NCBI RefSeq assembly: GCF_900167555.1
Contig: NZ_FUYF01000016.1
Location: 1 to 49,626 of the forward strand
Reading direction: 5' to 3'
From: Gemmiger formicilis
GTDB taxonomy: Bacteria > Bacillota > Clostridia > Oscillospirales > Ruminococcaceae
DNA length: 49,626 bases
The notes beneath the pieces are model-generated. The model was not told the origin of the DNA. It worked only from the letters and a program-made list of their open reading frames with translations, and searched no databases. Position numbers and translations under genes: made by a program. This document shows positions 1-49,626 of the stretch, one piece after another; within the stretch, counting starts at the first letter, position 1; each line of letters begins with the position of its first letter.

Positions 1-60
1 GCTCACTTGTGCCGAAGATAGTTGGCTGGAAACGGCCTGTGAAAATAGGTAGATGCCGGC
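1..60 (+). rRNA. rrf: 5S ribosomal RNA, 3' part
   Basis: The first 60 bases read as the 3' half of a bacterial 5S rRNA: loop and helix sequence around GTTGGCTGGAAACGGCC, then GTAGATGCCGGC, whose GCCGGC end would pair with the missing 5' end. It is truncated by the window edge, so 16S and 23S should lie just upstream. A tRNA-Lys follows after 13 bases, a common rrn layout. Confidence 0.85.
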
Positions 61-73
61 TTCTCTTTTATAA

Positions 74-149
74 GCACCATTAGCTCAGTTGGTAGAGCAA
101 CTGACTCTTAATCAGTGGGTCCTGGGTTCGAGTCCCCGATGGTGCACCA
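74..149 (+). tRNA. tRNA-Lys (anticodon CUU), CCA encoded
   Basis: The acceptor stem GCACCAT pairs with ATGGTGC at 139-145, followed by discriminator A and an encoded CCA at 147-149. The D-arm (TAGCTCAGTTGGTAGAGC), a 5-bp anticodon stem ACTGA/TCAGT with loop CTCTTAA (anticodon CUU, lysine AAG) and the T-arm GGGTTCGAGTCCC are all intact. It sits downstream of 5S rRNA and is probably co-transcribed with it. Confidence 0.97.
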
Positions 150-151
150 AA

Positions 152-181
152 AAAAGCCTTACGGAAACGTAAGGCTTTTTT
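152..181 (+). terminator. Rho-independent terminator of the rrn/tRNA unit
   Basis: A 10-bp stem AAGCCTTACG/CGTAAGGCTT with a GAAA tetraloop is followed by a T run directly after the tRNA CCA. It ends the 5S-tRNA-Lys transcript. Confidence 0.93.
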
Positions 182-352
182 CATAATGATTGCCGCTTTG
201 TGGAGTGCTTTCGTTTTGCCGCTGACTTCAACCCAAGTCAACGGCTCTTTTTGTTTTGTAGGAGAAATTCAAGAACTTTTATTGTAAGAGAAACGGTGGC
301 ATATATGCAGCTGCCAATAAAAGTAAGCAGCAAAATTATTTAGAGAGCTGTC

Positions 353-385
353 AAAAAAGGCTCGCCAATTCCTCAATGGCGGTTT
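353..385 (-). terminator. Possible weak terminator after the pilin-like gene
   Basis: On the - strand a short stem CGCCA...TGGCG is followed a few bases later by six Ts, about 40 bases beyond the pilin-like stop codon. The stem is only 5 bp, so this is tentative. From 182 to 352 I see no gene or clear signal. Confidence 0.35.
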
Positions 386-420
386 GTTGGTACAATACCA
401 ACCAGTCAGGCTTTGCCCAA

Positions 421-978
421 CTATGGATGATATGTATCAGGCTTATAGTCAGAGGAGGAAAGGAATGGATTGCCATCTGTACGCGGGCCCCATTTTGACT
501 TCGCTGAAATTTTCTGAACGCTGCCCCAACCGGCGGGCTCCTTCTTGTATGGGCGGATGCGATACATAATTCGGTGCTTGCCATTGGTAAACTCAAGAAT
601 GGCGATTTTGGCGGTGGGAAATTCAGTGTTGCTGGGGTCGACCAGTTGAAACCTCCAGGTATACTGTTCGCCTTCCAGTTCAGATAACTCTATGATTTGT
701 TTGGCAAGCTTATGGGCTGTATCCTCATTGGGCTGTTCAAAATAGCCATTGTCGTCGACGTGCAATTCGCCTTTCGCATACGCCTCATCAATTGTCGCCT
801 GGGCGGCGGTCATGAGGGAGCGAGCCTGGAGCATGATGCGCTTTTCAACGGCTTTGTCGATATAGCCGGTCAGGGACGGGACCAAAAGCGCTGCTAATAC
901 GGCCAGGATGACCAGGACAACGATCAGTTCAACGAGGGTAACCCCCCTTTTTTGGTTGGAATCACAGAACCGGGCCAT
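421..978 (-). CDS. Type IV pilin-like / prepilin-type N-methylation protein
   Basis: This 185-residue protein begins with a short basic leader (MARFCDSNQKRG) followed by VTLVELIVVLVILAVLAAL: a class III prepilin signal, with cleavage expected after the Gly and the conserved Glu at +5 of the mature protein, then one hydrophobic helix. The remainder is a soluble head with no family I recognise. The start at 978 is chosen because GGGAGG lies 8 bases upstream; a longer frame begins at 1047. No pilus ATPase, prepilin peptidase or platform gene is nearby, so it is an orphan. It may be a minor pilin, a pseudopilin or a com-type fibre subunit whose assembly genes lie elsewhere. Confidence 0.82.
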   Translation of the reverse strand: MARFCDSNQKRGVTLVELIVVLVILAVLAALLVPSLTGYIDKAVEKRIMLQARSLMTAAQATIDEAYAKGELHVDDNGYFEQPNEDTAHKLAKQIIELSELEGEQYTWRFQLVDPSNTEFPTAKIAILEFTNGKHRIMYRIRPYKKEPAGWGSVQKISAKSKWGPRTDGNPFLSSSDYKPDTYHP

Positions 979-1075
979 AGCGCACGCCTCCCACATCAGT
1001 ATAAAACCGTACAAATAAAGTATATGCACATAACGATGCTGCGTCAATTGTGGGGGATGCCAAATTCTTTATACA

Positions 1076-1275
1076 TTATTTGTGAATAATGTAAGACTGT
1101 CGAAAAACTCTTGTAGGGGCGAGCATTGCTCGCCCGTGCCCGTTTGTCTGGGAAAATACCTTCCGGGAAAACGCATTGCTGCGTCAAGCTGGCGGGCGAC
1201 CAATGGTCGCCCCTACACATTCAATAGGTCAGGAATGTGATTCTCTGACACACTGACGTTATTTGTGAATAATGT
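1076..1275. repeat. 17-bp direct repeats flanking a composite palindromic repeat
   Basis: TTATTTGTGAATAATGT occurs at 1076-1092 and 1259-1275. Between them, at 1113-1216, lies a composite element with GTAGGGG and CCCCTAC edges and two internal palindromes (CGAGCATTGCTCG and CGACCAATGGTCG) around a unique core. A relative of this composite, in the opposite orientation, is at 25889-25992. The stretch 979-1470 otherwise holds no gene; 1395-1432 is very AT-rich and could include the promoter of the following frame. Confidence 0.75.
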
Positions 1276-1470
1276 GATATTATAATTCGATTTGAAAAAC
1301 GCAGACGACGGCGGTGGTAAGAGGTACTGCCAAAAATCCTGCCCCCAATTTGTCGATTGTGCCAAACGAATAAAGTTGCAATCCGATTTGACTTTTTGTA
1401 TACTATATCTATATATACTATACAAAATAATCGGAAATATTATAAAAATTCTGGTTGGAAAGCGGGCTGG

Positions 1471-1941
1471 GTGTTGAAAAAGATTAGGATACAGCGGGTG
1501 AGCATCTTTGATATTGTCGCCACGCTGGTGTTGGCGGTGGTGCTCGTCGCGTTCGCGGTGCAGGGCACGGGGGAGTTGGCTCAAATGCAGACCGCCACGG
1601 ACGATTACATCCAGTGCGAGACACTGGCCCGGCAGCTGCAAAGCGGGTCGGACTACCTGATCGAGCAGGTGCGGATGTACACCGCCACCGGTCAGCGGGA
1701 GTACATGGACAACTACTTTGAGGAGCTGAATACGACCCGCCGCCGCGAGAACGCTTTAGAGTATTTTGCAGAGCATTACGGCGACACCGATGCTTTCACG
1801 CTGCTGAAATCCGCCATGACAACGTCGCAAAATCTGAGCTATACGGATCGCGCAAACCCCGGCGAGAGCATCTTCAAGGATGCTGACGAGGCGCTGTACC
1901 GTGTCAAGCAGAACGGCAAGCACGGCTGCGGCTTCTATTAA
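1471..1941 (+). pseudogene. Diguanylate cyclase remnant: membrane sensor joined to the last GGDEF residues
   Basis: From a GTG start the 156-residue frame has a short basic N-terminus, one membrane segment (IFDIVATLVLAVVLVAFAV), then an extracytoplasmic-looking helical region (about residues 35-125). It ends in KDADEALYRVKQNGKHGCGF, which matches the closing helix and strand of GGDEF domains. Everything between, including the GG[DE]EF active site and nucleotide site, is missing, and the join is in frame. The likeliest reading is an internal deletion leaving a product that cannot make c-di-GMP. The start is uncertain, since an ATG at 1357 is in frame but lies in AT-rich promoter-like DNA. The frame runs directly into the ComF start, so it may persist as a leader cistron. 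Confidence 0.6.
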
Positions 1942-2709
1942 GTGCGCACGGATTTTGCGCAGCTGCGCCGTCTGCCGGACCTGCTTTTCCCGCGGCGTTG
2001 TCCGTTTTGCGGGTCATTGCTGGGGCCGGACGCACTGCAGGGCACGGTTTGCCCGGCCTGCGTGCCCGAGGAAATGCGCTTACAGCACATTCCGGCGCGT
2101 CTGCCGGAGGGCGAACACGATTTTTACGCCGTGCGGGAGGCTGCCGCGGCGTATTATTACGAGGATATTGTACGTACAGCCGTTTTGCGCTGCAAGCGGG
2201 GCGGCTGCTTTTGGTATGCCCGGGAGCTGGCGGACCGTGTGGCCGTGCTGGTGTTCGGCGCACTGCCGGCCAAACAGCCCGGAAAAATGCCACAGTATGC
2301 GGGTGTGACCGCGCTGCCGCTGTACAGCTGTATTGTGCCGGTGCCGCCCCGCCAGCCGCTGCCCGGTATGCCGGGTCTGCCGCTGCTGCTGGCGCGCCGG
2401 TTGGGCGCGGTGCTGGGGGTCCCGGTGGAGACACCGCTGTACATCAAGCGCCGGGGCCGCCCGCAGAAGGAGCTTACCCGCGAGCAGCGCCTGCAAAACG
2501 CCAGGGGCGCGTTTGGCTGCCGCCCCGGCACAGACCTGACCGGCAGGCGGGTGCTGCTGATTGATGACATTATCACAACCGGTGCGACGGCATCGGCGTG
2601 TGCGCTGGCACTTTTGCAGGCCGGTGCGGTGGAGGTGACCGCTGTGGCGATTGCCGCGGCGGAGGAGCTGCCCAAGAGCCGGAAAAAGCCCCCTGAGACA
2701 AAACCATAA
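1942..2709 (+). CDS. ComF family phosphoribosyltransferase-like protein
   Basis: This 255-residue protein has the ComF/GntX layout: an N-terminal zinc ribbon with two Cys pairs (CPFC at about 20, CPAC at about 38), a middle region with the typical IVPVPP segment, and a C-terminal type I phosphoribosyltransferase fold with the PRPP-binding loop LLIDDIITTGAT at about 205-216. Family members act in DNA uptake, but many have no known substrate. The GTG start follows the previous TAA directly, which suggests translational coupling to the cyclase remnant. No other competence genes are visible here apart from the pilin-like gene on the other strand. Confidence 0.88.
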   Translation: MRTDFAQLRRLPDLLFPRRCPFCGSLLGPDALQGTVCPACVPEEMRLQHIPARLPEGEHDFYAVREAAAAYYYEDIVRTAVLRCKRGGCFWYARELADRVAVLVFGALPAKQPGKMPQYAGVTALPLYSCIVPVPPRQPLPGMPGLPLLLARRLGAVLGVPVETPLYIKRRGRPQKELTREQRLQNARGAFGCRPGTDLTGRRVLLIDDIITTGATASACALALLQAGAVEVTAVAIAAAEELPKSRKKPPETKP

Positions 2710-2712
2710 AAA

Positions 2713-2762
2713 GACCGAAGCGGCGTGCCCGGAAATCATGGGCGTACTGCTTCGGTTTTTTT
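2713..2762 (+). terminator. Rho-independent terminator after the comF-like gene
   Basis: Arms ACCGAAGC and GCTTCGGT, with a second inner helix CGTGCCC/GGGCG, are followed by seven Ts, 10-50 bases after the stop codon. Confidence 0.85.
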
Positions 2763-2884
2763 CATAGCTTATACGAGCTTATACGGGGTATCTCCGCACC
2801 ATCCGGTATGCCGTGCCTGCCCCGACCAACGCCAGCCCTGCCAAAAATAGGGTGAAAAATTTGGCGGTTTTGCCACGCGCATAA

Positions 2885-4450
<1,566 letters not shown>

Positions 4451-4459
4451 GGTCCCTTA

Positions 4460-4535
4460 AGCCTTCCCCTTGGGGGGAAGGTGGCCCGAAGGGGCGGATG
4501 AGGGGAGAACTTACGGAAGAGGTCTTTTAAAAGCG
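4460..4535. repeat. Partial CCTTCCCC-type intergenic repeat
   Basis: AGCCTTCCCC and GGGGAAGG arms followed by GGCGGATGAGGGG are the left end of the roughly 200-bp element found complete at 33529 and 37427. Here it is cut short and runs into the next repeat. Confidence 0.7.
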
Positions 4536-4545
4536 TGCCTCCCGG

Positions 4546-4630
4546 TAGGGGCCGGACATGTCCGGCCCTCTGCCAAAAGGCAAAATTACGCTTGCGGAAA
4601 GGCCGCGGGCCGGGCATGCCCGGCCCCTAC
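4546..4630. repeat. 85-bp double-palindrome composite repeat
   Basis: It starts TAGGGGCCGGACATGTCCGG and ends CCGGGCATGCCCGGCCCCTA, with about 40 bases between, so the outer edges are inverted repeats and each edge is itself a palindrome. The same layout recurs at 21835-21920, 44072-44155 and 44402-44487. Confidence 0.8.
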
Positions 4631-4683
4631 AGTCTCTATATGGAAAAGTAAGCGGTTTTTGGCGCGCATAGGACGGGCGTAGC

Positions 4684-4838
4684 CGCGTCCTCTTGCCTCC
4701 CCTGGCAGGGGAGGTGGCGCGCAGCGCCGGAGGGGTCGAACTTTGCGGTAACCCGAAATAGTTCGGACCGCCGCAAGGTTCTCTCCCTCACCCGCTGCGG
4801 CGGGAGCCCCCTCGCAGAGGGGGCCGAGAAAGAGACGC
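4684..4838. repeat. GGCCCCCTC-type intergenic repeat, inverted copy
   Basis: This roughly 150-bp element has a CCTCCCC...GGGGAGG hairpin at one end, CAAGGTTCTCTCCCTC in the middle and CCCGCTGCGGCGGGAGCCCC with GGGGGC at the other. It is the reverse orientation of the copies at 17826-17970 and 40215-40365, and fills the gap before the dehydrogenase gene. Confidence 0.75.
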
Positions 4839-4871
4839 CGCAATAGAAAACCAACAACACGAGGTATCAAT

Positions 4872-6314
4872 ATGTACGACATCATCATTATCGGCGCGGG
4901 CGTGTCCGGGTGCGCCTGTGCGCGGGAGCTTTCGCAGTATGACGCGAAAATTCTTGTAGTAGAGAAGGAGGAGGACGTCTGCTGCGGCACGTCCAAGGCC
5001 AACAGCGCCATTGTCCACGCCGGGTACGATGCGGCCCACGGCAGCCTGATGGCCAAGCTCAACGTCGAGGGCAGCCGCCGGATGCCGGCCCTTGCGAAGG
5101 AGCTGGATTTTGCCTACGACCGGTGCGGCAGCCTTGTCGTCTGCCTGAGCAACGAGGACCGCCCCGCGCTGCAAAAGCTCTATGAAAACGGCATCGCCAA
5201 CGGCGTGGAGGGGCTGCGCATCATAGAACGGGACGAGCTGGTGGGAATGGAGCCGAACATCTCGGACGCCGCCGTCGCCGCACTGTGGGCGCCCACGGGC
5301 GGCATCGTCTGCCCGTTCGGCCTGACGTTTGCGTTGGCGGAGAACGCCGCCAAAAACGGTGTGCAGTTTCGGTTTGACACCAAAGTTACGGGCCTGCACC
5401 CGCTGGACGGCGGCGGAACCGGGTGGGCCGTCGAGACCGACCACGGCACGCTGGAAACGCGCTGCATCGTCAATGCGGCGGGCGTATACGCCGACACGCT
5501 GCACAATATGGCCGACGCGGCGCACCCCATGACCATCACGGCCCGGCGGGGAGATTACTTCCTGCTTGACCACACGGCGGGGCAGCATGTGCGGCACACG
5601 GTATTCCAGCTGCCGGGCAAATACGGCAAGGGCGTGCTGGTAACGCCCACGGTGCACGGCAATCTGCTGGTCGGGCCGACGGCCATCGACGTGGACGACA
5701 AGGAGGCCACGGCCACGACGGCGGCGGGCCTGGACGAGGTGCGGGAAAAATCCGGCCTCGCGGTCAAGGACATTCCGCTGCGCCAGACCATCACGAGCTT
5801 CGCGGGTCTGCGCGCCCACGAGGTGCGGCACGACTTCTTCATCGGCGAGATCGCGCCCGGCTTTGTGGACTGCGCGGCCATCGAGTCGCCCGGCCTGTCC
5901 AGCGCCCCGGCCATCGGTGCGATGGTCGCGGACATCGTGCGCGGCAGTCTGCACTTACACAATAAGCCCGATTTTGACCCGACGCGCAGGGGCATTCTGG
6001 ACCCCAAAGCACTGGATCTTGCAGCGCGGGCGGAGCTTATCCGACAAAACCCGGCCTACGGGCAGATTATATGCCGGTGCGAGAGCGTGACCGAGGGCGA
6101 GATCATCGACGCCATCCGCCGCACGCCCGGCGCACGCAGTCTGGACGGCGTCAAGCGGCGCACCCGCGCGGGCATGGGCCGCTGCCAGGCGGGCTTCTGC
6201 AGCCCGCGCGTCATGGAGATCCTGGCGCGGGAGCTGGGCGTGCCGCAGAGCGAAATCACCAAGTCCGGCGGTGCGTCCAAAATCATCGTCGGCACGAACA
6301 AGGATAGCCTGTGA
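4872..6314 (+). CDS. glpA: GlpA-type FAD-dependent glycerol-3-phosphate dehydrogenase
   Basis: Predicted to oxidise glycerol-3-phosphate to dihydroxyacetone phosphate. The 480 residues begin with an FAD-binding Rossmann motif (IIIIGAGVSGCACA), continue as a DAO-type oxidoreductase, and end with a BFD-like [2Fe-2S] domain whose four cysteines are in ICRCES and GRCQAGFC (about residues 397-440). That C-terminal domain separates GlpA-type from GlpD-type enzymes; the protein is shorter than E. coli GlpA (about 540). It lies between glpK and two partner genes, 15 bases from the next start, which supports a glycerol role. Related clostridial proteins are often labelled only NAD(P)/FAD-dependent oxidoreductase, so the exact substrate is inferred from context. 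Confidence 0.85.
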   Translation: MYDIIIIGAGVSGCACARELSQYDAKILVVEKEEDVCCGTSKANSAIVHAGYDAAHGSLMAKLNVEGSRRMPALAKELDFAYDRCGSLVVCLSNEDRPALQKLYENGIANGVEGLRIIERDELVGMEPNISDAAVAALWAPTGGIVCPFGLTFALAENAAKNGVQFRFDTKVTGLHPLDGGGTGWAVETDHGTLETRCIVNAAGVYADTLHNMADAAHPMTITARRGDYFLLDHTAGQHVRHTVFQLPGKYGKGVLVTPTVHGNLLVGPTAIDVDDKEATATTAAGLDEVREKSGLAVKDIPLRQTITSFAGLRAHEVRHDFFIGEIAPGFVDCAAIESPGLSSAPAIGAMVADIVRGSLHLHNKPDFDPTRRGILDPKALDLAARAELIRQNPAYGQIICRCESVTEGEIIDAIRRTPGARSLDGVKRRTRAGMGRCQAGFCSPRVMEILARELGVPQSEITKSGGASKIIVGTNKDSL

Positions 6315-6329
6315 AAGGGGGCGTCTGCC

Positions 6330-7583
6330 ATGAAAAACGTTGATCTGGTCATTATCGGCGGCGGCCCGGCGGGGCTGGCCGCGGCGGTGGCCGCACGCAA
6401 AAGCGGCGTGCAGGACATCCTGATCCTGGAGCGCGACAGTGAGCTGGGCGGCATCCTGAACCAGTGCATCCACAATGGCTTCGGCCTGCATACCTTTAAA
6501 GAGGAGCTGACCGGCCCCGAGTACGCGACACGGTTTGTGACGCAGGTACGCGAATTGGGAATTGAATACAAGCTCAACACGATGGTGCTGGATCTGGCGG
6601 CGGACAAGACCGTCACCGCCATGAACAAGACCGACGGACTGTTTCAGCTGCACCCCAAGGCGGTCATTCTGGCCATGGGCTGCCGTGAGCGCCCGCGCGG
6701 TGCGCTGAACATTCCGGGCTACCGGCCCGCGGGCATCTTCACCGCGGGCACGGCGCAGCGGCTCGTCAACATGGAGGGCTGCCTGCCCGGGCGGCGGGTC
6801 GTGATTCTGGGCAGCGGCGACATCGGCCTTATCATGGCACGCCGCATGACGCTGGAGGGGGCAAAGGTGCTCTGCGTGGCGGAGCTGATGCCGTACTCCG
6901 GCGGCTTAAAGCGCAATATTGTGCAGTGCCTCGATGATTTTGGCATTCCGCTGAAATTGAGCCACACGGTAGTGGACATTCAGGGCAAGGAGCGCGTGAC
7001 CGGCATCACGCTGGCGCGGGTCGAAAACGGAAAACCCGTCCCCGGCACCGAGGAACACTACGACTGCGACACGCTGCTGCTTTCCTGCGGGCTGCTGCCC
7101 GAAAACGAGCTGAGCCGCGCCGCGGGCGTGGCGCTGAACCCCGTCACCGGCGGCCCGGCGGTCAATGAGAGCCTGGAAACGAACCTGCCCGGCGTCTTTG
7201 CCGCGGGCAACGTGCTGCATGTGCATGACCTGGTGGATTATGTGTCGGAGGAGGCCGCGGCGGCAGGTGAGCACGCGGCGGCATACATTGCGGGCGGCGG
7301 GGCCGCGGCGGGCCGCACCCTGCCCGTGCGGTGCGAAAACGGCGTGCGCTACACCGTGCCGACCACCATCCGCCCCGACTGCGCGGGGGATACCGTGACG
7401 CTGCGGTTCCGCGTGGGCGGCGTGTACAAAAATAAAAAAATCGCGGTGTACCGCGGTACAGACTGCATCTACAGCCGCAAGCGGCCCGTGCTGGCCCCCG
7501 GCGAGATGGAGACTGTGCGGCTGAAGGCCGAGCTCCTGCGCGGCCCGGGCGACGCCGTGACGGTAACGTTGGAGGAGGGCTGA
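6330..7583 (+). CDS. FAD/NAD(P)-dependent oxidoreductase, partner of GlpA-type dehydrogenase
   Basis: This 417-residue pyridine nucleotide-disulfide oxidoreductase-fold protein has a first dinucleotide site (VIIGGGPAGLAAAVAA) for FAD and a second (VILGSGDIGLIMARRM, about residue 155) for NAD(P)H. GVFAAGNVLHVHD near 285 is the second FAD contact. No redox-active CxxC pair is seen, so it is not a classical disulfide reductase. It is packed 15 bases after the GlpA-type gene and 2 bases before the DUF1667 gene. I infer that it passes electrons from the dehydrogenase to NAD(P) or another carrier. Genes like this are sometimes called glpB by position, but the sequence does not prove that. Confidence 0.85.
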   Translation: MKNVDLVIIGGGPAGLAAAVAARKSGVQDILILERDSELGGILNQCIHNGFGLHTFKEELTGPEYATRFVTQVRELGIEYKLNTMVLDLAADKTVTAMNKTDGLFQLHPKAVILAMGCRERPRGALNIPGYRPAGIFTAGTAQRLVNMEGCLPGRRVVILGSGDIGLIMARRMTLEGAKVLCVAELMPYSGGLKRNIVQCLDDFGIPLKLSHTVVDIQGKERVTGITLARVENGKPVPGTEEHYDCDTLLLSCGLLPENELSRAAGVALNPVTGGPAVNESLETNLPGVFAAGNVLHVHDLVDYVSEEAAAAGEHAAAYIAGGGAAAGRTLPVRCENGVRYTVPTTIRPDCAGDTVTLRFRVGGVYKNKKIAVYRGTDCIYSRKRPVLAPGEMETVRLKAELLRGPGDAVTVTLEEG

Positions 7584-7585
7584 CG

Positions 7586-7951
7586 ATGGAAAAACGTGAA
7601 CTGATCTGCATCGGCTGCCCGATGGGCTGCCCGCTGACTGTGACGCTGGACGGCGGCGCGGTGGTCACCGTGCAGGGCAACACCTGCCCGCGCGGCGACG
7701 CCTACGCCCGCAGGGAGGTCACCGCCCCGACGCGCATTGTGACCACAACGGTGCGCGTGACCGGCGGCATCCTGCCCGCCGTGAGCTGCAAGACCCGCAG
7801 CGACATCCCGAAGGAGAAAATTTTTGACGTTGTCCGCGCGCTGAAAAGCGTTGTGGTGCCCGCCCCCGTACACATCGGTCAGGTCCTGCTGCCCGATGCA
7901 GCCGGGACCGGCGTGGATGTGGTGGCGACGAAGGACGTAGCCGAGGTGTAG
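7586..7951 (+). CDS. DUF1667 cysteine-rich protein
   Basis: This 121-residue protein begins with CIGCPMGCPL and continues with NTCPRG near residue 32, giving four cysteines in a CxxCxxxC...C pattern that suggests an iron-sulfur or zinc site. The whole protein fits DUF1667, a family known mainly from operons with glpK and FAD oxidoreductases in Firmicutes and Thermotogae. Its start is 2 bases after the previous stop, so coupled translation is likely. Function is unproven; a small electron-transfer subunit of the glycerol-3-phosphate oxidation complex is the most natural guess. Confidence 0.88.
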   Translation: MEKRELICIGCPMGCPLTVTLDGGAVVTVQGNTCPRGDAYARREVTAPTRIVTTTVRVTGGILPAVSCKTRSDIPKEKIFDVVRALKSVVVPAPVHIGQVLLPDAAGTGVDVVATKDVAEV

Positions 7952-8206
7952 ATTCATCCCGTTATGAAAATAACTTTCCAAAAAAGTTAAATTTTCAAAG
8001 AAATTTGGGCAAAAATCAATGGCGTGTTTGAATATTGCACAAAGAAACCGTTGGTTTTTCGGCTTTTCGACAATTTTGCTAAAATCACTTTCTTTTTTGT
8101 GAAGAATATGTTAATATGAGATTAACAAAGTGTCGCGGCTGCGGAACCAGACGGCCCGGCGCCGAGTTGGGAGAGACCCACTCACAATTTTTGGAGGAAT
8201 GCTTTT

Positions 8207-9682
8207 ATGATGAAGTATCTGCAGAAGCTCGGTAAAGCCTTAATGCTTCCCGTAGCTGCTCTGCCCGTCTGTGGTATCCTGATGGGCATTGGTTACGCTC
8301 TGGCTCCCGCCGTTATGGGTGCCGAGGGCCCGACCTCCGGTGCTGCTTACACCGTAGGTTTCCTGCTGATCAAGGCCGGCGGCGCCCTGATCGACAACAT
8401 GGCATGGCTGTTCGCCATCGGCGCTGCCGTGGGTCTGTCTGACGACCACGACGGCACTGCCGGTCTGGCCGGTCTGGTCAGCTTCCTGATGATGCAGCAG
8501 CTGCTCAGCCCCGGCGTTGTCGGCGCTGTCCGCACGCTGGAGGAAGGCACCGTCGATTACATTGCTTTCAGCAAGATCGCCGGCAACTCCTTCATCGGCA
8601 TCCTGGCCGCCATCATCGGTGCTGCCTGCTACAACAAGTTCAAGAACACCCAGCTGCCTGACTGGCTGGCATTCTTCAGCGGCAAGCGCAGCGTTGCTAT
8701 CGTGACCGCCGTTGTTTCCATCGTGGTTTCCGTTGTTCTGCTGTTCGTCTGGCCCATCATCTTCGGCGCTCTGGTTGCCCTCGGCAACGGCATTGCCAAG
8801 ATGAGCGGCATCGGCGCCGGCATCTACGCTTTCCTGAACCGTCTGCTGATCCCCACCGGCCTGCATCACGCTCTGAACAACGTGTTCTGGTTCGACACCA
8901 TCGGTCTGGGCGACCTGAGCCACTACTGGGCTGGCGATGTCACCGGTCAGAATGGTGTCAATTGGGACCTCGGCATGTACATGTCCGGCTTCTTCCCCTG
9001 CATGATGTTCGGTATTGCCGGTGCTGCTCTGGCCATGGTCCAGACTGCCAAGAACAAGAAGGCTGCTATCGGTCTGGTTGTTTCCGCTGCTATCTGCGCC
9101 TTCGTCTGCGGCGTTACCGAGCCGTTCGAGTTCGGCTTCATGTTCCTCTGCTTCCCCCTGTATGTTGTCTATGCTGCTCTGTACGGCATCTTCACCATCA
9201 TCACCTACTACTCCGGCTTCCGCGCAGGCTTCTGCTTCTCCGCCGGTGCTACCGACCTGATCTTCTCCGCCAGCCTGCCCGCACATGCTAAGACCTGGAT
9301 GATCATCCCTCTGGGCATCGCCGCTTTCGTTGTCTTCTATCTGGTCTTCAAGTTCGCTATCGTCAAGTTCGACCTGAAGACCCCCGGCCGTGAGGACGAG
9401 GATGCCGAAGCTGCTGAGGCCAACATCACCCTCGCCAACAACGACTTCACCGCTATCGCCTCCGGCGTTCTGGCTGCTGTCGGCGGCAAGGGCAACGTTG
9501 CCAACGTTGACTACTGCGCCACTCGTCTGCGCTTTGAGGTCAAGGACAGCACTGCTGTCAACGAGAAGGCCGTCAAGGCTGCCGGTGCTGCCGGCGTTAT
9601 CCGCCCCAGCAAGACCGCTTGCCAGGTCGTCATCGGACCCAAGGTCCAGTTCGTCTACGACGAGCTGAAGAAGATGCTGTAA
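8207..9682 (+). CDS. nagE: PTS N-acetylglucosamine transporter, EIICB
   Basis: The protein imports and phosphorylates N-acetylglucosamine at the membrane. Its 491 residues comprise an EIIC domain (about 1-390) with many hydrophobic segments and the substrate loop GVTEPFEF near 300, a short acidic linker, and an EIIB domain (about 410-491) whose phosphorylated cysteine is C437 in VDYCATRLRF. No EIIA domain is fused, so an EIIA from another locus is needed. GGAGG lies 9 bases before the ATG. nagB and nagA follow in their own unit, which supports GlcNAc over glucose. The 255-base gap upstream is AT-rich, with a small leader hairpin (GTTGGG/CCCAC) near 8166-8182 but no clear -35/-10 pair. Confidence 0.93.
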   Translation: MMKYLQKLGKALMLPVAALPVCGILMGIGYALAPAVMGAEGPTSGAAYTVGFLLIKAGGALIDNMAWLFAIGAAVGLSDDHDGTAGLAGLVSFLMMQQLLSPGVVGAVRTLEEGTVDYIAFSKIAGNSFIGILAAIIGAACYNKFKNTQLPDWLAFFSGKRSVAIVTAVVSIVVSVVLLFVWPIIFGALVALGNGIAKMSGIGAGIYAFLNRLLIPTGLHHALNNVFWFDTIGLGDLSHYWAGDVTGQNGVNWDLGMYMSGFFPCMMFGIAGAALAMVQTAKNKKAAIGLVVSAAICAFVCGVTEPFEFGFMFLCFPLYVVYAALYGIFTIITYYSGFRAGFCFSAGATDLIFSASLPAHAKTWMIIPLGIAAFVVFYLVFKFAIVKFDLKTPGREDEDAEAAEANITLANNDFTAIASGVLAAVGGKGNVANVDYCATRLRFEVKDSTAVNEKAVKAAGAAGVIRPSKTACQVVIGPKVQFVYDELKKML

Positions 9683-9728
9683 AAACAGGCATCACCGGAT
9701 AAAGGTCTGGTTCCCTTTATCAACTCCG

Positions 9729-9765
9729 CCGCGGGCGGGCGATCAGCCCGTCCGCGGCTTTTTCT
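9729..9765 (+). terminator. Rho-independent terminator after nagE
   Basis: A perfect 12-bp stem CCGCGGGCGGGC/GCCCGTCCGCGG with a GATCA loop is followed by CTTTTT. Confidence 0.93.
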
Positions 9766-9840
9766 GTGATTTGCTGCAAAAACGGCACAAAATCTTGGTA
9801 CAAATCACATAAACCGGTCATGGTATCCCGCCCCATGGCG

Positions 9841-9849
9841 TGGTATAAT
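9841..9849 (+). promoter_or_regulatory. Extended -10 promoter of nagBA
   Basis: TGGTATAAT (TGn extension plus a perfect -10) lies 56 bases before the nagB start, with no convincing -35 at the usual distance. The same TGG-TAT layout precedes pflB, the 14390 lipoprotein and the CYTH gene. Confidence 0.6.
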
Positions 9850-9904
9850 GAAGAATAGGAAAACCGGGGCAACGCACCCCGAAAAGATCAGGAGGTATTT
9901 TCTT

Positions 9905-10633
9905 ATGAAGATCATCCGTGCAAAAGATTACTACGACATGTCCCGCAAGGCCGCCAACATCATCTCGGCCCAGGTCATCATGAAGCCCAACTGCGTGCTG
10001 GGCCTGGCCACCGGCGGTACGCCCGTGGGCACCTACAAGCAGCTGGTCGAGTGGTACAACAAGGGCGACATCGACTTCTCCGAGGTCACGACGGTCAACC
10101 TGGACGAGTACCGCGGCCTGCCCAAGGAGCACCCCGAGAGCTACTGGAGCTTCATGCACCGCAACCTGTTTGACCATGTCAACATCCGTCCCGAGGCCAT
10201 CAACCTGCCGGACGGCACCAACATGGACGCCGACGCCGAGTGCGCCCGCTATGACGCGGTCATTCACAATGTGGGCGGCGTTGACCTGCAGCTGCTGGGC
10301 ATCGGCAACGACGGCCACATCGGCTTCAACGAGCCGAACGAGGCATTCGAGCTGGGCACCCACTGCGTTGATCTGAAGGAGGAAACCATCGAGGCCAACA
10401 AGCGCTTCTTCGACGGCAACGCCGATCTGGTCCCCAAGCAGGCCTACACCATGGGCATCAAGACGATCATGCAGGCCCGCAAAGTCCTGATGGTCGCCAA
10501 CGGCAAGGGCAAGGCCGACATCGTCAAAAAGGCGTTCTTCGGCCCCGTCACGCCGGAGGTCCCCGCCAGCATCCTGCAGATGCACCCCGACTTCATTCTG
10601 GTCGGCGACGAGGAAGCCCTGAGCGAGATCTGA
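9905..10633 (+). CDS. nagB: Glucosamine-6-phosphate deaminase
   Basis: NagB converts glucosamine-6-phosphate to fructose-6-phosphate and ammonia in the cytoplasm. The 242 residues match the family length. LGLATGGTPVGTY is the phosphate-binding loop, VNLDEYRGL carries the catalytic Asp, and GIGNDGHIGFNEP holds the catalytic Asp/His pair. The ATG at 9905 is preceded by AGGAGG; an in-frame start at 9848 lacks a ribosome site and overlaps the -10 box. nagA follows 19 bases later, giving a nagBA unit behind nagE. Confidence 0.96.
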   Translation: MKIIRAKDYYDMSRKAANIISAQVIMKPNCVLGLATGGTPVGTYKQLVEWYNKGDIDFSEVTTVNLDEYRGLPKEHPESYWSFMHRNLFDHVNIRPEAINLPDGTNMDADAECARYDAVIHNVGGVDLQLLGIGNDGHIGFNEPNEAFELGTHCVDLKEETIEANKRFFDGNADLVPKQAYTMGIKTIMQARKVLMVANGKGKADIVKKAFFGPVTPEVPASILQMHPDFILVGDEEALSEI

Positions 10634-10652
10634 TTTGCGGAGGAACACTGCA

Positions 10653-11780
10653 ATGATTATCAAAAATGCAAAAGTCTACAGCGACGGCTGCCGCTTTGTG
10701 GAAAAGGACCTCATCATCCGCGATGGCCGCATCGTCTTTGGCGCGGCCCCGCAGGAGGGCGAGGATGTCATTGACGCGGGCGGTGCCTATGCGCTGCCGG
10801 GTCTGGTGGACATCCATTTCCACGGCGCAGTCGGCCACGATTTCTGCGACGCCGACGAGGCCGGCCTGCAGGCCATCGCTGATTTTGAGGCGAGCAAGGG
10901 CGTGCTGGCCATCTGCCCCGCAACCATGACGTTCAGCGAGGAGATCCTGAACGGCATCATGGACGTGGCCGCGGCCCACAAGAACGAGCGCGGCGCGGAT
11001 CTGGTCGGCATCAACATGGAGGGGCCGTACATCAGCCCCAAGAAGGTTGGCGCGCAGAACCCGAAGTACGTCATGGCCGCCGACGCGGGCATGTTCCGCC
11101 GCCTGCAGGCGCGCAGCGGCGGGCTGATCAAATTGGTTGACGTCGCCCCCGAGGAGCCGGGCAATCTGGATTTCATCAAGGAATGCCGCGATGAGGTGCG
11201 CATTTCGATTGCCCACACCTGCACCGATTACGACACGGCCAAGGCCGCGTTTGCGGCGGGGGCATCCCACATGACCCACCTGTACAACGCGATGCCGGGC
11301 ATCACCCACCGTGAGCCGGGGCCGATCATTGCCGCGCTGGAGGACGGTGCCGAGGTCGAGCTGATCACCGACAACGTCCACATTCACCCGGCGATGGTGC
11401 GGTTCACCTTCAACACCTTCGGGGCGGATCGTGTGATTTTGATTGCGGACAGCATGATGGCCTGCGGTCTGCCTGACGGCCAGTACAGTCTGGGCGGCCA
11501 GGCCGTCACGGTGCGCGGACCCCGCGCGACGCTGACTGAGCAGCCCGGCACGATTGCGGGCAGCGCGACCTGTCTGTTTGACTGCATGAAGCGTGCGGTC
11601 CTCGACATGGGCGTGCCCCTTGAGAGTGCCGTCCGCGCCGCGACCCTGAACCCCGCCCGCAGCATCGGCATTGATGCCGATTACGGCAGTCTCGACGCAG
11701 GCCGCTACGGCAACGTCGTGCTGGTCGATGATAAGCTGGATATTTTGAAGGTTGTGCGGCACGGAGAGGTTATCGGCTAA
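10653..11780 (+). CDS. nagA: N-acetylglucosamine-6-phosphate deacetylase
   Basis: NagA removes the acetyl group from GlcNAc-6-phosphate, supplying NagB. It is a metal-dependent amidohydrolase of 375 residues, normal for the family. GLVDIHFHGAVGHD carries the first metal-site histidines (about 55-60), NMEGPYISPKK the catalytic-site Glu, SIAHTCTDY and SHMTHLYNAM further metal ligands, and ADSMMACG the catalytic Asp. The ATG at 10653 is chosen because GGAGG lies 8-12 bases upstream. Structured repeat module 1 begins only a few bases after the stop codon. Confidence 0.96.
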   Translation: MIIKNAKVYSDGCRFVEKDLIIRDGRIVFGAAPQEGEDVIDAGGAYALPGLVDIHFHGAVGHDFCDADEAGLQAIADFEASKGVLAICPATMTFSEEILNGIMDVAAAHKNERGADLVGINMEGPYISPKKVGAQNPKYVMAADAGMFRRLQARSGGLIKLVDVAPEEPGNLDFIKECRDEVRISIAHTCTDYDTAKAAFAAGASHMTHLYNAMPGITHREPGPIIAALEDGAEVELITDNVHIHPAMVRFTFNTFGADRVILIADSMMACGLPDGQYSLGGQAVTVRGPRATLTEQPGTIAGSATCLFDCMKRAVLDMGVPLESAVRAATLNPARSIGIDADYGSLDAGRYGNVVLVDDKLDILKVVRHGEVIG

Positions 11781-11786
11781 ACCGGG

Positions 11787-11990
11787 AACGGCAGTCCCCC
11801 GGAAACTCGCTTTCTTTTGGCAGCAAAAGAAAGCTTGCAAAGAAAACTGCCGCTGTTGCGAATGCAGCGGACCCCGCCTTAGGGGCTGCACGCCCCTAAG
11901 AACCCCAATAAGGAAGTCGGAAGGGCCGATGGCTAAACGGACGCAGTATTACTGTCCGTTCTTAACGCCATCGGCCCTTCCTCCACTTTT
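11787..11990 (+). repeat. Structured repeat module 1, copy A (covarying hairpins)
   Basis: This element of about 200 bases has a hairpin GCTTTCTTTTG/CAAAAGAAAGC (11809-11834), then CCGCTG/CAGCGG (11850-11870), then CTTAGGGGC/GCCCCTAAG (11878-11900). A compound hairpin follows: outer 15-bp stem 11919-11933 with 11967-11981, inner 7-bp stem AACGGAC/GTCCGTT (11936-11942 with 11954-11960), and loop GCAGTATTACT. Copy B is at 19668-19865. Stem bases differ between copies while pairing is kept. Both copies start within about 10 bases of a stop codon in the gene's orientation. Confidence 0.85.
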
Positions 11991-12000
11991 GAGTCGGGAG

Positions 12001-12267
12001 TTCCCCCGAACCCCCGCAGGGGTGAGGTGGAGGCCCCCTTGTCAAAGGGGGCTGGCCGCGTTAGCGGACTGGGGGATTCCGACGGGCTGTGCGTGGTCGC
12101 CCATTCCCGGGCAACCTCCGCACGCGAAAAGGGGCCGGGCTGCCGCCCCCCCTCGCCCCTCTCGTCCGCGACCCGTTTACGGCAGTCTGTAGGGGCCGGG
12201 CATGCCCGGCCCGCAGCCTCGCCATTACCACCCCTTTTATCCTTTGCATCGTAGGGAGGGGTCTTGA
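12001..12267. repeat. Mixed short palindromic repeats
   Basis: This stretch between modules 1 and 2 includes a GCCCCCTT...AAGGGGGC hairpin near 12033-12052, a CCGGGCATGCCCGG palindrome with a TAGGGG edge at 12190-12212, and the start of a GTAGGGAGGGGTCTTGACC unit at 12251. No frame here resembles a protein. Confidence 0.6.
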
Positions 12268-12412
12268 CCGCTTGACGGCGCACAACGAGCGCCGTCAGCC
12301 AGCAAAGCTGGCCCGCTCATGCGGTTGTTTGCCCTGCAGGGGCAAACATTGTTCGCTCCCCGATTTCGCTCCGCTCAACCGTGGGCCCACGCTCACAACC
12401 CCGCACCTCCGC
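12268..12412 (-). repeat. Structured repeat module 2, copy A (covarying hairpins)
   Basis: This copy is the inverse orientation of 19879-20027. Hairpins seen on + are GACGGCG/CGCCGTC (12274-12296), GCCAGC/GCTGGC (12298-12312) and a GTTTGCCC/GGGGCAAAC stem near 12325-12347. In the other copy the same helices have different bases but still pair. Confidence 0.75.
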
Positions 12413-12660
12413 GGGGCGTCGGGGACGCCGCCCCCTACAACACAATCCGCAGGGCTTCTCATTACCGCAAACGTCCGCGGCGGCCTGGGGGCAGGCCGCC
12501 CTACATCCCACTTTACCACATTCCGTGGGACGGGCCTTCGCCCGCAACTCATTCACGCCACCCTGTAGGGGCCGGGCATGCCCGGCCCGCAACCCTGCCA
12601 TTACCACCCCGTATCCTTTGCATCGTAGGGCGGCAAGCCACAGGGCCTTTGCATAACCGC
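12413..12660. repeat. Run of short palindromic repeats
   Basis: Units in order: GGGGCGTCGGGGACGCCGCC ending in CCCTAC (about 12413-12438), GGCGGCCTGGGGGCAGGCCG ending in CCCTAC (about 12479-12505), and TAGGGG with CCGGGCATGCCCGG (12566-12588). The three have different cores but share TAGGG or CCCTA edges. Nothing here looks coding. Confidence 0.65.
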
Positions 12661-12680
12661 CCAGCCCCCTCAAACACAAA

Positions 12681-12718
12681 AATAACCTGCCTGCGACCTC
12701 TCGCAGGCAGGTTATTTT
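12681..12718. terminator. Bidirectional terminator at the end of the symporter gene
   Basis: A perfect 16-bp stem, 12681-12696 with 12701-12716, has loop CCTC, T run TATTTTTT on + and ATTTTTG on -. It mainly serves the - strand symporter gene. A second hairpin, GTTCCTTT/AAAGGAAC, lies at about 12723-12748 between this terminator and the stop codon. Confidence 0.9.
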
Positions 12719-12768
12719 TTTAGTTCCTTTTCTTCTAAGGAAAGGAACAAATCCCCGTCTCGCAAAAA

Positions 12769-14103
12769 TTACTTCCGGTCAATCGCCACAACTACGCCGG
12801 CCAGCGCCAGCAGGGCCAGCAGGTTCGGCACGGCCATCAGGCCGTTGAACAGGTCGGCCAGCGCCCAGACCAGATCGACCTTCAGGGTAGAGCCGACCAG
12901 AATGAACGCAACTACAATGATGCTGTACACCGGCAGCAGTTTCTCGCCGAACAGCGCCTTGAAGTTCGACTGGCCGAAGAAATACCAGCCGATGATCGTC
13001 GAAAACGCGAAAAAGAACATGCACACCGCGATGAAGATCGGCCCAAAGCCGCCGAACGCCTGGCTGAAGGCGGCCTGGGTCAGCACCGTGCCGGTCATGC
13101 CCTGCGGGATCAGGCCGGACGTGATCAGCACCAGGCCGGTCAGCGTCAGCACAACGAACGTGTCAACGAACACGCCCAGGATCGCCACAGCGCCCTGGTC
13201 CTGCGGGCGCTCGACCTTGGCCAGCGCGTGGGCGTGGGGCGTCGAGCCAAGGCCCGCCTCGTTGGAGAACAGGCCGCGGGCCACGCCGAAACGCATGGAC
13301 TGCTGCACGGTCACGCCTGCGATGCCGCCCGCCATGGCCTGCGGCTCAAACGCCAGCACAAACACCTGCGCCAGCGCGCCGGGCAGCGCCTTGGCGTTGA
13401 TGACCAGAATGACGATGCAGCCCAGAATGTAAAATGCCGCCATGATCGGCACAACTTTTTCCGTTACAGCGGCAATTCTCTGCACGCCGCCCAGGAAGAT
13501 GAACGCCGCAATGGCCGCCACCACGACGCCCACCGCCAGCCGGTTCAGGCCAAAGGCGTTGTGGAACGCATCACCGATGGAGTTGGACTGTACCATGTTG
13601 CCCATGAAGCCCAGCGCCAGAATGATGAGCACCGAGAACACCGTGGCCAGCACCTTGCCGACCTTGCCCTTGAACGCGGCGCGAATATAGTACGCCGGGC
13701 CGCCCGTGACATGGCCGTTCACCGTGGTCTTGTAGTGCTGCGCCAGCACGGCCTCGGCGTAAATGGTCGCCATGCCGAAAAACGCCGACACCCAGGTCCA
13801 GAACAGCGCGCCCGGGCCGCCGCTGACCAGCGCCGTGGCACAGCCCGTGATGTTGCCGGTGCCGACCTGCGCCGCAATGGCCGTCGTCAGCGCCTGAAAG
13901 CTGCTCATGCCCTCGGCGTCCGCCTTTTTGCCGCGCAGCGTAAAGCCGCCGAACACACGGCGGAAGCCCTCACCAAAGCGGCGCACCTGCACGCCGCGCA
14001 GCCGCACGGTAAAGTACACGCCCGTGCCGACCAGCAAAAACAGCAGCAGCGAGTTCCACAGAACATCGCTGAACTGCTCAATAAACGTAGTAAATGCCGC
14101 CAT
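12769..14103 (-). CDS. Alanine/glycine:cation symporter (AGCS family)
   Basis: This is a membrane sodium- or proton-coupled importer of alanine or glycine with 444 residues and about 10-11 hydrophobic segments. Family signatures include the ALTTAIAAQVGTGNITGCAT region near residue 85, GGPAYYI near 140 and RGLFSNEAGLGSTPHAHA near 285. The start at 14103 is preferred because GGGGG lies 5 bases upstream; in-frame ATGs at 14130 and 14115 give up to 9 more residues. It is a single-gene unit with the strong terminator downstream. Confidence 0.93.
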   Translation of the reverse strand: MAAFTTFIEQFSDVLWNSLLLFLLVGTGVYFTVRLRGVQVRRFGEGFRRVFGGFTLRGKKADAEGMSSFQALTTAIAAQVGTGNITGCATALVSGGPGALFWTWVSAFFGMATIYAEAVLAQHYKTTVNGHVTGGPAYYIRAAFKGKVGKVLATVFSVLIILALGFMGNMVQSNSIGDAFHNAFGLNRLAVGVVVAAIAAFIFLGGVQRIAAVTEKVVPIMAAFYILGCIVILVINAKALPGALAQVFVLAFEPQAMAGGIAGVTVQQSMRFGVARGLFSNEAGLGSTPHAHALAKVERPQDQGAVAILGVFVDTFVVLTLTGLVLITSGLIPQGMTGTVLTQAAFSQAFGGFGPIFIAVCMFFFAFSTIIGWYFFGQSNFKALFGEKLLPVYSIIVVAFILVGSTLKVDLVWALADLFNGLMAVPNLLALLALAGVVVAIDRK

Positions 14104-14253
14104 ACTGACCCCCATAACTTTTACATCCAAAATCCCCGCCGCAATGCGGGCGACTTATTTACTATACTATGAATTTGATATAAAGTCAAGTGTATTTGTA
14201 TGGCGCACACACTGGCGGCTGTGTCCGGTAAACGGGCGCTTGCGGGAAGCCCG

Positions 14254-14280
14254 CGGGCCGGGCATGCCCGGCCCCTGCAG
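14254..14280. repeat. Single CCGGGCATGCCCGG palindromic repeat
   Basis: GGGCCGGGCATGCCCGGCCC followed by CTGCAG lies between the divergent symporter and lipoprotein genes. The CCCTAC edge seen in most copies has decayed to CCCTGC. Confidence 0.75.
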
Positions 14281-14352
14281 GCAGTCCAAAATTTGCCGCA
14301 AAAAAATTTCAAAAGACCCCGCCCGTGTCACAACTCGGACACAACCGGGTGG

Positions 14353-14358
14353 TATGAT
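14353..14358 (+). promoter_or_regulatory. Extended -10 box of the lipoprotein gene
   Basis: TGGTATGAT lies 32 bases before the start codon. TGTCACAACTC and GGACACAACC just upstream form an imperfect direct repeat. No good -35 is visible. Confidence 0.5.
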
Positions 14359-14389
14359 GGCGAAAACGGAACCGGAAAGGAGACAAACC

Positions 14390-15604
14390 ATGAGAAAACT
14401 CGTCCTTCTGCTGGCCTCCGCGCTGGCCCTGACCGCCTGCACCGCCGCACCCGAGGTATCGTCCCCAGCCGAAGCTGCCCCGCCCGCCGAGACCGCAGCC
14501 ACCGGCGAGGTCGCGGCGGCGTTCCCGGTGGGGACGCTGCAAATGGCCATCCCGGAGGTGATGGACACAGGCGCCGCCTCGGTTGAGATACCGTTCTCGG
14601 GGCTTGAGACCGAGCCGATCCTGAAGCTCGACTACGCGGCGGGCGTGCAGACAAAGCTCTGTGACATCGACCTGTCGCGGCAGATCCCGGTAGCCATCAT
14701 GCAGCACGGGGACACGGTGGAATACTTCTGGGACTCCGAGGGCGGCACCGTGTTTGCCCACACGGCCATCCGCCCCGACGGCAGCGTCGAGGAGCAGACC
14801 GTCCCGAGAAAATTTTACCCCAACCTCTACGACGAGTACGCGGCGTATGACATTTGGGGCACGGCCTGCACGCGGCTGGACTGGCAGACCGGGGAGCTGA
14901 CCACTGCGTCGCTGCCGTTTGTGCAGCTGGATGGCGTTCTGGGCGCAGTCGGCAGCCGGGTGCTGCTGACCCGCATTGTGTCCGACACGCCGCTGCCGGA
15001 GGGCGAGGGCAACGAGGAAATGCGGGACGCCGTGCTGCAAAACTCGCTGCGGGAGTACGACCTCTACGATCCGGCGACGAACACGATTGAAAAGGTGTTC
15101 GATGAGCCGTACTATCCCGAGGACCACAACGAGCTGAAATCCTATCTGGGTTACTGCGGCGACAAGCTGTATTTTGGGGTCTCCTGCACGGACGATGCGT
15201 CCGCGCTCAGCCGGAAGAACACGCTGGTCAGCTATGACCGCACCGCGGGCATCTGGCAGGAGGAATGCAGCGCCGACTCCAAGGGCGGGGAGTACAGCAA
15301 TTTCTGGCCGCTTTTGCAGGACGGCCAGCTCAGGCTGGTGGTGCTGTGGCGGGGAACGGACACCCTGACGCTTTACAGCATCGACAACGGCGCGCGGTAC
15401 GAGGTCCCCTATGAGGAGGCCGGGTCCGATGCCACCGGGAACAGGAATTTCCCGATAGCCCTGACCGACGATGGCCGCATTTTGGTGACGGACGGGTACA
15501 TTGACCGCAGCGGCGTGGCCGCCAGCCGGTATGCGCTGATCGATTTGGGCGCGTATCTGGCGGGAAGCCGGGAGTATACCGCGGTGGAGATGTGGACGGA
15601 GTGA
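14390..15604 (+). CDS. Predicted lipoprotein of unknown function
   Basis: The 404 residues begin MRKLVLLLASALALTACTAA, a signal peptide with lipobox LTAC (lipid-modified Cys at 17), then a Pro/Ala/Glu-rich linker to about residue 45. The rest alternates short beta-like stretches (TRLDWQTGELT, YDLYDPATNTIEKV, LVSYDRTAGIWQ) that resemble the repeats of a beta-propeller or WD40-like fold, but I do not recognise a named family. GGAAAGGAG precedes the ATG at 10 bases. It is alone on its strand and ends before a terminator shared with typA. A surface sensor or binding protein is possible. Confidence 0.85.
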   Translation: MRKLVLLLASALALTACTAAPEVSSPAEAAPPAETAATGEVAAAFPVGTLQMAIPEVMDTGAASVEIPFSGLETEPILKLDYAAGVQTKLCDIDLSRQIPVAIMQHGDTVEYFWDSEGGTVFAHTAIRPDGSVEEQTVPRKFYPNLYDEYAAYDIWGTACTRLDWQTGELTTASLPFVQLDGVLGAVGSRVLLTRIVSDTPLPEGEGNEEMRDAVLQNSLREYDLYDPATNTIEKVFDEPYYPEDHNELKSYLGYCGDKLYFGVSCTDDASALSRKNTLVSYDRTAGIWQEECSADSKGGEYSNFWPLLQDGQLRLVVLWRGTDTLTLYSIDNGARYEVPYEEAGSDATGNRNFPIALTDDGRILVTDGYIDRSGVAASRYALIDLGAYLAGSREYTAVEMWTE

Positions 15605-15640
15605 GGCGGTAAAATGCGGACCGCCGGTTATGGGCAATTT

Positions 15641-15737
15641 GTAGGGAGCGGTCTTGACCGCTCCGGGGGCCATGCGTGCGGGCACGCACCGTCCCACACA
15701 CCCCCGCACGTAGAGGCCGGGCATGCCCGGCCCCTAC
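15641..15737. repeat. Palindromic repeats after the lipoprotein gene
   Basis: GTAGGGAGCGGTCTTGACCG plus CTCC (about 15641-15664) is followed by GTGCGGGCACGCAC (about 15676-15689) and by TAGAGGCCGGGCATGCCCGG ending in CCCCTAC (15711-15737). The first is a variant of the AGGGGTCTTGACCCCT unit in which one pair has changed on both sides. Confidence 0.7.
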
Positions 15738-15752
15738 AACTCGACAAAAATC

Positions 15753-15790
15753 AAAACGAGCCGCCCCAATCGTCGGGACGGCTCGTTTTT
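15753..15790. terminator. Bidirectional terminator between the lipoprotein gene and typA
   Basis: Arms AAACGAGCCG and CGGCTCGTTT, with an inner CCC/GGG helix, are flanked by TTTTT on + and TTTTGATTTTT on -. It serves both convergent genes. Confidence 0.88.
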
Positions 15791-15801
15791 ATGCGAATAA
15801 A

Positions 15802-17631
<1,830 letters not shown>

Positions 17632-17709
17632 ATACGTTCCCTCTCAAATTGAAAATGCCGATATACTGATATTTGCAGGGGCAAAGCCCCAATATCCACA
17701 TACTATTTT

Positions 17710-17738
17710 ATAATACGCTATAATGTGGTATTTGTCAA
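17710..17738 (-). promoter_or_regulatory. Sigma-A promoter of typA
   Basis: On the - strand TTGACA (17738-17733), a 17-base spacer and TATTAT (17715-17710). The leader carries a small GGGGCTTTGCCCC hairpin before the ribosome site. The divergent ppaC unit has an extended -10 TGCTATAAT at 17762-17770 and an inverted repeat TAGTG-N8-CACTA at 17782-17799. Confidence 0.8.
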
Positions 17739-17825
17739 GAATCGCAAAACGCAAAAATGTGTGCTATAATATGGATTATTATAGTGATATTTTACACTAA
17801 TTAAACCATACGGCTTTACATTCTC

Positions 17826-17970
17826 CTTGGCCCCCTCTGGGAGGGGGCTCCCGCCGCAGCGGGTGGGGGAGAGAGCCTGGCCAGGTGAGAAGGTTTCGGG
17901 CAATGGCAAGGTTCTCTCCCTCCGCCCCTTCGGGGCACCTCCCTCCCAGAGGGAGGCAAGGACGCGAAGA
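17826..17970. repeat. GGCCCCCTC-type intergenic repeat
   Basis: TTGGCCCCCTCTGGGAGGGG opens the element, followed by CCCGCCGCAGCGGG, GGGGGAGAGA, then CAAGGTTCTCTCCCTC and a closing CCTCCCTC...GAGGGAGG hairpin. It resembles 40215-40365 and sits in the 5' leader of ppaC. Confidence 0.78.
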
Positions 17971-18003
17971 TGAGGGAAACAAAGTATACGAGGGAGAACC
18001 ACT

Positions 18004-19662
18004 ATGGCAAACAACACGGTACGCCACATCAACATCATCGGCCACCAGAACCCGGACACGGACTCGATCTGCTCCGCGCTGGCGTATGCCTGGCTGAAAA
18101 ACCGCGGCAGCCTGACCGGCCTGTATGAGGCCCGCCGCGCCGGACATGTGAACCGGGAAACGCGGTTCGTTCTGCAGCACTTCGGCGTGGAGCCGCCGCG
18201 GCTTTGCACCGACGTCAGCCCGCAGATCAAGGACATCGACATCCGCAAGCAGGCGGGCATCGACGGCGAGATGAGCCTGCGCGCGGCCTGGAACCTGATG
18301 CGCGACGTCGAGATCGACACGCTCTGCATCGTGGACAGCGACAACGAGCTGCAGGGGCTTATCACCATCAAGGACATTGCCGACGCGAACATGGACCTGT
18401 TCGACACGGCAGTGCTGGCCGCGGCCAACACCCGCTGCACGAACCTGCTGGAAACGCTGGAGGCTGAGCTGGTGGTCGGCAGCGCCGACGCCCACATTGA
18501 CAGCGGCAATATCTGCATCGGCACCAGCCCGGAAATCATGGAGGAGCTGGTCAAGCCCGGCGACCTTGTGCTGGTCTCCAACCGGTACGAGACCCAGATG
18601 TGCGCCATCGACTGCGGCGCGCAGGCCATCGTTGTCTGCTGCGGCTCCGCGGTGCCGCGCACCATCGTGGCACGTGCGCAGGAAAAGGGCTGCGCCGTGC
18701 TGGCGACCCCCTACGATACCTACGCCGCCGCGCGGCTCATCTCCACCGCCGCGCCGGTGCGCCACTTTATGCGCACGAAGGAATTGCTGAAATTCAGCGT
18801 AAATACGCCGATTGAGGACGCCAAAAAGGTTATGGCCAGCGTGCGTCACCGCTATTTCCCGATCCTGGATGAGAACGGCAAGTACTGCGGCGTCGTCAGC
18901 CGCCGTAACCTGTTGAACCTGCACCGCAAGCAGGTCATTCTCGTTGACCACAATGAGCGCACCCAGGCCGTGGACGGTCTGGAGCAGGCGGACATTCTGG
19001 AGATCATCGACCATCACCGCATCGGCAGTCTGGAGACCACCGGCCCGGTCTATTTCCGCAATGTTCCGGTGGGCTGCACGGCCACGATTTTGTACCAGAT
19101 GTACGGCGAGCAGGGCCTGACGCCCAGCCGCGAGATCGCGGGTCTGCTGCTGTCGGCCATTCTGTCCGATACGCTGGTGTTCCGCTCTCCGACGTCCACC
19201 CCGCAGGACGAAGCCGCCGCCAAGGCGTTGGCCGCGCTGGCGGGCGAGGACATCCAGTCCTACGCCGAGCAGATGTTTGAGGCAGGTGCCGACCTGACGG
19301 GCCGCACGGCGGAGGATGTGTTCAGCTCGGACTTCAAGGCGTTCAGCCGCGGCGACGTCAAGTTCGGCGTCGGCCAGTCCACCTACATGACCGACAAGTC
19401 CCGCGCCGCCGCCGAGGCGCTTGTGCAACCGTTCCTGCCCGAGGCGAGCCGCCGCGAGGGTCTGCCGCTGATCTTCTACATGTTCACCGACATGAAGACC
19501 CAGAGCACCGACCTGATGTTCTACGGCCACAACGCCGAGGAGATCATCCGCGATGCGTTCCACGTCGAGCCGGAGGGGAACATAGCCAAACTGCCCGGTG
19601 TCGTCAGCCGCAAGAAGCAGCTCATCCCGCCGCTGCTGGCAGCTTTGCAGGCGCGGCAGTAA
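18004..19662 (+). CDS. ppaC: Manganese-dependent family II inorganic pyrophosphatase with CBS-DRTGG-CBS insert
   Basis: Hydrolyses pyrophosphate to phosphate in the cytoplasm. The N-terminal DHH domain has IIGHQNPDTDSICSA (about 11-25) with metal ligands H, D and D, and the DHH motif IIDHHRIG is at about 334-341. The DHHA2 C-terminal domain ends with SRKKQLIPPL, whose RK contacts substrate. An insert of about 250 residues carries a CBS half (MRDVEIDTLCIVDSDNELQG), a DRTGG-like middle and a second CBS half (VRHRYFPILDENGKY). At 552 residues it is a CBS-PPase, the form inhibited by AMP/ADP and activated by ATP or diadenosine polyphosphates in characterised relatives. GAGGGAG precedes the ATG. 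Module 1 copy B starts about 6 bases after the stop. Confidence 0.95.
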   Translation: MANNTVRHINIIGHQNPDTDSICSALAYAWLKNRGSLTGLYEARRAGHVNRETRFVLQHFGVEPPRLCTDVSPQIKDIDIRKQAGIDGEMSLRAAWNLMRDVEIDTLCIVDSDNELQGLITIKDIADANMDLFDTAVLAAANTRCTNLLETLEAELVVGSADAHIDSGNICIGTSPEIMEELVKPGDLVLVSNRYETQMCAIDCGAQAIVVCCGSAVPRTIVARAQEKGCAVLATPYDTYAAARLISTAAPVRHFMRTKELLKFSVNTPIEDAKKVMASVRHRYFPILDENGKYCGVVSRRNLLNLHRKQVILVDHNERTQAVDGLEQADILEIIDHHRIGSLETTGPVYFRNVPVGCTATILYQMYGEQGLTPSREIAGLLLSAILSDTLVFRSPTSTPQDEAAAKALAALAGEDIQSYAEQMFEAGADLTGRTAEDVFSSDFKAFSRGDVKFGVGQSTYMTDKSRAAAEALVQPFLPEASRREGLPLIFYMFTDMKTQSTDLMFYGHNAEEIIRDAFHVEPEGNIAKLPGVVSRKKQLIPPLLAALQARQ

Positions 19663-19667
19663 GATTA

Positions 19668-19865
19668 ACGGCAGTCTCCCGGGAGGTCCTACTTTCTTTT
19701 GTGACCAAAAGAAAGTAGCAAAGAAAAGTCTCGCTGTTGCGACGCAGCGAACCCGCGCCTTAGGGGCTGCACGCCCCTAAGAACCCCAAAGCGGAAGTCG
19801 GAAGAGGCGGGGGCTAAACGAAAGCAGTATTACTTTTCGTTCTTAACGCCCCCGCCCCTTCCTCC
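19668..19865 (+). repeat. Structured repeat module 1, copy B (covarying hairpins)
   Basis: Same order of helices as copy A: ACTTTCTTTTG/CAAAAGAAAGT, TCGCTG/CAGCGA, CTTAGGGGC/GCCCCTAAG, then a compound hairpin with outer stem 19800-19814 with 19848-19862 (one A-C mismatch), inner stem AACGAAA/TTTCGTT and the invariant loop GCAGTATTACT. Seven base pairs differ from copy A with pairing kept. It begins just after the ppaC stop, in the same orientation. Confidence 0.85.
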
Positions 19866-19878
19866 ACTTTAAATTCGG

Positions 19879-20027
19879 GTGTTGCGGGGTTGCGAGCGCG
19901 GGGCCACAGTTGAGCGCAGCGAAACTGGGGAGCGAGCAATGTTTGCCCCTGCGGGGCAAACAACCGCACGAGCGTGTTTGCGAAGCAAACTGGCGGCGCT
20001 CGTTGTGCGCCGCCAAGCGCCCCCGAA
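19879..20027 (+). repeat. Structured repeat module 2, copy B (covarying hairpins)
   Basis: Here it directly follows module 1. Helices are GTTTGCCCC/GGGGCAAAC (near 19941-19961), GTTTGC/GCAAAC (19976-19990) and GGCGGCG/CGCCGCC (19992-20014). The second helix is GCCAGC/GCTGGC in copy A, so three base pairs have changed together. Confidence 0.75.
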
Positions 20028-20052
20028 CCCCCGATGCCGGAAACAGCAGTCC

Positions 20053-20140
20053 GTAGGGGCCGGGCATGCCCGGCCCGCGGCTTACCGCCGTAGACCTTTT
20101 TGCGGTTGATTTGTAGGGGAGGGATTCATCCCTCCCGCAC
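20053..20140. repeat. Two short palindromic repeats
   Basis: GTAGGGG with CCGGGCATGCCCGG (20053-20077) and GTAGGGGAGGGATTCATCCC with TCCC (about 20113-20139) lie between the ppaC-side elements and the acyltransferase terminator. Confidence 0.7.
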
Positions 20141-20167
20141 ACCTTCCCATCGCCACCCACTACATAA

Positions 20168-20207
20168 AAAGGACGCACAACCGTAAAGGTCATGCGTCCT
20201 TTGTTTT
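20168..20207. terminator. Terminator of the acyltransferase operon
   Basis: A 10-bp stem AAAGGACGCA/TGCGTCCTTT flanked by T or A runs lies immediately after the - strand acyltransferase stop. It can act in both directions. Confidence 0.85.
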
Positions 20208-21205
20208 TATGCCAGCTTTTTTATGGCCTTGCCAAGCGGGCGGCTTACCGCCGTCAGCACCGCCGCCGGCACAAAGCTGGCGGCGAGATACACCGGGAAC
20301 ATCCCGGCCAGCGGCAGGCCGTGCCCCTGCACAAACGGCAGGAATACCAGCGTCAGCAGGACATGATGCACCAGGTACACGCCGTAGCACCAGCCCGCCA
20401 GCCGCCGCAGGGCGGGGCAAAGCGGTGCGGGTACGTGCTGCCCGGCGGCATAGACTGCCCAGAACAGCACCGACGCCAGCACCAACAGCACGGCCAGACG
20501 CGGCACTTCGTCCACCCACAAAAGCGGGCAGACCGCCAGCCCGATATACAGCCGATAGGACGGCAGCGCGTTCTTTTTCAGCAGCGTGCCGAACCACACC
20601 CCCAGCGCAAACGCGGGCAGGCGGCCCAGTACCGTATGCCCGGCCTCCCACGGAGCGGGGCAGACGAGCGGCCAGACAACGGCCAGCACTGCCATGCAGA
20701 GCGCCAGCACCCGGCGGTGCGCTGCGGTCTCCATGCACCGGAGCAGCAGCGGGAACACGAGATACAAAATCAGGATAACGCCCAAAAACCACTCGCCGAT
20801 TTTGTAGAAAGTGACCGTCACGGGCGCTAAATACCCATCCAGCCCCAGCACTGAAAAAATCACACGCCAGCGCGGAATATCGGCGTTGTTGCCGTGCAGG
20901 ACCTCGCCGTACAGGAACAGCGCGCCAAACCCCAGCCAGAACGCCGGGTAGGTCGCGGCGGCGCGGCCCACAAAGTAGCGCCGGGCGTCAAACCGTCCCT
21001 GCCATTGCAGGCAGAGCGCCGCACCGGACAGCAGAAAAAACCACGCCAGCCCGACCTCGACCCAGTCGGCCATGCCGCGGCCAATCAGCGCCGTCGGCAC
21101 GGCAAAGCCCAGGCGCGCGGCCTCGATGCAATAGTGGTAGCACAGCACGGGCAGCAGCGCGGCCAGCCGAACCACATCCAGCCCGGGACGATAATTTTGG
21201 GGCAT
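20207..21205 (-). CDS. Membrane acyltransferase (acyltransferase 3 / OafA-like family)
   Basis: This 332-residue integral membrane protein has roughly ten hydrophobic segments. The N-terminus PGLDVVRLAALLPVLCYHYC fits the family's (R)-x10-H pattern, with the catalytic-type His in YHYC. Relatives O-acylate cell-surface sugars or exopolysaccharide; the acceptor cannot be told from sequence. The start is the ATG at 21205, whose A overlaps the TGA of the upstream export gene (TGATG), so translation is probably coupled; a GTG one codon earlier is also possible. No polysaccharide genes are adjacent. Confidence 0.85.
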   Translation of the reverse strand: MPQNYRPGLDVVRLAALLPVLCYHYCIEAARLGFAVPTALIGRGMADWVEVGLAWFFLLSGAALCLQWQGRFDARRYFVGRAAATYPAFWLGFGALFLYGEVLHGNNADIPRWRVIFSVLGLDGYLAPVTVTFYKIGEWFLGVILILYLVFPLLLRCMETAAHRRVLALCMAVLAVVWPLVCPAPWEAGHTVLGRLPAFALGVWFGTLLKKNALPSYRLYIGLAVCPLLWVDEVPRLAVLLVLASVLFWAVYAAGQHVPAPLCPALRRLAGWCYGVYLVHHVLLTLVFLPFVQGHGLPLAGMFPVYLAASFVPAAVLTAVSRPLGKAIKKLA

Positions 21206-21684
21206 CACGCCGCGACAGCGCCGAAGGCGGATACGCCCAGCACACTCAGCGCGCCCATGATGCAGCCTGCCAGCAGCACGCCGCCCATGCAGGCGCGGAC
21301 GCTGGACTTAAAGTCCATGTCCAAAAGGCTGGCGGCCAGCGTGCCGGTCCACGCACCCGTGCCGGGCAGCGGAATGCCGACGAACAGCAGCAGCGCCCAC
21401 GGCAGGCCGCGGCCCGCCGTGGCCTTCAGCTTCGCGCCGCCCTTGTGGCCTTTTTCGAGGCAGAAGGTGAAGAACTTGCCGATGACCGGCTTATCCGCAC
21501 CCCACTCCAGCACCTTGCGGGCAAAGAAGAAGATGAACGGCACGGGGAGCATATTGCCGATGATGGCGATGACGTACACCTGCCACAGCGGCAGGCCCAT
21601 GGCCACGCCCACGGGGATCGCGCCGCGCAGCTCGATCAGGGGGACCATCGAAATCAAGAACACACTCAGGTATTTTGTCAGCAT
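21205..21684 (-). CDS. Small multidrug export protein family (COG2426)
   Basis: The 159-residue membrane protein begins MLTKYLSVFLISMVPLIELRGAIPVG; the PLIELRGAIPVG stretch is the family hallmark. About four hydrophobic segments follow, with the P-rich loop GIPLPGTGAWTG near 110, a shape related to DedA-type proteins. The start at 21684 is chosen because GAGG lies 8-12 bases upstream; the open frame extends further 5' but crosses repeat DNA. The family name comes from distant similarity and actual cargo is unknown. It is the first gene of a two-gene unit with the acyltransferase. Confidence 0.85.
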   Translation of the reverse strand: MLTKYLSVFLISMVPLIELRGAIPVGVAMGLPLWQVYVIAIIGNMLPVPFIFFFARKVLEWGADKPVIGKFFTFCLEKGHKGGAKLKATAGRGLPWALLLFVGIPLPGTGAWTGTLAASLLDMDFKSSVRACMGGVLLAGCIMGALSVLGVSAFGAVAA

Positions 21685-21790
21685 TTGAAAACCTCGCTTA
21701 TACGTTGAAACAATAGTACAGACAAATTTTATTATACAAAATATTTGTGCGTCTGGCAAGAGGTGAACGTGTAAAATTGACGTAAAAATG

Positions 21791-21819
21791 AAAAAAGCCG
21801 CCCCCGGCGAGGGGACGGC
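21791..21819 (-). terminator. Terminator of the P-type ATPase unit
   Basis: On the - strand GCCGTCCCC/GGGGGCGGC with loop TCGCC is followed by six Ts. It lies 115 bases beyond the ATPase stop because a composite repeat sits in between. Confidence 0.82.
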
Positions 21820-21834
21820 AGCGAAAATGTGCGG

Positions 21835-21920
21835 TAGGGGCCGGGCATGCCCGGCCCGGCGGTGTATGGCAGACGGGCGTATGCGGGAAAGCTGCGGGCC
21901 GGACATGTCCGGCCCCTACG
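21835..21920. repeat. 85-bp double-palindrome composite repeat
   Basis: TAGGGG with CCGGGCATGCCCGG at one end and CCGGACATGTCCGG with CCCCTAC at the other, about 40 bases between. One arm has the GGGCATGCCC core, the other GGACATGTCC: the same G-C to A-T pair swap as in the copy at 4546. Confidence 0.82.
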
Positions 21921-21933
21921 CCGCTGCCTTGTC

Positions 21934-24006
21934 TCAATCCAGCAGATTCGTCATGCTTTTCAGGCTGACACCCAGCGTGGACGCATTATGCAAAAGTGCG
22001 GACGTGGCCGGGGGCAGGATGCCCATGGCGCCCAGGATGATGAGGGTGCTGTTGAAGCTCATGATAAAGCGGTAGTTGCTCTCGGTGCGCTTCTGCAGGC
22101 CGTTGGCAATGGACTTCAAGATCACCAGCTCGCGCAGGCTGTCGGCGGCAATCGTGACGTCGGCGATTTCCCGGGCAATGGCCGCGCCGTCGCTGATGGC
22201 AATGCCGACGTCGGCGGCGGACAGGGCGGGGGAGTCGTTGATGCCGTCGCCCAGCATGATGACGGTGTGCCCGGCGGCCTTCTCCTGCTCGACAAAGTTG
22301 GCCTTGTCCTCGGGCAGGACCTCGGCGTAGTAGCGGTCCACGCCGACCTGCTTCGCAATGACCGACGCGGTGCGGTCATTGTCGCCGGTCATCATGACGG
22401 CCTTGCGGATGCCCAGGCCGCGCAGCTGTTTCAAAACCTCGGAGGCTTCCTCGCGCAGCGGGTCGGCGATGCAGATGGCACCGGCCAGCACACCGCCGAT
22501 GGCCAGATACAGGTGGGAATATTCCGGCGGCAGCGCGTCGAATTTGCCGCACTCGTTCGTCGGAATATAGCAGCCCTCGTCCTCAAAGACAAAGTGCTGG
22601 CTGCCGATAACGGCCTTCTCGCCGCCGATCTGGCTGGCAATGCCGTGGGCGACGACGTACTGCACCTCGCTGTGCATCTCGTCGTGGCGGATGCCCTTTG
22701 CGGCAGCGGCCTGCACGACGGCGTTCGCCATCGAGTGGGGGTAGTGCTCCTCCAGACAGGCCGCAATCTGTAAAACCTCGTCCTCGGTGCGGGTGCCGAA
22801 CGGCACGACCTGCACAACGGTGGGCGTCGCGTGGGTCAGCGTGCCGGTCTTGTCAAAGACGATGGTATCGGCGTTGGCCAGAGCCTCCAGATACTTGCCG
22901 CCCTTGACCGTGATATGGTAGCTGCTGCACTCACGCATGGCGGACAGCACGGCCAGCGGCATCGACAGCTTGAGCGCACAGGAAAAATCGACCATCAGGA
23001 TCGAGATCGCACGGGTCGCGTTGCGGGTCAGCGCGTAGGTCACGGCGGTGCCCAGCAGGCTGTACGGGACCAGCTTGTCGGCCAGCGCGGCGGCGCGGGT
23101 CTCGCTGGCGGATTTCAGCTTCTCGGAGTTCTCGATCATCTTGACGATCTGGTCGTAGCGTCCGTTGCCGGCCTGCTGCTCGACGGTCACGGTGATCTGG
23201 CCCTCCTCGACGACGGTGCCCGCGTAGACGACGGCCCCCTCGCTCTTGCGGACGGGCTCGGCCTCGCCGGTCAGGGAGGCCTGGTTGACGCTGGCCTCGC
23301 CGTCCAGCACCCTGCCGTCCAGCGGGATGACGCTGCCGGTGTGCACGACGATGGCGTCGCCCGCGCACACCTGCGAGATCGGCACAAGGACCTCGCCCTC
23401 GGCGGTCTGCTGCCAGACGCGGTCCACGTTCAGCGACATGCAGCGGGCCAGGTCGCCCAGCGATTTCTTGCGGGTCCATTCCTCCAGCAGCTCGCCCAGG
23501 CGCAGCAGGAACATGACGGAGCCTGCTGTGCCGAAATCGCCGCGCAGCATCGACACGCCGATGGACAGCGCGTCGAGGACCTCGACCTCGAGCTTGCGGC
23601 GGAAAACGCACCGCAGACCGCGGAAAATATAGGGCACGCTGCGCACCAGTGTGTAGACCATGCGCAGCGGCGCGGGCAGGAACAGCTTGCGCGCAAGGTG
23701 GAAGATCGTCATATTGACGAGCTTTTCCTGATATTCGCGGTTGACGGCGCGGGGGCTGTTGGCGGGCACCTCGGCCAGGGCCTCCGTGTCAAAGCGGAAG
23801 GCTGCCAGGCCCCTGACGATACCGGCGCGGCTCTCGGTATAGACGATGACGACGTCGCAGGTGCGCTCATACACGGCGGCGGTGCGCACGCCGGGCAGGC
23901 TGGTCAGATAGTCCTGCAGCTGGTCCGCCTCGGCCAGCGACATGCGCGGCTTACGGAGATGCAGGCGGATGCGCCCGCGGCTCTCATGCAGAATATTCCA
24001 TTTCAT
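21934..24006 (-). CDS. Heavy-metal-type P-type ATPase with Cys-free HMA-like N-terminus
   Basis: This 690-residue cation pump starts with an HMA-like ferredoxin fold (about 1-75, HESRGRIRLHL...VRTAAVYERTCDVVIVY) that lacks the usual CxxC. The actuator domain has SLTGEAEPV, the phosphorylated Asp is D385 in DKTGTLT, and GDGINDSPAL closes the P domain. The transmembrane metal site reads DFSCALKLSMP (C343) instead of CPC, CPH or SPC, so the ion is not predictable from the standard P1B classes. GGGAGAG precedes the ATG. The DUF6110 gene lies just upstream on the same strand, a pairing I recall from other Clostridia, which suggests a membrane accessory subunit. Confidence 0.92.
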   Translation of the reverse strand: MKWNILHESRGRIRLHLRKPRMSLAEADQLQDYLTSLPGVRTAAVYERTCDVVIVYTESRAGIVRGLAAFRFDTEALAEVPANSPRAVNREYQEKLVNMTIFHLARKLFLPAPLRMVYTLVRSVPYIFRGLRCVFRRKLEVEVLDALSIGVSMLRGDFGTAGSVMFLLRLGELLEEWTRKKSLGDLARCMSLNVDRVWQQTAEGEVLVPISQVCAGDAIVVHTGSVIPLDGRVLDGEASVNQASLTGEAEPVRKSEGAVVYAGTVVEEGQITVTVEQQAGNGRYDQIVKMIENSEKLKSASETRAAALADKLVPYSLLGTAVTYALTRNATRAISILMVDFSCALKLSMPLAVLSAMRECSSYHITVKGGKYLEALANADTIVFDKTGTLTHATPTVVQVVPFGTRTEDEVLQIAACLEEHYPHSMANAVVQAAAAKGIRHDEMHSEVQYVVAHGIASQIGGEKAVIGSQHFVFEDEGCYIPTNECGKFDALPPEYSHLYLAIGGVLAGAICIADPLREEASEVLKQLRGLGIRKAVMMTGDNDRTASVIAKQVGVDRYYAEVLPEDKANFVEQEKAAGHTVIMLGDGINDSPALSAADVGIAISDGAAIAREIADVTIAADSLRELVILKSIANGLQKRTESNYRFIMSFNSTLIILGAMGILPPATSALLHNASTLGVSLKSMTNLLD

Positions 24007-24025
24007 AATTACTCTCCCGGTAAAT

Positions 24026-24180
24026 AAAAAAGGCTTCCCCCGAGGGGGAAGCTGCCGCCAACGGCGGCTGATGAGGGCGGACTGTTCCGCAGTATCCCGT
24101 GAACGGGTGGCTGCGGCGAACACGCACCTCATCCGACCTCGCTTTGCTCGGCCACCTTCCCCGCCCGCGGGGAAGGCTTT
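24026..24180. repeat. CCTTCCCC-type intergenic repeat
   Basis: AAGGCTTCCCCC and a closing GGGGAAGGCTTT form the edges, with GCCGCC...GGCGGC, CCCGTGAACGGG and TGATGAGGG inside. It resembles 33529-33738 and 37427-37624 but has a different middle. It separates the ATPase from the DUF6110 gene. Confidence 0.75.
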
Positions 24181-24195
24181 TGCAGCAGCGAAAAC

Positions 24196-24462
24196 TTACT
24201 CAGCCTTCTCCTCGGCGGTGTCCTCCAGAACGGCGTCATCCTCGGCGGCGCGCTGCTCGTTGATCTCCTTGGCGTCGGCCAGGATGTCGCCGCAGTTCTC
24301 CTGCAGGGTGGTGGCGGTCTTCATGACCTGGTCCTTCATGCGCAGGACAGCGGCGGTGCACTGGGTATACAGCTTCTTCGCATCCTTGCTGGTCAGAATC
24401 TCAATACCGGCGGAGCCAAACAGAGCGCCGCCTGCAAACAGACCGATCTTTGCCCAATTCAT
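24196..24462 (-). CDS. DUF6110 family protein
   Basis: The 88-residue protein has an N-terminal hydrophobic helix (IGLFAGGALFGSAGIEIL), then SKDAKKLYTQCTAAVLRMKD and a helical, increasingly acidic tail. It matches the DUF6110 pattern, which in Clostridia accompanies P-type ATPases. I infer a single-pass membrane partner of the neighbouring pump, perhaps with a role in gating or stability. GGGGAT precedes the ATG. The tail, rich in Glu and Ala, looks disordered. Confidence 0.8.
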   Translation of the reverse strand: MNWAKIGLFAGGALFGSAGIEILTSKDAKKLYTQCTAAVLRMKDQVMKTATTLQENCGDILADAKEINEQRAAEDDAVLEDTAEEKAE

Positions 24463-24622
24463 AGTTCAAATCCCCTTTACTGTAATATGCTTGCGATGGT
24501 GTATAAAATGTGCCCCATCGGGCGAACCTGTAAGGTTTACACATAATTCTACAACGGTTAGCCACGACTGGGGTAGACTGAAAAGGCATACGGTGTGCAG
24601 AATGGATTTTTTCGCCAAAAGT

Positions 24623-24651
24623 CTCCTTGGCCCCCTCGCAGAGGGGGCCAA
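24623..24651. repeat. Short GGCCCCCTC hairpin repeat
   Basis: TTGGCCCCCTC with GAGGGGGCCAA forms an 11-bp hairpin around GCA. It is the minimal version of the longer GGCCCCCTC family and lies just after the HD-GYP gene stop, where it could help end that transcript, though no T run follows. Confidence 0.6.
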
Positions 24652-24658
24652 GAAAATC

Positions 24659-25666
24659 TTACGCGGTGTGGCTGCTTGCCGTCGGGCACGCCACCCGCCG
24701 CAGCTCGGTGGGGCGGCGGCCTGTGTGGCGGCGGAAGGCCGCGGCAAAGCGGCTGGGGTCCTCATAGCCGACGCGGTGCGCGATCTCGGCCACGGGCAGG
24801 TCGCTCTCCTGCAAAAGCCGGGCGGCGGTGTCCATCCGCAGCCCGCGCAGATAGCTGGCCACCGGCACGCCGTACAGCGCCTTGAAGCAGATCTTCAGCG
24901 AGCTTTGGGACAGGTGAAATTTTGCGGCCAGCTCGGGCAGGGTGATGCGGCTGCCCTGGTGGGTCAGCAGATAATCGTGCGCCTGGCGGGTATGCTCCAG
25001 CTGCAAACGGTCAAAGTAGGGCGTGCGGGGCGTGTCGGCCCCGGCATAGCGGCTGACCAGCTCGTCCCAGTGTTCCAGCGCGGCGGCGGCCACGCGGGGG
25101 TCATACATGATGCCGCTGTTTTTTTCGATCTCGCGGCGGCAGGCAGCACTGGTCATGGCGGGGCGGTAGCTGCGGCTGCTCATCATCGCATCAATGGAGT
25201 CCGCCACGGCAATGACGCGCGACCCCGGCGGGATGTCATGCCCCGACAGCCCGTCCGGGTAGCCGCGGCCATCCCACCGCTCATGGTGATGGCGCACCAG
25301 TATGGCAATTTCTTTAAAATCGTCGATTTTGCGCAGGATTTCATACCCGGTCACGGGATGGCGGCGCATTTCCTCCCATTCGGGCCGGGTCAGCGGCCCG
25401 GCCTTGCGCAGGACGGAATCCGGCACGGCGATCTTGCCGATGTCGTGCAGGTGGGCGGCCATGTGGATGCGGGTCGTCTCGTCCTCGTCCAGGCCGAGGG
25501 CGGCGGCGAGCACCAGCACCATGTCCGCCACCCGGTCAGAGTGACTGGCTGTGTAGGCATCGCGCGCGTCCAGGGCGGCGACGATGCTCTCAATCAGGTC
25601 ATGATATTGCATCAGATGGCTTGCGTTGTGCAGCGCGGTGTCCGGCTGCTGCGGTTGGTTTGCCAT
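24659..25666 (-). CDS. HD-GYP domain protein fused to a C-terminal AraC-type DNA-binding domain
   Basis: This 335-residue protein has an HD-GYP domain (about 25-180) with HSDRVADM, HLHDIGK, RRHPVTGYEIL and VRHHHERWDGRGYPDG, the full motif set of c-di-GMP phosphodiesterases. Residues about 235-330 form an AraC helix-turn-helix pair: LPELAAKFHLSQSSLKICFK and then VAEIAHRVGYEDPSRFAAAF. HD-GYP domains are usually joined to receiver or PAS domains, so a direct DNA-binding partner is unusual. I infer a transcription factor that senses or degrades a cyclic nucleotide. AAAGGAG precedes the ATG. Its promoter carries the GTTAG/CTAAC operators also found at eno and at 31.07 kb, so it may regulate itself. 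It is divergent from eno. Confidence 0.9.
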   Translation of the reverse strand: MANQPQQPDTALHNASHLMQYHDLIESIVAALDARDAYTASHSDRVADMVLVLAAALGLDEDETTRIHMAAHLHDIGKIAVPDSVLRKAGPLTRPEWEEMRRHPVTGYEILRKIDDFKEIAILVRHHHERWDGRGYPDGLSGHDIPPGSRVIAVADSIDAMMSSRSYRPAMTSAACRREIEKNSGIMYDPRVAAAALEHWDELVSRYAGADTPRTPYFDRLQLEHTRQAHDYLLTHQGSRITLPELAAKFHLSQSSLKICFKALYGVPVASYLRGLRMDTAARLLQESDLPVAEIAHRVGYEDPSRFAAAFRRHTGRRPTELRRVACPTASSHTA

Positions 25667-25701
25667 GGACCGCGGCTCCTTTCCGTGATAGGATCGCCAA
25701 A

Positions 25702-25761
25702 GGTTAGCATTCTCTAACAGTTAGCGTAAACTATCTTACTGCAAGAAGGGGGATTTGTCAA
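25702..25761 (-). promoter_or_regulatory. Promoter and tandem operators of the HD-GYP/AraC gene
   Basis: On the - strand TTGACA (25761-25756), 17 bases, TAAGAT (25738-25733). One 18-bp site of the GTTAG-N6-CTAAC type lies at 25702-25719 downstream of the -10. A degenerate one (AGTTAG-N6-CTATCT in + sense) at 25719-25736 overlaps the -10. The same two-site arrangement is seen at eno. Confidence 0.75.
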
Positions 25762-25828
25762 GAGAGGAGTTAGGAGTGAGGTGGGGGGCACACTACGCTG
25801 TGGAGGGGGGCGCCGGCGGAAACATTTC

Positions 25829-25992
25829 GGGAGGGATACATCCCGCCCGCTGACTGTCAAAAAAATGTATTTTTGCCTTGTTGCGTGTGTAGGGGCGACC
25901 ATTGGTCGCCCGCCAGCTTACCGCAGCAACGCATTTTCCGGGACAGTTTCTTGCAAGGCAAACGGGCACGGGCGAGCAATGCTCGCCCCTAC
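25829..25992. repeat. Palindromic repeats in the divergent HD-GYP/eno region
   Basis: A GGGAGGGATACATCCCGCCC unit at 25829 is followed by a composite at 25889-25992: GTAGGGGCGACCATTGGTCG at the left, GCGAGCAATGCTCGC with CCCTAC at the right, about 55 bases between. It is the reverse-oriented relative of 1113-1216. The two divergent promoters lie outside these repeats. Confidence 0.75.
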
Positions 25993-26067
25993 AAGAGTGT
26001 TTCGACGTCTGTAGCTGCCCCACATTTCCGCTGCCCACTGTGCCGAACGGGTGTTTATTTCTCCCTC

Positions 26068-27485
<1,418 letters not shown>

Positions 27486-27510
27486 GTGCTAGAGAGGAGA
27501 GAAAATGCCG

Positions 27511-27537
27511 CGGGCGGATGCTCGCATCCGCCCCTAC
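27511..27537. repeat. Palindromic repeat between eno and pflB
   Basis: GGGCGGATGCTCGCATCCGC followed by CCCTAC: a further core variant of the CCCTAC-edged family. Confidence 0.7.
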
Positions 27538-27582
27538 AAATCAAAAACTGTTGCCCAAACAACACACAAAGCCCTGTAATTC

Positions 27583-27621
27583 TGGTATAATACTCAAAGC
27601 CGGGCGAAATGCGCCCGGCGG
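27583..27621 (+). promoter_or_regulatory. Extended -10 promoter of pflB and leader hairpin
   Basis: TGGTATAAT at 27583-27591, then a hairpin GCCGGGCG/CGCCCGGC with loop AAATG at about 27599-27620 in the 5' leader, and AGAGGTG before the ATG. There is no T run after the hairpin, so it more likely stabilises or shields the mRNA than terminates it. Confidence 0.6.
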
Positions 27622-27645
27622 TCCATACATTAAAAGAGGTGCACA

Positions 27646-29898
27646 ATGACAGATTTCAAACAGTGGGAAGGCTTTGAAGGCCGCATTTGGAAAGAGGAAG
27701 TCAACACCCGTGACTTCATCCAGAAGAACTACACCCCCTACGACGGCGACGAGAGCTTCCTCGCTGGTCCTACCGACGCTACCAACAAGCTGTGGGGCGC
27801 GCTGCAGAAGCTGCAGAAAGCCGAGCGCGCCAAGGGCGGCGTGCTGGACATGGAGACCGAGGTCGTCTCCGGCCTGACCGCCTACGGCCCCGGCTACATC
27901 GACCCCGAGCTGAAGGACCTCGAGAAGGTCGTCGGCCTGCAGACCGATAAGCCCCTGAAGCGCGCCTTCATGCCCTACGGCGGCATCAAGATGGCGGAGC
28001 AGGCCTGCACCACCTACGGCTACCAGCCCAGCGAGAAGCTGCACGAGATTTTCACCAAGTACACCCGCACCCATAATCAGGCCGTGTTCGATGCCTACAC
28101 CCCCGAGATGAAGAAGGCCCGCCACAGCCACATCGTCACCGGCCTGCCCGACACCTATGGCCGCGGCCGTATCGTCGGCGACTACCGCCGCGTGGCGCTG
28201 TACGGCATCGACTACCTCATCAAGGCCAAGCAGAACGACTTTGCCAACTGCGGCGACGGCACGATGACCGAGGAGGTCGTCCGCCAGCGCGAGGAAATCT
28301 CTATGCAGATCTCCGCCCTGAAGGGCATGAAGGAGATGGCTGCTGCCTACGGCTTCGACATCTCCCAGCCCGCCGCCAACGCAAAAGAGGCCGTCCAGTG
28401 GCTGTACTTCGGCTATCTGGCCGCCATCAAGACCCAGAACGGCGCTGCCATGTCCGTTGGCCGTGTGTCCACCTTCCTGGACATCTACATCCAGCGCGAT
28501 CTGGACAACGGCACCCTGACCGAGAGCGAGGCCCAGGAGCTGATCGACCACATGGTCATGAAGTTCCGTATGGTCAAGTTCGCCCGCATCCCCAGCTACA
28601 ACCAGCTGTTCAGCGGCGACCCCGTCTGGGCGACCCTCGAGGTCGGCGGCATCGGCATGGATGGCCGCTCCATGGTCACCAAGAACGACTTCCGCTTCCT
28701 GCATACGCTCGAGAACATGGGCCCCGCCCCCGAGCCGAACATGACGGTGCTGTATTCCAGCGCCCTGCCCAAGACCTTCAAGGACTATGCGTCTAAAATC
28801 TCCATCGACACGTCCAGCGTCCAGTACGAGAACGACGACGTCATGAAGCCTGTCTGGGGCGATGACTACTCCATCTGCTGCTGCGTTTCCGCCACCCAGA
28901 CCGGCAAGGAGATGCAGTTCTTCGGCGCACGTGCGAACCTCGCCAAGTGCCTGCTCTACGCCATCAACGGCGGCGTCGATGAGAAGCTCGGCGAGCAGGT
29001 CGGCCCCGCTTACGCCCCCATCACCGCCGAGTACCTCGACTACGGCGAGGTCACGGCCAAGTACGACGTCATGATGGACTGGCTGGCCGGGCTGTATGTC
29101 AACATCCTGAACCTCATCCAGTATATGCACGACAAGTACTACTATGAGGCTGCCGAGATGGCCCTGATCGACACCGATGTCCGCCGCACCTTCGCTACCG
29201 GTATTGCCGGCTTCAGCCATGTGGTCGACTCCCTGTCCGCCATCAAGTACGCCAAGGTCAAGTGCATCCGCAACGAGCAGGGCCTCGTCACCGATTACGA
29301 GATCGAGGGCGACTTCCCGAAGTACGGCAACGATGATGACCGCGCCGATGACATCGCCGTCGAGCTGCTGCGCAGCTTCCTGGAGAAGATCAAGCGCCGC
29401 CACACCTACCGCAACTCCGAGGCCACCACCTCGATCCTGACCATCACCTCCAACGTCGTCTACGGCAAGGCCACCGGCGCTATGCCCGATGGCCGCAAGG
29501 CGTACACCCCGTTTGCCCCCGGCGGCAACCCGAGCTACGGCGCCGAGACCCACGGCCTGCTGGCGTCCCTGAACTCCGTTGCCAAGCTGCCCTACCACTG
29601 GGCACTGGACGGCATCTCCAACACCCAGACCATCAACCCCGATGCCCTGGGCCACAGCGAGGACGAGCGCGTCACCAACCTGGTGCAGGTCATGGACGGC
29701 TACTTTGACCAGGGTGCCCACCACCTGAACGTCAACGTCTTTGGCGTGGAAAAGCTGCTGGACGCCATGGAGCACCCCGAGAAGGAGGAGTACGCCAACT
29801 TCACCATCCGTGTCTCCGGCTACGCGGTCAAGTTCATCGACCTGACCAAGGAGCAGCAGCTCGACGTTATCGCACGTACCTGCCACAAGGTCCTGTAA
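27646..29898 (+). CDS. pflB: Formate acetyltransferase (pyruvate formate-lyase)
   Basis: PFL splits pyruvate with CoA into acetyl-CoA and formate under anaerobic conditions. The 750 residues match PflB. The active-site cysteines are in [12 protein letters not shown] (C411-C413, three in a row where two are essential), and the glycyl radical site is G725 in RVSGYAV near the C-terminus. The activating enzyme gene is 328 bases downstream on the same strand, beyond a terminator and repeats. Like eno and the other highly expressed genes here, it has a compact GC-rich codon set. Confidence 0.98.
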
Positions 29899-29915
29899 TT
29901 TTGTAAGCAGAATAG

Positions 29916-29945
29916 GGCCCGCAGCCGCGGCTGCGGGCCTTTTTG
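29916..29945 (+). terminator. Rho-independent terminator after pflB
   Basis: A perfect 11-bp stem GGCCCGCAGCC/GGCTGCGGGCC with a 2-base loop is followed by TTTTT. It separates pflB from pflA, so pflA needs its own promoter; TGGTATACT at about 29946-29954 is a candidate. Confidence 0.9.
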
Positions 29946-29969
29946 TGGTATACTGTGTTATACCACCCG

Positions 29970-30200
29970 GTAGGGGCCGGGCATGCCCGGCCCGCAGGTT
30001 TACGCAAGCTACCCGTTCACGTTTTACAGCACCCCTTTTCAAATTGCATTGCAGGGAGGGGTCTTGACCCCTCCGCGGTGGCCAGAGGGCTGGCCGCCCT
30101 ACAAGCGCCCGCAAAAGAAATGCGTAGGGGAGGGATTTATCCCTCCCGGGACGTGTGCGGCAGCCACGGGGCGTCGAGGACGCCGCCCCCTACCAATTCA
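29970..30200. repeat. Palindromic repeats between pflB and pflA
   Basis: In order: TAGGGG with CCGGGCATGCCCGG (29971-29993), AGGGAGGGGTCTTGACCCCT (about 30054-30076), GTAGGGGAGGGATTTATCCC with TCCC (about 30124-30149), and GGGGCGTCGAGGACGCCGCC with CCCTAC (about 30167-30193). They form the 5' leader of pflA if the candidate promoter at 29946 is right. Confidence 0.7.
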
Positions 30201-30226
30201 TTTTCCCAATAAACGGAGGCAAACTT

Positions 30227-31000
30227 ATGTCCGAAACTCTAGGCTACATCCATTCTGTTGAAACCTTCGGCCTGGTCGACGGGCCGGGCGTGCGGTATAT
30301 CATCTTTTTGCAGGGCTGCGCCATGCGCTGCCAATACTGCCATAACCCCGAGACCTGGGCGTTTACGAAGGACACCGCCAGCACCCCGCAGGAGGCATTT
30401 ACTGCCGCCTACCGCTACCGCAACTACTGGCGCGGCAACGGCGGGCTGACCATCAGCGGCGGCGAACCGCTTTTGCAGCTGGACTTTGTCAGCGAGGTGT
30501 TCCGTCTGGCCCGCGCCAAAAAGGTGCAGACCGCGCTGGACACCAGCGCCCAGCCCTTTGCGCCCGACAACGCCGAATGGATGGCCCGCTTTGACCGTCT
30601 GCTGGAAAACACCGACCTCGTCATTTTGGATTTAAAGGAAATTGACGACGAGAAACACAAAAAACTGACCGGCCACAGCAACAAAAACATTCTGGCCATG
30701 GCACAGTATGTGGCGGCCAGGGGCGTGGACCTCTGGGTCCGCCATGTGCTGGTCCCCGGCCTGACCGATGACGCCGACGGCCTGCGGCAGCTGGATGCCT
30801 TTATTAAAACGCTGCCCACCGTGCGCCGCGTAGAAATTCTGCCCTACCACACGCTGGGACTGTTCAAGTGGCAGAACCTTGGTATCCCGTACCCGCTGGA
30901 CGGCGTGCGCGTACCCACGGCGGAGGAGGTCGAAACCGCGGAGCAGCTTTTGCATGTGCGCGATTATCCCGATGCACCCAAGGGCAGCACCGCAAAGTAA
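30227..31000 (+). CDS. pflA: Pyruvate formate-lyase activating enzyme (radical SAM)
   Basis: PflA installs the glycyl radical on PflB using S-adenosylmethionine and a [4Fe-4S] cluster. In 257 residues, GLVDGPGVRYIIFLQGC leads into the radical SAM motif CAMRCQYC (CxxxCxxC, about 31-38), and ISGGEPLLQ near 80 is the SAM-binding GGE motif. The ATG at 30227 has CGGAGG upstream; an earlier in-frame ATG at 30155 is in repeat DNA. No extra ferredoxin-like cluster domain is present, which separates it from activases of other glycyl radical enzymes. Confidence 0.97.
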   Translation: MSETLGYIHSVETFGLVDGPGVRYIIFLQGCAMRCQYCHNPETWAFTKDTASTPQEAFTAAYRYRNYWRGNGGLTISGGEPLLQLDFVSEVFRLARAKKVQTALDTSAQPFAPDNAEWMARFDRLLENTDLVILDLKEIDDEKHKKLTGHSNKNILAMAQYVAARGVDLWVRHVLVPGLTDDADGLRQLDAFIKTLPTVRRVEILPYHTLGLFKWQNLGIPYPLDGVRVPTAEEVETAEQLLHVRDYPDAPKGSTAK

Positions 31001-31038
31001 TTTCTACAAAAATGCTGGGAATTATTTTGGGGAAATGC

Positions 31039-31093
31039 TTGACATCCCTGCTGCAATATGGTAAAGTATATGCGTGGTTAGCGTCTACTAACC
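31039..31093 (+). promoter_or_regulatory. Promoter with GGTTAG-N6-CTAACC operator and no downstream gene
   Basis: TTGACA (31039-31044), exactly 17 bases, TAAAGT (31062-31067), then the operator GGTTAGCGTCTACTAACC at 31076-31093 near the expected +1. No credible gene follows for about 850 bases. Confidence 0.75.
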
Positions 31094-31257
31094 ATAACCA
31101 ACCTCGAACCGTCAACCGGCTGTTTGCCTCTCCGGTGCGGTTCCTGCCAATAACAGGCTGCGCCTCCGTTTTGGCGTTTTGCTCTGCGCCTTTTTAGCGG
31201 TCTGCTTATTGCGTTTTGCCCCCATCGTTCTCTGCTCCGGACGGTGGGGGATTTTTT
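31074..31257 (+). ncRNA. Candidate small regulated RNA
   Basis: Between the promoter at 31039-31067 and a terminator-like hairpin (CCCCCATCGT/ACGGTGGGGG at about 31219-31250 followed by seven Ts) lie about 180 bases without a start codon/ribosome-site pair. Possible helices are GAACCG/CGGTTC with inner ACCGG/CCGGT (31106-31144), CCTG/CAGG (31144-31158) and CGCC/GGCG (31162-31176). It does not match 6S RNA, tmRNA, SRP RNA or a c-di-GMP riboswitch as far as I can judge. An attenuated leader of a lost gene is an alternative. Confidence 0.5.
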
Positions 31258-31289
31258 TGTGCTTCGCGCAAAAAAATCGCGGCATCACG

Positions 31290-31850
31290 GTCACGGGAAA
31301 CCGAGGCCGCCCCTTTTGCGGTTTGTATGTAGGGCGGGGTGCCCTCACCCCGCCGCGGGGCGTCGGGGACGCCGCCCCCTACAGCGGCGAACCGCGAACT
31401 TTCCCGTTATGGCAGACGCCCGCAAAAAGGTCATCCCTCCCGGGACTATTGCAACCCTGTAGGGGCCGGGCATGCCCGGCCCGCGGCCTGACGAAAGCGC
31501 CCGTCTGCGGGAACCACCCCGGGCGGATATAGAATCCGCCCCTACGGGAAATCGCTGCCGCCCCTTTTGCGGTTTGTATGTGGGGCGGCGAACCGCGAAC
31601 TTTCCCGCTATGGCAGACGTCCGCGGCGGCCTGTGGGCAGGCCGCCCTACGCATCGCCCGCAAAAAGGTCATCCCTCCCGGGACTATTGCAACCCTGTAG
31701 GGGCCGGGCATGCCCGGCCCGCGGCCTGACGAAAGCGCCCGTCTGCGGGAACCACCCCGGGCGGATATAGAATCCGCCCCTACGGGAAATCGCTGCCGCC
31801 CCTTTTGCGGTTTGTATGTGGGGCGGCGAACCGCGGGCGTATATCCCGCA
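31290..31850. repeat. Repeat array with a ~178-bp direct duplication
   Basis: The block 31418-31595 recurs essentially identically at 31657-31834 (offset 239). Each block holds a TAGGGG/CCGGGCATGCCCGG unit (31460, 31699), GGGCGGATATAGAATCCGCC with CCCTAC (about 31520, 31759) and CCGCCCCTTTTGCGG. Between and before the copies are GTAGGGCGGGGTGCCCTCAC (31329), GGCGTCGGGGACGCC (about 31360) and GGCGGCCTGTGGGCAGGCCG (about 31625) units. No frame in this region is credible as a gene. Confidence 0.8.
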
Positions 31851-31865
31851 AACCCATCTTTCAAC

Positions 31866-31915
31866 AACAACCGCCGCCCGCCGTGGAAAACTTCCCCGGC
31901 GGGCGGCGGTTTATT
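31866..31915. terminator. Terminator of the aldo/keto reductase gene
   Basis: A perfect 15-bp stem, 31869-31883 with 31897-31911, rich in CCGCC/GGCGG, stands 16 bases beyond the - strand stop. Tails are TTATT on + and GTTGTTG on -, weak for both strands, but the stem is very stable. Confidence 0.75.
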
Positions 31916-31930
31916 GCGCGTAAATAGAAT

Positions 31931-32920
31931 TTATTTGCTGATCCTGTCGATTGCGGCCAACTCGTCGGGCGTGAACGTCGTGTGCTCCACGGCCTTGATG
32001 TTGTCCAGAATCTGCTGCGTTTTGGAGGCACCGATCAGAACCGTTGTGACCTCGTCGTGGTGCAGCAGCCAGGCAAGGGCCATCTCGGCCAGGGTCTGAC
32101 CGCGCTGCCGGGCAAGGTCGTTCAGGGCGCTGATCTGCGCAAGGCGCTCCGGCGTGATGTCCTTCTCCTTCAAGAACCGCCCGTCGGTGTGGACGCGGCT
32201 GTCGGCGGGGATGCCGTGCAGATAGCGGTCCGTCAAAAGCCCCTGCGCCAGCGGGCTGAAGGTGATGATGCCCTTGTGCAGCTTCGCGGCGGTATCCTTT
32301 AACCCGTTGTGCTCAATCGTGCGGTCAAAGATCGAATACCGGTTCTGGTTGATGACGAACGGTACATGCAGCTCGTCCAGAATGGCCGCGGCCTTTTCCA
32401 GCGTCGGGCCGTCGTAGTTGGACAGACCGGCGTACAGCGCCTTGCCGCTGCGCACGGCCTGCGCCAGTGCGCCCATCGTCTCCTCCAGCGGGGTGTTGGG
32501 GTCCATGCGGTGGTGGTAGAAAATGTCCACATAGTCCAGCCCCATGCGCTGCAGGCTCCGGTCCAGGCTGGCCAGCAGATACTTGCGGCTGCCCCAGTCG
32601 CCGTAGGGGCCGTCCCACATCAGGTAACCGGCCTTGGTGGAGATGATCAGCTCGTCGCGGTAGACGCCGAGGTCGTCCCGCAGAATTTTACCAAAATTCC
32701 GCTCGGCTGCGCCCGGCTCGGGGCCGTAGTTGTTGGCAAGGTCAAAGTGGGTGATGCCGTGGTCAAACGCCGTGCGGCAGAGCGCGCGCATATTCTCATA
32801 CGGGGCGGTGTCACCGAAATTATGCCACAGCCCCAGCGAGACTGCGGGCAGCATAAGGCCGCTGGCCCCGCAGCGGCGGTAGGGGATGACCTGATAGCGG
32901 TTTTGTGCGGCTTGGTACAT
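31931..32920 (-). CDS. Aldo/keto reductase (YghZ-like)
   Basis: This NADPH-dependent reductase has 329 residues in a TIM-barrel fold. HFDLANNYGPEPGAAE carries the catalytic Asp/Tyr, STKAGYLMWDGPYGDWGSRKYL includes the Lys and the insertion typical of the YghZ/L-glyceraldehyde-3-phosphate reductase group, VDIFYHHRMD carries the catalytic His, and VLIGASKTQQI near the C-terminus binds the cofactor phosphate. AAGGAGG precedes the ATG at 32920. It is divergent from the MarR gene, whose operators lie within about 140 bases, so it may be a MarR target. Confidence 0.92.
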   Translation of the reverse strand: MYQAAQNRYQVIPYRRCGASGLMLPAVSLGLWHNFGDTAPYENMRALCRTAFDHGITHFDLANNYGPEPGAAERNFGKILRDDLGVYRDELIISTKAGYLMWDGPYGDWGSRKYLLASLDRSLQRMGLDYVDIFYHHRMDPNTPLEETMGALAQAVRSGKALYAGLSNYDGPTLEKAAAILDELHVPFVINQNRYSIFDRTIEHNGLKDTAAKLHKGIITFSPLAQGLLTDRYLHGIPADSRVHTDGRFLKEKDITPERLAQISALNDLARQRGQTLAEMALAWLLHHDEVTTVLIGASKTQQILDNIKAVEHTTFTPDELAAIDRISK

Positions 32921-32947
32921 GGGGAAAGCCTCCTTTGCTTTTCTTTC

Positions 32948-32976
32948 ATTATAATATCCGCGGCGGGTGCAGACAA
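32948..32976 (-). promoter_or_regulatory. Promoter of the aldo/keto reductase gene
   Basis: On the - strand TTGTCT (32976-32971), 17 bases, TATAAT (32953-32948), 28 bases before the start codon. Confidence 0.75.
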
Positions 32977-33015
32977 TGTGAAAGCTGCACAAAAAGCAGC
33001 ATCAAAATTCGACAC

Positions 33016-33060
33016 TTGACATAAATCCGATTTCGGACTATACTGGAATCCGAAATCGGA
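33016..33060 (+). promoter_or_regulatory. marR-type promoter with two palindromic operators
   Basis: TTGACA (33016-33021), 17 bases, TATACT (33039-33044). Operators TCCGATTTCGGA (33026-33037, in the spacer) and TCCGAAATCGGA (33049-33060, after the -10) are each palindromes and together form a larger inverted repeat. Centres are 23 bp apart. This is a typical self-repression layout. Confidence 0.85.
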
Positions 33061-33078
33061 TTTTAAAGAGGAAAGAGA

Positions 33079-33543
33079 ATGGAAGAAAAGGAATCTCAGG
33101 CCCGCGCCCTGCTGGACAAAACGAACCGCCAGTTCAATGAGTGCAACGCCCTGTACCACGCGGCGGCGCAGCGGTGCGGCCTGTCGGACGCAGCGTTCTG
33201 GACGCTGTATGCGCTGGTGACGTCGTGCGAGCCGCTGACCCAGAACCGCATTGCGGCGGACTGGGGCATCCCCAAGCAGACGCTGAACTCCGCCGTGGCG
33301 GCCATGGTCAAAAAGGGCCTGCTGGCGCTTTGCCCGGGAAAAGGAGCCCACAGCGGAAAGATCGTGACCCTGACCGCCGAGGGCCGTGCGCTGGCCGAGC
33401 GCACCGTCGTGCCGGTCATCGCCGCCGAGGAAAAGGCCATCCGCGCCTTTGGCCTTGCAAGTGCCGAGGAAATGCACCGTCTGGCGCAGCGGCATCTGGA
33501 ATGCCTGCAGCGGGAGTTTGAAACGATAAGCGCCTTCCCCTGA
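33079..33543 (+). CDS. MarR family transcriptional regulator
   Basis: The 154-residue protein has the MarR winged-helix core: helix LSDAAFWTLYALV, then EPLTQNRIAADWGIPKQTLNSAVAAMVKKGLL as HTH and recognition helix (about 52-83), and a wing with KIVTLTAEGRALAE. Terminal helices provide dimerisation. RAGG-type site AAAGAGGAAAGAG precedes the ATG. The paired operators over its own promoter indicate autoregulation, and the divergent reductase and downstream MATE exporter are plausible targets. The last residues (SAFP) and the stop are encoded by the edge of a CCTTCCCC-type repeat, so the native C-terminus may have been changed by the insertion. Confidence 0.93.
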   Translation: MEEKESQARALLDKTNRQFNECNALYHAAAQRCGLSDAAFWTLYALVTSCEPLTQNRIAADWGIPKQTLNSAVAAMVKKGLLALCPGKGAHSGKIVTLTAEGRALAERTVVPVIAAEEKAIRAFGLASAEEMHRLAQRHLECLQREFETISAFP

Positions 33544-33738
33544 GGGGGAAGGTGGCCGAGGCCCCGCCCGAGGCCGGATGAGGGTGAACCTGCCGGAATT
33601 TCCCGCTAAAGGGATATAACGGCAAACTTTGCCCTCATCAGTCGCCTTCGGCGACAGCTTCAGTCTCCGCGCTAAGAGCCGCCTCCGGCGGTTGCGCTTC
33701 GACACGCGCCTGCGGGCGCAGCCCCGCGGGGGAAGCCT
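33529..33738. repeat. CCTTCCCC-type intergenic repeat, full copy
   Basis: This element of about 210 bp has edges GCCTTCCCC and GGGGGAAGCC and inner hairpins GTCGCCTTCGGCGAC, GCCGCCTCCGGCGGTTGC and GCGCCTGCGGGCGC. TTCAGTCTCCGCGCTAAGAG is shared word for word with 37427-37624. It overlaps the marR stop codon. Confidence 0.82.
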
Positions 33739-33766
33739 TTGAAAACGCGCAAAAACAGGAGCATTT

Positions 33767-35113
33767 ATGTCAAAATCAAACCAGATCCAACTGTCCGACC
33801 ACTTTACCACGGGGCGGCTGCTGAAATTCACGGCGTCGCCCATTATCATGATGATCTTCACGTCGATCTACACGATTGTGGACGGCTTTTTTGTCTCGAA
33901 CTGCGCGGGCAAAACGGCGTTCACGGCGCTGAACCTCATTTACCCCTATATCCAGATGCTGGGCTGCCTCGGCTTTATGATCGGCACGGGCGGCAGTGCG
34001 CTGGTCGCCATGACGCTGGGCATGGGCGATGAGAAGCGCGCAAACCAGCTGTTCAGTATGTTGGCCGTTGCGACTGTGGGCATCGGCGCGATTTTCAGCG
34101 TCATCGGCCTGGCACTGCTGCGGCCCGTGGCGCTGCTGCTGGGCGCAACGCCCGAGCTGCTGCCCAGCTGTCTGCTGTATGGCCGCATTTTGCTGACATT
34201 CCAAACGGCGTTCATGCTGCAATACCTGTTCCAGAGCTTCTTTATTGCCGCGGAAAAACCCAAGCTGGGCCTGTTCTTCACGGTGGCGGCGGGCGTGACC
34301 AACATGGTGCTGGACTTCGTGCTCGTCGGCGTGGCGGGTCTTGGGCTGGCCGGTGCGGCGTCGGCAACGGTCATCAGCCAGATGGTCGGCGGTGTGGCGC
34401 CCATTTTCTACTTTGCTAAGCGCCGTCCCGGCTGCCGCCTGTATTTCACAAAGCCGCTGTTCAGCCTGCGGGAGCTGTTCAAAGCCTGCACCAACGGCAT
34501 CAGCGAGCTGATGACGAATATCTCGATGTCGCTGGTCGGTGCGCTGTACAATATGCAGCTGCTCAAGCTGTTCGGCGCGGACGGCGTTGCGGCCTACGGC
34601 GTGCTTATGTATGTGGGCTTTGTGTTCGCGGCGGTGTTCATCGGCTATTCTCAGGGCACAGCGCCCATTGTCAGCTACCACTTTGGCGCGGACAATAAGG
34701 ACGAACTGAAAAACCTGCTGCGCAAAAGTGCGGGCATCATTGCGGTGGCCGGTGTGGCGATGCTGACTTCCAGTGAGCTGCTGGCCGAGTCGCTGGCCAA
34801 AATCTTCGTCGGCTACGATGCGGGGCTGCTGGCGCTGACGACCCACGGCATGAAGCTGTACTGCATCAGTTTTATCCTGTCAGGCTTCAACATCTTCGGC
34901 TCGGCGTTCTTCACGGCGCTGAACAACGGCACAGTGTCGGCGGCTATCTCCTTCCTGCGCACGCTGCTGTTCCAGGTCGTGTCCATCCTGACCCTGCCGC
35001 TTATCATCGGCGTGGACGGCATCTGGCTTGCGGTAGTTGCCGCCGAGGCCATGGCGCTGGTATGCACCGGAGGGTTTGTTGTGAGGGGGAGAAAGAGGTA
35101 TGGGTATCTGTAA
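33767..35113 (+). CDS. MATE family efflux transporter
   Basis: This cation-coupled multidrug exporter has 448 residues, 12 predicted membrane segments in two six-helix halves and the usual MATE length. LNLIYPYIQMLGCLGFMIGT and GTGGSALVAM in the first half, and NNISM-like TNISMSLVGALYNMQL in the second, fit the DinF/NorM-like branch common in Firmicutes. ACAGGAG precedes the ATG. It follows the MarR gene on the same strand beyond a repeat, so regulation by that MarR is plausible. Substrates cannot be told from sequence. Confidence 0.93.
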   Translation: MSKSNQIQLSDHFTTGRLLKFTASPIIMMIFTSIYTIVDGFFVSNCAGKTAFTALNLIYPYIQMLGCLGFMIGTGGSALVAMTLGMGDEKRANQLFSMLAVATVGIGAIFSVIGLALLRPVALLLGATPELLPSCLLYGRILLTFQTAFMLQYLFQSFFIAAEKPKLGLFFTVAAGVTNMVLDFVLVGVAGLGLAGAASATVISQMVGGVAPIFYFAKRRPGCRLYFTKPLFSLRELFKACTNGISELMTNISMSLVGALYNMQLLKLFGADGVAAYGVLMYVGFVFAAVFIGYSQGTAPIVSYHFGADNKDELKNLLRKSAGIIAVAGVAMLTSSELLAESLAKIFVGYDAGLLALTTHGMKLYCISFILSGFNIFGSAFFTALNNGTVSAAISFLRTLLFQVVSILTLPLIIGVDGIWLAVVAAEAMALVCTGGFVVRGRKRYGYL

Positions 35114-35135
35114 AAAGATAAGGCGTGCGATGTGC

Positions 35136-35320
35136 AAATAATAAATAAAAAATAATAAATAATAAAGAAGGTGGAGTTTGCGCCCGAGGGCGCAAACAAA
35201 ACGGGGTGTCGGGGACGCCGCCCCCTACAGCAACGGAAAGCGGGAATGCTTGCCTTTTAAAATGTGCCGCCGCGGGCGGCACACCACCTTTATTATTTCT
35301 TATTTATTATTTTTTATTTA
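35136..35320. repeat. AT-rich terminal-inverted-repeat element (MITE-like)
   Basis: About 37 bp of AT-rich sequence ending in GGTGG (35136-35174) is repeated in inverse at 35284-35320 (CCACCTTTATTATT...), with a few differences. Inside are a perfect 10-bp hairpin GTTTGCGCCC/GGGCGCAAAC (35177-35198), a GGGTGTCGGGGACGCCGCC unit with CCCTAC, and GTGCCGCC/GGCGGCAC. The AT-rich ends contrast sharply with the surroundings. Confidence 0.7.
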
Positions 35321-35323
35321 AAC

Positions 35324-35358
35324 AAAAAGCGGCTGTCCGGTTGGGCAGTCGCTTTTTT
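35324..35358. terminator. Bidirectional terminator between MATE and ANTAR genes
   Basis: A 12-bp stem AAAAAGCGGCTG/CAGTCGCTTTTT (one G-T pair) with T runs both ways lies 5 bases beyond the ANTAR gene stop. Confidence 0.85.
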
Positions 35359-35362
35359 GCTG

Positions 35363-35935
35363 TTATTCCTCCTCTTCCTCCTCCAAAATCTCCTGCGCGA
35401 CCTCGCCGCGGCTCATGCGGGTGTCCATGGCGCGCTTTTCGATCAGGCGGTGGGCGTCGGTCTCGGTGTAGCCTTTTTTCTCAATCAAATAGCACTTTGC
35501 GCGGTCCACCAGCCGCAGCTGGGCGATTTTGTCCAGCAGCTTTGCGTTCTCGGTCCGCAGCACGGCCAGGCGCTTGTAGCTGCTGGCCGCGATCTGCACG
35601 GCCTGCCGGAACTGTGCGCCGGTGAACGGCTTGGCCAGCACAAGCACGCCGAAATCCTGCAGCTTATCCGCGATCTGCTCCGCGGTGCCGGTCTTGGCCA
35701 GAAGGATGACGCCTGCGTCGGTCTTTTCCACGGCGTCGGTGCCCAGCTCGTGGCCGAACTCATCGGGCAGGGGCGTGTTGATGATGACGACCTCAAAGTC
35801 GTTGGTATCCATGCGGCGGCGCGCTTCGCCGCCGCTGGCGACAATCGTGGGGCGGGTATAGCCCAGCTCTCCGATATGCCGCGCCAGATATTCATTGGCG
35901 TTATTCCCCGCTGAAACGATCAGGGCTTTTGCCAT
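35363..35935 (-). CDS. ANTAR-domain regulator with degenerate receiver domain
   Basis: Residues 1-120 have a CheY-like receiver fold; where the phosphorylated Asp is expected the sequence reads VVIINTPLPDEFG, with Asn in place of Asp, so phosphorylation is unlikely. VLAKPFT retains the usual Lys-Pro. Residues about 135-183 are an ANTAR domain (KIAQLRLVDRAKCYLIEKKG...EAHRLIEKRAM-like), which binds paired hexaloop RNA hairpins and stops transcription termination in known cases. The protein ends in six Glu. It follows glnA on the same strand after a 163-base repeat-filled gap, and a glnA-ANTAR pairing is common in Clostridia, so regulation of glutamine synthetase by antitermination is the likely role. 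Confidence 0.9.
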   Translation of the reverse strand: MAKALIVSAGNNANEYLARHIGELGYTRPTIVASGGEARRRMDTNDFEVVIINTPLPDEFGHELGTDAVEKTDAGVILLAKTGTAEQIADKLQDFGVLVLAKPFTGAQFRQAVQIAASSYKRLAVLRTENAKLLDKIAQLRLVDRAKCYLIEKKGYTETDAHRLIEKRAMDTRMSRGEVAQEILEEEEEE

Positions 35936-35979
35936 AGGCTGCCCTCCCTTCCTGATAATTTACGATGAAGCTTTCGGAC

Positions 35980-36085
35980 AGGCCGTAGGGCGGGGTGCCC
36001 CCACCCCGCCGTGGGCGTGTGCCGCACGGAAAAGTTTTCTCTCCGGGCACACGGGCACGGCGGCCTGAGGGCAGGCCGCCCTACG
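35980..36085. repeat. Two palindromic repeats between glnA and the ANTAR gene
   Basis: GTAGGGCGGGGTGCCCCCAC with CCCGCC (about 35984-36009) and GGCGGCCTGAGGGCAGGCCG with CCCTAC (about 36059-36084). The two share GTAGGGCGG/CCGCCCTAC edges around different cores. Confidence 0.75.
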
Positions 36086-36098
36086 TACTCCCGTAAAA

Positions 36099-37409
36099 TC
36101 AAATGATCAGGAAGCTGTGCGCTCTTTCCCAGCTCTCGGTGTCGGGGGCACCCTCGGCGTCGTGGCAGAGCTGGGTCTGGTACTCAAAGTACTTGTTCAT
36201 CAGGGCAACGGGCAGCTCACGGCTGATAAACTCGCTCTGCCCGGCCACGGTGATGGCCTCACGCAGGGTGCGGGGCAGGCTGTCCAGACCCGCCGCGGCG
36301 CTGGGATGGAACAGATTGCGGTTCACGGCCTCGGGCAGGGGCAGGCTGTGCTCAATGCCGTCGAGACCGGCGGCCAGGATCAGGCCGATGACCAGATACG
36401 GGTTGCCCGCGGGGTCGGGCCCGCGCAGCTCAACGCGGCAGAACTCGCCGTGGGCGCTGGGCAGACGCACGAGCTGGCTGCGGTTCTGGCGGCTCCAGCT
36501 CACGTACAGCGGGGCCTCGTTTGCGCCCAGCCGCGCGTAGGAGTTGGGCACAGGGTTGCAGAACGCCGTCAGCTCCCGCGCGTGGGCCAGGATGCCCGCC
36601 ACAAAATGTCCGGCCTCGCTGTCGGGCGTAAAGGCGCCGTCAAACAGGTTCTTGCCGTCCCGCAGCAGCGAGACATTGACATGCAGACCGCTGCCCGGCT
36701 GGTTGGCCAAAGGCTTGGGCATGAAGCTGGCAAACAGACCGTTGCGGGCCGCAATGGCCTTGACGGTGCTCTTGAAGGTGTTCAGATTGTCGGCGGATTT
36801 CAGCGCCGTCGTGTAGCGGAAGCAGACCTCGTTCTGGCCGTGGCCGCTCTCGTGGTGGCTGTGCTCGGGGTGCAGGCCCATTTCCTCAATGGCAAAGCAG
36901 ATCTCCCGGCGGATGTTCTCGCCTTTGTCCAGCGGCGGGATGTCAAAATAGCCGCCTATGTCCAGCGGAATGCGGGTCGGGCTGCCGTGCTCGTCGGTCT
37001 CGAACAGGTAGAACTCGCACTCGCAGCCGACGTTGCAGACAAGGCCCATGGCGCGGGCACGCTTGGTGACGGATTGCAGGTAGCCGCGGCAGTTGCCCTC
37101 AAACGGCTTGCCGTTGGGCAGGGTGATGTCGCAGTACATGCGGATGACGCGGCCCTCGGTGGGGCGCCACGGCAGCACGGTGGCGGTGTCCGGGTCCGGC
37201 CAGAGCACAAGGTCGCTCTCCTCGACGTTCATGAACCCGGCGATGGACGACCCGTCGAAGCTGACACCCTCGGCAAAGGCGCGGGGCAGCTCACTGGCAA
37301 AAAGCGAAACGTTTTTCTGGTTGCCGAAAATATCGCAGAATGTCAATTTTGCGAACTTAACATCGTTGTCCTCAACAAAATTGAGAATGTCCTGTGCGGT
37401 GCGTTTCAT
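36099..37409 (-). CDS. glnA: Glutamine synthetase, type I
   Basis: GlnA makes glutamine from glutamate, ammonia and ATP. It has 436 residues, the short GSI-alpha length. FDGSSIAGF and DPDTATVLPW mark the beta-grasp domain and latch; ESGHGQNEVCFRYT holds metal-binding Glu/His; GSGLHVNVSL is the HxN motif; ELRGPDPAGNPYLVIG carries the substrate site. No adenylylation-type Tyr loop is evident, as expected for GSI-alpha. AGGAGG precedes the ATG. Its leader contains a full CCTTCCCC repeat and a 12-bp hairpin (37634-37669). A second, type III synthetase lies just upstream. Confidence 0.95.
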   Translation of the reverse strand: MKRTAQDILNFVEDNDVKFAKLTFCDIFGNQKNVSLFASELPRAFAEGVSFDGSSIAGFMNVEESDLVLWPDPDTATVLPWRPTEGRVIRMYCDITLPNGKPFEGNCRGYLQSVTKRARAMGLVCNVGCECEFYLFETDEHGSPTRIPLDIGGYFDIPPLDKGENIRREICFAIEEMGLHPEHSHHESGHGQNEVCFRYTTALKSADNLNTFKSTVKAIAARNGLFASFMPKPLANQPGSGLHVNVSLLRDGKNLFDGAFTPDSEAGHFVAGILAHARELTAFCNPVPNSYARLGANEAPLYVSWSRQNRSQLVRLPSAHGEFCRVELRGPDPAGNPYLVIGLILAAGLDGIEHSLPLPEAVNRNLFHPSAAAGLDSLPRTLREAITVAGQSEFISRELPVALMNKYFEYQTQLCHDAEGAPDTESWERAHSFLII

Positions 37410-37426
37410 AGGAACCTCCTGTAAAA

Positions 37427-37669
37427 GCCTTCCCCTGCGGGGGAAGGTGGCGCGAAGCGACGGATGAGGGGCGAGTGTGCCGCGGCAGACCGTGAACGGG
37501 TCGTATGGCAAGGCTGCCCCTCATCAGCCGCCTGCGGGCGGCAGCTTCAGTCTCCGCGCTAAGAGCCACCTCCGGCGGTTGCGCTTCGACACGCGCCTGC
37601 GGGCGCAGCCCCAAGGGGGGAAGCCGCAGATACTCGAAAGGCCCACCTGTGCGGGCGGGCCTTTCGAGC
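37427..37669. repeat. CCTTCCCC-type repeat and adjoining hairpin in the glnA leader
   Basis: 37427-37624 is a full copy of the roughly 200-bp element (edges GCCTTCCCC and GGGGGGAAGCC, shared core TTCAGTCTCCGCGCTAAGAG). Beyond it, 37634-37669 is a perfect 12-bp stem CTCGAAAGGCCC/GGGCCTTTCGAG without a T run. Both lie between glnN and glnA, so they would be in the glnA 5' leader. Confidence 0.75.
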
Positions 37670-37699
37670 TGGTGTAAGAAATAGGAAAAGGAGAATGGC

Positions 37700-37727
37700 G
37701 ATTGTAAAAGGGTGTAACCTTACACCC
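37700..37727 (-). terminator. Probable terminator of glnN
   Basis: On the - strand GGGTGTAA/TTACACCC with a GG loop is followed by TTTTAC, 183 bases past the glnN stop. Between them lie two palindromic repeats: GTAGGGGCGCATTCTATATG with CGCC (about 37821-37847) and GCGGGCGGATACGGGACCCG with CCCTAC (about 37866-37891). Confidence 0.6.
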
Positions 37728-37909
37728 GGCTGCGTCTTCACTGTGCGGGGCGGGGGCGCGGCCAGTAAGGAAAATGGCGTGGTGTGGGCGGGCTGTTGCT
37801 TGCGGGGAAACAACCCAACCCGTAGGGGCGCATTCTATATGCGCCCGTCAACCGGCAGCCTCTTGCGGGCGGATACGGGACCCGCCCCTACAAAAAGCGC
37901 GGGAGAAAA

Positions 37910-40000
<2,091 letters not shown>

Positions 40001-40026
40001 ACTTCTTACTCCTTTATTTCCTCTAT

Positions 40027-40112
40027 TTACAGAAAAAGGACGCTGCGAAAACACATTCGCAGCGCCCTTGCTGTTATGCCTCTATTATACGGGGTAAGCG
40101 GACAAAATGCAA
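40027..40112 (-). promoter_or_regulatory. glnN promoter and terminator-like leader hairpin
   Basis: On the - strand TTGCAT (40112-40107), 17 bases, TATAAT (40089-40084). About 10 bases after the expected +1, AAGGGCGCTGCGAA pairs with TTCGCAGCGTCCTT (40068-40035 region, one G-T pair) and runs into TTTTT, 35 bases before the start codon. This looks like an attenuator. The transcript before it is too short for a full pair of ANTAR hexaloop hairpins. Confidence 0.65.
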
Positions 40113-40194
40113 CTGGCAATCTGACGAAAGAAACAACGATTTTTTGGTTGAAATACGGCAATACTGTGAACTGTGCGCAAGAGACGGAATGTGG

Positions 40195-40200
40195 TATACT
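40195..40200 (+). promoter_or_regulatory. Extended -10 of the CYTH gene
   Basis: TGGTATACT lies 184 bases before the CYTH start, upstream of the repeat that forms most of the leader. It is the only good -10 box in the gap. Confidence 0.5.
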
Positions 40201-40214
40201 AAGGACAGGAAATG

Positions 40215-40365
40215 ACCCCCCCTTGGCCCCCTCTGGGAGGGGGCTCCCGCCGCAGCGGGTGGGGGAGAGAACCTTGCGGTCATCCGAAATATTTCGGGCT
40301 GTGGCAAGGTTCTCTCCCTCCGGCCCTGCGGGGCCACCTCCCTCGCAGAGGGAGGCAAGGAGGAT
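40215..40365. repeat. GGCCCCCTC-type intergenic repeat
   Basis: TTGGCCCCCTCTGGGAGGGG, CCCGCCGCAGCGGG, GGGGGAGAGAACCTTGCGG, then CAAGGTTCTCTCCCTCCGG and CCTCCCTCGCAGAGGGAGG. AACCTTG and CAAGGTT in the middle pair across the element. It is the closest relative of 17826-17970, and again forms a 5' leader. Confidence 0.8.
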
Positions 40366-40383
40366 GGGAGGTATAATAAACTT

Positions 40384-40869
40384 ATGGAAATCGAACGCAA
40401 ATGGATGGTCACGGGCTGGCCGGAGGGGCTGACCCAGACCTCGGACTATCAGATGGATCAGGGCTACGTCAGCGTGCGCCCCACGGTGCGCATCCGGCGC
40501 GAGGCCCTGCAGGGCGGGCGCACGGCGCTGGTGCTCTGCTTTAAAGGGGCAGGCACCCTGAGCCGCGAGGAGATCGAGACCGAAATCGACGCCGAGCTGT
40601 TCGCAAAGCTCGAGCATTTAATAGGTAAGCCCCTTATCCGCAAGGAGCGCCGCGGCTATCGGCTGCCCGGCGGGCTGACGCTCGAGGTCAACTGCGTGGA
40701 CCCCGACCTGCCCACGGCTTTCTGGTACGCCGAGGTCGAGTTTGAAACCGAAGCCCAGGCTCTTGCCTGGGACCCCGCCGCCGCGGGCCTTGCCGACTAC
40801 CTGCACGACGAATGCACCGGCAAGCCCGGCAGCAGTATGGGGGAGTACTGGCTTCAGACGCGAAAATAA
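40384..40869 (+). CDS. CYTH domain protein (triphosphate tunnel metalloenzyme family)
   Basis: The 161-residue protein begins MEIERKWMV, the EIERKW signature of CYTH/TTM proteins, which hydrolyse tripolyphosphate or act as class IV adenylate cyclases. Alternating charged strands (VRIRREALQ, ETEIDAELF, KERRGYRL, TLEVNCVD, AEVEFET) form the eight-strand tunnel with inward Arg, Lys and Glu. Substrate is unknown; tripolyphosphatase is the more common activity in bacteria. GGGAGG lies 13 bases before the ATG, close to the repeat edge. No CHAD domain is fused or adjacent. A fragment of CCTTCCCC repeat follows the stop (40872-40890). Confidence 0.92.
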   Translation: MEIERKWMVTGWPEGLTQTSDYQMDQGYVSVRPTVRIRREALQGGRTALVLCFKGAGTLSREEIETEIDAELFAKLEHLIGKPLIRKERRGYRLPGGLTLEVNCVDPDLPTAFWYAEVEFETEAQALAWDPAAAGLADYLHDECTGKPGSSMGEYWLQTRK

Positions 40870-40929
40870 GGAAGCCTTCCCCCGTGGGGGAAACCAAAAA
40901 TTTGTATTTGTAAAATCTCCGCCCCCACC

Positions 40930-40958
40930 TTTACAAACGCCCTTAAAACGACTACAAT
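40930..40958 (+). promoter_or_regulatory. Promoter of the DUF3048 gene pair
   Basis: TTTACA (40930-40935), 17 bases, TACAAT (40953-40958), 46 bases before the first DUF3048 start, with AAAGGAG as ribosome site. Confidence 0.75.
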
Positions 40959-41004
40959 ATTAGTATATTTACTACAACAGGAAAACCTGAAAAGGAGCAA
41001 TGGA

Positions 41005-42477
41005 ATGAAACGTGTTCTGCTTGTGATCGCAGCGCTGCTCTCCCTGACAGTGCTGCTGGCGGCCTGCAAAAAGAGCGGCGATACCATCTCGACCCCCACC
41101 GCGGAAAGCACACCCGCGACTGTGGAGGCGACCCCCGCTCCCACCGAGCTGCCCCCCTATGAGGCCAACGTCCTGACCGGTGAGCCGAAGGGTGCTGACT
41201 ACCCCGAGGGCCAGCGCATCACCGCCGTGATGGTCAACAACATCGTGGCGGCCCGCCCCCAGCGCGGTCTGTCCAAGGCCGACATCCTGTTTGAGATCAA
41301 GGTCGAGGGCGGCATCACCCGTTTCATGCCTGTCTTTACCGATTATAAGACCGTCGGCGAGGTCGGCCCCGTCCGCTCGGGCCGCGACCAGTTCTTCCGC
41401 CTGATCCTGCCCTGGCAGGCGCTCTATATCCATGAGGGCCAGTCCGTCGTCATGCAGCAGTACGCCATCGACTACGACTACGGCAAGCTGAACAACAACG
41501 ACGGTGCCAACGGCTACCGCGATTATGGCCGCGTCAACTGGGCCGGCAAGAGCTACAACGCCGGTTCTCTGGCGCTGGAGCACACGATGTACACCAACGC
41601 CGACAACATCGCAAACTATATCAGCAGCCAGAACGTGGATATGAACCGCACCTACAACTCCACCTTCTTTAACTTTGTGGATTACCGCCTGGGCACGACC
41701 CGCGACCTGTCCAACAGCCTGGACAGTGCCTACAGCGATAAGTATGGCCCTGTTGTCTCTGACGGCCAGTATGTCGAGATCGTCCACAGCCAGTCCTACA
41801 AGACCCGCTTCATCTACGACGAGAGCACCAACCAGTACAAGATGCAGCAGAACTACTCCGACGGCCAGTGGCGCGATACCGTGGACGAGGCCGCCGACAA
41901 CAAGGTGCTGACCTTCCCCAACGTCATCGTCCTGTACACCGACATCCACACCTACCCCGGCCACGAGAAAACGGACCTGCAGTACGTTGAGTACGCATGG
42001 GGCGGCGTCGGCTACTACTGCTACGGCGGCAAGTGCGAGAAGATCTACTGGCAGAAGGGCACCCCGCTGGAGGCCCTGCGCCTGTACTACTTGAACGAGG
42101 ACGGCACCTGCAGCGACACCCCGCTGGAGGTCAACATCGGCAAGAGCTATGTGGCCGTGACCGACGTAGACTTTGCCGAAAACTTTGTCCACAGCACGCT
42201 GGACGGCGTCAACCTGTCCACCGCCACGACCCAGACCTACGAGAAGAGCTATGTCGAGGACGACGCCAAGGCCGGTGAGACCCTCGGCTCCTCCACCGAC
42301 GACCTGACCGCAGCCGCCACCGGCAGCGGCGAGGCTGAGACCACCGAGGCTCCCGCGCAGGAGACTGTGACCGAGGAGACCCCGGCGCAGGAGGAAACGC
42401 CCGCTGAGGAGGCCCCCGTCGAGGAGACTCCCGCGGAGACCACCGAGGCCCCGGCGGATGAGACCCCCGCGGAATAA
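41005..42477 (+). CDS. DUF3048 domain lipoprotein (YerB-like) with Glu/Pro/Thr-rich tail
   Basis: The 490 residues start with a lipoprotein signal (lipobox LLAAC, Cys at 21), a Thr/Pro-rich spacer, then DUF3048: AVMVNNIVAARPQRGLSKAD near 75, ITRFMPVFTD, VGPVRSGRDQFF near 128, and the C-terminal half with NVIVLYTDIHTY near 310 and TPLEVNIGKSYVAV. Residues from about 440 are a low-complexity tail of repeated EAPAEET/ETPAEE units, probably a flexible spacer. B. subtilis YerB is a relative of unknown function. It is followed by a paralogue after a 71-base gap with a hairpin. Confidence 0.92.
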   Translation: MKRVLLVIAALLSLTVLLAACKKSGDTISTPTAESTPATVEATPAPTELPPYEANVLTGEPKGADYPEGQRITAVMVNNIVAARPQRGLSKADILFEIKVEGGITRFMPVFTDYKTVGEVGPVRSGRDQFFRLILPWQALYIHEGQSVVMQQYAIDYDYGKLNNNDGANGYRDYGRVNWAGKSYNAGSLALEHTMYTNADNIANYISSQNVDMNRTYNSTFFNFVDYRLGTTRDLSNSLDSAYSDKYGPVVSDGQYVEIVHSQSYKTRFIYDESTNQYKMQQNYSDGQWRDTVDEAADNKVLTFPNVIVLYTDIHTYPGHEKTDLQYVEYAWGGVGYYCYGGKCEKIYWQKGTPLEALRLYYLNEDGTCSDTPLEVNIGKSYVAVTDVDFAENFVHSTLDGVNLSTATTQTYEKSYVEDDAKAGETLGSSTDDLTAAATGSGEAETTEAPAQETVTEETPAQEETPAEEAPVEETPAETTEAPADETPAE

Positions 42478-42492
42478 TTGAATCTGCCCGTA

Positions 42493-42530
42493 CAACGTGG
42501 CTCGCCCGGCGGCGGGCCGCGTTGTTTGTT
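42493..42530 (+). terminator. Terminator-like hairpin between the two DUF3048 genes
   Basis: ACAACG and CGTTGT arms with inner GGC/GCC and CGCC/GGCG pairs are followed by TTGTTTGTTT. It could give partial termination between the paralogues; no separate promoter for the second gene is evident. Confidence 0.7.
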
Positions 42531-42548
42531 TACAGAGAGGTATTGTAT

Positions 42549-43970
42549 ATGAGGAAATTGCAGGCATGGGGCGGCGCTGCGGCGCTGCTGGCTGCCCTGC
42601 TGCTGGGCGGCTGCGCCCGGCAGGATACCGTGACCGCCACGCCGGAGCAGGCAGCGACCCCCACCCCGGAGGTCACTGCCGAGTCGACGCCCGAGCCCGC
42701 GGTGGGCCTGAGCACCAACCCGCTGACCGGGCTGGACGACGCCGACTACACCGGCAAGCGCCCCGTGGCCGTGATGCTGCGCACGCTGGACGGCGCACAG
42801 CCCCAGTGGGGCATTGCGTCCGCCGATGTGCTGATCGAGGGCGTGACCGAGGGCAACACCGCGGGTCTGATGGCGCTGTTTGCCGACGTGGACCGCATCA
42901 GCAAGGTGGGGCCGGTCGGCCCGGGCCGCGACCTGTTTTTGCAGGCCGCGCTGCCGCTGAATGCGATGCCGGTCTCGATTGACAAGAACGTCTACGCGGC
43001 AAACCTGCTCAACACGCTGGCGTATCAGGATCTGGACGGCTACCACGTCGGCAAGACGGCGTTTGCCTTTGACCAGGGCCGTCAGGACGCAGGCTACCGC
43101 GAGGAAAACTGCTGGTACACCACCGGTGAGCTGATCCGCAACGGTGCGGCCAGCTACGGCACGGCGCTGGAGGGCAGCAACACCCCGCTGTTCCGTTTTG
43201 GTGCGCGGGAGGAGGTTGCCCCCGAGAACCGCAGCGGCATGAGCCTGACCGTGACGTTCTCGAAATCCGACAGCGAGCAGCTGAACTACAACACCGGCAC
43301 CGGCCTGTACGAGAAGCTGAACGCCGACGGAAGCCCGATGACCGACGCCGACAACGGTCAACAGGCGGCGTTCACCAACGTGTTTGTGCTGTATGCGTCC
43401 AGCGGCATCAAGGATGACGGCTACACCCGCCAGTACGACATGACCGGCGGCACCGGCCTCTACCTGCACGGCGGCGCGTGGGAGCAGATCTCCTGGAGCA
43501 AGGAGGACGCCACCGGACCGTTCAGCCTGACCGCCGCCGACGGCACGCCGCTGACCGTGGCCCCTGGCAAGAGCTTTATCGCGATCTGGGGCGGCTACTA
43601 CGGCCAGGCCCTGCGCCTGACCGCCGCCGACGGCAGCGAGCAGACCCTGCCCGAAAAGCCCGCCCTGCTGGCAAGCGGCGTCACTGATGAAGCCGCTGCC
43701 GCCGCCGAGGCTGCGCTGTCGAACGCGCAGAAGCTCATTGATGCGCAGGCTGCCATTGACCAGGCCAACGCCAGCCTGGCCGAGGCACAGACTGAATTGC
43801 AGGACGCCCAGGCCGCCCTGGACGCCGACAGCGAGAACGCCGACCTGCTCGCCGCCCGCGATGCCGCGCAGGCAAAAATCGACGAGCTGAACCAGACCAT
43901 CGCGGACAATCAGGCGTATCTGGATGCGAACGCTCCGCAGCCGGAGGCAACCGAAGCCCCGGCAGAATGA
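42549..43970 (+). CDS. DUF3048 domain lipoprotein with C-terminal coiled coil
   Basis: The 473-residue paralogue of the preceding gene has lipobox LLGGC (Cys near 22), Thr/Pro spacer and DUF3048 with PVAVMLRTLDGAQPQWGIAS and VGPVGPGRDLFL, where the neighbour has VGPVRSGRDQFF (Arg replaced by Gly). From about 385 the tail changes to an Ala/Gln/Asp-rich heptad region (AAEAALSNAQKLIDAQAAID, AQAKIDELNQTIADNQAYL), a coiled coil that the first paralogue lacks. GAGAGG precedes the ATG at 42549; an ATG 27 bases earlier is in frame. It probably also sits on the outer membrane face, perhaps bound to another protein through the coil. Confidence 0.9.
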   Translation: MRKLQAWGGAAALLAALLLGGCARQDTVTATPEQAATPTPEVTAESTPEPAVGLSTNPLTGLDDADYTGKRPVAVMLRTLDGAQPQWGIASADVLIEGVTEGNTAGLMALFADVDRISKVGPVGPGRDLFLQAALPLNAMPVSIDKNVYAANLLNTLAYQDLDGYHVGKTAFAFDQGRQDAGYREENCWYTTGELIRNGAASYGTALEGSNTPLFRFGAREEVAPENRSGMSLTVTFSKSDSEQLNYNTGTGLYEKLNADGSPMTDADNGQQAAFTNVFVLYASSGIKDDGYTRQYDMTGGTGLYLHGGAWEQISWSKEDATGPFSLTAADGTPLTVAPGKSFIAIWGGYYGQALRLTAADGSEQTLPEKPALLASGVTDEAAAAAEAALSNAQKLIDAQAAIDQANASLAEAQTELQDAQAALDADSENADLLAARDAAQAKIDELNQTIADNQAYLDANAPQPEATEAPAE

Positions 43971-44039
43971 TGAAGGTGAGCGGCAGCCGCAAACGGCCTG
44001 AGGGGCTTTGACGGGCCTTCCCATGGACGTCCGTATCCC

Positions 44040-44500
44040 CCACAGCCGCCCGCTGCAAAAATTACCGCCCTGTAGGGGCCGGGCATGCCCGGCCCGCGGC
44101 CTTCCCATAACCGCCCGTACACCATCCATAACCGGGCCGGACATGTCCGGCCCCTACCGCCCAATACACCAAAAGGCACCTGCTTTTCCACAAGTACTGT
44201 AGGGAGGGGTCTTGACCCCTCCGCCGGGCGTTGAGGACGCCGCCCGCTGCAAAAATTGCCGCCCTGTAGGGGCCGGGCATGCCCGGCCCCTACCGCCCAA
44301 TAACCCAAAAGGCACCTGCTTTTCCACAAGTACTGTAGGGAGGGGTCTTGACCCCTCCGCCGGGCGTTGAGGGCGCCGCCCGCTGCAAAAATTGCCGCCC
44401 TGTAGGGGCCGGGCATGCCCGGCCCGCGGCCTTCCCATAACCACCCGTACACCATCCACAGCCGGGCCGGGCATGCCCGGCCCCTACCGCCCAATACACC
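44040..44500. repeat. Tandem array of palindromic repeats with copied terminator arm
   Basis: Three related units follow each other. Each has CCCGCTGCAAAAATT, CCGCCCTGTAGGGG with CCGGGCATGCCCGG (44072, 44268, 44402), then AAAAGGCACCTGC, and in the first two CCACAAGTACTGTAGGGAGG with GGTCTTGACC and GGGCGTTGAGGACGCC. The AAAAGGCACCTGC word equals the 5' arm of the terminator at 44501-44537. Units one and three contain the 85-bp double palindrome (44072-44155, 44402-44487); unit two has lost the middle. Confidence 0.85.
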
Positions 44501-44539
44501 AAAAGGCACCTGCTCAACCCCGAGCAGGTGCCTTTTTAT
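44501..44539. terminator. Bidirectional terminator of the histidine phosphatase gene
   Basis: A perfect 15-bp stem, 44501-44515 with 44522-44536 (AAAAGGCACCTGCTC arm), is bounded by A and T runs. On the way to the stop codon a second hairpin, GGTTCCTTCTTTG/CAAAGAAGGAAC (about 44561-44586), resembles those after the symporter gene and in module 1. Confidence 0.9.
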
Positions 44540-44610
44540 ATCCCATTATTTAGAATTTCTTCGGTTCCTTCTTTGCAAAGAAGGAACAAAACTTCCGTAT
44601 CCCCCGTAAA

Positions 44611-45246
44611 TTACTCCATCCCGTCCAGATACCCGTGGGGCACAACGTCATACGCCTCGGCCAGATGGTCCCGCATCCACATCTCGGCGTCCAGGCGCAC
44701 ACTGTAGCCCGCGCCCGGGTCGGTCATCCACTCCTCCGGCTTGCGGAAGGGCAAGGCGTGCTGGGACAGCATGTTCATGATAACGCCGCCGTGGGTCACG
44801 CAGGCGGCCTCCTCGGTGTGGGTGCGCAGCATGTACTCAAACATCTTCATCAGCATCGATGACGTGCGGTTGAAGAACATCTGCCGGTCCTCCGCGCCCG
44901 CGGGCACCGTGCGGCTCGTCGGGTCCATCCACTGGGCAAACTCCGGGTCCTTCACCAGCTCCTGCACGGCGCGGCCCTCAAACTTGCCAAAGGCCATCTC
45001 CCGCAGGTCGTCCAGCTCGATCTGCCGCACGCCGGGAAACAAAATCTCCGCCGTCTCGGTGGCGCGCTTCATCGGGCTGGTGAATACCAGCGGCACGACC
45101 GGATAGTCAAAATCCTTTTTCAACGTTTTCAGCTGGGCGCGGCCCTCGTCGCACAGGGGCAGGTCGCTGCCGCTGCCAATGTACAGCCCTTGCAGATTGC
45201 CCGCCGTCAGGCCGTGGCGGATCAGATGCAGTTTATAATATTTCAC
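44611..45246 (-). CDS. Histidine phosphatase family protein (phosphoglycerate mutase-like)
   Basis: The 211-residue protein has the RHG motif LHLIRHGLTAGN (catalytic His at about 10), FTSPMKRATETAEIL with the second Arg, ELDDLREMAFGKFEGR with the proton-donor Glu, and CVTHGGVIMNML with the second His. This fits the GpmB/CobC-like branch; the substrate is not clear (phosphosugar, alpha-ribazole phosphate or similar). It starts with GTG at 45246, with a weak GAGA ribosome site. The nearest + strand neighbour is an XRE regulator, separated by a MITE. Confidence 0.9.
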   Translation of the reverse strand: MKYYKLHLIRHGLTAGNLQGLYIGSGSDLPLCDEGRAQLKTLKKDFDYPVVPLVFTSPMKRATETAEILFPGVRQIELDDLREMAFGKFEGRAVQELVKDPEFAQWMDPTSRTVPAGAEDRQMFFNRTSSMLMKMFEYMLRTHTEEAACVTHGGVIMNMLSQHALPFRKPEEWMTDPGAGYSVRLDAEMWMRDHLAEAYDVVPHGYLDGME

Positions 45247-45277
45247 GTTATAATCTCGCTTTCCATAACATTGCTAC

Positions 45278-45457
45278 TTAAGGCAACACCGCACAATTCC
45301 CGCCTTACGGCTTAAGCACCGCTCCGGCGGCTGCGGCACGGCATCTGCGTTGCCAAAATGCTCGCCAATACACAAAGTATTGCCTGCGCTTTTGGCTTAG
45401 CAGCTGCCGCACCTCGCTCGCCGTATCGGCACTTAGAATTATGCAGTATTGCCTTAA
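45278..45457. mobile_element. 180-bp MITE with 22-bp imperfect terminal inverted repeats
   Basis: The left end TTAAGGCAACACCGCACAAT and right end (inverse) TTAAGGCAATACTGCATAAT match at 19 of 22 positions (with TC completing each). Internal sequence folds back on itself (CCAATAC/GTATTG, GGCTGCGGCA/TGCCGC). The element has no gene. TTAA or TA at both borders would fit an IS630/mariner-type target duplication. From 45458 to 45656 nothing else is recognisable. Confidence 0.75.
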
Positions 45458-45656
45458 CAGCATACCCTAAAATCGTGTCCTGCGCAACCGTAAATTATTA
45501 CAATTTGGTTACAACGCGCATCCGCCGCGCCGCTTTGGCAAATTCTGCCCACAATATTTATAGCTGTACTCGCTGTATAATGACTAAATGTAGGTGCAGG
45601 ATGTCGGTTCGGCGCAGTGACGGCATTTTCGGCACAAAATCTGTCAATTTTTTGGG

Positions 45657-45685
45657 TTTACAAAGCGTTTTCCACCCGCTATAAT
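45657..45685 (+). promoter_or_regulatory. Promoter of the XRE regulator
   Basis: TTTACA (45657-45662), exactly 17 bases, TATAAT (45680-45685), 85 bases before the chosen start codon. Confidence 0.8.
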
Positions 45686-45769
45686 ATACAGCGTGTAGAA
45701 AATATGCAAGGGGCACCACTGCGGCCCGGCACCGTGCCGGTCATGCGCCCCGGAACAGGATTGCGGACC

Positions 45770-46468
45770 ATGGGGATCGAATTTAACCGGATCATTACGC
45801 TGCTGCGCAAGGAGCGCGGCATCACCCAGAAGCAGGCGGCGCAGGACCTTGGCATCAGCCAGGCCCAGCTCTCCCATTACGAGAAGGGCATCCGCGAATG
45901 CGGCCTTGCCTTTGTCGTGCAGGTGGCGGACTACTACGACGTCAGCTGCGACTACCTGCTGGGCCGCAGTGCCGAGCGCAGCGGCCAGACCATCACGGTG
46001 GAGGAGCTGCCCGAGGGCAATTCGGCCACCGGCGGCAGTGTCTACCGCGGCAGCGTCCTACCCACGATGTACAAAAAGCTCATCGAGAACTCCCTCGACA
46101 TCCTCTACGACAAATTGCAGGAGAGCAGGGACAAGCAGCTTGTTGTCGGCGTCAGCAGCTACCTGATGCTGGCCGTGTACAAGATGTTCCGTCTGCTGTA
46201 CGAGGCATCGCCCAAAAATGTCAGCGGCATGTTCCGCGTCGGCTCCGCCCGCTGGGACCGCAGCGCCGACGCCGCCATGAGCATGGCCGAGGGTGACCTG
46301 GCCGCCGCCCTGACCGGTGAGGACGGCACCCGCGACAGCCTTGAGCCTGCAACGCTCGCCCTGAGCACCGACCAGCTCGCCCGCGACTACCCCCGCCACG
46401 CCACCAGCCTTTTCAACCTCGTCAAAAATGCCGAGGAAGCCATGCGCGGACTGAAAAAGGCGGAGTAA
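45770..46468 (+). CDS. XRE family helix-turn-helix regulator
   Basis: The 232-residue protein has an N-terminal HTH_3 domain (about 5-62): FNRIITLLRKERGITQKQAA, DLGISQAQLSHYEKGIREC and YYDVSCDYLLGRS, the classic Cro/C1 layout. The remaining 165 residues are helical with no recognised sensor domain (LPTMYKKLIENSLDILYDKL, YLMLAVYKMFRLLYEA). The ATG at 45770 has AGGA at a suitable distance; an in-frame ATG at 45704 is closer to the promoter and could be used. Targets are unknown; no phage or toxin genes are adjacent. Confidence 0.88.
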   Translation: MGIEFNRIITLLRKERGITQKQAAQDLGISQAQLSHYEKGIRECGLAFVVQVADYYDVSCDYLLGRSAERSGQTITVEELPEGNSATGGSVYRGSVLPTMYKKLIENSLDILYDKLQESRDKQLVVGVSSYLMLAVYKMFRLLYEASPKNVSGMFRVGSARWDRSADAAMSMAEGDLAAALTGEDGTRDSLEPATLALSTDQLARDYPRHATSLFNLVKNAEEAMRGLKKAE

Positions 46469-46481
46469 AACCAAAAATAAG

Positions 46482-46513
46482 AGCCTGTGCAGTTCGCCTG
46501 CACAGGCTTTTTT
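46482..46513. terminator. Bidirectional terminator between the XRE and AbrB genes
   Basis: A perfect 11-bp stem AGCCTGTGCAG/CTGCACAGGCT with a 5-base loop is followed by TTTTTTG on +. Confidence 0.88.
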
Positions 46514-46546
46514 GTATAAGCGGGGATATAACAGGGAGAGCGGGCC

Positions 46547-46795
46547 TTACTTGCCCAGTGCCTTGCGGCAGGCGGGGCAGACGTATTTGCCGTGGAGCAG
46601 CACGGCGTCGGGAGAAATGTCGCCGCAGAAAACGCAGCTGCCCTGCGCGTGGTACTTGCGCATAATGATGGAATCCCCATCGGTAAAAATCTCAAGCGGG
46701 GTATCCGGAGTAATGTCGTAGGTGGTGCGGAGTTCCTTGGGCAGGACCACGCGGCCCAGACTGTCGATACTGCGAACGATACCGGTAGAAATCAT
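46547..46795 (-). CDS. AbrB-type regulator with C-terminal zinc ribbon
   Basis: The 82-residue protein has a SpoVT/AbrB swapped-hairpin DNA-binding domain (about 1-48): GIVRSIDSLGRVVLPKELR and PLEIFTDGDSIIMRKY. The C-terminal 30 residues carry CVFC...CPAC, two CxxC pairs that would hold a zinc ion. Family proteins are transition-state regulators acting as dimers or tetramers. AGGAGG precedes the ATG. It has its own near-consensus promoter, implying steady expression. Confidence 0.92.
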   Translation of the reverse strand: MISTGIVRSIDSLGRVVLPKELRTTYDITPDTPLEIFTDGDSIIMRKYHAQGSCVFCGDISPDAVLLHGKYVCPACRKALGK

Positions 46796-46877
46796 CTTTC
46801 TAACCTCCTGTAATACGTTTCGGCGTGTTGGGCCAAAAAACGGTGCCCAAGCCGACGGCTTCGAACCTTACGACCTT

Positions 46878-46906
46878 ATTATACGGCTTATTGGAAGTGT
46901 TGTCAA
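46878..46906 (-). promoter_or_regulatory. Near-consensus promoter of the AbrB-type gene
   Basis: On the - strand TTGACA (46906-46901), 17 bases, TATAAT (46883-46878). On the + side of this gap, TTTGTCACAAC is repeated head to tail at 46993-47003 and 47004-47014 just before the amidase gene, a possible operator. Confidence 0.85.
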
Positions 46907-47058
46907 TATTTGGCAATCGAAAAAACAGGGCTTTTGCGTATATTTTTAGAAGGCTGCAAAATAAAAGCACAAAAAATCAGAAAAGGATGCGTTTTGTCAC
47001 AACTTTGTCACAACACAATGGTATCGTTTAAAAAACGTAAGCGGAAAGGAGGGCGGCC

Positions 47059-47952
47059 ATGGCAAGGACCGGCACACCCCCGCGGGAAAAAGCCCGGGTC
47101 TACCGCACCGGGCGGCTCGACAGGCTGTGCTCGCTGCTGTTTGCGGTGGCGGCGCTGATTTTGTGCGCAGGCATCGGCGCGGTGCTCTGGTACGAGTGGC
47201 AGGGCACCCGGCCCACCGCGGCAGAGCAGGCCGAGGCGGACGAGATCGAGCGGGCAGACGGCGGCGAGGAGGAGATCGTTGCCGTGACAGAGGAGGCGGC
47301 GGACGGCAAAATCGTTGTGGCCATCGACCCGGGACATGGCGGCGTCAACCCAAGCGTCGGCGGCGAGGACGCGGGCAGCCTCGGCAGCGGCCTGCGCGAG
47401 GCGGACGTCACGCTGAAAACCGCCACGCTCGTCTATGACAAGCTCGCGCGTGATGGCCGTTTTGCTCCGATGCTGACCGCCAACGGCACCGAGTACCTCA
47501 AGCCCAGCCGCCGCGCGGCCCGCGCCAAGGCAGCCGGTGCGCAGCTGCTGCTCTCCATTCACCTGAACTACGACGCCGACAGCTGCGTTTCCGGCTTTGA
47601 GTGCTGCCCGGCTACGCCGCAGCTGTCCACAAATGCCGACAGCCTGCGCTTTGCGCGGATGGTCGCGGAAAAATTCGGTGCAATGGGGATGGAGCTGCGC
47701 GGCATCGACGGCGTGCGCTACATCTATTTTGACGACAACGACAACCGTTACATACGCGAGTCCAACGACACGACCGTGCTCTCCGACCCGACGTTTACCG
47801 TAGTGCAGAAATGCGGCTGCCCGGCGGTGCTGGTGGAGGAGGGCTTCATCACAAACCCCGGCGACGTTGCCCTGGTCGCCACCGACGCAGCCTGCGAGGC
47901 GGCGGCACAGGCGTACTATGAATGTATCCTGACCTACTTTGACCTGACATAA
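47059..47952 (+). CDS. N-acetylmuramoyl-L-alanine amidase (Amidase_3), membrane-anchored
   Basis: The enzyme cleaves the bond between MurNAc and the stem peptide of peptidoglycan. In 297 residues, a cytoplasmic N-terminus, a membrane helix (SLLFAVAALILCAGIGAVLW, about 30-49) and an acidic linker precede the Amidase_3 domain (about 92-295). VVAIDPGHGG holds the first zinc His, LREADVTLK the Glu, LLLSIHLNYD the second His, and LVEEGFITNPGD the catalytic Glu. AAAGGAGG precedes the ATG. It has no SH3, LysM or SPOR domain. It could be a CwlD-like enzyme or a general cell-wall hydrolase; no sporulation genes are next to it. Confidence 0.92.
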   Translation: MARTGTPPREKARVYRTGRLDRLCSLLFAVAALILCAGIGAVLWYEWQGTRPTAAEQAEADEIERADGGEEEIVAVTEEAADGKIVVAIDPGHGGVNPSVGGEDAGSLGSGLREADVTLKTATLVYDKLARDGRFAPMLTANGTEYLKPSRRAARAKAAGAQLLLSIHLNYDADSCVSGFECCPATPQLSTNADSLRFARMVAEKFGAMGMELRGIDGVRYIYFDDNDNRYIRESNDTTVLSDPTFTVVQKCGCPAVLVEEGFITNPGDVALVATDAACEAAAQAYYECILTYFDLT

Positions 47953-47992
47953 AAAGCGCGGTGCACCCCGGCGGGCGCATCGCGCGTACTTA
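47953..47992. terminator. Possible terminator between the amidase and deformylase-like genes
   Basis: AAAAGCGCG and CGCGCGTACTT form an imperfect hairpin with inner GTGC/GCGC pairs, in the 40 bases between two convergent stop codons. T runs are poor. Confidence 0.4.
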
Positions 47993-48403
47993 TTATATAA
48001 GGATGCCGCTGCAATGGTCGATCTCATGCTGGATGATCTGGGCCGTCCAGCCGGTGAAATTCCTGACGTGGGTCTGCATCTGACGATCCTGCCACTGCAC
48101 CTTAATGGTGCGGTGCCGCCTGGCTCGGCGCTGCCCCTGCAGCGACAGGCAGCCTTCCTCGGCCAGGTACAGCCCCTTGCGGTAGACGATGACCGGGTTG
48201 AACATCTCGCAGGGTGTGCCGTCGTTGTCAAACACGATGATCGCCTTGTTGACGCCGATCATATTGGCGGCCATGCCGACACAGCCGTCCTCGTGCGCCT
48301 TGAGTGTATCCAGCAGATCATCGGCGACAGCAATGTCGCCGGCATCGGCGGGCAGCGCCTTCTGCGCTAAAAAGACCGTGTCGGTCATCAGGGGACGAAC
48401 CAT
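47993..48403 (-). CDS. Peptide deformylase-like protein, variant motif I
   Basis: Deformylases remove the N-formyl group from new proteins. In 136 residues, motif II EEGCLSL (82-88) with the metal Cys85 and motif III QHEIDH (125-130) with both metal His and the catalytic Glu are intact. Motif I, normally GxGxAAxQ, reads GCVGMAANM, so the Gln that stabilises the transition state is Met48 (and the preceding Pro is Asn47). I recall this variant in other Clostridia. It is also short at the C-terminus. AGGAGG precedes the ATG. It may be a low-activity or specialised deformylase, with a standard one elsewhere. Confidence 0.85.
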   Translation of the reverse strand: MVRPLMTDTVFLAQKALPADAGDIAVADDLLDTLKAHEDGCVGMAANMIGVNKAIIVFDNDGTPCEMFNPVIVYRKGLYLAEEGCLSLQGQRRARRHRTIKVQWQDRQMQTHVRNFTGWTAQIIQHEIDHCSGILI

Positions 48404-48461
48404 AGGGAAAAACCTCCTGCCTATACTATATAAATAGTATAGCGCAGGGCAGGGCCGCCGG

Positions 48462-48662
48462 TCAATAGGGCAGCGGCCCCAGATACCCGCCTGCGGCGCG
48501 GCACTGGTGCAGCACCGCGCGGCAGGATTCGTCGGCGCGGCGTAAGTACTCCTTCTTGCGGGCCAGGTCGCGGCGCTGCTGCTCCTGCATCGCGCGGAAA
48601 TGCGGGCAGGACTTGTGGCACCCCGGGCAATACGCATGGCAATTCTTCTGGCAAGGAAGCAT
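48462..48662 (-). CDS. Small Cys-rich protein of unknown function
   Basis: The 66-residue protein starts MLPCQKNCHAYCPGCHKSC, with five Cys and two His in the first 22 residues in a CxxxC...CxxCxxxC pattern suggesting a metal site, followed by a basic helix (FRAMQEQQRRDLARKKEYL) and two more Cys. AAGGAG lies 8 bases before the ATG, supporting a real gene. It stands 58 bases upstream of the deformylase-like gene on the same strand and may be co-transcribed. I do not recognise a family. Confidence 0.75.
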   Translation of the reverse strand: MLPCQKNCHAYCPGCHKSCPHFRAMQEQQRRDLARKKEYLRRADESCRAVLHQCRAAGGYLGPLPY

Positions 48663-48859
48663 AGGAAACGCTCCTTTCATGAAAATCAGGTATCGAATGG
48701 AAAACTGACACAAGATATAGTAGGAAAGAACCGTTCTTCTGCCTACAGTATACACCATCCATCCTGTCACATCAAGGGGAAACATGTAACGCTTGTGTAA
48801 AGATTGCGCGAGAGGGAGACTCGCCGGAAGTTGATGTCTGCCATCCCGCTTCTTTCCAC

Positions 48860-49110
48860 CCCCCCGTAGGGGCCGGGCATGCCCGGCCCGCGCACTTTCC
48901 GCCGCCGCCCGTTACTGCTTTACACACCCCGTCTCACCCCTACATCGTAGGGAGGGGTCTTGACCCCTCCGCGGGGCGTCGAGGACGCCGCCCCCTACAG
49001 AGATGGCCCGAAACCATCCTACACCTATACACGCCCGCGGCGGCCTGAGGGCAGGCCGCCCTACAATCTTCCGTTCACCCCCCCGTAGGGGCCGGGCATG
49101 CCCGGCCCGC
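48860..49110. repeat. Palindromic repeats before the rRNA operon
   Basis: CGTAGGGG with CCGGGCATGCCCGG (48866-48889), GTAGGGAGGGGTCTTGACCC with CTCC (about 48946-48971), GGGGCGTCGAGGACGCCGCC with CCCTAC (about 48973-48999), GGCGGCCTGAGGGCAGGCCG with CCCTAC (about 49038-49064), and TAGGGG with CCGGGCATGCCCGG (49086-49108). From 49110 to 49290 is C-rich, low-G DNA without a gene; I see nothing else in it. Confidence 0.75.
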
Positions 49111-49301
49111 AACCTCCCCGCCGCCTGCCGTCAATCTTCCACCGCCCACCCATTCCCCCAAACCACCTGATCCCGCAACCCGCTTGCCGCCCACCACCCC
49201 CCATAATTTGTGCCCGCCAACCGCCGTCACCCCAATATACACCTTGCCCAAACTTCACCCTCAAACTTTGTCGAAAAAATCAAAAAACTTGAAAAAACCT
49301 G

Positions 49302-49330
49302 TTGACAAAGGTCATACTACTTGCTATAAT
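49302..49330 (+). promoter_or_regulatory. rRNA operon promoter P1
   Basis: TTGACA (49302-49307), exactly 17 bases, TATAAT (49325-49330): a full consensus pair. Confidence 0.93.
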
Positions 49331-49442
49331 AATCAAGCTGTCTCGCGAGCCCAGCCCGCGGCGGCAGCCGCTGGAGCCTTTACCTACAGCTTGTACGCCG
49401 TTTTTTGAAGAAAACTTCTTCAAAAAACTTTCAGAAAACCTC

Positions 49443-49626
49443 TTGACAAACGAGAGAATCTGATATATAATATACAAGCTGTCACGGAAACGCGACAGCG
49501 CAGCAGGACCTTGAAAATTGAACAAAACTGAAACTTGTGGAACCTTGATCGTGGGTTTGGAAACCCACGTTAATCAATTCCAAATTTACAAGTAATTCAT
49601 ACAGGACGCAAGCGATTGTGTCTGAG
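49443..49626 (+). promoter_or_regulatory. rRNA operon promoter P2 and 16S leader
   Basis: TTGACA (49443-49448), 17 bases, TATAAT (49466-49471). The downstream leader folds as CGTGGGTTT/AAACCCACG (about 49549-49569), extended by TTGAT/ATCAA and ACTTGT/ACAAGT, a long stem of the kind that brackets pre-16S processing sites. The 16S gene itself should start just after the window. Confidence 0.9.

Follow-up and report, generated by a model that had tools for sequence, protein, structure and literature searches.

A non-coding, apparently mobile repeat family of Gemmiger that keeps its hairpin shapes while the hairpin sequences change

We analysed a repeat, M1, that stands twice in a 49,626-nt stretch of Gemmiger formicilis DNA (the window, taken whole), and on balance we consider it probably a solo end from a non-coding, hairpin-ended, non-autonomous mobile repeat family carried by Gemmiger and some relatives. 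This reading draws on the fold and its covariation, on the copy number, on the absence of M1 from near relatives at most of its sites and on the inverted pairing of two ends elsewhere. The repeat, its hairpins and its host genes lie as follows.

10635..11780, + strand: amidohydrolase (nagA-like) gene, an open frame with Pfam Amidohydro_1; the name nagA is that of the preliminary description
11787..12017, + strand: M1 copy A (15 copies in the genome); the preliminary description's 11787-11990, extended by a fifth hairpin that was read by eye
11809..11834, + strand: H1 of copy A, GCTTTCTTTTG (GCAG) CAAAAGAAAGC
11850..11870, + strand: H2 of copy A, CCGCTG ... CAGCGG
11878..11900, + strand: H3 of copy A, CTTAGGGGC (TGCAC) GCCCCTAAG, the core with the best conservation
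11919..11981, + strand: H4 of copy A, outer stem 11919-11933/11967-11981, inner stem 11936-11942/11954-11960, loop GCAGTATTACT, internal loop TA/CTTAAC
11994..12009, + strand: H5 of copy A, a small hairpin TCGGG ... CCCGA, read directly by eye
18004..19662, + strand: DHH/DHHA2/CBS/DRTGG (pyrophosphatase-like, 'ppaC') gene, an open frame with Pfam matches
19667..19876, + strand: M1 copy B
19689..19718, + strand: H1 of copy B, CTACTTTCTTTTG (TGAC) CAAAAGAAAGTAG
19800..19862, + strand: H4 of copy B, with one broken pair (A-C)

Firstly, we compared the two copies. The preliminary description had placed them at 11787-11990 and 19668-19865, and both are present there, copy B beginning at 19667, one base earlier. 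Copy A starts 6 nt past the TAA of the nagA-like gene and copy B 4 nt past the TAA of the pyrophosphatase-like gene, which has orthologues in 33 of the 35 genomes of the genus; both are on the + strand, in agreement with the claim that each begins within about ten bases of a stop codon in the same orientation. Over 48 stem pairs in five helices, copies A and B differ at eight, of which seven have both bases replaced and still form Watson-Crick pairs (one in H1, one in H2, three in the outer and two in the inner stem of H4) and one is broken to A-C. This is the set of compensatory changes first reported from the letters alone, and seven such coincidences have P = 1.1e-7 if changes on the two arms are assumed independent. 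H3 and the loop GCAGTATTACT, said to be invariant, are indeed identical in the two copies. Against dinucleotide shuffles the fold scores z = -8.05 for copy A and -5.31 for copy B, and the tested copies range from -3 to -10.

The covariation extends to further copies: 16 of the 17 varying pairs among the 15 copies of this genome, and 10 of the 11 among 30 ends of another genome, changed on both sides. The tree-based covariation test is weak, with 4/48 structure pairs at E<=0.05 and 7/11 significant column pairs falling outside the structure pairs; RNAalifold applied to mixed genomes misaligned H1. Such covariation, with fixed loops and linkers and the folding scores above, would suit a structured RNA, lying in a 3'-UTR or between genes, that stabilises the mRNA upstream of it or takes part in its processing and is copied because it is useful. 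We nevertheless regard this explanation as rather unlikely. Not one of the 1364 pair cells (720 + 644, from the two alignments of own copies and of the other genome's ends) holds a G-U pair, and the distinct departures from Watson-Crick pairing comprise 12 A-C against 2 G-T, with 12 others.

Secondly, we assessed the placement of the copies. Each of the 15 copies in the genome is the module closest to the gene in an intergenic array that otherwise consists of other palindromic repeats. Nine of them begin just past a sense stop codon and six do not (P=0.61 against 1:1), a count obtained with a retrained gene caller, the first version of which gave 11/15; copies 9 and 12, which changed between the two versions, were settled by reading antisense start codons. 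An RNA role gains from the fact that 8 of the 9 sense copies start 4-6 nt past the stop, and from a wider set of 58 copies in ten genomes (39 in sense, 12 in antisense, 7 without a call), although 39/51 callable copies amount to a tendency only. Because six of the 15 own copies have no sense stop before them, M1 is not a strict 3'-UTR RNA. Of the two alternatives offered at the outset, the hairpin-based mobile repeat is favoured and a sense 3'-UTR RNA as a rule is not; a consistent sense position holds neither for the copies of this genome nor for the wider set of 58. The tendency among left ends (39/51) counts against the mobile reading, since an RNA role predicts it likewise.

Behind the copies lie a second repeat module (M2) and inverted repeats with T runs.

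12258..12410, - strand: M2, inverted copy within the array behind copy A (inverted pair)
12680..12721, no strand assigned: inverted repeat then T run, probable terminator behind the copy A array, from direct reading
19878..20030, + strand: M2 directly behind copy B (inverted pair)
20166..20210, no strand assigned: inverted repeat with T run, probable terminator, from direct reading

That M1 precedes probable terminators is a further point for the RNA. M1 itself was considered as an intrinsic terminator and rejected: a consensus scan gave no + strand site inside either copy and a single - strand match at 19751-19730. The scan is insensitive, since it missed both probable terminators. In the relative G014, the corresponding region, which has no M1, contains an inverted repeat that resembles a terminator. 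A second repeat interrupts H5 in M1 copies 2 and 10.

Thirdly, we found that in other genomes the M1 fold forms the two inverted ends of a non-coding unit of ~0.5-1 kb. Among the genomes listed in full (G018, G022 and G009; further ends from an additional listing are left out of this tally), 21 of 22 neighbours within 800 nt face inward. All 15 close neighbours in G018 do so, with spans of 402-473 nt, and each of these 15 units has one A-type and one B-type end, as typed by three core motifs that were picked after those sequences had been read. When the G018 ends are divided into two clusters without supervision, the division tracks the H1 hairpin and not A/B, with 10 units inside one cluster, 4 mixed and 1 inside the other. 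In other genomes the H1 slot can hold different stems or an unrelated hairpin, the latter in 6 of the 30 G018 ends. Within units of G009, G018 and G022 the two ends can be aligned across 82-209 columns, with 73-84% identity and with their outer limits undefined, and in G009 the left and right ends have outer sequence in common too. The fold is present in both orientations inside one unit, which argues against the RNA explanation, and at one shared locus the unit was found in the opposite orientation. In the genome of the window, no inverted partner was found near any of the 15 copies and only one end type was found, implying that the unit is incomplete or different there. None of the units read is an autonomous parent with the same ends, the one wide pair of ends in G018 enclosing a gene read as a host regulator, and no transposase was found for M1 units.

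Fourthly, we examined the distribution of M1. The core model (R2) matches 27 of the 35 Gemmiger genomes, with up to 54 matches per genome, and gives clear matches in three genomes of two other genera. The left flanks of all 15 copies were located in both near relatives, and at 11 of the 15 sites M1 is absent from both, a further argument against an RNA kept for its use; three copies sit where, in G014, a stop and the start that follows it are just 11, 12 or 20 nt apart. Another shared locus has one-ended and empty sites among the genomes. Turnover of this kind suggests transposition. We found neither a target-site duplication nor a clean insertion junction, the flanks of the empty sites being too diverged for a junction to be read. 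The plasmid collection gave no match to M1 and the viral contigs no exact match to the M1 core pattern. One candidate for phage carriage, the phage-collection scaffold MT837355.1, was set aside: seven of the eight frames examined have no Pfam match and the one adjoining M1 is a WYL regulator, so that the scaffold does not establish carriage by a phage.

In its paired form of ~0.5-1 kb the element bears two related but distinct ends inverted to each other, each made of hairpins in a fixed order (H1, an A-rich linker, H2, H3, a C-rich linker, H4). We propose that a putative enzyme acting in trans would read these hairpins as folded DNA; the stem sequence would then be free to change as long as pairing is kept, with some loops and linkers fixed. 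We raise tentatively that this may be a new class of bacterial transposable element, with two distinct ends set by a folded hairpin chain and not by sequence; that stems and one whole hairpin are swapped, with no change of architecture or of a few loops, would fit an enzyme reading DNA shape, an idea we hold as possible but doubtful. The paired changes could also be a mutation bias that arises when replication switches template from one hairpin arm to the other, M1 then being passive repeat DNA spread by recombination. One-sided intermediates are missing from either alignment, several adjacent H4 pairs change together, and the mechanism has been described for RNA genes (PMC8794818). The copies also recombine, as 9/15 segment pairs pass the four-gamete test. 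By itself, however, template switching leaves unexplained the loops and linkers fixed across genomes, the fixed hairpin order, the A-B pairing and the unrelated hairpin in the H1 slot, and as a sole explanation we judge it decidedly unlikely; it may act alongside a mobile repeat.

We then compared M1 with known families. The proposal that no known family covers it agrees with Rfam: at the gathering threshold, release 15 has a tRNA at 74-146 as its sole match in the window, and the 9 matches of a permissive search of 11700-12100 all score below their gathering thresholds. Classical MITEs are short and non-coding and have similar inverted ends. M1 is likewise short and non-coding, and its inverted ends appear similar in G009, but no target-site duplication or parent insertion sequence was found, and its ends differ in sequence with the fold in common. 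Searches of open-access papers, at the level of their main text, listed no description of the repeat. REPINs are inverted doublets with left and right ends, of which singlets are remnants (PMC3116915), and REPs are defined by a GTAG tag beside a 20-40 bp palindrome (PMC3733652). Like REPINs, the M1 family comprises short non-coding units, in other genomes with two inverted folding ends, as doublets and singlets, intergenic and many per genome; unlike them, an M1 end is a hairpin chain of ~150 nt, the two ends are distinct and no link to a RAYT was found. That M1 is a REP/REPIN-type element moved by a RAYT (Y1 tyrosine transposase) is highly improbable. Beyond the doublet-and-singlet layout, a 295-codon frame matching Y1_Tnp in G000 speaks for it, as does the presence of Y1_Tnp in 6 of the 8 genomes with strong M1 (R1) matches against 13 of the 27 others. 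Yet G008 and G020, which carry M1, and G018, with 49 R2 matches, have no Y1_Tnp match at all, M1 stands at none of the four Y1 loci examined, and its ends are far bigger than REPs. The BOX elements of pneumococcus (PMC3049150) are likewise modular, foldable intergenic repeats that cluster, nest within each other and are tolerated behind genes, but host family and size differ, and the inverted A-B ends with both-side pair changes are the hallmark of M1. Structured RNAs (Rfam, and those of human microbiomes in PMC8040213, compared by its main text, so that motifs catalogued there may overlap with M1) have covariation and fixed loops in common with M1, which differs in lacking an Rfam match and G-U pairs and in occurring in both orientations. 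The best reading is that M1 would act like a REPIN or a BOX element without being assigned to either.

Were the mobile reading true, genomes of a common gut genus would each carry as many as tens of copies of a mobile repeat whose recognition depends on fold and not on sequence; this would open the search for the M1 enzyme and offer a natural test of how compensatory hairpin changes originate. It would also caution those who look for structured RNAs in microbiomes that covariation without G-U intermediates need not imply a functional RNA. Since 9/15 insertions lie right behind stops, three of these at tight stop-to-start junctions of the relative, they may alter the expression of neighbouring genes.

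Strand choice by fold energy was dropped as evidence: the minus strand is the stabler in 58/58 copies, but in 13 of the 14 copies tested the difference departs from that in dinucleotide shuffles by no more than about one standard deviation, so that relative to shuffles the two strands of these 13 fold to a similar degree; the exception is L075 of G203.

Both M1 copies that the preliminary description had placed in the window, behind a nagA-like amidohydrolase gene (copy A) and a ppaC-like gene (copy B), are present as it stated, and each lies as close to a stop codon as was proposed, with a TAA 6 nt before the start of copy A and another 4 nt before that of copy B. The compensatory changes it reported were borne out as well: 8 of the 48 pairs differ between the copies, 7 being altered on both sides and still Watson-Crick and 1 broken to A-C. 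If changes were independent, the seven two-sided coincidences would have P = 1.1e-7, and both folds lie far below those of dinucleotide shuffles. Searching the whole genome of G. formicilis gave 16 matches, representing 15 M1 copies, since the 16th was discounted as the opposite strand of the palindromic H4 hairpin of copy A itself; in one copy (L015) the match is limited to the 3' part because a second repeat is inserted there. We aligned 14 of these copies with one from the near relative G013 (48 pairs, 720 pair cells). Seventeen pairs vary, 16 with two-sided changes and one departing by unpaired cells alone, and no cell of the 720 carries a one-sided (wobble) change. Pairing is kept in 98.8% of cells; column shuffles average 87.8%, and slid partners pair in 44-54%. 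By our own stricter covariation test, in which substitutions were re-placed along a tree, 4 of the 48 structure pairs reach E<=0.05, and 11 column pairs are significant in total, 7 of them non-structure pairs. M1 segments reassort among copies, 9 of 15 segment pairs passing the four-gamete test.

From presence and absence across relatives and from paired ends, we infer that M1 is probably mobile. Firstly, the left flanks of the 15 copies, joined as one query, were all recovered in G013 as well as in G014, the two near relatives. G014 has M1 at none of the 15 sites and no match to either core model; four of the sites in G013 hold at least some of it, namely those of copies 10 and 13, that of copy 8 (5' half) and that of copy 1 (decayed remnant). 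Thus M1 is absent from both at 11 of the 15 sites, except for a possible left-end trace of ~10 bases at the copy 2 site in G013. Where the gap from stop to next start in G014 is 12, 11 and 20 nt (copies 5, 14 and 8), the G. formicilis arrays measure about 415, 489 and 488 nt, respectively. Secondly, inward-facing match pairs were seen in several genomes. In the three with full match lists, 21 of 22 neighbours less than 800 nt apart face inward, including all 15 in genome G018 (spans 402-473 nt). All 15 G018 units were retrieved. When their 30 ends were split without supervision, the division tracked the H1 hairpin; typed by three core motifs picked after reading these sequences, every unit comprises one A and one B end. 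The H1 slot holds the usual hairpin in 24 ends and an unrelated hairpin in 6. Among the 30 ends, 10 of 11 varying pairs show two-sided changes and none a one-sided change, 98.9% of 644 cells are paired, and in H4 both stem arms change around loop bases that are partly fixed. At a locus common to G009, G020 and G005, the unit is reversed in G005 relative to the other two genomes (L276 against L246 and L277), as if able to invert. Another site, which has a one-ended part in G005, lacks the unit in G020, and one G022 unit is absent at the matching place in six other genomes read, with other repeats there in a seventh, G006. Host genes can be flanked by ends, since a wide pair in G018 surrounds a frame read by eye, without a search, as a putative response regulator. 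In the window's own genome, searches around the copies gave no partner end.

A simple codon-usage gene caller, whose calls are crude, placed 9 of the 15 G. formicilis copies behind a sense stop codon (an earlier version had given 11); read directly, these nine begin 4-13 nt past the stop, eight of them at 4-6 nt. The left neighbour of the remaining six is antisense, and the left ends of copies 2, 4, 9 and 12, as read by eye, lie near its ribosome site and start codon. The same caller assigned 58 copies from 10 genomes as 39 sense, 12 antisense and 7 without a call, a sense share (39/51) that differs from 1:1 (P=0.0002) while 9/15 does not (P=0.61), the copies being non-independent in these counts. 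Promoter avoidance could be the source of part of the sense bias. In the 13 arrays read from this genome, M1 is the gene-adjoining left module, with other palindromic repeats to its right.

In a sense RNA, wobble pairs would be expected as frequent departures; the 15-copy and G018 alignments together contain none in 1364 cells. Across the 58 copies, where hairpins were located by Watson-Crick pairing alone, the distinct departures in H1, H3 and outer H4 comprise 12 A-C, 2 G-T and 12 others. Because A-C on the plus strand is G-U on the opposite one, the A-C excess (12 to 2, P=0.013, from few independent events and with two A-C states fixed throughout the G012 copies) could be a sign of a minus-strand RNA, but fold energy, composition allowed for, leaves the strands inseparable in 13 of 14 copies tested. 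The pattern of pair changes is consistent with both strands being constrained, meaning a constraint at the level of DNA, or with template-switch copying between arms, a mechanism described for RNA genes in PMC8794818.

The exact core pattern matched 10 stretches in the named genome collection, all from Gemmiger, the genus of the window. Core model R1 matched 11 of 35 genus genomes (8 with matches >54 bits) and 15 of 297 family genomes. Model R2, for which H2 and H3 were taken from 24 copies in ten genomes, matched 27 of 35 genus genomes (maximum 54 matches per genome), 20 of 396 from the family and 7 of 394 from the order. Seed copies match these models by construction, the wide-search counts are lower bounds (stricter filters, few candidates scored per genome), E-values are rough and some genomes are incomplete. 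Beyond the genus, only G203, G395 and G409 (two genera) exceed 40 bits; scores beyond the family, <=30.5 bits, were left uncounted.

The M1 family shares the plan of REPINs, which are gene-free, have inverted folding ends and occur as doublets and singlets (PMC3116915); its arrays recall BOX elements, repeats nested downstream of genes (PMC3049150). M1-family ends are far larger than REPs. Y1 transposases are absent from the element-carrying G008, G020 and G018, and none of four Y1 loci examined has M1, although a Y1 gene occurs somewhere in 6 of the 8 genomes that match R1 strongly versus 13 of 27 others. Because no Y1 link was found and the ends are far larger, we term M1 REPIN/BOX-like: it appears to work like these systems, and we claim membership in neither. 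In G. formicilis, a frame of 295 codons that matches Y1_Tnp (L182, G000:C53:6300-10800) has neither M1 nor the other tested modules close by.

Other repeats accompany M1. M2, the second repeat, is inserted within H2 of M1 in L103 (G013) and L015 (G. formicilis), and copies 2 and 10 carry it in the H5 loop. The short palindrome GTAGGGGCCGGGCATGCCCGGCCC recurs across the window's intergenic regions (family D1, 9 copies).

Repeats in the window
19878-20030: M2, after copy B
12258-12410: M2, inverted, behind copy A
12172-12235, 29953-30016, 48849-48912: examples of the D1 palindrome
31417-31597 and 31655-31835: D6, direct duplication of 181 nt, 100% identical, 238 nt apart

A scaffold from human faeces, unverified and labelled 'Bacteriophage sp.' (MT837355.1), terminates in an M1 copy (12139-12348) that has 89.5% identity to copy B and itself adjoins a WYL-regulator frame.
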